From Chloroflexota bacterium (GTDB lineage: Bacteria > Chloroflexota > Anaerolineae > Promineifilales > Promineifilaceae), in NCBI GenBank assembly GCA_018004935.1, contig JAGNBF010000075.1, positions 1 through 38,410 of the forward strand: DNA of 38,410 nucleotides, written 5' to 3'. Made by a program: the position numbers and the translations under genes. The notes under the pieces are model-generated. The model did no database searches. It was not told the DNA's origin and saw only the letters and a list, made by a program, of their open reading frames with translations. How positions within the stretch are numbered: position 1 is the stretch's first letter; every line of letters begins with the position of its first letter. Shown here in pieces: positions 1 to 38,410 of this stretch.

Positions 1-127
1 TCGCCCTACATTTTCGTAGGAGTTCCCCATGGGCCTACGGCGCACCAAGAGGGATGAAAATCTGTAGGACGATTTGGTAAATCGTCCACCGGGCGATTTG
101 CCAAATCGCCCTACATTTTCGTAGGAG
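1..127. repeat. 51-bp hairpin repeat (copy A) framed by a 22-bp direct repeat, upstream of acs
   Basis: Positions 64-114 form an imperfect inverted repeat (GTAGGACGATTTGG... pairing with ...CCAAATCGCCCTAC). It belongs to a three-copy family also seen at 4536-4586 and 13381-13431. The 22 bases at 1-22 are repeated exactly at 106-127, so two hairpin-family ends bracket this stretch. The right-hand direct repeat ends in GTAGGAG and supplies the Shine-Dalgarno sequence of the acetyl-CoA synthetase gene that starts at 135. No promoter was recognised here. Confidence 0.8.
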
Positions 128-134
128 GAACTGT

Positions 135-2168
135 ATGTCTCAACCCGTTGAAGCTTATGCGAGTGAAGCGCAAATCGCCGTCCATTGGAAAGAAGAGGAG
201 TATTTTCACCCTTCGCCAGAGTTCATCGCCCAGGCCAATATGACCGATGCCACCATTTATGATCGGTTTAGTCTGGATAATTTCCCCAATTACTGGACAG
301 AGTACGCCGATCTGCTCGATTGGTTTGAGAAATGGCACACCATTCTGGATACCAGTGACGCCCCTTCGTGGAAATGGTTTGTGGGGGGCAAGGTTAATGC
401 GTCTTACAACTGTGTGGATCGCCACCTGAAACAACATCGCAACAAGGCGGCTTTTATTTTTGTGCCGGAGCCGGAAAAAGAAGCCCATCAGGTCATCACG
501 TACCAGGAATTGTATGTGCGGGTGAACGAGACGGCGGCTCTCTTGCGGGATTTTGCCGGGCTGAAAATGGGGGATCGGGTGACGATTCATATGCCGATGG
601 TGCCGGAGTTGCCTATCACGATGCTGGCCTGTGCCCGGCTGGGGGTGATTCATTCGGTGGTGTTTGCCGGGTTTAGTGGCAAGGCGTGTGGGGAGCGGAT
701 TTCGGATTCCGGTAGCCGGGTTTTGGTGACGATGGATGCGTATTATCGCAGTGGGGCCTTGTTGGATCATCGGGAGAAGGCGGATCAGGCGGTGAACGCG
801 GCCGCGGCCGAAGGCCATCAGCTCGAAAAAGTGCTCGTCTGGCGGCGTTACCCCGGTGAATACCACACCGCCAACCCCATGGTCGAAGGGCGCGACTACT
901 TCATGGACGACCTGCTCCCCACTTACCGGGGCCAGCGCGTTGATCCCGTCGCCGTACCCGCCGAAGACCCCCTCTTCCTCATGTACACCAGTGGTACAAC
1001 CGGCCGCCCCAAAGGGTGCCAACACGGCACAGGCGGTTATCTCGCCTACGTCGCCGCCACCTCCAAAATGGTGCAAGACATCCACCCCGAAGATGTGTAC
1101 TGGTGCATGGCCGACATCGGCTGGATTACCGGTCACTCCTACATCGTCTATGGCCCGTTGGCTCTGGCGGCCACCAGTGTCCTGTTTGAAGGTGTGCCCA
1201 CTTACCCGGACGCCGGTCGGGCCTGGCGCATCGCCGAACAACTCAACGTCAACATTTTCCACACCGCTCCCACCACCATCCGCATGTTACGCAAAGCTGG
1301 CCCCGACGAACCGGCCAAATACAACTTTACCTTCAAGCACATGACCACCGTCGGCGAACCGATTGAGCCGGAAGTGTGGCGCTGGTATCACCGGGAAGTG
1401 GGCAAAGGCAAAGCAGTTATCGTGGATACCTGGTGGCAAACAGAGACTGGTGGTTTTCTCTGTACCACCATGCCCGCCCTGCAACCGATGAAACCAGGTA
1501 GTGCTGGCCCCGCCATGCCCGGCATTCACCCCATTATTTATGATGATATGGGCGAAGAAATCCCCACCGGATCAGGTATCGCGGGCAACATTTGCATTCG
1601 TAACCCCTGGCCGGGGCAGTTCCAGACCATTTGGGGCGACCGCAAACGGTATGTTTCCACCTATTACGCCCGGTATTGCAAGAACCCCAACAGCACCGAC
1701 TGGCAAGATTGGCCTTACTTCCCAGGGGATGCCTCGGTGCAGGCGCAGGATGGGTATTACCGCATTTTGGGGCGGGTGGATGATGTGATCAACGTAGCTG
1801 GACACCGGCTGGGGACGAAGGAGTTGGAGTCGGCCTGCCTGGTGGTGAACGAAATTGCCGAAGCGGCGGTGGTGCCGGTGGCCGATGAGATCAAGGGGAA
1901 AGTGCCAGATATTTATGTGGCGCTGAAGCCTGGTTTTGACGCGGATGGTGATGTGGAGAAGAAGGTTATTGACGCCATTGTGGAAAACATCGGCAAGATC
2001 GCCAAACCAAAACATGTGTATATCGTGCCGGATATGCCCAAAACGCGGTCGGGCAAGATTATGCGCCGGGTGCTGGCGGCTATCTCTAACGGGAATGATG
2101 TGGGAGATGTCACCACGTTGGCGAATCCGCAGGTGGTAGAGGATATCCGGCATATGGTGCAGGATTGA
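135..2168 (+). CDS. acs: Acetyl-CoA synthetase (AMP-forming)
   Basis: This ANL-superfamily enzyme makes acetyl-CoA from acetate, ATP and CoA through an acetyl-AMP intermediate in the cytoplasm. The 677-residue length is close to the ~650 usual for Acs. Visible motifs are the phosphate loop MYTSGTTGRPKG starting near residue 283, the substrate-pocket motif DTWWQTETGG (the Trp that limits the pocket to acetate in Salmonella Acs is present), the hinge/core GRVDDVINVAGHRLGTKE, and the C-terminal PKTRSGKIMRR with catalytic Lys641, the residue acetylated in known Acs proteins. ATG at 135 follows AGGAGG at a normal distance. An MHS transporter and a UspA protein follow on the same strand, then a CrbS-like sensor kinase, which fits acetate utilisation. 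One GCGGCCGC palindrome (798-805) encodes Ala-Ala-Ala. Codon third positions are G-rich before it and C-rich for about 900 bases after it. Confidence 0.95.
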   Translation: MSQPVEAYASEAQIAVHWKEEEYFHPSPEFIAQANMTDATIYDRFSLDNFPNYWTEYADLLDWFEKWHTILDTSDAPSWKWFVGGKVNASYNCVDRHLKQHRNKAAFIFVPEPEKEAHQVITYQELYVRVNETAALLRDFAGLKMGDRVTIHMPMVPELPITMLACARLGVIHSVVFAGFSGKACGERISDSGSRVLVTMDAYYRSGALLDHREKADQAVNAAAAEGHQLEKVLVWRRYPGEYHTANPMVEGRDYFMDDLLPTYRGQRVDPVAVPAEDPLFLMYTSGTTGRPKGCQHGTGGYLAYVAATSKMVQDIHPEDVYWCMADIGWITGHSYIVYGPLALAATSVLFEGVPTYPDAGRAWRIAEQLNVNIFHTAPTTIRMLRKAGPDEPAKYNFTFKHMTTVGEPIEPEVWRWYHREVGKGKAVIVDTWWQTETGGFLCTTMPALQPMKPGSAGPAMPGIHPIIYDDMGEEIPTGSGIAGNICIRNPWPGQFQTIWGDRKRYVSTYYARYCKNPNSTDWQDWPYFPGDASVQAQDGYYRILGRVDDVINVAGHRLGTKELESACLVVNEIAEAAVVPVADEIKGKVPDIYVALKPGFDADGDVEKKVIDAIVENIGKIAKPKHVYIVPDMPKTRSGKIMRRVLAAISNGNDVGDVTTLANPQVVEDIRHMVQD

Positions 2169-2187
2169 GAGGGATTGTGGGCAGGGG

Positions 2188-2226
2188 GAAGGGAGCAGTG
2201 AGCAGGGAGCAGTGAGCAGTGTGTTG
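2188..2226. repeat. Degenerate heptamer tandem repeat (GAGCAGT type)
   Basis: Between acs and the MFS gene the sequence runs through degenerate copies of a seven-base unit, (G)GAGCAGT. The same class recurs at 18128-18231 and, inverted, inside a gene at 20211-20275. No hairpin terminator was seen between the two genes. Confidence 0.7.
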
Positions 2227-2281
2227 AAGGGGCGAGGAACAGTGTGTTCGTCGTTATCAGTCACAAAAAGGAGATAGGAAC

Positions 2282-3664
2282 ATGGCAACAGCAGTAGCGT
2301 CGAAGGGACAGGAAGATGTTTCTGGCATTGGGAAGATCATTTTTTCCGCGGCCGCGGGCACAATGATTGAATGGTACGATTTTTACATCTATGGCAGTCT
2401 GGGTTCCATTATCGCCCCACTGTTTTACAAATCTGACACACCTCTGGGGGCGGTGATTGTCTTTCTGGCAACCTTTGCCGTCGGGTTTATCGTCCGACCT
2501 TTTGGGGCACTGGTTTTTGGCCGGGTAGGCGACCTTATTGGGCGTAAATACACCTTTTTGGTAACAATGACACTCATGGGGGTGTGTACGTTCATTGTCG
2601 GCATCTTGCCCACCTATGAGACCATCGGCGCCCTGGCCGGGATTATCCTCATCATCTTGCGTATTTTGCAGGGGTTGGCCCTCGGTGGGGAGTACGGTGG
2701 AGCCGCTACCTACATCGCCGAACATGCCCCGCACGGCAAACGAGGCTACTACACCAGCTACATCCAGATTACCGCTACCGCCGGTCTGTTCATGTCTCTG
2801 GGTGTCATCCTGCTCACCCGGCAAATCGTCGGCGAAGACGCCTTCAAACTCTGGGGCTGGCGCATCCCCTTCCTTGTCTCCATTTTGCTGGTAGGCGTTT
2901 CGCTCTACATCCGCTCATCCCTGGCCGAATCCCCCTTGTTCAACCGGCTAAAAGCCAAAGGGGCCGTCTCCAAAAATCCCCTGAAGGAAAGTTTTGGTAA
3001 TCCTTACAACCGCCGTTGGGTTATTCTGGCCTTGTTCGGGGCGACAATGGGGCAGGGTGTGGTCTGGTATACCGGTCAATTCTTTGCTTTGTATTACCTG
3101 CAAGCGATTTACAAAGTATCCCTGGTTCACTCTAACCTCATTGTTGGTATTGCCATCCTGTTGGCTACCCCACTCTTTATCGTCACCGGCGCTTTGTCTG
3201 ACCGTATTGGCCGTAAGCCCATTATGCTGACGGGTATGCTCCTGGCTGTTCTGACCTATATCCCGATTTATTCGGCTATGGGTAATTACAGCCCGTTCTT
3301 ACGGGACGCGGCTGGGGCTATCACCGAAAATGCTAACCCTAACTATAGTCCGTTTATGTTGGGTATCCTGATCTTTATTCAGGTAGTTTATGTGACGATG
3401 GTCTATGGGCCGATTGCCGCCTTCCTGGTGGAACTGTTCCCCACCAAGATTCGCTATACCTCGATGTCATTACCCTACCATCTGGGGAATGGGGTGTTTG
3501 GGGGTTTAGTGCCGTTGATTGGCCTGAAATTGATTGAAACGACAGGTAACCATCTGGCTGGTTTGTATTATCCTATAGGCGTAGCGGCTGTCTGTTTTAT
3601 CGTCGGATTGGTTTTTGTTAAAGAAACCAACCAGGTAGATATTGCGGCTGATAGCAACCAATAA
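2282..3664 (+). CDS. MFS transporter, metabolite:H+ symporter (MHS) family
   Basis: A 460-residue integral membrane protein with about 12 hydrophobic segments. The N-terminal GTMIEWYDFYIYGS is diagnostic of the MHS branch of the major facilitator superfamily (relatives of ProP, ShiA and KgtP), and GRVGDLIGRKY and SDRIGRKP are the two loop-2/loop-8 MFS signatures. These carriers import small organic acids or zwitterions with protons. Substrate cannot be read from sequence. Its place right after acs suggests acetate or another short-chain monocarboxylate (inference). ATG at 2282 follows AAGGAG. One GCGGCCGC site at 2348 encodes Ala-Ala-Ala at the start of the first helix. It probably forms one transcription unit with acs and the following UspA gene. 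Confidence 0.9.
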   Translation: MATAVASKGQEDVSGIGKIIFSAAAGTMIEWYDFYIYGSLGSIIAPLFYKSDTPLGAVIVFLATFAVGFIVRPFGALVFGRVGDLIGRKYTFLVTMTLMGVCTFIVGILPTYETIGALAGIILIILRILQGLALGGEYGGAATYIAEHAPHGKRGYYTSYIQITATAGLFMSLGVILLTRQIVGEDAFKLWGWRIPFLVSILLVGVSLYIRSSLAESPLFNRLKAKGAVSKNPLKESFGNPYNRRWVILALFGATMGQGVVWYTGQFFALYYLQAIYKVSLVHSNLIVGIAILLATPLFIVTGALSDRIGRKPIMLTGMLLAVLTYIPIYSAMGNYSPFLRDAAGAITENANPNYSPFMLGILIFIQVVYVTMVYGPIAAFLVELFPTKIRYTSMSLPYHLGNGVFGGLVPLIGLKLIETTGNHLAGLYYPIGVAAVCFIVGLVFVKETNQVDIAADSNQ

Positions 3665-3697
3665 TGGCCTGTTTGATACAGGTAAGGAGTTAATAAC

Positions 3698-4141
3698 ATG
3701 TACAAGAAAATTCTTGTCCCGCTAGATGGCTCACCGTTGGCTGAAGCGGTACTCCCCCACGCTCAGGCTCTGGCACAATCGGAGGGAGCAGAACTGGTTC
3801 TTTTGCGCGTGGCGGTAGATCCCGGAGCCGAATTTGCCTTCGCTGATCCGGCCCTGGCCGCCGGTATCATTCAAGAGATGGAAGAGGAAACAAAGGCATA
3901 CATGGCTGGGATTGCCGCCAGAATGAAAGAGGCTGGTTATTTGGCTTCTACGATGATGCGGGAAGGGCCGATTGCTGAGACCATCCTGGCTGTCGCTGAG
4001 GAGACTCAGGCGGATGTGATTGCTATGTCCACACATGGGCGTTCCGGGCTGAGTCGCTGGCTGATGGGTAGCATTGCTGACCGGGTGGTGAAGCATTCTC
4101 ATGTGCCGGTGATGGTGATTCGGCCACAGAATGGGAAGTAA
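3698..4141 (+). CDS. Universal stress protein, UspA family
   Basis: A single-domain, 147-residue cytoplasmic Usp protein. It begins KILVPLDGSPLAE and ends with the ATP-binding signature G-R-S-G-L then nine residues then G-S (GRSGLSRWLMGSIADRVVKHS), so it belongs to the nucleotide-binding branch. ATG at 3698 is preceded by TAAGGAG. It lies 33 bases after the MFS stop and is probably co-transcribed with it. Usp genes often sit next to transporters, but the specific role here is unknown. The gene contains no GCGGCCGC site. Confidence 0.92.
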   Translation: MYKKILVPLDGSPLAEAVLPHAQALAQSEGAELVLLRVAVDPGAEFAFADPALAAGIIQEMEEETKAYMAGIAARMKEAGYLASTMMREGPIAETILAVAEETQADVIAMSTHGRSGLSRWLMGSIADRVVKHSHVPVMVIRPQNGK

Positions 4142-4364
4142 GGTGGGATTAACGATTTAGGATTTACGATTTACGATTGGGGGTATTACAGCCCATCTGG
4201 CTCGCTGGGGGAAACTCTGGAGAGTTGCGTTGGCAGTTGCCCCGGAGTCTCTCTGGCAGAAATATCGTTTTCAAGAAAAAGATTTTGGCTGTACGGGCTA
4301 CCCTCATGGTTGCCCTCTCGTAGCAGGGCAGGCACAAGGCCAGCCCGTACCCAAAATCATAATC

Positions 4365-4478
4365 GGGTCTTTGGGATTTCAGGGGTTGACACCATCTGTA
4401 GGGGCAACCCTTGTGGTTGCCCTCGACGGGCACAAGGCCAGCCCCTACATGTAGCCACACCCCGCGAATTCCGAAAGA
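4365..4478 (+). repeat. ~115-bp interspersed element, copy 1
   Basis: It runs from GGGTCTTTGGGATTTC to CGCGAATTCCGAAAGA. The reverse complement of 31155-31275 matches it almost base for base, with few substitutions and short indels. Inside is a hairpin in which GTAGGGGCAACC... (from about 4398) pairs with ...GGCCAGCCCCTAC (to about 4447). No open reading frame of note lies in it. Confidence 0.8.
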
Positions 4479-4535
4479 ACCTCATTATCTTAAACTGGCG
4501 TGGTTCAAAAGTCGGCAAACGGTGCTTAACAGTTT

Positions 4536-4586
4536 GTAGGGCGATTTGGTAAATCGCCCACGAGACGATTTACCAAATCGTCCTAC
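4536..4586. repeat. 51-bp hairpin repeat, copy B
   Basis: GTAGGGCGATTTGGTAAATC... pairs with ...ACCAAATCGTCCTAC. It has the same length and layout as the copies at 64-114 and 13381-13431. The right flank (TTTGTAAAGCTGACCTGAACC) is shared with the 13381 copy, so the mobile or amplified unit is longer than the hairpin. Confidence 0.85.
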
Positions 4587-4653
4587 AAATTTGTAAAGCT
4601 GACCTGAACCATGCCCTTAAACTCTATAGCACCTGAATCGTTACAACTGATGT

Positions 4654-4690
4654 AAAATGAGTGGCGCAACATCGTGCCACTCATTTTTGT
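4654..4690. terminator. Intrinsic (probably bidirectional) terminator
   Basis: A perfect 12-bp stem (AAAATGAGTGGC at 4654-4665 with GCCACTCATTTT at 4676-4687) with a 10-base loop, flanked by A and T runs, is followed by TTTTTGTTTT. It separates the acs-MFS-usp unit from the sensor-kinase unit. Confidence 0.85.
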
Positions 4691-4761
4691 TTTCTGGGCC
4701 AGGTGAGGGTCTAAAAATAAGTCCCACACACCAATACACCATATACCAATAACCTTTTCCT

Positions 4762-4959
4762 ATGAACCAACCTACTCCTAAAGAACGTCGGCTGATTGTG
4801 CTTTTTTTGTTGGGTGTTTTGTTGTTGAACTTCCCGATTATGGCCCTGTTTAGCCGGGAGACGTTGCTGGCGGGAGTTCCGGTGTTGTATTGGTATCTGT
4901 TGGGGGTGTGGGGGGGGCTGATTGGGTTGATGGTGTGGGTGGTGGAGCGGCGGAAGTAG
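4762..4959 (+). CDS. Small two-helix membrane protein preceding a CbrA/CrbS-type kinase (CbrX-like)
   Basis: A 65-residue protein with a charged N terminus (PTPKERR), a hydrophobic segment at about residues 12-30, a short loop (SRETLLAG), a second segment at about 40-59, and a basic end (ERRK). Small proteins of this shape are commonly encoded just upstream of fused sodium:solute-symporter/histidine kinases; CbrX of Pseudomonas is the named example I recall. The kinase gene begins 105 bases downstream on the same strand. No strong Shine-Dalgarno is visible before ATG 4762. It may be a symporter-domain partner (inference from position). Confidence 0.7.
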   Translation: MNQPTPKERRLIVLFLLGVLLLNFPIMALFSRETLLAGVPVLYWYLLGVWGGLIGLMVWVVERRK

Positions 4960-4962
4960 GGA

Positions 4963-5050
4963 AGTGTATTGGTGTATTGGTGTATTAGTGTATTGGTTAT
5001 TGGGAAGTGATGTGGCAGTGGGTGTCAATCGTAAATCGTAAATCGTAAAT
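4963..5050. repeat. Two tandem short-repeat tracts (GTGTATTG octamer; CGTAAAT heptamer)
   Basis: Positions 4963-5004 repeat GTGTATTG/GGTTATT units, and 5026-5050 contains three perfect CGTAAAT heptamers. They fill the gap between the small membrane protein and the sensor kinase. The GTGTATTG class returns at 13310-13369 and 15782-15850. Confidence 0.8.
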
Positions 5051-5064
5051 GCAGGAACGGTGAG

Positions 5065-7806
5065 GTGGTGATGCTGGACGGGTGGGCGATTTTGTTGGTG
5101 TCGTTGGGGTATATTGGTCTGCTGTTTGCCATTGCTTATTATGGGGACAGGCAGGCGGAACGCGGCCGCAGTCTCATCCGCAACCCCTATGTTTACGCCC
5201 TCTCCCTGGCCGTTTATTGCACCGCCTGGACGTTTTATGGCAGTGTGGGGCGGGCCGCCCAGACCGGCATCGGTTTTTTACCTATTTATCTGGGGCCAAC
5301 CTTGCTGGCCGCTCTGTGGTGGACAATTCTGCGCAAGGTGATCCGCATCTGTAAAACGAACCGGCTCACCTCCATTGCCGACTTTATTGGCTCACGATAT
5401 GGCAAAAGTGCGCCCCTGGCCGGATTGGTCACGGTGATCGCTGTATTTGGGGTTATCCCTTACATCTCCCTGCAACTGAAAGCGGTGGCTATTAGTTTTA
5501 ATGTGCTGTGGAAATATCCGGACATCGCGGCCGCGAACCAATCCCACACTATCCCCCTCTTCAACGACAACGCCTTTTACATCGCCCTGCTCCTGGCTGT
5601 CTTCGCCATTCTCTTTGGCACCCGCCACATTGACACCACCGAACACCACGAAGGGCTGGTTGTCGCCATTGCTTTCGAATCCGTCGTCAAACTCATCGCC
5701 TTTTTGGCCGTGGGCATCTTCATCACCTACAACCTCTATCATGGTTTCAGCGGTGTTTTTACCCAGGCGCGAACCGTGCCCCAACTCAGCACCCTATTTA
5801 CCATGCAGGAGAGCTACACCGATTGGTTTAGCCTCATCACCCTCTCCATGATGGCCATCCTGTTTTTACCCCGCCAGTTCCAGATGGCGGTGGTAGAAAA
5901 TGGCGACGAAGAACATCTTAACAAGGCGGTCTGGCTTTTTCCCCTGTACCTGCTGGCAATTAACCTGTTCGTTCTGCCCATCGCCTTTGGCGGCATTTTG
6001 CACTTTCCCCAGGGCAACGTAGACCCCGATACTTTCGTCCTGGCTGTACCGCTGGCCGAAGGGCAATATTGGCTGGCCCTGTTAGTGTTTATCGGGGGTC
6101 TGTCGGCGGCGACAAGCATGGTCATTGTGGATACCGTGGCCCTGACGACGATGGTGTCCAATGATTTGATCATCCCTGCCCTGTTGCGCTGGCCCCGCTT
6201 TGGTCTGGCGCAACGGAGTGATCTGAGTGGCGTCATTTTGACGGTGCGCCGGTTAGCCATCATTGTCATCCTTATTTTAGGCTATCTCTATTTTCGCTTT
6301 ACTGGGGAAACCCTGTCTCTGGTTTCGATTGGTCTGATCTCTTTTGCCGCCGTCGCCCAGTTTGCCCCGGCTTTTTTGGGGGGAATGTATTGGAAAGGGG
6401 GAACGAATCGGGGGGCATTTGTGGGACTCATCGCCGGGTTTATCGTCTGGGCGTACACGTTACCCCTGCCGTCGTTGGTGGAAGCGGCAGGATTACCCCG
6501 TGCTTTTATTGACCAGGGGCTGTTTGGCCTGAGTTTGCTAAAACCTTATGAACTGTTGGGGCTGACCGGGCTGAATCCGATTACGAATGCCTTGTTTTGG
6601 AGTATGTTGGTGAATGTGGGCGGGTATGTGGGGGTGTCGCTGTTGGGGCAACCAACGGCCCTGGAGCATAGCCAGGCGATTGTGTTTGTGGATGCGTTTA
6701 AGCCGGGTGAGGGGAGTGAAGGGGGGCGGTTTTGGCGCGGCCGCGCTTCCGTTTCTGCGCTCCAATCCCTGCTGGGCCGGTTCCTGGGCGATGGCCCCTA
6801 CGCTACCATCTTCCACGACTACAGCCAACGACACGGCCCCCAGGCCGACGCCAGTCTGGTTAATTACGTCGAAAAACAGCTATCCGGAGCCATTGGTGCC
6901 GCCTCGGCCCGCGTGATGGTCGCTTCTGTGGTCAACGAGGAACCCTTGAGCATGTCCGAGGTCATGAACATTCTCGATGAAACCTCCCAGGCGATTGCTT
7001 ATAGCCGCCAACTGGAAGAAAAATCGGCCGAACTAGAAGCGGCCACGGCGGAGTTACGCGCCGCTAATGAGCGGTTACGTGAGTTAGACCGGCTCAAAGA
7101 TGATTTCATGTCCACCGTCACCCACGAATTACGCACACCCCTCACCTCCATCCGGGCCTTTGCCGAGATTTTGTCCGACAATCCCGACCTATCCGCAGAG
7201 CAACGGCAACAGTTCACCCACATCATCCTCAAAGAAAGTGAACGGCTGACTCGGCTCATCAACAACGTGTTGGATTTAGCCAAGATGGAAGCGGGTAAAA
7301 TGGCCTGGCAGATAACAGCCGTAGATTTGCATGGGGCGGTACAAGAAGCCCTACGCACCACCGAAACCCTGTTCCGGGAGAAGAAGATTCACCTGGAAGT
7401 GAATGAGCCTCACGCCTTGCCCCTGGTTATGATTGACCGGGATCGGATCATCCAGGTGTTGCTGAATTTGCTGGCGAATGCAATTAAGTTTTGTGCTCCG
7501 GAGCAGGGGCAGGTGAAAATCTGTTTGGGGGTGGATAAGCGGCAGGTACGGCTAGATATTAGTGACAATGGCCCCGGTATTGCTGTGAAGGATCAAGAAG
7601 CGATATTTGAAAAGTTTCACCAGGTGGGGGATATGCTGACGGCCAAACCACAAGGCACAGGGCTGGGATTGCCCATTTGTCGGCAGATTATCAGCCATTT
7701 TGGGGGGCGGTTGTGGGTAGAGAGCCAGCCGGGGTACGGGGCGACCTTCTCATTTACGTTGCCTTATGTGCCGGATGATGTCACGGATAGCAAGGAACAC
7801 GAATAG
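5065..7806 (+). CDS. Sodium:solute symporter-histidine kinase fusion (CbrA/CrbS type)
   Basis: A 913-residue membrane sensor. Residues about 1-530 form a 12-13-helix SLC5/SSS domain. Residues about 550-640 resemble the STAC linker found between SLC5 and kinase modules. A short coiled coil (EEKSAELEAATAELRAANERLRELD) leads into HisKA with phospho-acceptor His687 (TVTHELRTPL). The HATPase domain has the N box (NLLANAIKF), DNGPGI, and [11 protein letters not shown]. No PAS domain is evident. GTG 5065 (AGGA at 5053-5056) and ATG 5071 are both possible starts. In Vibrio and Pseudomonas the homologous CrbS with CrbR switches on acs. Here acs lies 2.9 kb upstream, so an acetate-sensing role is likely but inferred. 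A stand-alone receiver follows after 3 bases. Palindromes lie at 5162, 5527 and 6737, and the skew switch is especially clear at each. Confidence 0.9.
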   Translation: MVMLDGWAILLVSLGYIGLLFAIAYYGDRQAERGRSLIRNPYVYALSLAVYCTAWTFYGSVGRAAQTGIGFLPIYLGPTLLAALWWTILRKVIRICKTNRLTSIADFIGSRYGKSAPLAGLVTVIAVFGVIPYISLQLKAVAISFNVLWKYPDIAAANQSHTIPLFNDNAFYIALLLAVFAILFGTRHIDTTEHHEGLVVAIAFESVVKLIAFLAVGIFITYNLYHGFSGVFTQARTVPQLSTLFTMQESYTDWFSLITLSMMAILFLPRQFQMAVVENGDEEHLNKAVWLFPLYLLAINLFVLPIAFGGILHFPQGNVDPDTFVLAVPLAEGQYWLALLVFIGGLSAATSMVIVDTVALTTMVSNDLIIPALLRWPRFGLAQRSDLSGVILTVRRLAIIVILILGYLYFRFTGETLSLVSIGLISFAAVAQFAPAFLGGMYWKGGTNRGAFVGLIAGFIVWAYTLPLPSLVEAAGLPRAFIDQGLFGLSLLKPYELLGLTGLNPITNALFWSMLVNVGGYVGVSLLGQPTALEHSQAIVFVDAFKPGEGSEGGRFWRGRASVSALQSLLGRFLGDGPYATIFHDYSQRHGPQADASLVNYVEKQLSGAIGAASARVMVASVVNEEPLSMSEVMNILDETSQAIAYSRQLEEKSAELEAATAELRAANERLRELDRLKDDFMSTVTHELRTPLTSIRAFAEILSDNPDLSAEQRQQFTHIILKESERLTRLINNVLDLAKMEAGKMAWQITAVDLHGAVQEALRTTETLFREKKIHLEVNEPHALPLVMIDRDRIIQVLLNLLANAIKFCAPEQGQVKICLGVDKRQVRLDISDNGPGIAVKDQEAIFEKFHQVGDMLTAKPQGTGLGLPICRQIISHFGGRLWVESQPGYGATFSFTLPYVPDDVTDSKEHE

Positions 7807-7809
7807 ACC

Positions 7810-8181
7810 ATGAGCAAAAAAGTGTTGATTGCCGACGATGAAGAGAATATCGTCATTTCGCTGGAGTTTCTGTTTAAACAGGCTGGTTATGAATTGCAGA
7901 TCGCCCGCAATGGGGCGGAAGTGTTGAGCCTTGTCGAGATATTTCGGCCTGATTTGGTCTTGCTGGATGTGATGATGCCGCAAATCAATGGGTTTGAGGT
8001 GTGCCGCCGCATTCGTCAAAATTCAGCGTATCAGGCGGTTAAAATTATGATGTTGACAGCCAAAGGGCGTGAAGTAGAGATCGCAAAAGGGTTGGCCCTG
8101 GGCGCGAATGCGTATGTGGTGAAGCCGTTTTCGACCAAAGAGTTGATGGCGGAAGTGAAACAGTTATTGGAGCAGGCATGA
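7810..8181 (+). CDS. Stand-alone response-regulator receiver (CheY-like)
   Basis: A 123-residue receiver with acidic pair DD(9-10), phospho-acceptor Asp53 (LLDVMMP), Thr/Ser-type switch in MLTAK, and Lys in VVKPF. It has no output domain, unlike CrbR/CbrB, which carry DNA-binding domains. ATG 7810 is 3 bases after the kinase stop, so it is the likely phospho-target of the symporter-kinase. Its stop overlaps the next start (ATGA at 8178-8181), which implies translational coupling with the PAS/pseudo-kinase protein. It may act by binding that protein (inference). Confidence 0.93.
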
Positions 8182-9350
8182 GTCGTTGGTTTTGGGGTGG
8201 ACTGATTATTGCCTTTTGTCTGGGCTGGTTTTTGGGCCGGGGGGAATGGACATGGCTGATGGTGGTGTCCGCGGCCGCGTTGCTGGTCTGCGGCCGCGTT
8301 TTCTACCACCTGTCTCGTCGCTATCGGCAAAATGGGGCCACCCTGGCCACCGAGCGCACCCGCCTCGCCACCCTCATCGCCGAACTGAGCGAAGGTGTGC
8401 TGGTGTGTGATGAGGCCGGAACCATTTTGTTGCATAATCCTCTGGCGCAACAACTCTTACAATTTTCGGCCCCTGCGCCGCCAGAACTCTCCGTGTTTGC
8501 CCTGCTCGATGAGAAAGTTCTGCGGCACGGGCTGAACAACCTGGCTCACCGGCGGGAACAGTCAGAACCGAACCCGGCAACACAGTTTATTACCGCGGCC
8601 GCGAACGGACAGCTCCTCAGAACCCGTCTCATCCCCTTACACGGTCCCACCCATGATAACGGCTTCATCCTGCTCCTCAACAACATCACCCAACAAGACC
8701 AGGCCAGCCGCCAACGGGATGAACTGCTCCGCCTGCTCACCGAAGGGGTGCGGGCTTCCCTGGCCAACATCCGGGCGGCCATCGAAACCATCGAAATGTT
8801 TTCCGACATGGACGCCGAAAAACTGGCCCAACTGCGACACGTCATCTACGAAGAAGCCCTTACCCTCAGCACCCGTCTTAACCAGATCACCCGAGACCAT
8901 GAGGCGGTGCTAAAAGCCAACTGGCATCTAGACACCATGCCCGCCGCCCATCTCCTCTGGACAATTGAGCAATATTTGGGCGAGAAAATGGGTATCACCG
9001 TGCGTTCGGAAAAGCCCGAAGCGGAGCTATGGCTCAAAGCAGACAGCTATGCCATTGTCCAGGCGATGGCGTATCTGGCTGAACAAGTCCGGGCGAAAGA
9101 ACAAACCTTGTCTGTGTTGATTCGCCTCAAGCAGATGGGGCGTCTGGCGGCATTAGATTTTGTGTGGCCTGGAAACGGGGTGGAGATGGATTCCCTGTGG
9201 AGCTGGCAACGAGAAGGGTTTATGGTGTATGCCGGGGAGCGGCCACTCACATTAGAAGAAGTGGCCGAGCGGCATGGGGGGGAAGTGTGGTGTCAGGTTG
9301 ACAACCTCACGGCGACCACCTATTTTCGCTTGTTGTTGCCCATCCTATAG
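8178..9350 (+). CDS. Membrane PAS protein with a degenerate histidine-kinase core
   Basis: 390 residues. Two hydrophobic segments (about 5-20 and 27-45) are followed by a PAS-like domain ([19 protein letters not shown] onward, to about residue 165) and a DHp-like helix, [19 protein letters not shown], where the acceptor His is replaced. The ATPase-like region lacks the N box and the GxGLGL box ([10 protein letters not shown] stands where DxGxGI is expected). Kinase activity is therefore unlikely. I recall this TEGLRxPLANxR helix from proteins in which a 3'-5' exonuclease (DNA polymerase III epsilon-like) domain follows. Here the protein ends at [10 protein letters not shown] with no exonuclease. 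The start overlaps the receiver stop by 4 bases. Palindromes at 8271 and 8290 encode the second helix region, and one at 8595 lies in the PAS domain. Confidence 0.8.
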
Positions 9351-9718
9351 ACAGTTACACATCATTAAAAATTTGTAACTATTCAGACCCTAAAGGTTTT
9401 GACCTCTGGTGATTCTGGCCTTATGTTAATCAAAACCTTTAGGGTCTCTCTGGCAAAAGTGCCACCTGAATAGTTACAAAAATTTAATAAACAACTGCGT
9501 GGGAATTCCCTCTGGGACGCTTTGCCTCTTACACGCCGCCGAGCGTGGCATGAGAAGGTGAAACCACTGACCCTCACCCCCCACCCCTCTCCCACTTCGG
9601 GGGAGGAGAGTCAGTTCCCTCTCCCCAGGGGAGAGGAGGGTACAGGCCCTAGGCGAAGCAATCGGGCGCACAGGACAACGTCTGCCCCTGCGCTTTATGT
9701 TCTATCGCTTTGAACGCC
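9351..9718. repeat. Nested inverted-repeat element and CCCTCTCCC-type repeat, no gene
   Basis: Positions 9372-9402 form one arm. Its complement is split into 9430-9445 (TCAAAACCTTTAGGGT) and 9466-9480 (CTGAATAGTTACAAA), and between these two parts sits a small perfect hairpin TGGCA-AAAG-TGCCA (9451-9464). The whole would fold into a branched cruciform. The ends contain the intergenic motif CTGAANNNTTAC in both orientations. From about 9571 the sequence has C- and G-rich inverted tracts (CCCTCTCCC with GGGAGAGG). It separates convergent genes, so termination is plausible. Confidence 0.75.
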
Positions 9719-11875
9719 TCATTCAATCACGGCGGGTAGACCGGCCCCTTCCCAGGCGACCATACCACCATCCATGTTAGAGAGGTTGCGGTATCCCTCT
9801 TTTTGCAGGGCGTAGATGATTTGGGTGGTGCGGCGGCCGGTGCGGCAGACCAGCACAACCTCTTCATCACGAGGAAGTTTGAATTCGCGGCTCATGATTT
9901 TGGGCATGGGGATAAGTTCGGCATTGGGGATGTGCCCGGTGACAAATTCTTCTGGCTCACGCACGTCAATGATTCGCGGCCGCGTGCCCTCATCACTCAT
10001 TTGTTGCCACAAAGCGTGTGGTTGCACATGGGGAATCTTCGCCGTCACCGGAACCAGAGTTCCCGATGGCACTCCTTTCGGGTTATAACTCTTGGGCAAA
10101 CTCTGGCACTCCTTCCAGATTTTTACCCGGCACTGATAAATACACACTCCCGGATCCATCACCTGATAAAAAATATGTTCAATCGCCCGCTCCTGAGACG
10201 GAAAATGATCCACCCCCAAGAAACGGGTAAACCCACTGGCCTTGAATTTCTCCCACACATCATGGCGTACCCCCACCATGAAGACATCACCACCCCGTTG
10301 CCGATACAGGCGCACCACCGTCTCCAACATGTGCAGACCGCTGATGTCACACAAATTGACCCGGTGCATCCGTAACAATAGCAACTTTTGCTCCGGATGG
10401 ATCTCCATATTTGCCCGAATCTCTTCCTCAACATGGTGGCAAGCCCCAAAATAAAGCGACCCTTCGATGGTCAGCACCGCCAATTGGGGGCAAACTGGTT
10501 TGGCCGGGTTGTGGACAAAATGGGCGAACTTTTCATCGGGTAGGACGGAATGTACGGGCGGGGTGGAGGTGCGGGCAATGTACCGGCCAAATGAGGCCAA
10601 TACCCCGGCCAATACGGCAAACTCCAGCGGCAAAAACAAGGTCGCCAAGAAGGTGGCAACCATGATGCCGCTATCCCCTTTGGAGGTGCGCCACACCCGT
10701 TTCATCTCTTTGCGATCCACCATCGTATAAGCGGTAACGATAATCGTGCCAGCCAGAGCCGCACGGGGCAGAAACGCGGCGAAGGGAGCAAAGAGGAGCA
10801 CTGCCAGCAAGACGAACAAACCAGAGAAGATGACCGCCAGCGGTGTTTTGGCACCCGAACTGTAGTTCACGGCGGAGCGGGTGAAGGAGCCGGAACAGGT
10901 GTAGCCGGTGAATAACCCGGCGGCGATGTTGGCTAAACCTTGCCCCACAAATTCCTGGTTGCTGTCCAAATGTTCACCACTACGGGCGGCGATGGCTCTG
11001 GCAATAGACATGGCCTCGACCAGGCCAATCAGGGCAATGGCTAAGGCTCCGGTCGAAAGTGGCCCAATCAGGCGGAGATTGAGTTGGGTCAAATCTACCA
11101 ATGGGGGCAGGCCACGAGGGAGTTCGCCCAGGGTAATAACCCCTTGTTCATCCAGACCCAGAAAGGCAACGAGGAGCGAAGCCAACACCATGGCTATCAA
11201 TGGCCCAGGCCAGGTTGGTTTGAAGCGGCGGAGCAAGATAATGATCCCGACGACGCCGGTGCCAATTAACAAGCTTGGCAGATGGGTTTCGGCCAGGTGG
11301 CTGAGGAGTGCGCCTAAAATTGAGACGAATTCGTCGGCACTACCCCCAGGTAAGCGTAACCAATGGCGCAACTGACCGGCTCCGATGAGTACCCCGGCTC
11401 CGGCGGTAAAACCAATGACGACGGAATCAGCGACGAAGTTGACCAGGACGCCCAGGCGAGCCAGCCCCATGCCCAGGCGGGCTACTCCTACCATGATGGC
11501 GAGTAGCCCCGCGGCCGCGATGTATTCTGGTGTGCCTGAAACCGCCACGGCTGTCAGGGTAGATAGCACCAACAATGAGGCCGCATTAGTGGGGCCAGTG
11601 TGCAGGTGGGACGACGATCCCCACAAAACGCCTACAACCGAGGCCACAATGGCGGCATATAACCCCATCTGCGGCGGTAACTCGGCGATGAGGGCGTAGG
11701 CGATGGCCTGGGGCAACATCACGACCGCCACCGTCAGTCCGGCCATCAGGTCAGGGCGTAATTGGGTATTGTTGTAGCCTCGGAAAATCTCAACCGGGCG
11801 ATAAAAATAATGGCCCGCATCTTTGCGCCATTGGGCAAAGGGGGTATCAGGGGTTGTTTTGGCGGGGGGAGTCAT
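9719..11875 (-). CDS. SulP-family anion transporter with STAS and C-terminal rhodanese domain
   Basis: 718 residues: a SulP membrane domain (about 30-430; opening DLMAGLTVAVVMLPQAIAYALIAELPPQMGLY), a STAS domain (about 450-560), and a rhodanese domain (about 610-718) with the active loop CRTGRRT, catalytic Cys677. SulP carriers move sulfate, thiosulfate, bicarbonate or related anions. A rhodanese carries sulfane sulfur on its Cys. The fusion suggests that the transported anion contains or receives sulfane sulfur (inference). It is the last gene of the - strand sulfur island, 45 bases after the TorD-like gene. Start ATG 11875 has only a weak ribosome site. A second SulP with a separate rhodanese gene sits at 31555-33687. 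Palindromes lie at 9976 and 11511. Confidence 0.93.
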   Translation of the reverse strand: MTPPAKTTPDTPFAQWRKDAGHYFYRPVEIFRGYNNTQLRPDLMAGLTVAVVMLPQAIAYALIAELPPQMGLYAAIVASVVGVLWGSSSHLHTGPTNAASLLVLSTLTAVAVSGTPEYIAAAGLLAIMVGVARLGMGLARLGVLVNFVADSVVIGFTAGAGVLIGAGQLRHWLRLPGGSADEFVSILGALLSHLAETHLPSLLIGTGVVGIIILLRRFKPTWPGPLIAMVLASLLVAFLGLDEQGVITLGELPRGLPPLVDLTQLNLRLIGPLSTGALAIALIGLVEAMSIARAIAARSGEHLDSNQEFVGQGLANIAAGLFTGYTCSGSFTRSAVNYSSGAKTPLAVIFSGLFVLLAVLLFAPFAAFLPRAALAGTIIVTAYTMVDRKEMKRVWRTSKGDSGIMVATFLATLFLPLEFAVLAGVLASFGRYIARTSTPPVHSVLPDEKFAHFVHNPAKPVCPQLAVLTIEGSLYFGACHHVEEEIRANMEIHPEQKLLLLRMHRVNLCDISGLHMLETVVRLYRQRGGDVFMVGVRHDVWEKFKASGFTRFLGVDHFPSQERAIEHIFYQVMDPGVCIYQCRVKIWKECQSLPKSYNPKGVPSGTLVPVTAKIPHVQPHALWQQMSDEGTRPRIIDVREPEEFVTGHIPNAELIPMPKIMSREFKLPRDEEVVLVCRTGRRTTQIIYALQKEGYRNLSNMDGGMVAWEGAGLPAVIE

Positions 11876-11920
11876 GGATGTGTTGTGCGTAATGCGTTAA
11901 GGGTTTGGGTAGGAAACGGC

Positions 11921-12907
11921 TCACGACTCACGGCTAATCCGCCACTCTCCTGCCCGGTGTGCGCGTGCCTGCCAGGGAGCAATGAAGGCGGATAGGTCGG
12001 GGAATAATGTGGCTATCTGGTGGTAAGCGGTTTGCCATTGCTGACTAAACTGGGCCAGGGTTTGGAAGAGAGTGGGAAGCGTTGACGCGGCCGCGGCCGC
12101 GTCTAGCACATTCTTCAGCATTTCATCTCGTTTACCAAAACCATGCACCGTTCCCATCTGGCGAGCCACCCGGCTGATGTCATCACGGCTCAAAAACAGA
12201 CCACTGTGAGCCGGTGTCACCCAAAAATGGATAAAATCCCACGGGCGCGGATTGTCTGACAGGGCAGGGATGTCGGCAAAAATGGGCTGGGGCGGGGGCG
12301 TCACTGCCGCCAAAGACAGATCGTTGAACTGATCAGCGACAAGTTCCAGTGTTAGATGGGCCAGTTGTTGATAAAAAGGGGCATCTGGTGGTAGGGCGAT
12401 GACAAAGGGGATGAGCCAGGTGAGCAGGTGTTGGTTCAGAAAGGTGTGTTGCACCTGTCGCCATTGTTGTGCCAGGGCTGGTTGCTGGCTGGCCCAGGCG
12501 TTGGCTTCGGCCTGGGTCAGGTGGGCCATAAAAGCCATCTCCTGACCGAGGTGATCAGGGGCATCCGCGGCCGCGTTGAATCCTGCCTGCTGGTAAAGTT
12601 GAGCTACTTCTCCGGCAATTGGCCCGCCTGATAACCCGGTGTCGGTGCGAAAAAAACTTTCGTAGGGGAAAATGTGGAAGGCGAAGAGGTGATGATGGGT
12701 TGCGGCCGCGGCATCCGGCGAGAAGGGGGTGGTGTATGCGGCCTTCAGTTCTGGCAATGCCTGCACATAAGGCCACAACGTCTCTGTCACCCCCTGCAAA
12801 AAAAGGCGTCCCAGCAAGGCATAACTATGGCTCCTGGCTAGGGCTAAATGTTCGGTTGCTAAAGGTTCCCCAGCCGGTGTGGGGTAATCGCGGGTAGAGA
12901 TAGGCAT
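11921..12907 (-). CDS. TorD/DmsD-family molybdoenzyme chaperone
   Basis: A 328-residue, mostly helical cytoplasmic protein. LARSHSYALLGRLFL near the N terminus and APDHLGQEMAFMAHL near residue 140 are the typical first helix and the [D]HLGxExxFM motif of TorD/DmsD/NarJ-type redox-enzyme maturation proteins. It is longer than the usual ~200 residues, with extra Ala-rich stretches where palindromes at 12087/12093, 12567 and 12702 encode poly-Ala. Its likely client is the molybdopterin oxidoreductase at 18268-21291 in the same island. ATG 12907 overlaps the end of the YeeE/YedE gene by 83 bases. No later good start exists before the first conserved helix, so the overlap appears real. Confidence 0.82.
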   Translation of the reverse strand: MPISTRDYPTPAGEPLATEHLALARSHSYALLGRLFLQGVTETLWPYVQALPELKAAYTTPFSPDAAAATHHHLFAFHIFPYESFFRTDTGLSGGPIAGEVAQLYQQAGFNAAADAPDHLGQEMAFMAHLTQAEANAWASQQPALAQQWRQVQHTFLNQHLLTWLIPFVIALPPDAPFYQQLAHLTLELVADQFNDLSLAAVTPPPQPIFADIPALSDNPRPWDFIHFWVTPAHSGLFLSRDDISRVARQMGTVHGFGKRDEMLKNVLDAAAAASTLPTLFQTLAQFSQQWQTAYHQIATLFPDLSAFIAPWQARAHRAGEWRISRES

Positions 12908-13292
12908 ACAAATACATTCCCGTCATTGCGCCGATAAACGTCACGATGGTAATAAAACTGCCCGTGCCCACCTGGGCATAAATCGGGCCAGGGCAGGTTC
13001 CCGTAATCGCCCAGCCCATACCAAATAGGGTACTGCCAATCACCACCCCTTTGTGCAACTTCTTGCGCCGAATTTCAATGACCTGCCCATCAATGGTGCG
13101 CGGCTGGAAACGGCGAATCAAAAAAATGGACAACGCCCCCACGGCAATGGCTGACGTGATAACCAGATACATGTACGGGCTTTTGAAGGTGAACATGTCC
13201 CGAATCTGGAACCACGAAACGACCTGCGCCTTCACCAACACAATTCCGAAATACAGACCCATCAGAAATGTCAGCAGTTTGTTTTTCATCAT
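12825..13292 (-). CDS. YeeE/YedE (DUF395) family membrane protein, half-size
   Basis: 155 residues with about four hydrophobic segments. The central GMGWAITGTCPGPIYAQVG, with Cys in GTCPGP, is a hallmark of YeeE/YedE transporters. TsuA, the thiosulfate-uptake member, uses conserved Cys residues as a relay. The half-size form resembles PmpA/PmpB pairs, and the partner half lies just upstream (13482-13988). The family moves thiosulfate or other sulfur compounds. Start ATG 13292 follows GAGG closely (ATG 13289 is an alternative). The C-terminal ~25 residues overlap the TorD gene in another frame, suggesting translational coupling. Confidence 0.88.
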   Translation of the reverse strand: MMKNKLLTFLMGLYFGIVLVKAQVVSWFQIRDMFTFKSPYMYLVITSAIAVGALSIFLIRRFQPRTIDGQVIEIRRKKLHKGVVIGSTLFGMGWAITGTCPGPIYAQVGTGSFITIVTFIGAMTGMYLYAYLYPRLPHTGWGTFSNRTFSPSQEP

Positions 13293-13309
13293 TTACCTCA
13301 AGAAGCGGA

Positions 13310-13369
13310 TTGGTTATTGGTGTATTGGTTATTGGTGTATTGGTTCACCGCACCAATAACTAATAACGG
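13310..13369. repeat. TGTATTGG/TAATAAC short tandem repeats
   Basis: Alternating GGTTATT and GGTGTATT units, then CAATAACTAATAAC units, sit between the two YeeE/YedE genes. They are the same class as 4963-5004 and 15782-15850. Confidence 0.8.
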
Positions 13370-13380
13370 CATGGTAATTT

Positions 13381-13431
13381 GTAGGGCGATTTTGTAAATC
13401 GCCCAGTGGACGATTTACAAAATCGTCCTAC
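13381..13431. repeat. 51-bp hairpin repeat, copy C
   Basis: GTAGGGCGATTTTGTAAATC... pairs with ...ACAAAATCGTCCTAC. The variation from copies A and B is compensatory: GG/CC in the stem of A and B is TT-G/C-AA here, so pairing is kept. The right flank (TTTGTAAAGCTAACCTGAACC) is shared with copy B. Confidence 0.85.
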
Positions 13432-13481
13432 AGATTTGTAAAGCTAACCTGAACCACGCCCTAATAACTAATAACTAACCC

Positions 13482-13988
13482 CTACTGTAGCCCCACCAAC
13501 GGCAATAACCAGGGCAAAATCAGCCATGTGGAGAGGAGTCCGCCCACGAAGAAGAAGATGGTGGCGATCAGGCTGGCTCCACTCAGGGCCGAGATGCCCA
13601 TGATGGTGTGACCAGATGTACAGCCATCAGCGTAGCGAGTGCCAAATCCGATGAGAATGCCCCCGAAGAATAGGGTCACTACCCCTGCGCCACTGATGTA
13701 CTCCTGGGGTAAAAAGGTAACAGGTTCAGAGGAGAGGATGAAGTTACCGATAAACGCACCCAGCAGGACGCCCGCCACAAAAATGAGATTCCAGATGTTG
13801 TCGCGCCAGTTGTAATTTTGTTTCAGGTAGGCCCAATTGAGACGAGGGGCGCACGCGGCCGCGATGTGGCGCAAACTACTCGAAATGCCTAAATTGTGTC
13901 CCGTCAACAGAAGCAACAACGGCACGGTCAAGCCAATCATCGGCCCAGAAACATACCAGGGCCACGGTTCAAGAATCCATTCAAGCAT
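13482..13988 (-). CDS. YeeE/YedE (DUF395) family membrane protein, N-terminal-half type
   Basis: 168 residues from MLEWILEPWPWYVSG, with four to five hydrophobic segments. GTRYADGCTSGHTIMGISALSG carries the conserved Cys-Thr-Ser-Gly-His motif of the family. It pairs with the half protein at 12825-13292 to make a full TsuA- or PmpAB-like transporter, probably for thiosulfate or another sulfur compound (inference from SQR and rhodanese neighbours). ATG 13988 follows AAAGGA at a good distance. An upstream in-frame ATG (14078) would add 30 residues encoded by repeats and is rejected. A palindrome lies at 13855. Confidence 0.88.
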   Translation of the reverse strand: MLEWILEPWPWYVSGPMIGLTVPLLLLLTGHNLGISSSLRHIAAACAPRLNWAYLKQNYNWRDNIWNLIFVAGVLLGAFIGNFILSSEPVTFLPQEYISGAGVVTLFFGGILIGFGTRYADGCTSGHTIMGISALSGASLIATIFFFVGGLLSTWLILPWLLPLVGLQ

Positions 13989-14045
13989 TGAGAATCCTTT
14001 GGAATAACGAATAACCAATAACGGGTTATTGGTGAGGCTACTGCA

Positions 14046-14105
14046 AAAAGCCCGGTTTCTGACTAATCTAACCGTCACTTCCAGAGAGAAAGAAACCGGG
14101 CTTTT
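14046..14105. terminator. Long-stem hairpin between the persulfide dioxygenase and YeeE genes
   Basis: AAAAGCCCGGTTTCT (14046-14060) pairs perfectly with AGAAACCGGGCTTTT (14091-14105) around a 30-base loop. Read on the - strand it ends in a short T run, so it can attenuate or terminate between the two transporter genes and the upstream enzyme genes. Confidence 0.6.
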
Positions 14106-14163
14106 AACTGCATTGACCTTTTTTCAGTAGAGTTATGGGTTATTTGTTATTGGCTATTGCTCA

Positions 14164-15570
14164 CTATTTTTCGACGGGTAATCCGGCCTGTTTCCATTCC
14201 ACAATGCCACCGGCCAGGTTGATGACCTCTTTGGCACCCTGGGCCTGGAGCAAACTGGCGGCGATGCCGGAACGGTTGCCGGTGCGGCACATCACCACAA
14301 TCGGTTTGCCGTTGATGACTTCATCGGCCCGTTTGGCGAGGTAGCCCAGCATGATGTGTTGGGCATTGGGTAGGCGGTTTTCTTCCCATTCACTCTCGGC
14401 CCGCACATCTACCACCGTCACTTCGCCGTTGATAATCTGGTCGGCGATTTCCTGGGCATGTTTGACGGTGTACGATTGGGTCATCAACCCCGCGGCCGCG
14501 GCCTCATCGGCGTCATAATACCCCACCACATCCTCAATCCCCACCTTCGCCAAAACCCGCACCGCTTCGGGCAGGTCATTGGGGCTGGAAATCAGGTACA
14601 ACGGTTGTTTGTAATTCACCAACCAGCCTGACCACACAGCCAGATTTTTGATGGAAATGTTCATTGTGCCGGGAACATGCCCATTGGCAAAAGCAGACTC
14701 GGCACTTGTGTCAAGCACCTGTGCCCCAGAGGCCACCAGTTCGGACAACCCGGCCACGTCCAGTTTGGACGGTAACGGTTTGTCGCCCATAATCACCGGA
14801 CCCACCTTGTTGACATATTTCATCACCGCAAAATATCCGGGGGCTTCCGGCTGTCCGTCCAATAAAGCTTCGACAAATTCGCTGGCATTGTCATACTGCA
14901 ACATCGGGTTGAACATCTTCTCATAACCGATAGTGCTGGAAGGAATCGCGCCCAACCCTTTGCCGCAGGCACTCCCGGCCCCATGAGCAGGCCACACCTG
15001 GAGATAATCGGGTAGTTGTTTGAACCGTTGGATGGATTCAAATTGTTTGTACGCGCCGGGTACGGCGGTGTTGGCGATACCGGCGGCTTTTTCCAGCAAG
15101 TCGGGGCGGCCAATGGAACCCACGAAGATGAAGTCGCCGGTAAACATACCCATGGGTTTGTCGGCCCCGCCGCCCATGTCGGTGATCATAAAGGCGATGT
15201 GTTCGGGGGTATGACCGGGGCTGTAGAACACCTCAAATTTAATGTTGCCGACGGTGAAGGTATCACCATCTTTCAACAGTTGGTGATCATATTGGTGGGC
15301 GTATTCGTATTTCCAGTTTTCGTCCCCTTCGTCAGAGACAAACAGTTTGGCTCCCACCCGCTCGGCCAGTTCCCGCGCCCCGGAAACGTAGTCGGCGTGG
15401 ATGTGGGTGTCGGCGGCGCCCACGATACGCATATCTTCGGCCGCGGCCGCGTCCAAATATTGTTGAACATCACGTCCGGCATCCACAATTACCGCTTCGC
15501 CAGTACGTTGGCACCCTACCATGTAGGATGCATGAGCCAATTTATCGTCATAGAAATATTTCAGTAACAT
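14164..15570 (-). CDS. Persulfide dioxygenase-rhodanese fusion (CstB-like)
   Basis: 468 residues: a metallo-beta-lactamase domain (about 1-240) with iron-binding THIHADYVSG (His56, His58, Asp60) and SPGHTPEHIAF, an inactive rhodanese-like domain (about 265-345, LDTSAESAFANGHVPG, no catalytic Cys), and an active rhodanese (about 365-468) with CRTGNRSG, Cys428. This order matches CstB of Staphylococcus, which oxidises (hydro)persulfides with O2 and transfers sulfane sulfur to sulfite to give thiosulfate. It lies downstream of SQR, so it probably consumes SQR's persulfide in the cytoplasm. GAGGTGAG precedes ATG 15570. Palindromes at 14492 and 15443 encode Ala runs. Confidence 0.92.
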   Translation of the reverse strand: MLLKYFYDDKLAHASYMVGCQRTGEAVIVDAGRDVQQYLDAAAAEDMRIVGAADTHIHADYVSGARELAERVGAKLFVSDEGDENWKYEYAHQYDHQLLKDGDTFTVGNIKFEVFYSPGHTPEHIAFMITDMGGGADKPMGMFTGDFIFVGSIGRPDLLEKAAGIANTAVPGAYKQFESIQRFKQLPDYLQVWPAHGAGSACGKGLGAIPSSTIGYEKMFNPMLQYDNASEFVEALLDGQPEAPGYFAVMKYVNKVGPVIMGDKPLPSKLDVAGLSELVASGAQVLDTSAESAFANGHVPGTMNISIKNLAVWSGWLVNYKQPLYLISSPNDLPEAVRVLAKVGIEDVVGYYDADEAAAAGLMTQSYTVKHAQEIADQIINGEVTVVDVRAESEWEENRLPNAQHIMLGYLAKRADEVINGKPIVVMCRTGNRSGIAASLLQAQGAKEVINLAGGIVEWKQAGLPVEK

Positions 15571-15781
15571 GATTTCTCACCTCAATTGGGATTTAGTCTG
15601 GGGTTAACAGCGGGTAAGCGTTCACTCCCCTCGGGAAAGTCAGGATTTCGATAGAATGTGATGTGATTTCCAGAGAAAAACTGGCTTCTTCTGAACGGCT
15701 ACCGTTAGAGGAACAGTGTACCAATTTTCTGCAAGTGGTGAATAAAGGAACGGTAAGGGATTGGTAAGGGGAAGGGGGGAC

Positions 15782-15850
15782 AGGTGTATTGGTTATTGGC
15801 CCGATGTCCGTTGTCACCAAACGACCAATATACCAATACACCAATAACTA
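15782..15850. repeat. GTGTATTGGTTATTG-type short repeats between SQR and dioxygenase genes
   Basis: The 284-base gap 15571-15854 holds no gene. Its right end carries GTGTATTGGTTATTGG and its inverted counterpart ACCAATATACCAATACACC, which could pair. The left part (15600-15780) shows nothing recognisable. Confidence 0.7.
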
Positions 15851-15854
15851 TTTT

Positions 15855-17048
15855 TTAGGCGCGGCCGCGTAAAATCCCATGCCAGTACATTTGTGGCAGG
15901 GCATACGCCTTCATGGCATACATGCTATACCGCTCCTGCGATTGATCAAACGGGAACGTCTCTTGCGGCGCTTTGTCATAATCAAACTCCGCCAACACCA
16001 GCTTGCCATAACCCGTCACCAACGGACACGAGGTGTAACCGTCATACCGTCCTGAGTTGGCCTGACCGCTCATTTGCGCCAGCAAATTCTCTACCAAAAC
16101 CGGAACTTGCTTGCGGATGGCCGCGCCCGTTTTGGAGGTAGGCAAACTACTGCAATCACCACAAGAGAACACATTAGCATAGCGGGTGTGTTGGGTGGTG
16201 TGCTGATTCACCTCTACCCAGCCCCCAGCCCCGGCCAGCTTGCTCTTCTTGATGAAATCGGGCGCACTCTGGCGTGGCGTGACGTGAATCATGTCATACT
16301 TCATCACAATTTCATCCCCGCCACCAGTGGGTGTAAACACCGCTTCCTTTTTGTCGGGGCGCAGAGCCACCAGTTCGGTGTTGAAATGGGTTTTGATCCC
16401 CTTCCGCTCAATCACCTTGTACAGGGTGTCGGCATATTTCTTGACGGCAAAAATAACCCCCATCCCAGAGGCGAAGACAATGTTGCTCTTGTTGCGAACA
16501 CCAGCGCGGCGGAAATGATCATCGGCCAGGTAAGCGATTTTTTGCGGCGCACCAGCACATTTGATCCCGGTGCTGGGCTGGGTGAAAATGGCCGTTCCCC
16601 CCTTGAACTCTTTGATGTTTTGCCAGGTCGCCTCTACCGAGTCGTAGGAGTAGTTACTGCATACCCCGGTTCCTGGTTTACCCACACTTTCTTTCAAGCC
16701 GGGAATGGCTTCCCAATCAATCTGAATACCCGCCGTCACCACCAGATAATCGTAGCCAATCGTTTTGCCATCGGCCAGGGTGACGTTGTTGCTGTCCGGA
16801 TCGAGGCTGGCGACCCGGTTTTGAATCCAATCTACGCCCGGCGGAATAAAATCCCGTTCGTCACGCATGGACTCTTCTTTGGGGAACACCCCGCCCCCGA
16901 CAAGCGTCCAGAGCGGCTGGTAAAAATGTTTGTCGGATGGCTCAATTAGCCCCATCGCGGGCGGGTTGGCTTGATCCGCCAATCGAGCGGCAATGGAAAT
17001 ACCCGCCGTCCCCCCACCAATAATCAACACCTGGTAATGGTCTTTCAT
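15855..17048 (-). CDS. sqr: Sulfide:quinone oxidoreductase
   Basis: A 397-residue peripheral membrane flavoprotein that oxidises sulfide to persulfide or polysulfide and reduces quinone. The FAD Rossmann motif is GGGTAGISIA (11-20). Cys130 (GVCSNYSYD), Cys164 (IKCAGAPQK) and Cys341 (TSCPLVTGYGK) are candidate redox cysteines, and NVFSCGDCSSLPTSKTGAAIRKQ is the second FAD motif. The sequence type (IEPSDKHFYQPLWTLVGGG) matches the HMT2-like or type II branch. ATG 17048 follows AGGAG, whereas the upstream in-frame ATG (17087) adds 13 residues without support. It is followed by the CstB-like enzyme that would use its product and preceded by DUF1641. A palindrome at 15861 encodes the C-terminal RGRA. 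Confidence 0.93.
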   Translation of the reverse strand: MKDHYQVLIIGGGTAGISIAARLADQANPPAMGLIEPSDKHFYQPLWTLVGGGVFPKEESMRDERDFIPPGVDWIQNRVASLDPDSNNVTLADGKTIGYDYLVVTAGIQIDWEAIPGLKESVGKPGTGVCSNYSYDSVEATWQNIKEFKGGTAIFTQPSTGIKCAGAPQKIAYLADDHFRRAGVRNKSNIVFASGMGVIFAVKKYADTLYKVIERKGIKTHFNTELVALRPDKKEAVFTPTGGGDEIVMKYDMIHVTPRQSAPDFIKKSKLAGAGGWVEVNQHTTQHTRYANVFSCGDCSSLPTSKTGAAIRKQVPVLVENLLAQMSGQANSGRYDGYTSCPLVTGYGKLVLAEFDYDKAPQETFPFDQSQERYSMYAMKAYALPQMYWHGILRGRA

Positions 17049-17130
17049 GTCATCTCTCCTGATATTTTTTTGTGTACGAATTGGCACGAGATAGATTGTC
17101 AGATAATCGTTCGTTTTGAGTTGGGCGGTT

Positions 17131-17198
17131 TTGAGATTAGAGACTGGAGACTAGAGACTGGCGACTGGTCAATCTCTAGTCTCTAGTCCCCAGTCTCC
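17131..17198. repeat. GAGACTG heptamer repeats, direct then inverted
   Basis: Degenerate heptamers GAGACTG/GAGACTA (17131-17168) are followed by their complements (CTAGTCTCTAGTCCCCAGTCTC, 17176-17197), so the transcript can fold into a long stem between DUF1641 and SQR. Related units are found inside the molybdoenzyme gene at 19201-19230 and 20211-20240. Confidence 0.75.
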
Positions 17199-17268
17199 TT
17201 TCAGACCGTAAACTTATCCCTGAACGATTAGAAACGAGTTCCTACGAGTTCCTATGAGTTCCCCTGAG

Positions 17269-18117
17269 CTACGCCATCTGCCGCCCAAACTGGCGACCAA
17301 ATTGCATGAGGAACCCCAACGCCCGTTGCAGGTCGGGGTCGTTGATGGCTTTGAGCAGGCCAAAAAGTCCTACCTGGGGCGGGGGTGTCTGTTGGCTGGC
17401 AACCATCGCCTGGGCCATTCTACCCAATGTCCGCACCGCCTGCGGGTTCAACATCCCCGATTCGGCTTCGAGCAGGACATCGAACATTTCGCTCAGTTTT
17501 TCTACGGTAGCGGGTTGGGTGGCTTTGTCTACCAGACCGGCTCCGGCCTGGATGCGCCCCTGGATGTCGAAGCGGGTGGCGACATCGTCGGCTACGTCGC
17601 CCATCATGGCGAGCATTGCCGGAGCCTGATCGGCCAGGGCGAGGAGTTGTTCCAATTTGGCCATACGTTCCGGGTCGGTGAGTTTTTCGGCCAGGGCCAG
17701 GGCGGCTTTGAGACGTTGCTCGACATCTATGCCGTGCGCGGCCGCACGTCCCATCATCTCATCTACCGCATCCCCGGCCATTGCTACCATACCGGGGGCC
17801 TGATCCGCCAACGCCATGAGCTGGTCCAACTTGGCAACCAGCACCGGGTCGGTGAATTTTTCCGCCAGGGTGAGGGCAACTTTGAGCCGTTCCTCGATGT
17901 CAACGCCGTTCGCGGCCGCGCGCCGGGCCGCCTCATCCAACGCATCCCCAGCCATCGCCGCCATGCCCGGAGCCTGCTCCACCAGATCGGCCAGCCGGTT
18001 CACCGCCGACTCTACCCGCTCCAGCCGATCCAACAACCGCCCCAACATCGCCGCCGTCTGCGGCTCATTCACCCGCTGTTCCAACATTGCTAATCCATTC
18101 ATTTGACCGTTTTCCAT
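17269..18117 (-). CDS. DUF1641 protein with an internal 58-residue tandem duplication
   Basis: A 282-residue, Ala-rich, all-helical protein with no membrane segment. A 58-residue unit starting QAPGM is repeated exactly in length (residues 48-105 and 106-163), followed by a third, decayed unit from 164. The C-terminal part (FGLLKAINDPDLQRALGFLMQFGRQFG) is the typical DUF1641 end. DUF1641 proteins are commonly encoded beside SQR or formate-dehydrogenase-like genes, but their function is unknown. The palindromes at 17738 and 17912 sit 174 bases apart, at the same place in two repeat units. AAGGAGGGG precedes ATG 18117. It lies between the molybdoenzyme and SQR genes and may be an assembly or accessory factor (inference). 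Confidence 0.85.
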   Translation of the reverse strand: MENGQMNGLAMLEQRVNEPQTAAMLGRLLDRLERVESAVNRLADLVEQAPGMAAMAGDALDEAARRAAANGVDIEERLKVALTLAEKFTDPVLVAKLDQLMALADQAPGMVAMAGDAVDEMMGRAAAHGIDVEQRLKAALALAEKLTDPERMAKLEQLLALADQAPAMLAMMGDVADDVATRFDIQGRIQAGAGLVDKATQPATVEKLSEMFDVLLEAESGMLNPQAVRTLGRMAQAMVASQQTPPPQVGLFGLLKAINDPDLQRALGFLMQFGRQFGRQMA

Positions 18118-18127
18118 ACCCCTCCTT

Positions 18128-18231
18128 GGGAAGTGAGCAGTGAGCAGTGAACAGTAATCAGTAATCAGTAATCAGTAGTCAACCGTTCACAATTCACCAT
18201 TCACCATTCACCATTCAAAATTGCCTTCCCC
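18128..18231. repeat. Heptamer arrays (GAGCAGT, GTAATCA, ATTCACC)
   Basis: Three heptamer classes follow one another: (GAGCAGT)n, (GTAATCA)3, then (ATTCACC)3. The last is the complement of the GGTGAAT/GAATTGT array found inside the molybdoenzyme gene at 19159-19197. The array fills the gap between the molybdoenzyme stop and the DUF1641 start. Confidence 0.85.
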
Positions 18232-18267
18232 CCCTAACCATTGACCATTCCTGGGTTCCGCCAGTTC

Positions 18268-21291
<3,024 letters not shown>

Positions 21292-21304
21292 AGGATTCTC
21301 TTTT

Positions 21305-21806
21305 GGGACGCGGCGAGGGTGGGACGCGGGGACGCGGCGAAACATCCCTCTGCCGATTCGTTAGCTACAATTGAATCGTCCATTGGTCTGGATTAGCGGC
21401 CATGCGGACAAGCTGACCCAGAATTTTGTCGTAACGATCGTCAAGTTCGTGGACTTGCGACTCGGGTAAATAACCAAACCGACGTGAAAACTCAAGCCAG
21501 ACTCGCGTTTCTTCAGCTTCGCCTTCGGCATCGTTTAGTTTGTTGACAAATGATTTGGGATAACGGCGTTTACGCCAGGCTTCGGCCAAATTGGAGCAGA
21601 CAGAGCGCGAAGAACGCCGAATCTGGTCTACCAGAGAATATTTTTCCTCGGCCGGAAATTGTTTGCTTAATTCATGGATAAGCACCGCACATTCCATCGC
21701 TGTCTGATAAACATTCAACTCTTTGTAACTACGAATGTTCGCCATAACTGACTCCTCGCCAGTCGTTTTTCGCCGCGTCGCCCCATCACCGTGTCTCCGC
21801 GTCCTA
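21305..21806. mobile_element. Inverted-repeat-bounded cassette carrying a four-helix-bundle (S23) gene
   Basis: The left end 21305-21342 (GGGACGCGGCGAGG... to ...GGGGACGCGGCGAAA) and the reverse complement of the right end 21766-21806 (AGGACGCGGAGACACGG... to ...GGGGCGACGCGGCGAAA) are imperfect ~39-bp inverted repeats. Between them lies only the S23 gene. The cassette sits between the FeS/NrfD stop codon (which falls at the edge of the right repeat) and the molybdoenzyme start. No transposase is present. The term mobile is inferred from this structure. Confidence 0.55.
21365..21745 (-). CDS. Four-helix-bundle protein (S23 / 23S rRNA intervening-sequence family)
   Basis: 126 residues from MANIRSYKELNVYQTAM. 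The hallmarks are an early Y/W-rich helix (SYKELNVYQ), EKYSLVDQIRRSSRSVCSNLAEAW and a C-terminal four-helix arrangement. Members form homopentameric-type helical bundles and were first noticed inside 23S rRNA intervening sequences. Their function is unknown. GAGGAG precedes ATG 21745. A longer in-frame ORF to 22069 overlaps the FeS/NrfD gene and is rejected. It lies in the middle of the molybdoenzyme operon, inside an inverted-repeat cassette. Confidence 0.88.
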   Translation of the reverse strand: MANIRSYKELNVYQTAMECAVLIHELSKQFPAEEKYSLVDQIRRSSRSVCSNLAEAWRKRRYPKSFVNKLNDAEGEAEETRVWLEFSRRFGYLPESQVHELDDRYDKILGQLVRMAANPDQWTIQL

Positions 21807-23507
21807 GCTGTTCGGTATTTCCTGAGGGGCCATGACGAAAGCGTACTCGAACAGGTAAAGGCCAACGATGGTGCAGATGGCGGCGATGGCTCCAAGAATG
21901 GGTAAACCGGAAAGGATGAGCACCAGCGGCACAACATGCCCCAAGACGATACTGCCCCACCAGAAATGGTTTTTGTAATGGCCATGGCTGATGTCATGGG
22001 CGGCGCGGGCGGCGACTTCGCTGGCGTGGGGAATGCCAAATTCGCCCAGCAAGGTAACGAAGAGGTCAATGAGCAACGCGGCCGCGAACACCACCCCCGC
22101 TACCTTCACAATCTCCACCGGTGTGCCAAACAGCCCCATCACCAACACCATTCCACTCCCGGCCATCAGGGCCTGCACAATCAGGTGAAACGGCAACAGC
22201 GGGCTTTGCCACAAATCCCGCCCTTCGGCCTGGGCAAACAGGAACGCCGTGTAAATAGCGGCCATGATGGCAAAGGGCAACCCCACCCAGAGGAAAACCG
22301 CCCGTAACAGTGGCACATCATAATCGAACAGATATGCCCCTAGCTCATATAGCCACCACAACCCGGTAATCGTGGACAGGCCAATCAAAATGACCGCCCC
22401 ACGAGCGAGCCAACTGCGCCATTGCGGCCGCAATAAAATGTACAAAAACCGCTCCGGCTTCTCCAGGTCTAGCACTAGGAAGCCGGTTGTCAGGCCAATG
22501 AACAACAGGGAGAGAAAACCACCCACCAACGCCGTCAGCCCATCAAACGGGAACAGCTTCAACCCCCAACCCAGGGCCAACAACATAAAAATCCCCGACC
22601 CAATCCCCTTTGTCACCAGATAGGCCGGAACCGGCCAATGCCAGGGCACTTTATGCTGGGCGTTGTAACTCACCTGAATCATCTGCCCCGCCACTCGCTC
22701 CCCAATCTGGATGGGGCCGTTCCAGGGCTGGCCTTGCGGTTGGGACGTGCGGAGGGCGGTGCCGTTGGTGTGAGTCTGCGAGTTTGCGGGTTTGCGTGTG
22801 TGCGAATTTCCATGTTGGCCGTTACTCGCCCACTCGCCCACTCGCCCACTCGCAGACTCATTCCCTCGCCCACTCGCTCGCTCATGCAAGGGAATCACAT
22901 CCGCCCACATAAACGTCTCTGGTGTCCGCTCAGTGGCGGTGGGGTGCATGACGACATCATTGCCTTCGATGTAGAACAGTTTGGGGGATGTGCCCTGTTC
23001 CGGTTTACGGACGGTCACGTTTTGGTGGGCCAAAACGTGGCTGATTTCACTGTTGGGGTCGTTCATGTCTCCGGCGATGATGGCATGTTCGGGGCAGACG
23101 ACGACGCACGCCGGTTCCAGCCCGATGTCGGTGCGGTGGGCGCAAAAATGGCATTTGGCTGCCGTTTTGGTCGAGGGGTCAATGTGAATGGCGTCGTAGG
23201 GGCAGGCTTGCATACACGCCTTACAGCCAATGCAGAAGCTGTTGTCAAACTCCACAATGCCATCATCCCGCTGGTACATGGCTTCGGTGGGGCAGATGCG
23301 CACACAAGGGGGATTGGCGCAATGGTTACAGCGCGTCACCTGAAAATGGCGACGGGTGTCGGGGTAAGCCCCGGTTTCGACATATTTTACCCAGGTACGG
23401 TAGACGCCGAGGGGGACTTCGTTTTCGCTTTTGCAGGCGGTGGAACAGGCATGACAACCAATACATTTGCGGTTGTCAATGACAAAACCATAATTTTTAT
23501 CGGTCAT
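21804..23507 (-). CDS. Fused ferredoxin-like FeS subunit and NrfD/PsrC membrane subunit
   Basis: 567 residues. Residues 1-150 hold four Cys clusters (C15xxC18xxC21xxxC25; C60xxC63xxxxC68xxxC72; C92xxC95xxC98xxxC102; C119xxC122 with the C134/C138 pair), as in PsrB/DmsB/SoeB. Residues about 275-567 form an NrfD/PsrC-type domain with about nine helices (WPVPAYLVTKGIGSG, GFLVLDLEKPERF), the quinone-reactive anchor. The two are usually separate genes. The linker (about 208-258) is low-complexity and encoded by short tandem repeats (22772-22886). The protein links the Mo subunit to the quinone pool. The start at 23507 has GAGGTG 7 bases upstream. It is the first gene of the - strand island, divergent from the response regulator. 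Palindromes lie at 22078 and 22424. Confidence 0.92.
   Translation of the reverse strand: MTDKNYGFVIDNRKCIGCHACSTACKSENEVPLGVYRTWVKYVETGAYPDTRRHFQVTRCNHCANPPCVRICPTEAMYQRDDGIVEFDNSFCIGCKACMQACPYDAIHIDPSTKTAAKCHFCAHRTDIGLEPACVVVCPEHAIIAGDMNDPNSEISHVLAHQNVTVRKPEQGTSPKLFYIEGNDVVMHPTATERTPETFMWADVIPLHERASGRGNESASGRVGEWASNGQHGNSHTRKPANSQTHTNGTALRTSQPQGQPWNGPIQIGERVAGQMIQVSYNAQHKVPWHWPVPAYLVTKGIGSGIFMLLALGWGLKLFPFDGLTALVGGFLSLLFIGLTTGFLVLDLEKPERFLYILLRPQWRSWLARGAVILIGLSTITGLWWLYELGAYLFDYDVPLLRAVFLWVGLPFAIMAAIYTAFLFAQAEGRDLWQSPLLPFHLIVQALMAGSGMVLVMGLFGTPVEIVKVAGVVFAAALLIDLFVTLLGEFGIPHASEVAARAAHDISHGHYKNHFWWGSIVLGHVVPLVLILSGLPILGAIAAICTIVGLYLFEYAFVMAPQEIPNS
22772..22886. repeat. Octamer-type tandem repeat (ACTCGCCC) inside the FeS/NrfD gene
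   Basis: Three ACTCGCCC units and degenerate neighbours (CTCGCAGACTC, CTCGCTCGCTC, GCGAGTTTGCGGGTTTGCG) encode the linker GRGNESASGRVGEWASNGQ and flanking residues between the FeS and NrfD domains. It keeps the reading frame. Confidence 0.8.
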
Positions 23508-23549
23508 AGCACCTCAGTCCAGCGGATGAGAAAGTGGGAACGGGCAGAG

Positions 23550-23585
23550 TGAGACGATTATGCCGGGTGTCGCGGCCGCGTACAA
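23550..23585 (-). promoter_or_regulatory. Predicted promoter of the sulfur island
   Basis: On the - strand, TTGTAC (23585-23580) and CATAAT (23562-23557) are separated by 17 bases, and the spacer contains the palindrome GCGGCCGC (23572-23579). Transcription would start near 23550, about 42 bases before ATG 23507. The TTAC repeats at 23602-23638 lie just upstream of the -35. Confidence 0.5.
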
Positions 23586-23601
23586 CCCATTATTCCCCCT
23601 T

Positions 23602-23638
23602 TTACCAAACCCTTGCCCACCCCTTACCCGTTCTTTAC
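23602..23638 (+). promoter_or_regulatory. 11-bp-phased TTAC direct repeats, likely OmpR/PhoB-type regulator site
   Basis: TTAC at 23602, TTGC at 23613, TTAC at 23624 and TTAC at 23635 are spaced exactly 11 bases apart. Direct repeats of one helical turn are the usual target of OmpR/PhoB-type regulators. The site lies between the divergent regulator gene (23685, +) and sulfur island (23507, -). A matching TTAC-N7-TTAC pair occurs at 31410-31424. Confidence 0.6.
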
Positions 23639-23647
23639 ATACCCCTT

Positions 23648-23684
23648 TTGCGGTTCAGCCCCTTTCACCGCTAGAATAGTCTTC
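23648..23684 (+). promoter_or_regulatory. Predicted promoter of the response-regulator gene, probably leaderless
   Basis: TTGCGG (23648-23653) and TAGAAT (23672-23677) are 18 bases apart. Start would fall at about 23684-23685, the A of the ATG, so the transcript is likely leaderless, in keeping with the absence of a Shine-Dalgarno. The box TCACCGCTAGAAT is nearly the same as TCACCGCTACAAT at 31450-31462. Confidence 0.5.
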
Positions 23685-24371
23685 ATGAACAGCAAAATCC
23701 TTATCGTTGAAGACGAAATCAGTATCCAGACCATTATCCGTACCTACCTGGAAAGTGCCGGATACATTGTCAAAGTCGTTACCAACGGCCCCGACGCCCT
23801 GGTGGAAGCCCGACAGTGGCAACCCGCCCTGATTGTGCTGGATTTGAACCTGCCAGGTATGGATGGGATGGAAGTAGCCGCCCGCCTGCGTGAAACCTCA
23901 GATGTGTATATTCTCATGTTGACCGCCCGTAGTGAAGAGATGGATCGCGTTGCCGGTTTGCGTATGGGAGCGGACGATTACCTGGCTAAACCATTCAGCC
24001 CGCGAGAAATGGTGGCCCGTGTAGAAGCCATTTTGCGGCGACGGCGGAGTGGCCCAGCCCCGGCCGCCACTCTCATTTTTGCTCATTTGACCATCAACCC
24101 GGAAAGCCACGAGGCTCTAGTCAATGGTGTACCATTGGAGTTGACGGTGACGGAGTTTCAGGTGTTGTGGCAGTTGGCGCAAAATGTGGGGCGTGTTCTC
24201 ACCCGTGATCAACTCATCAACCAGGTGTGGGGTGGTTCATTTTATGGCAACGACCGGGTGGTGGATGTGTATGTGGGCCAGGTGCGGCGCAAACTGCAAG
24301 ATGCCACGCACGAAACCCTTATCGAAACGGTGCGTGGAGTAGGGTATAAGTTTGTGGATAAACGCACTTAG
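23685..24371 (+). CDS. OmpR/PhoB-family response regulator
   Basis: 228 residues: a receiver (about 4-118) with Glu9-Asp10, phospho-acceptor Asp53 (VLDLNLPGMDG), MLTAR and AKPFSPREM, followed by a winged-helix domain (about 130-225; LTVTEFQVLWQLAQNVGRVLTRDQL, VRRKL, ETVRGVGYKF). It is a cytoplasmic transcription regulator. ATG 23685 is chosen because the receiver begins there; the longer reading frame from 23613 would run through the promoter. The sensor kinase follows at 24625. The regulator is divergent from the sulfur island and probably controls it through the TTAC repeats between them (inference). Confidence 0.94.
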   Translation: MNSKILIVEDEISIQTIIRTYLESAGYIVKVVTNGPDALVEARQWQPALIVLDLNLPGMDGMEVAARLRETSDVYILMLTARSEEMDRVAGLRMGADDYLAKPFSPREMVARVEAILRRRRSGPAPAATLIFAHLTINPESHEALVNGVPLELTVTEFQVLWQLAQNVGRVLTRDQLINQVWGGSFYGNDRVVDVYVGQVRRKLQDATHETLIETVRGVGYKFVDKRT

Positions 24372-24450
24372 TGAACGTCTAAAAATAACTTGGGTGGCGC
24401 GGTCAGGAGACCGGCCACAGCAGTTCCGTAGGTTATTTAATCCGCGTTCC
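24371..24450 (+). repeat. CCGGCCACAGC interspersed repeat, copy 1
   Basis: GTGAACGTCTAAAAATAACTTGGGTGGC-type left part, core GGTCAGGAGACCGGCCACAGCA, then a weaker right part. It is one of four copies (25757-25830, 26065-26147, 31271-31352), all in + orientation. The rest of the gap up to 24624 contains an inverted pair built on TTTAGAG/CTCTAAA and short repeats, but no gene. Confidence 0.75.
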
Positions 24451-24624
24451 TTAAAGACTGGTGACAGTAAGAACTTGAGTTTAGAGTTCGGAGCAAGAGC
24501 TAGAGGGTTTTCCAGAGTAATGACCTCTTGCTCTCCCCTCTCGCTCTAAACTCCAGTAAGAAGTGACCATTGATAATTGGCTATTAACCATTAACCATTT
24601 CTTTGAGTTCCCACGAGTCTCCCC

Positions 24625-25740
24625 ATGCCCTGGTACAAACGATTACGCTGGCGGTTGATTGCCTCTCAATTTTTGGTGGCTTTTGTCGGGGTTAGCATGA
24701 TGATGCTGGCAACCCGGCTCATTATTCTGGGCACAGCGCCCGATGTGATTCGGCCCCAACTGATGTCCCTGCTAGAAGACCCGGCCCAGATAACCCAAAT
24801 CGAAGAAAATTTGATTTATGCCTTTCGGGATGCTGTGTTGGCCTCGGTAGCGGCCGCGGCCGCGGCCGCGATTACCGCTGGGGTGTTTTCCAGTTACCTG
24901 CTCTGGCGTACCCTCATTGCCCCTTTGCGCCAGATGGCCGATAGCAGTCGCCGGGTGGCGGATGGGCGTTATGCGGAACGGGTCATTGTGCCGGAGAACA
25001 GTGGCGAGGCGATGGCCCAACTGGTTGTCAGTTTTAACCAGATGGCGGCTACGTTGGAGCAGATTGAACAACAGCGGGTGAACTTGTTGGGCAATATTGC
25101 CCACGAGCTACGCACGCCGCTGACGAGTTTGAAGGGGTATCTGGAAGGGTTGATGGATGGGCTATTTCCTGCCAATGAGGAGACCTTTGCCTGGATGACG
25201 CAGGAGACGGAGCGGTTACGCCGGTTGGTAGATGATCTGCAAAACCTGTCACGTATTGAGGCGGGGCAGTTTAATCTGGATTTCCAACCGTTTGACTTGA
25301 TGGGGGTGGTGAACAGGGTGGTGGCCCAACTGCGGCCGCAGGCCCAGGCCAAAGAACTTACCCTCACCCTGGAGGCACACCTGGCCCACGTCCATGCCGA
25401 TGCGGATCGCACGGCCCAGGTTTTGTTCAACCTCATTGGCAATGCCATCCGCTACACCCCGGAGAAGGGGGCGATTACGATAACCCTGGCTTCAGAAGAG
25501 CGTTTTGTGCGCGTGGTGGTGCAGGATACCGGTATCGGTATTCCTGCTGAGGCATTACCTTATGTATTTGAACGGTTTTACCGGGTGGATCAGTCACGGG
25601 CGCGGGTGAGTGGGGGGAGTGGCATTGGCCTGACCATTGCCCGGCATCTGGTGTGGGCGATGGGAGGAGAGATCGCGGCCGCGAGTCAGGGCCCAGATCA
25701 GGGCAGTCGTTTCACCTTCACCTTGCCCCTCATACCCTGA
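24625..25740 (+). CDS. Membrane sensor histidine kinase (BaeS/PhoR-like)
   Basis: 371 residues. Transmembrane helix 1 (about 12-36), a short ~30-residue extracytoplasmic loop and helix 2 (about 70-95) are followed by HAMP (about 96-148), HisKA with His160 (NIAHELRTPLTSLKGYLEG), and HATPase with NLIGNAIRY, DTGIGIP and GSGIGLTIARH. It is the likely partner of the OmpR-type regulator 250 bases upstream. Helix 2 contains a run of Ala encoded by three overlapping GCGGCCGC palindromes (24850-24869). The loop is too short for a typical sensing domain, so the signal may be read within the membrane. Further palindromes lie at 25332 and 25675. Confidence 0.92.
   Translation: MPWYKRLRWRLIASQFLVAFVGVSMMMLATRLIILGTAPDVIRPQLMSLLEDPAQITQIEENLIYAFRDAVLASVAAAAAAAITAGVFSSYLLWRTLIAPLRQMADSSRRVADGRYAERVIVPENSGEAMAQLVVSFNQMAATLEQIEQQRVNLLGNIAHELRTPLTSLKGYLEGLMDGLFPANEETFAWMTQETERLRRLVDDLQNLSRIEAGQFNLDFQPFDLMGVVNRVVAQLRPQAQAKELTLTLEAHLAHVHADADRTAQVLFNLIGNAIRYTPEKGAITITLASEERFVRVVVQDTGIGIPAEALPYVFERFYRVDQSRARVSGGSGIGLTIARHLVWAMGGEIAAASQGPDQGSRFTFTLPLIP
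24850..24869. repeat. Three overlapping GCGGCCGC palindromes in a transmembrane helix
   Basis: The sequence consists of overlapping palindromes starting at 24850, 24856 and 24862. It encodes poly-Ala within transmembrane helix 2 of the sensor kinase. A double version is at 12087-12100 in the TorD-like gene. Confidence 0.95.
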
Positions 25741-26521
25741 TTCCAACCGCCACACTTAGGGTTCACTCAAAATTAAGTTGAGTGGCGTGGTCAGGAAACC
25801 GGCCACAGCAAATGGGGAAATTATATAACTGCTAAGCCTGTTGCCTGAGCTTGTCGAAGGCAACACAGGGCTTCGATCGAAGAATCTCGCTCCCTGACTC
25901 AATTTGGGTGATTTCCGTTCCTGGACAATGTGATTTTTGTCACTACTTGCTTTGAGCAGTGCCAGTTAAATTCTTCTTCATCACAAAGTACCCTTTCGAG
26001 ATCTGTTTTAGGGAGCTGCTATCAGGTACGTTGTCTTGTTCGTTGTAATAAAGGGCCGATTGCTTAGGGTTCGCTCAAAATTAAGTTGGGTGGCATAGTC
26101 AGAAGACCAACCACAGCAAACTCAAAGGTCATTTGCGAACGAACCCTTCGTTGCTTCGGGGGATGTGTTGTTATTTTGGCTTAACCTGGTAGTTTAATAA
26201 ACATTTTTTGTCGAATAGCTGTGACCGGTCCCCTAATCGCACCACCCATTGCTATGCGGCAAACCTTGTATGTTAGATTACTAGTAGCTTTTTTCTTCCA
26301 TCCTTCTCCTGAATAATAGCATTAACTGTTTGTTCACCGTGCAAGCAGCTGTCTGATTGCGGTACATTGATCCATTATCTCTTGGGGAGTGAGGGAGTTG
26401 GAAGCCAGGGTTCCAGATGACTTTTCTGCATGTGCCGAGAAGATCAGCCCCTCCCTCATACAGAATAACTCTGTAGCCAGATTCCAGTCCAAGAGTCAAT
26501 AAACCATTTTGGAGGAGCATC
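25741..26521. repeat. Gene-free 780-base region with two CCGGCCACAGC repeats
   Basis: The copies at 25757-25830 and 26065-26147 share TTAGGGTTCRCTCAAAATT at their left ends. The second also ends in GCGAACGAACCC, the inverse of GGGTTCGCTC, giving short terminal inverted repeats. Between them, 25929-25944 reads TGTGA-TTTTTG-TCACT, near the CRP consensus. No reading frame with coding character was seen. No GCGGCCGC occurs here. Confidence 0.7.
25929..25944. promoter_or_regulatory. Possible CRP/FNR-family site
   Basis: TGTGA-N6-TCACT differs by one base from the CRP consensus TGTGA-N6-TCACA. It lies about 580 bases upstream of the cytochrome c peroxidase gene, which is far for direct control unless the promoter is near 26000. 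Confidence 0.3.
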
Positions 26522-27637
26522 ATGAAGAAAGGTTTAGCAGTTTTGTTTCTTTTATTGTCAATCACGGCATTTTTGGTGGCCTGTGGGGGTACAGAAGCCA
26601 ACAATTCAGCCAATAACACCGCTAACACAGCGGAAGAAGTAACCGAAACGGTCGCCCTGGATGAGTTCGATGCAAGTATGCTCTCATCATTTGCGGCCCT
26701 GCCTGAAGTTGTCGAGCCAACAGCCTATGAACTTAATGATGAAATGATCACATTGGGTCGTATGTTGTTTTATGAAACGCGTATTTCCATTAGCCAGGAA
26801 ATTGCCTGTAACAGTTGTCACCTGCTCGATAACTATGGCGTAGATGGTCTGCAATTCTCCCTGGGGCATGATGGTAAACCGGTTGGCCGGAATTCACCGA
26901 CCGTCTACAATGCGGCTTTGCATGTTGCGCAATTCTGGGATGGTCGCGCCGCTGATGTGGAAGCTCAGGCTCAGGGTCCCATCCTCGCTTCTGGGGAAAT
27001 GGGTATGCCCGATCCCGAATATGTGATCACCGTTCTGAAAACCATTCCTGGCTATTTGCCGTTGTTCGAAGCCGCCTTCCCGGGTGAAGCCGATCCCATC
27101 AATTACGACAATGTGGGTCGGGCCATTGGTGCTTTTGAGCGTTACCTGGTGACCCCTGGCAGTTTTGATGCCTTTGTCGCTGGCGACGAATCTGCTTTGA
27201 ATGAGCAAGAAACGCGTGGTTTTGCCTTGTTTGTGAATATCGGTTGCCCCTCTTGCCACTACGGCCCGGCTGTGGGTGGTGAGAAGTACGCCGTCTTGGG
27301 TCAAGTTGAACCCTATCCTGGTCTGACTGACGAAGGCCGGTTTGTTGTTACCGGGGATGAAGCCGATAAATTTGCTTTTAAGGTTCCCAGCCTGCGGAAT
27401 ATTGCCGAAACTGGTCCCTATCTCCACAATGGTAGTATTACTACATTGGAAGAGATGGTGACTTTGATGGCAAAACATCAACTGGGTAAGGAATTAACTG
27501 ACGCTCAGGTTACGGATATTGTGGCCTTCTTAAATGCTTTAACCGGTGAAGTAGATGTTGATTACATCGCCGTGCCCGAATTTCCAGAAAGCGGTCCAGA
27601 CACCCCTGGCCCGTATGAGGCAGAAGCGACCAATTAA
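26522..27637 (+). CDS. Di-heme cytochrome c peroxidase / MauG-like lipoprotein
   Basis: 371 residues. A lipoprotein signal (MKKGLAVLFLLLSITAFLVAC, lipidated Cys21) is followed by a Thr/Asn/Ala-rich linker, then two heme c sites: C96-N-S-C-H100 and C242-P-S-C-H246. FEATURES such as GRMLFYETRIS, WDGRAADVEAQAQGP and KVPSLRNIAETGPYLHNGSITTLEE are typical of bacterial di-heme peroxidases (CcpA) and MauG relatives. It reduces H2O2 or oxidises an external partner outside the membrane. GGAGGAG precedes ATG 26522. A strong terminator follows at 27817. The gene contains none of the GCGGCCGC palindromes found in nearly all other long genes here. Confidence 0.93.
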   Translation: MKKGLAVLFLLLSITAFLVACGGTEANNSANNTANTAEEVTETVALDEFDASMLSSFAALPEVVEPTAYELNDEMITLGRMLFYETRISISQEIACNSCHLLDNYGVDGLQFSLGHDGKPVGRNSPTVYNAALHVAQFWDGRAADVEAQAQGPILASGEMGMPDPEYVITVLKTIPGYLPLFEAAFPGEADPINYDNVGRAIGAFERYLVTPGSFDAFVAGDESALNEQETRGFALFVNIGCPSCHYGPAVGGEKYAVLGQVEPYPGLTDEGRFVVTGDEADKFAFKVPSLRNIAETGPYLHNGSITTLEEMVTLMAKHQLGKELTDAQVTDIVAFLNALTGEVDVDYIAVPEFPESGPDTPGPYEAEATN

Positions 27638-27816
27638 CAATTGGATGACCGCAGACCCAGGTTGAGTATGTCTGGCCTGGGTCTGTATGGGTGATCCTGT
27701 GGGAATATTCGATGAATGGGTACTTTTTGTGGTAAATGAAAAAGGCGACGACTAGAGAGCAGAACATGAATTTCCCCATGATGATGCTGTTTTCTGGGGA
27801 TCACGCCATTGGTAAT

Positions 27817-27846
27817 AAAAACGCCCATCTTCGGATGGGCGTTTTT
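27817..27846 (+). terminator. Intrinsic terminator after the cytochrome c peroxidase gene
   Basis: A 13-bp stem (AAAAACGCCCATC with GATGGGCGTTTTT) capped by a TTCG tetraloop ends in a T run. An additional hairpin (CAGACCCAGG 27652-27661 with CCTGGGTCTG 27676-27685) lies closer to the stop but lacks a T run. Confidence 0.92.
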
Positions 27847-27970
27847 ATACTGTCAAAGGGCATACTCTGACATTTTTTCGCCCTGTCGCCGTCTCACTTT
27901 ATCGTCGTGTTGGGTTTATCCAAGGCCACCCCCACCCCTAACCCCGCCCCCAGGGGCGGGGAACTATTTT

Positions 27971-28010
27971 CGGCGCGGTTTGGCGAGCGTCCGCTCGCCA
28001 AACCGCGCCG
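27971..28010. repeat. 40-bp near-perfect palindrome
   Basis: CGGCGCGGTTTGGCGAGCG (27971-27989) pairs perfectly with 27992-28010 across a 2-base centre. It lies in the 570-base gap between the peroxidase terminator and the MsrP-like gene, next to a C-rich tract with GCCCCCAGGGGCGGGG. No gene lies in this gap. Confidence 0.85.
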
Positions 28011-28236
28011 GTAGGTTTCTCCCCCCTTCCCTCTGGGATCAAAGGGGGATGGGTCTTCAGTCCAAATCTACCAATCTGTTGCCGCTAACAAAATGGCACT
28101 TTATGACCGTGGTAAGTATATACTGGCAGAAGAGAGGGGTGAGGGTTCAGTTCTTTTGGAGAAGTTGAACTTTTCGCCCGACTGAACGCTTACACTTCTT
28201 GACTGAATGATTACAGAGAGGGTAAATAAAACTGCT

Positions 28237-29178
28237 ATGTTTATCAAAAAACAAAGTGACATTGCCATCCCTTCGTCCGAGATAACTCCGGAGTCTGTTT
28301 ATTTGAACCGGCGCCAGTTTATGAAAGGCGCGGCCGCGTTGTCGGTTACTACTTTGATTGCGGCCGCGTGTCGTTCTCGCAACGACACCCCGTCGGGTAC
28401 ACCCTCAACCCCAGCCCCCCCTGAAGATGTCCTCACGCCGGAAGAAGATGTAACCGGCTACACCAACTTCTATGAATTCTCTACCGATAAAGAGGCTGTT
28501 GTTATGGCCGCCCAGGGTTTTCGGACTTCTCCCTGGGAAGTGGAAGTGGGGGGATTGGTGCGTCATCCTGGTATCTACAATGTGGATGATCTACAAACTC
28601 AATTTGACCAGGAAGAGCGTATCTACCGCCTGCGCTGTGTTGAAGGTTGGTCTATGGTAATTCCCTGGTTGGGTTTTCCCTTGAAGAAACTGTTGGAGAA
28701 GGTTGAACCCCTGACCACGGCCAAACACGTCCGCTTTGAAACACTCTATGAACCTGAACTCATGTCTGGTCAGCAAAGTGACTGGTACGAATGGCCGTAT
28801 GTGGAAGGGTTGCGCCTGGATGAAGCCATGAACGATCTCACACTCCTGGCCACAGGTCTTTATGGCAAAGCGTTATTGCCGCAAAATGGTGCGCCTCTTC
28901 GTCTGGTTGTTCCCTGGAAATATGGGTTCAAAAGCATCAAGTCTGTTGTCAAAATTGAACTGGTAGATTATCAGCCTACTTCTCTGTGGATGTCGGCTTC
29001 GTCTGAAGAATATGGCTACTATGCCAACGTGAATCCGCAAGTACCCCATCCGCGCTGGTCACAGGCCACGGAACGGCGCATTGGCGAACTCAGTCGCCGC
29101 AAAACAATGCTCTTTAACGGGTATGAGGAGCAGGTCGCTTATTTGTATGAGGGGATGGATTTGGCCGTCAATTTCTAA
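28237..29178 (+). CDS. msrP: MsrP/YedY-like molybdopterin-dependent oxidoreductase with Tat signal
   Basis: 313 residues. A Tat signal has Arg25-Arg26 (NRRQFMKG) and a hydrophobic run GAAALSVTTLIAAAC. The sulfite-oxidase-fold core includes RLRCVEGWSMVIPWLGFPL with Mo ligand Cys134, PLRLVVPWKYGFKSIKS, and HPRWSQATERRIG. MsrP reduces methionine sulfoxide in exported proteins. It normally takes electrons from the heme membrane protein MsrQ, which is not encoded nearby. ATG 28237 is preferred because it gives the usual MsrP N terminus; ATG 28207 is an alternative. Two palindromes (28330 and 28360) encode both Ala runs of the signal peptide. It could instead act on another S- or N-oxide. Confidence 0.9.
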   Translation: MFIKKQSDIAIPSSEITPESVYLNRRQFMKGAAALSVTTLIAAACRSRNDTPSGTPSTPAPPEDVLTPEEDVTGYTNFYEFSTDKEAVVMAAQGFRTSPWEVEVGGLVRHPGIYNVDDLQTQFDQEERIYRLRCVEGWSMVIPWLGFPLKKLLEKVEPLTTAKHVRFETLYEPELMSGQQSDWYEWPYVEGLRLDEAMNDLTLLATGLYGKALLPQNGAPLRLVVPWKYGFKSIKSVVKIELVDYQPTSLWMSASSEEYGYYANVNPQVPHPRWSQATERRIGELSRRKTMLFNGYEEQVAYLYEGMDLAVNF

Positions 29179-29211
29179 TTTTTTAAGTGTTTTGTTTTTT
29201 AAATCGTTGAC

Positions 29212-30315
29212 TTAACGGCGCAGTTCTTGCCAGGTGGCAAATGCCTGGGCGAAACTGGTTGCCAGGTCGGGGGTGGGGGCATCCAGGATGACTTCTGGTT
29301 TACCGGCAGGGGGTAGACCATGAGGGTAGCGCATGGTGATTCGGCTGAACACGCCCGCGCCATGTCCAATGTAACATTCCGGGGCGGGCAGGTGGACGGT
29401 GAACGAATCGGCCAGACCCAAACGCACGAGAATCGCATCGGCGGCTGTTTGGCCCTGGGCCGCGGCCGCGCCCGCCGCTCGTGGGTAAGGGGTCTTTGCC
29501 GCATCTCCAATCACAAACAAACCCGGTTCATCCGTTTCGTACCCTGCCCCCACTGGCACGAATACTCCTTCACCTGGTAAATGGCGCAATAAGGGTGAGC
29601 GTATATGAGGCGGAACGATTAACGCCAGATCATGTGCCACCCTTTTGCCATCTTGCGCCACCCATTGAGTCGCGTCTGCTTCACTCCATTGGGGAACAAA
29701 GCTGGTATGAACGGTGACACCGGCGGCCGCAGATGCCGTTAGTAAAAACTCCGGTACACCCTGCCCAATTACGGCTAATGGTTTTTCTTCTGGGGTGGTC
29801 AGGATTACCTGGACGGGCCGACTGTGGCTCCGGTAATAGTCGGCTAACTGCATCGCCAGGCTGAACGGTGCAGGTGGACAGCGATAAGGTAAACCGGAAA
29901 TAGCGACCACGACGGTGCCTTGAGTCAGGGAGGTGATGGCAGGCATCGCGGCCGCGGCGGTGGTGGGACTCCAAAAGGCAAAGCGGTTAGCGGCGGTGGG
30001 GATGGCGTCCAGAGTCAGACCCGGTGCGGCAATGACCGCATCGGCGGCGATAGACACCCCCTCTACAACTACACCCATACCAGAGACAGAGTGGGCTTCA
30101 CCTGCCTGCACCTGGATACCTGGTTTTACTAACGGCTGTTGCCAATGGTGGAGTGGTTGTTGCCCTAAAGCGGTGGATAGCGTGCCGGGTAGGAATTCGG
30201 CTACTCCCCCCCGTTCTACAAGGATAATTTCGATTTGTGTGGCGGCCCGGGTCTGGAGACGGTTCGCGGCCGCAATGCCCCCTGGCCCAGCTCCTACAAT
30301 GATGACGCGTTTCAT
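29212..30315 (-). CDS. SQR/flavocytochrome c-like FAD-dependent oxidoreductase
   Basis: 367 residues. VIIVGAGPGGIAAANRL is the FAD site, ISGLPYRCPPAPFSLA (Cys146) is the motif shared by SQR/FCSD-type flavoproteins, and GLFVIGDAAKTPYPRAAGAAAAQGQ is the second FAD motif. The conserved pair of SQR redox cysteines is not complete, so the substrate is uncertain: sulfide, another sulfur species, or a quinone/NADH-type role. The start overlaps the TlpA-like stop by four bases (ATGA), so the two are translationally coupled. The gene converges on msrP with a 33-base gap. Palindromes lie at 29462, 29723, 29948 and 30266, the highest density per gene here. Confidence 0.85.
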   Translation of the reverse strand: MKRVIIVGAGPGGIAAANRLQTRAATQIEIILVERGGVAEFLPGTLSTALGQQPLHHWQQPLVKPGIQVQAGEAHSVSGMGVVVEGVSIAADAVIAAPGLTLDAIPTAANRFAFWSPTTAAAAMPAITSLTQGTVVVAISGLPYRCPPAPFSLAMQLADYYRSHSRPVQVILTTPEEKPLAVIGQGVPEFLLTASAAAGVTVHTSFVPQWSEADATQWVAQDGKRVAHDLALIVPPHIRSPLLRHLPGEGVFVPVGAGYETDEPGLFVIGDAAKTPYPRAAGAAAAQGQTAADAILVRLGLADSFTVHLPAPECYIGHGAGVFSRITMRYPHGLPPAGKPEVILDAPTPDLATSFAQAFATWQELRR

Positions 30316-30893
30316 AATAATGGTCTCACAATCGTTTCCAAATCTTCCGGTGTAATTTGCCCTTGGTGGATGGTATCAATATTGCCATTCCGGTCCAGAA
30401 CAAAGGTGGAGGGAAAACTACGTACCCCATACGCTCGAATGGCCTGTCCGTAAAGATCAGGAATCACGGGGAACGTAAAACCGGATTCCGTAATGAAAGC
30501 GTTGATTGTGTCGTGATCTTCCTGAGCATTGACAGCCAGCACAACCAATCCTTCGGCTTTGTGGGCCTCATAAACGGCCTGGATGCCCGGCATTTCGGCC
30601 CGGCAGGGGGGACACCAGGTGGCCCAAAAGTTGATGACAACCACATTACCCGCGTAATCAGCCAATGACACGTCATTGCCCTTGAGGGTTTGAAGCTGGA
30701 AATCGGGAGCCGGGGAGCCTATGGCCGCAAGCCCGGATCCTTCACTATCACTGGCAGATAAACTTAACCCTAACCATAACCCGATACCGGAAATGACAAG
30801 AACCACACCAATCCACAAGAAGGTATGGGGATGCATGCCGTTGCGGCGTCGTGTTCGTTGTTGGCGGGAGCGGTTAAGGAGGGATGGATTCAT
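30312..30893 (-). CDS. TlpA/ResA-like membrane-anchored thioredoxin
   Basis: 193 residues: a basic N terminus (RSRQQRTRRRNG), one membrane anchor (about 25-46), and a thioredoxin fold with FWATWCPPCRAEMPG (Cys94, Cys97) and the cis-Pro motif SFPSTFVLD. Such proteins reduce disulfides outside the membrane, often for cytochrome c or cupredoxin maturation. AAGGAG precedes ATG 30893; Met20 is an alternative start. It is coupled to the following flavoprotein. It may serve the heme c lipoprotein nearby or deliver electrons to sulfur compounds (inference). Confidence 0.93.
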   Translation of the reverse strand: MNPSLLNRSRQQRTRRRNGMHPHTFLWIGVVLVISGIGLWLGLSLSASDSEGSGLAAIGSPAPDFQLQTLKGNDVSLADYAGNVVVINFWATWCPPCRAEMPGIQAVYEAHKAEGLVVLAVNAQEDHDTINAFITESGFTFPVIPDLYGQAIRAYGVRSFPSTFVLDRNGNIDTIHQGQITPEDLETIVRPLL

Positions 30894-30980
30894 AGTGAAC
30901 TCCTTGTATTTAACATCTCTGGTTTGTCGCGCTACCGCTCCTTATCCTAAGGGTTCGTAAAAATATAACTTCCCCGTTCA

Positions 30981-31013
30981 GACCTGACAGGTTTTCCGAA
31001 AACCTGTCAGGTC
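30981..31013. repeat. Perfect 15-bp stem-loop
   Basis: GACCTGACAGGTTTT (30981-30995) pairs perfectly with 30999-31013 around CCG. It lies between divergent genes (thioredoxin, - ; rhodanese, +). It has no T run on the relevant strand, so a repeat or structural role is more likely than termination. Confidence 0.8.
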
Positions 31014-31154
31014 TTGAGGGAACTTAATCTTTTATGGACCCTAACCTTGCCCACCAGGGCGAGGGAATCAGCGCCGTTCTCTCTGGGAGGGAACTGTACT
31101 GGGGAAGGGGCGGAATGATTACGCTGGGTTTAATGCTAAGGATAAATAACGGAT

Positions 31155-31275
31155 CTTTCGGAATTCGTGGGGTGCGGCTAGATGTAGGGGTGGGCCTTGT
31201 GCCTACCCCGCCGAGGGCAACCACAAGGGTTGTCCCTACAGATGGGGTCAATCCCCTGAAATCCCAAAGACCCTA
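31155..31275 (-). repeat. ~115-bp interspersed element, copy 2 (inverted)
   Basis: Reverse complement of the element at 4365-4478, from TCTTTCGGAATTCG to CAAAGACCC, with a few substitutions and short indels (a longer loop near 31200). Confidence 0.8.
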
Positions 31276-31352
31276 AATAACTTGTTCGCTAGGAGTAGCA
31301 CGGTCAGGAAACCGGCCACAGCAAATCGCTAAGTTAATTGCGAACGATTGCT
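31271..31352 (+). repeat. CCGGCCACAGC interspersed repeat, copy 4
   Basis: Core CGGTCAGGAAACCGGCCACAGCAAA with AATAACTT to the left and GCGAACGATTGC to the right. It directly abuts the end of the ~115-bp element. A palindrome GCGGCCGC follows at 31370, one of only two outside genes. Confidence 0.75.
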
Positions 31353-31409
31353 AACTACTTAGATGTAACGCGGCCGCAGATGTGACATATTCAGGCATTG
31401 TTTTTGCCC

Positions 31410-31462
31410 TTACATAATTCTTACCCAATCTTCGTCTAACATTTACTCCTCACCGCTACAAT
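31410..31462 (+). promoter_or_regulatory. Predicted regulated promoter of the rhodanese-SulP operon
   Basis: TTAC at 31410, 31421 and 31443 are in 11-base phase. The -10 TACAAT (31457-31462) sits in TCACCGCTACAAT. The distance from the second TTAC to the -10 is 36 bases, against 37 at the 23624-23677 promoter, where TCACCGCTAGAAT is used. No good -35 is seen, which suits an activator-dependent promoter. Confidence 0.55.
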
Positions 31463-31469
31463 TCCGTAC

Positions 31470-31487
31470 TTGTGAGATAATTCACAA
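31470..31487. promoter_or_regulatory. Perfect palindromic operator TTGTGA-N6-TCACAA (CRP/FNR-type)
   Basis: TTGTGAGATAATTCACAA is a perfect inverted repeat matching TGTGA-N6-TCACA. It starts about 8 bases after the predicted -10, thus covering the transcription start and early transcript, a position expected for repression. No CRP/FNR-family gene lies in the window. Confidence 0.65.
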
Positions 31488-31554
31488 TTGTCTATTTGCT
31501 AAGCCCCACCCACATCAAGTAAAAGGGAAGGGGTGAGTCAGAACGAGGAGCATT

Positions 31555-31902
31555 ATGTTCAAAGCTTTATTCCAATCACATAAATCTACCGTTAAACAAA
31601 TGGCGCCCGCCGAGTTACAGGGTCTTATTAAGGCGAAAGACCCGGTTGTGACGTTGGATGTGCGTAGTCCGGAAGAGTATGCCCGTGAAGGACACATTGC
31701 TGGCGCACGCCTTATGCCATTACCGGTGGTAGCGGCACGCAGTAATGAACTGCCCCGTGATGTACCTATTGTCTGCGTGTGCCGTTCTGGGTCACGGAGC
31801 CAGGTAGCCTGTGAATCATTGCGCCAACAAGGCTTCACTAATGTAAGCAATATGTCTGGGGGAATGTTGGCCTGGCGGCGTGCCGGTTTCCCTGTTAAGT
31901 AA
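31555..31902 (+). CDS. Single-domain rhodanese sulfurtransferase
   Basis: 115 residues with one rhodanese domain: LDVRSPEEYAREGHIAGARLMP and the active loop CVCRSGSRSQ (catalytic Cys76), ending MSGGMLAWRRAGFPV. It moves sulfane sulfur between thiols or to cyanide or sulfite. GAGGAG precedes ATG 31555. Its stop is followed immediately by the SulP ribosome site (TAAGGAG), so the two form an operon. The domain resembles the rhodanese fused to the other SulP (9719-11875). Confidence 0.94.
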   Translation: MFKALFQSHKSTVKQMAPAELQGLIKAKDPVVTLDVRSPEEYAREGHIAGARLMPLPVVAARSNELPRDVPIVCVCRSGSRSQVACESLRQQGFTNVSNMSGGMLAWRRAGFPVK

Positions 31903-31914
31903 GGAGTGTACCAG

Positions 31915-33680
31915 ATGACCTCATCAGCCCCTGTCTTGCCCGGTAAAACAAAACGATTTCAGTTGCGGGATGTTCTCCCTGTTTGGGGTTGGGCACGTAC
32001 CTACAAACGGGGTGACCTGGTGGGGGATGTAATGGCTGGTCTCATCGTCACGGTGATGCTGGTTCCCCAGAGTATGGCCTATGCTCTGTTGGCGGGGTTA
32101 CCCCCCCAGGTGGGGCTGTATGCCAGTATTTTGCCTCTGGTCTTATATGGGTTATTGGGAACGAGTCGGGCGTTGGCTGTGGGGCCGGTGGCGATTGTTT
32201 CCTTGCTTGTGGTTTCTGGTGTCAGTCCATTGGCCGAGCCGGGGAGCGTTCAGTATGGGCAATTGGTGCTGACGCTGGCCTTTCTGGTGGCGCTTATCCA
32301 GGTGGGCATGGGGTTGGTGCGGCTGGGCTTTCTGGTCAACTTTATGAGCCACCCGGTATTATCTGGTTTTACCAGCGCGGCCGCGCTGGTTATCGGCTTT
32401 AGTCAACTCAAACACCTGCTCGGCCTCAGCATACCCAATCTGGATTTCTTCCCCCTGGTCTGGTATGCCCTCAGCCACTTGAGCGAGACAAATCTCATCA
32501 CCTTTGCTCTCGGTGGTAGTGGCATTCTTGTTTTGCTTTATTTTCGTTATGGCCTGGGAACCCATCTACAACGATTTGGTTTGCGGGCAAACCTGGCCCT
32601 GCCTCTCAGCAAAAGTGCCCCTTTGGTTATTGTCTTGCTGGGAACCATTCTCGTGTGGGCTTTGCATTTGGATGAAGTCGCCGGGGTCAAAATTGTGGGC
32701 AGTGTGCCCGCCGGTTTACCCCAGATCACTTTTCCGCAACTGGATCTAAGCGTCTGGCAGGCGTTGTTACCGACGGCTCTGGTGATAAGTTTTGTGGGTT
32801 ATATGGAGAGTATCGCCGTGGCTAAATCCTTAGCCAGCAAACGGCGACAAAAGGTAGTCGCCAATCAAGAACTGATTGCTCTGGGGATTGCTAATCTGGG
32901 GGCCACATTTAGTGGTGGTTATCCAGTAACCGGTGGTTTTAGCCGGTCGGTAGTTAATTTTGATGCTGGGGCCAATACAGGCCTGGCTTCGATGATAACG
33001 GCTGGTTTGATTGCGCTGACGGTGATTTTTCTGACCCCGCTCTTTTACTTCTTGCCGCAGGCGGTTTTGGCGGCCATTGTTATTGTGGCCGTAGCGGGAC
33101 TCATTGACCTGGGCACGTTTCGGCATATCTGGCGCTACAATCGGGCCGATGCCATCTCTTATGGGGTCACTTTTCTGGCCGTACTTTTGTTTGATGTGGA
33201 AATAGGTATATTGATTGGCGTCGTGACGGCCATCTTGTTTTTTGTATATCGCACCAGTACACCTCATGTGGCGGTTGTGGGGCGGGTGGGGGAGAGCGAG
33301 ATTTACCGTAATGTGTTGCGCCATGAGGTGCAATGCTGGCCTCAGGTGGTCGCTGTGCGTATTGATGAAAGCCTTTATTTCGCCAATACCAAATTTTTGG
33401 AAGAGACCGTTTTAGGGTTGATTGTCGAGCAACCTGAGGTCGAACATTTCGTTTTGATTGGTTCAGCCATTAACTTCATAGATGCCAGTGCCCTGGAAAC
33501 TTTGGAAGCCTTACAGCGCCAGTTAAAAGACGCAGGTGTGGCGTTTCATCTGGCGGCGATTAAAGGGCCGGTGATGGATCGGTTAGAATTGATTGGTTTT
33601 GTGGATCATATTGGCCGCGGCCGCATTCATATGAGCACCCATGAGGCGATGAAGGCGATTGGTGTTTTGGATGAGGACGG

Positions 33681-33687
<7 letters not shown>
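31915..33687 (+). CDS. SulP-family anion transporter with STAS domain
   Basis: 590 residues. The SulP membrane domain (about 20-420; GDVMAGLIVTVMLVPQSMAYALLAGLPPQVGLYASILP, GGYPVTGGFSRSVVNFDAGA) is followed by a STAS domain (about 450-570; INFIDASALETLEALQRQL). It moves sulfate or a related anion. ATG 31915 lies 8 bases after AAGGAG; GTG 31906 would overlap that site and is rejected. Its last 7 bases overlap the end of the convergent hybrid-kinase gene. Palindromes at 32377 and 33617. Confidence 0.93.
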
Positions 33688-37553
<3,866 letters not shown>

Positions 37554-37606
37554 CGTTTATTGCCTCAAACGTAACCGTTCAGTTGGGGTAATTCATCTGC
37601 CAGCTC

Positions 37607-37708
37607 GCCCGGTGGTTTTACGACCGGGCTATCGTAACAAAGGCTGTTGGTCTGGCGTTTTAGCCTGTAGGGCTTCGTCTATTTAGCCCGGCGGTCAAAC
37701 CGCCGGGC
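37607..37708. repeat. Two hairpins between hybrid-kinase genes
   Basis: GCCCGGT (37607-37613) pairs with ACCGGGC (37623-37629), and GCCCGGCGGT (37686-37695) pairs with ACCGCCGGGC (37699-37708, loop CAA). They are flanked by CTGAANNNTTAC motifs in opposite orientations (37571-37582 and 37716-37727), so the block 37571-37727 looks like one repeat element. Confidence 0.7.
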
Positions 37709-37779
37709 GGGGTAACTGAACGCTTACCCTCAAATGGGGTATTGTGAACGGACATTACGCACCAGCTTCTGTGGCTGAC

Positions 37780-38410
37780 TCATGATGCTCCCGCACGAAA
37801 TCCTTCAATCAGGTAGAGTAAGTCAACTTTTTGGAACGGTTTGGTGATAAACGCATTGGCCCCCACGGTTTTGGCCCGTGCTTCATCAGCTTGTTGCGCG
37901 GCCGCAGTCACCATGATGATCGGTATGTGGCTGGTGTGCGTATTCCCTTTCAGCGTTTTGCAAATATCATAACCGGAAATTCCGGGCATCCAGGCATCCA
38001 ACAAAATCAGGTCAGGCTGTTCGGTCATGGCCGCTTTTAGCCCGGTGCCGCTGGTAGTCGCACTGAGGATGTCATAATCATCGCTCAAAATGTGCCGGGT
38101 GAGGGAAATCGCATCCTCTTCATCATCAATGAGCAAAACACGAGGCCTTTTTTGCGCGGGAATTGTGGGTTTACCGTTGTTGGAAACAAAAGCCGTGGCT
38201 TTGAAGATGTCGGTCTGGTTGGTAGGGGGGGTGCTGGTCGCGGCCGCGAACGGCAGACGCACATGAAACGTCGAACCGTGCCCAAACTCACTCTCTACCC
38301 ATATCTGACCGTTGTGAGCTTCCATAATCCCCTTCACTATCGGCAAACCCAATCCTGTACCCCTAGCCATAAACGCTTCCTTCCCTGATTTATGCCGGGT
38401 AACATCCCCC
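37780..38410 (-). CDS. Hybrid histidine kinase, C-terminal part (cut by window edge)
   Basis: The reading frame is open to the last base. Visible from the edge are the end of an HATPase domain ([26 protein letters not shown], then [16 protein letters not shown]), a linker, and a receiver with acidic pair IDDEED, phospho-acceptor Asp in [13 protein letters not shown], and Lys in ITKPFQK. The ATG at 38370 falls inside the ATP-binding domain and is not the start. It is upstream of and on the same strand as the 1290-residue kinase, 226 bases away, and may share a pathway with it. Palindromes at 37898 and 38240. Confidence 0.93.

Follow-up and report, generated by a model that had tools for sequence, protein, structure and literature searches.

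The window, the 38,410-nucleotide stretch of Chloroflexota DNA that was analysed, carries a TTGTGA-N6-TCACAA palindrome between a predicted -10 hexamer and a rhodanese-SulP gene pair. This raises the question of whether the palindrome is a working operator and, if it is, which protein reads it. Judged from sequence comparisons, the palindrome is a genuine regulatory site, of a type that recurs across this bacterial group, and a new example of an already known kind of switch. It is likely to be a repressor operator at the predicted transcription start of the rhodanese-SulP operon. Sequence alone does not decide who the reader is; we lean towards a CRP-type protein for the site in the window, with the repressor Rex close behind. 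For this Chloroflexota group the locus offers a switch on a sulfur transport operon that can be put to the test, and it brings to light a CRP-type regulator linked to a DUF3307 gene. It is also a caution that a perfect 'CRP site' may be a Rex site as well.

The palindrome and its promoter

The sequence bears out the first-pass annotation in that the palindrome is perfect and follows the predicted -10 (Table 1). There are 7 nt between the TACAAT hexamer and the palindrome, and the rhodanese start codon lies downstream of both. The +1 was placed from the predicted -10, at about 31469, and is itself a predicted start. Compared with the CRP core TGTGAN6TCACA the site has no mismatch (10/10), while compared with the Rex consensus TTGTGAAN4TTCACAA it has one mismatch of 14 (13/14). 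One half reads TTGTGAG and the other TTGTGAA, which departs from the strict Rex consensus, with TTGTGAA in both halves. The SulP protein scores 492.7 bits against TIGR00815 (cut-off 380.45), and a later in-frame start is possible for it; the response regulator was scanned from 23688, its start codon being taken from the frame.

Table 1. Positions in the window of the promoter elements and of the genes associated with them
Feature	Position	Strand	Evidence or remark
Operator palindrome TTGTGAGATAATTCACAA	31470..31487	none	Sequence read, genome enrichment, orthologous promoters
Predicted -10 hexamer TACAAT	31457..31462	+	TA-rich hexamers in the same column of 7 aligned promoters
TTAC direct repeats, 11-bp step	31409..31425	+	Likely response-regulator boxes
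TTAC repeats before response regulator gene	23612..23638	+	
TTAC repeats before metallo-hydrolase/rhodanese gene (14164-15570)	15742..15768	-	
First operon gene: rhodanese with one domain, 115 aa	31555..31902	+	PF00581, E 2.2e-19
Anion transporter (SulP family) carrying a STAS domain, 593 aa counted from GTG	31906..33687	+	PF00916, PF01740
OmpR-type response regulator	23685..24371	+	PF00072, PF00486; candidate reader of TTAC repeats
Sensor histidine kinase adjoining the response regulator	24625..25740	+	PF02518, PF00512, PF00672

The rhodanese search matched 53 of the 59 genomes, often several times, and promoters were read at 21 distinct best-scoring loci. Thirteen of these, in which a TA-rich -10 goes with paired TTAC repeats, make up the compared set (7 aligned, 6 by eye); the 8 without paired TTAC were excluded (two in G014, and those of G030, G029, G020, G017, G023, and G007). 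SulP was found downstream in all of the 13 except that of G006. An operator is present after the -10 in five of the 13: it is exact in the genome of the window (G000), TTGTGAAAAAATTATCAA in G024 and G065, TTGTGAAAAAATTAGCAA in G064, and ATGTGAACAAAATCACAA in G031, which places it in three of the five genera, two besides that of the window. A G031 paralogue carries a degenerate operator, making it the eighth locus without a clear site, and there is no operator in the other seven TTAC promoters, five from genus g22 and two from genus g7. In the three operators of genus g5 (TTGTGAAAAAATTA[T/G]CAA) the TCACA half is broken, with 2 mismatches of 10 to the CRP core and 1 of 14 to the B. subtilis Rex consensus. 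The G031 operator has the CRP core in full and two mismatches to the Rex consensus. One TGTGAA half is kept in each clear orthologous operator. A scan of genome contigs with SulP turned up no relative.

Recurrence in the genome and the family

That the palindrome is a product of chance, without function, is very improbable. A first-order model based on the composition of the window predicts about 0.003 exact sites for the window itself and 0.57 for the 7.98-Mb genome, where 8 are present, against 0 for the reversed pattern used as control; at one mismatch the genome holds 38 against 3. The genome scan proposed in the first-pass annotation has in this way yielded the further sites that were sought. 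The exact site is found in 36 of the 59 genomes, that of the window included (102 sites against 1 control); the family, represented by 35 genomes, accounts for 88 of the 102. The one-mismatch sum over these 35 is 749 against 103 controls, unevenly spread, with 12 against 6 in G010 and 4 against 2 in G009. What chance would account for is the ordinary count in the window at two mismatches (3 matches, equalled or exceeded by 22 of 100 shuffles) and the absence of the palindrome from the equivalent TTAC promoters of two genera; it would not account for the excess in the genome and the family, nor for an operator in the same position in two other genera.

A rough caller of open frames puts 28 of the 38 one-mismatch sites before an open frame, at a distance of no more than 350 bp or inside the opening 75 nt, with 3 of these overlapping another frame as well; 9 are within an open frame and 1 is neither. 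Neighbours of the genome sites include, by eye, isocitrate dehydrogenase, malate synthase, parts of ATP synthase, glutamate synthase, cupredoxin, and an HdrC-like protein and, by Pfam, P450, acyl-CoA dehydrogenase, and an ArsR-type regulator. The reading of neighbouring genes covered 79 of the 102 exact sites, including those of G000. Among these 79, recurring neighbours are P450 (at least 6 genomes), a Na/sulfate symporter (at least 5), a 2Fe-2S thioredoxin-like subunit, an ArsR-type regulator, and a 4Fe-4S protein (at least 4 each), and an HdrC-like protein (at least 3), with one member of each group checked by Pfam. The genes near exact sites thus belong to energy and redox metabolism and in part to sulfur metabolism.

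In relatives, some single promoters carry two exact palindromes spaced by 22 to 55 bp (2478 and 2533 in L187, 2506 and 2538 in L157, 1501 and 1523 in L134). In the window, a weaker second site with two mismatches, ATGTGATTTTTGTCACTA at 25928-25945, is present in the gap before a di-haem peroxidase gene at 26522.

CRP-type and Rex proteins as readers

The CRP/FNR-family genes for which a genome scan had been suggested are present, with 15 HTH_Crp_2 matches, 8 of them above the cut-off and 5 strong. The recognition helices of these five are TRESINK (L006), TRVSINK (L007, on contig C84), TLYTVSR (L008), and VPDVVQR (L009 and L010). We give a CRP-type protein, most likely L006 (contig C33), a little less than an even chance of being the reader. 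L006 would bind the palindrome just after the -10 and so block the start of rhodanese-SulP transcription, in response to cAMP, NO, or some other signal, and a two-component system acting through the upstream TTAC boxes would switch the promoter on. Such repression by a CRP/FNR-family protein encoded elsewhere is what the first-pass annotation had envisaged. The operator is indeed in a place that fits repression and L006 is linked to the palindrome, but Rex reads a near-identical palindrome; for a sulfide sensor as the reader no support was found.

The link to L006 comes from its own locus. A gene assigned to DUF3307 by PF11750 is 183 bp upstream of L006 in G000, on the same strand, with TTGTGTTATTTGTCACAA located 57 bp before it. 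The same arrangement, on the same strand, is seen in 16 of the 18 L006-type loci examined, the other two being that of G050 (only 211 bp upstream) and that of G031 (a TRVSVNK protein). With a single mismatch allowed the palindrome stands before the gene pair at 10 of these 16 loci, and with two it does so at every one of them. At one mismatch there are 15 sites before the L006-type loci, while the reversed control gives 0 in the 18 upstream stretches, and 14 L007-type loci have no one-mismatch site. These counts link the palindrome with the L006 type, shift the odds from Rex to a CRP-type reader, and make the DUF3307-CRP pair look like an autoregulated operon. Within 300 bp upstream of the CRP genes L006 to L010 the best site has 3 mismatches, and there was nothing better in the 14 of 31 loci scored in the same way, the other 17 having given no helix match and so no score. 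The pair is at 3714-5443 of L094 on C33 and at L208-L224, and its DUF3307 gene is of membrane type.

The same palindrome has been assigned to the CRP-type regulator HcpR in Desulfovibrio, where the available text of PMC545781 places it before sat, apsAB, and the operon of a sulfate-transporter homologue; CRP sites are also treated in the part of PMC2633013 available. The likeness to these CRP/HcpR operators (TGTGAN6TCACA and TTGTGAN6TCACAA) lies in the perfect match and in a CRP-family gene that has conserved sites of its own, and that to Desulfovibrio HcpR in the energy and sulfur genes near the sites. The site differs in being at the inferred +1, away from the place for activation. L006 is a CRP-family candidate whose identity as HcpR or dependence on cAMP is putative. 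It falls below the NCBIfam cut-offs for both CRP and FNR. For the CRP-like HcpR the accessible part of PMC5701242 gives Arg, Glu, and Arg as residues 1, 2, and 6 of the helix; L006 has the Arg and the Glu, and Lys as residue 6.

Proteins of the L006 type (at least 50% identity) are present in fifteen family genomes, while a second CRP group near 40% identity, the L007 type, is more widespread. The motif is enriched in genomes without the L006 type too, such as G015, G023, and G007. In G015 no Rex was found and there are 33 sites against 6 controls, which counts towards a CRP-type reader; as this genome is without an L006-type gene, L006 is unable to explain all sites. Also in favour of a CRP-type reader, the five Na/sulfate symporter sites among the matches listed have A after neither TTGTGA, in which the rex sites differ. 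Against L006, G031 has the operator although its best L006 match is the TRVSVNK protein without a DUF3307 gene, and G034, G021, and G026 have L006-type genes although the promoter is without the operator. Also against a CRP-type reader are the absence of the operator from seven of the 13 orthologous TTAC promoters and its degeneration in an eighth, the better fit of the g5 operators to the Rex consensus than to the CRP core, and the rarity of G at position 7 (0.03 of 158 halves among the exact sites listed).

A plausible alternative, though one we hold rather less probable than an even chance, is that the operator is read by Rex, the NADH/NAD+-sensing repressor, which when bound to NAD+ would block the start and with rising NADH would be released. 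Rex is encoded once in G000, on contig C84 (PF06971, E 5.5e-17; NF003995, 267.6 bits, cut-off 126), where its own promoter has TTGTGAAAAGTTACACGA at the -10. A like site is present in all 30 of the family rex promoters that were retrieved, at 2 (22), 3 (7), or 4 (1) mismatches counted against the palindrome pattern. These sites approximate TTGTGAAA-N2-TT-N-CACGA, with A at position 7 in all 30 and T at position 12 in 24. Among named rex loci, which overlap partly with the family genomes, 49 of 79 have a site within 3 mismatches of the Rex consensus against 1 in the control, 1 of 80 having been too short. The fit of the window site and of the three g5 operators to that consensus at all but 1 of 14 positions, and the TGTGAA half kept throughout the clear operators, are consistent with Rex, as are the repressor-like place and a rex gene with its own site. 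So is G007, with Rex, without L006- or L007-type CRP, and with 23 sites against 4.

The G000 site is, however, a perfect CRP core, and G directly after TTGTGA is found in none of the 30 family rex sites, a point that is softened by the 3 of the 30 with C at position 12, which is that letter seen from the other half. In favour of Rex, the one position at which the window site departs from the consensus has T or C in footprinted Streptomyces avermitilis Rex sites, and strict TTGTGAA in both halves is not universal among them, according to the available portion of PMC5355995; an S. aureus Rex consensus is given in the abstract of PMC2883068. There is no rhodanese-SulP operon among the Rex targets named in the available parts of the cited literature. 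In G009, where both Rex and its promoter site are present, there are only the 4 palindromes against 2 noted above, and G015 retains its sites with no Rex found, which may reflect an assembly gap. Since Rex is found in 52 of the 59 genomes, its presence does not discriminate. A Rex matrix was built from the 30 family sites (20 distinct), with the outgroup rows G035 and G036 excluded and the second-best site used for G019 because it adjoins the -10. It scores the G000 site at 18.1, within the leave-one-out range of the rex sites (15.7-28.9), but 7 of the 33 G015 sites score equally high, and the matrix was set aside as a discriminator because it does not separate the window site from these.

Neither protein accounts for all sites across genomes, as the cases of G015, G007, and G009 illustrate, the last having Rex and neither the L006 nor the L007 type. 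The Rex and L006 site sets indicate that two proteins in G000 use very similar palindromes. That both use this operator, one palindrome reading two signals, seems improbable. Both families are encoded in G000, and Rex and HcpR1 binding sites are stated to be identical in the accessible part of PMC5701242, but nothing at the rhodanese-SulP promoter speaks for it directly. AA follows perfect TTGTGA halves in 2 of 36 cases in G015, 8 of 23 in G007, and 11 of 46 in G000 (counts converted from fractions, with no significance test), in line with two readers; as TGTGAAA halves are also found before L006-type genes, this split is not clean. It is conceivable, if rather unlikely, that in the family Rex and the DUF3307-linked CRP-type protein both read this palindrome and have an energy and sulfur regulon that they hold in common or divide between them, with promoters drifting from one to the other. 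The rhodanese-SulP promoter would then be one of these, gated by two signals in addition to the two-component system. A LacI-type operator was dropped from consideration, its gap being different.

Literature searches on a Rex regulon in Chloroflexi, on SulP with rhodanese, and on recognition helices listed no paper that we recognised as dealing with this promoter.

TTAC repeats and other elements of the window

Upstream of the rhodanese gene TTAC occurs at 31410, 31421, and 31443. The window has three exact CTTAC-N6-YTTAC repeats, one each in front of the operon, the response regulator gene, and the metallo-hydrolase/rhodanese gene, and at one mismatch there are 6 matches, a number reached by 2 of 100 shuffles. 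The repeats are common to the orthologous promoters of relatives, which together with those in the window supports a two-component input. In standing at 11-bp steps upstream of a -10, the TTAC repeats resemble the direct repeats used by PhoB/OmpR-type regulators. The difference from such systems is that the cognate regulator is here proposed from its neighbourhood only, the response regulator of Table 1 being the one that would read the repeats and activate the promoter. As regards the OmpR-type activation put forward earlier, the repeats hold up, being conserved and present before the OmpR-type gene, while the activation itself we infer.

A second SulP protein, with a rhodanese domain fused C-terminally, is encoded at 9719-11875. 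The best match of 15855-17087 is NF049943, a model for type III sulfide:quinone reductase, at 240.4 bits well under its cut-off of 525. The 24-base GGTCAGGAAACCGGCCACAGCAAA, which resembles a small dispersed repeat, is present in gaps between genes, exact at 25789 and 31302 and as a variant at about 26100. Upstream of the rhodanese-SulP operon there is an inverted repeat, GACCTGACAGGTTTTCCGAAAACCTGTCAGGTC, at 30981-31013; AAACCTGTCAGGTC is found in the G024 promoter too.
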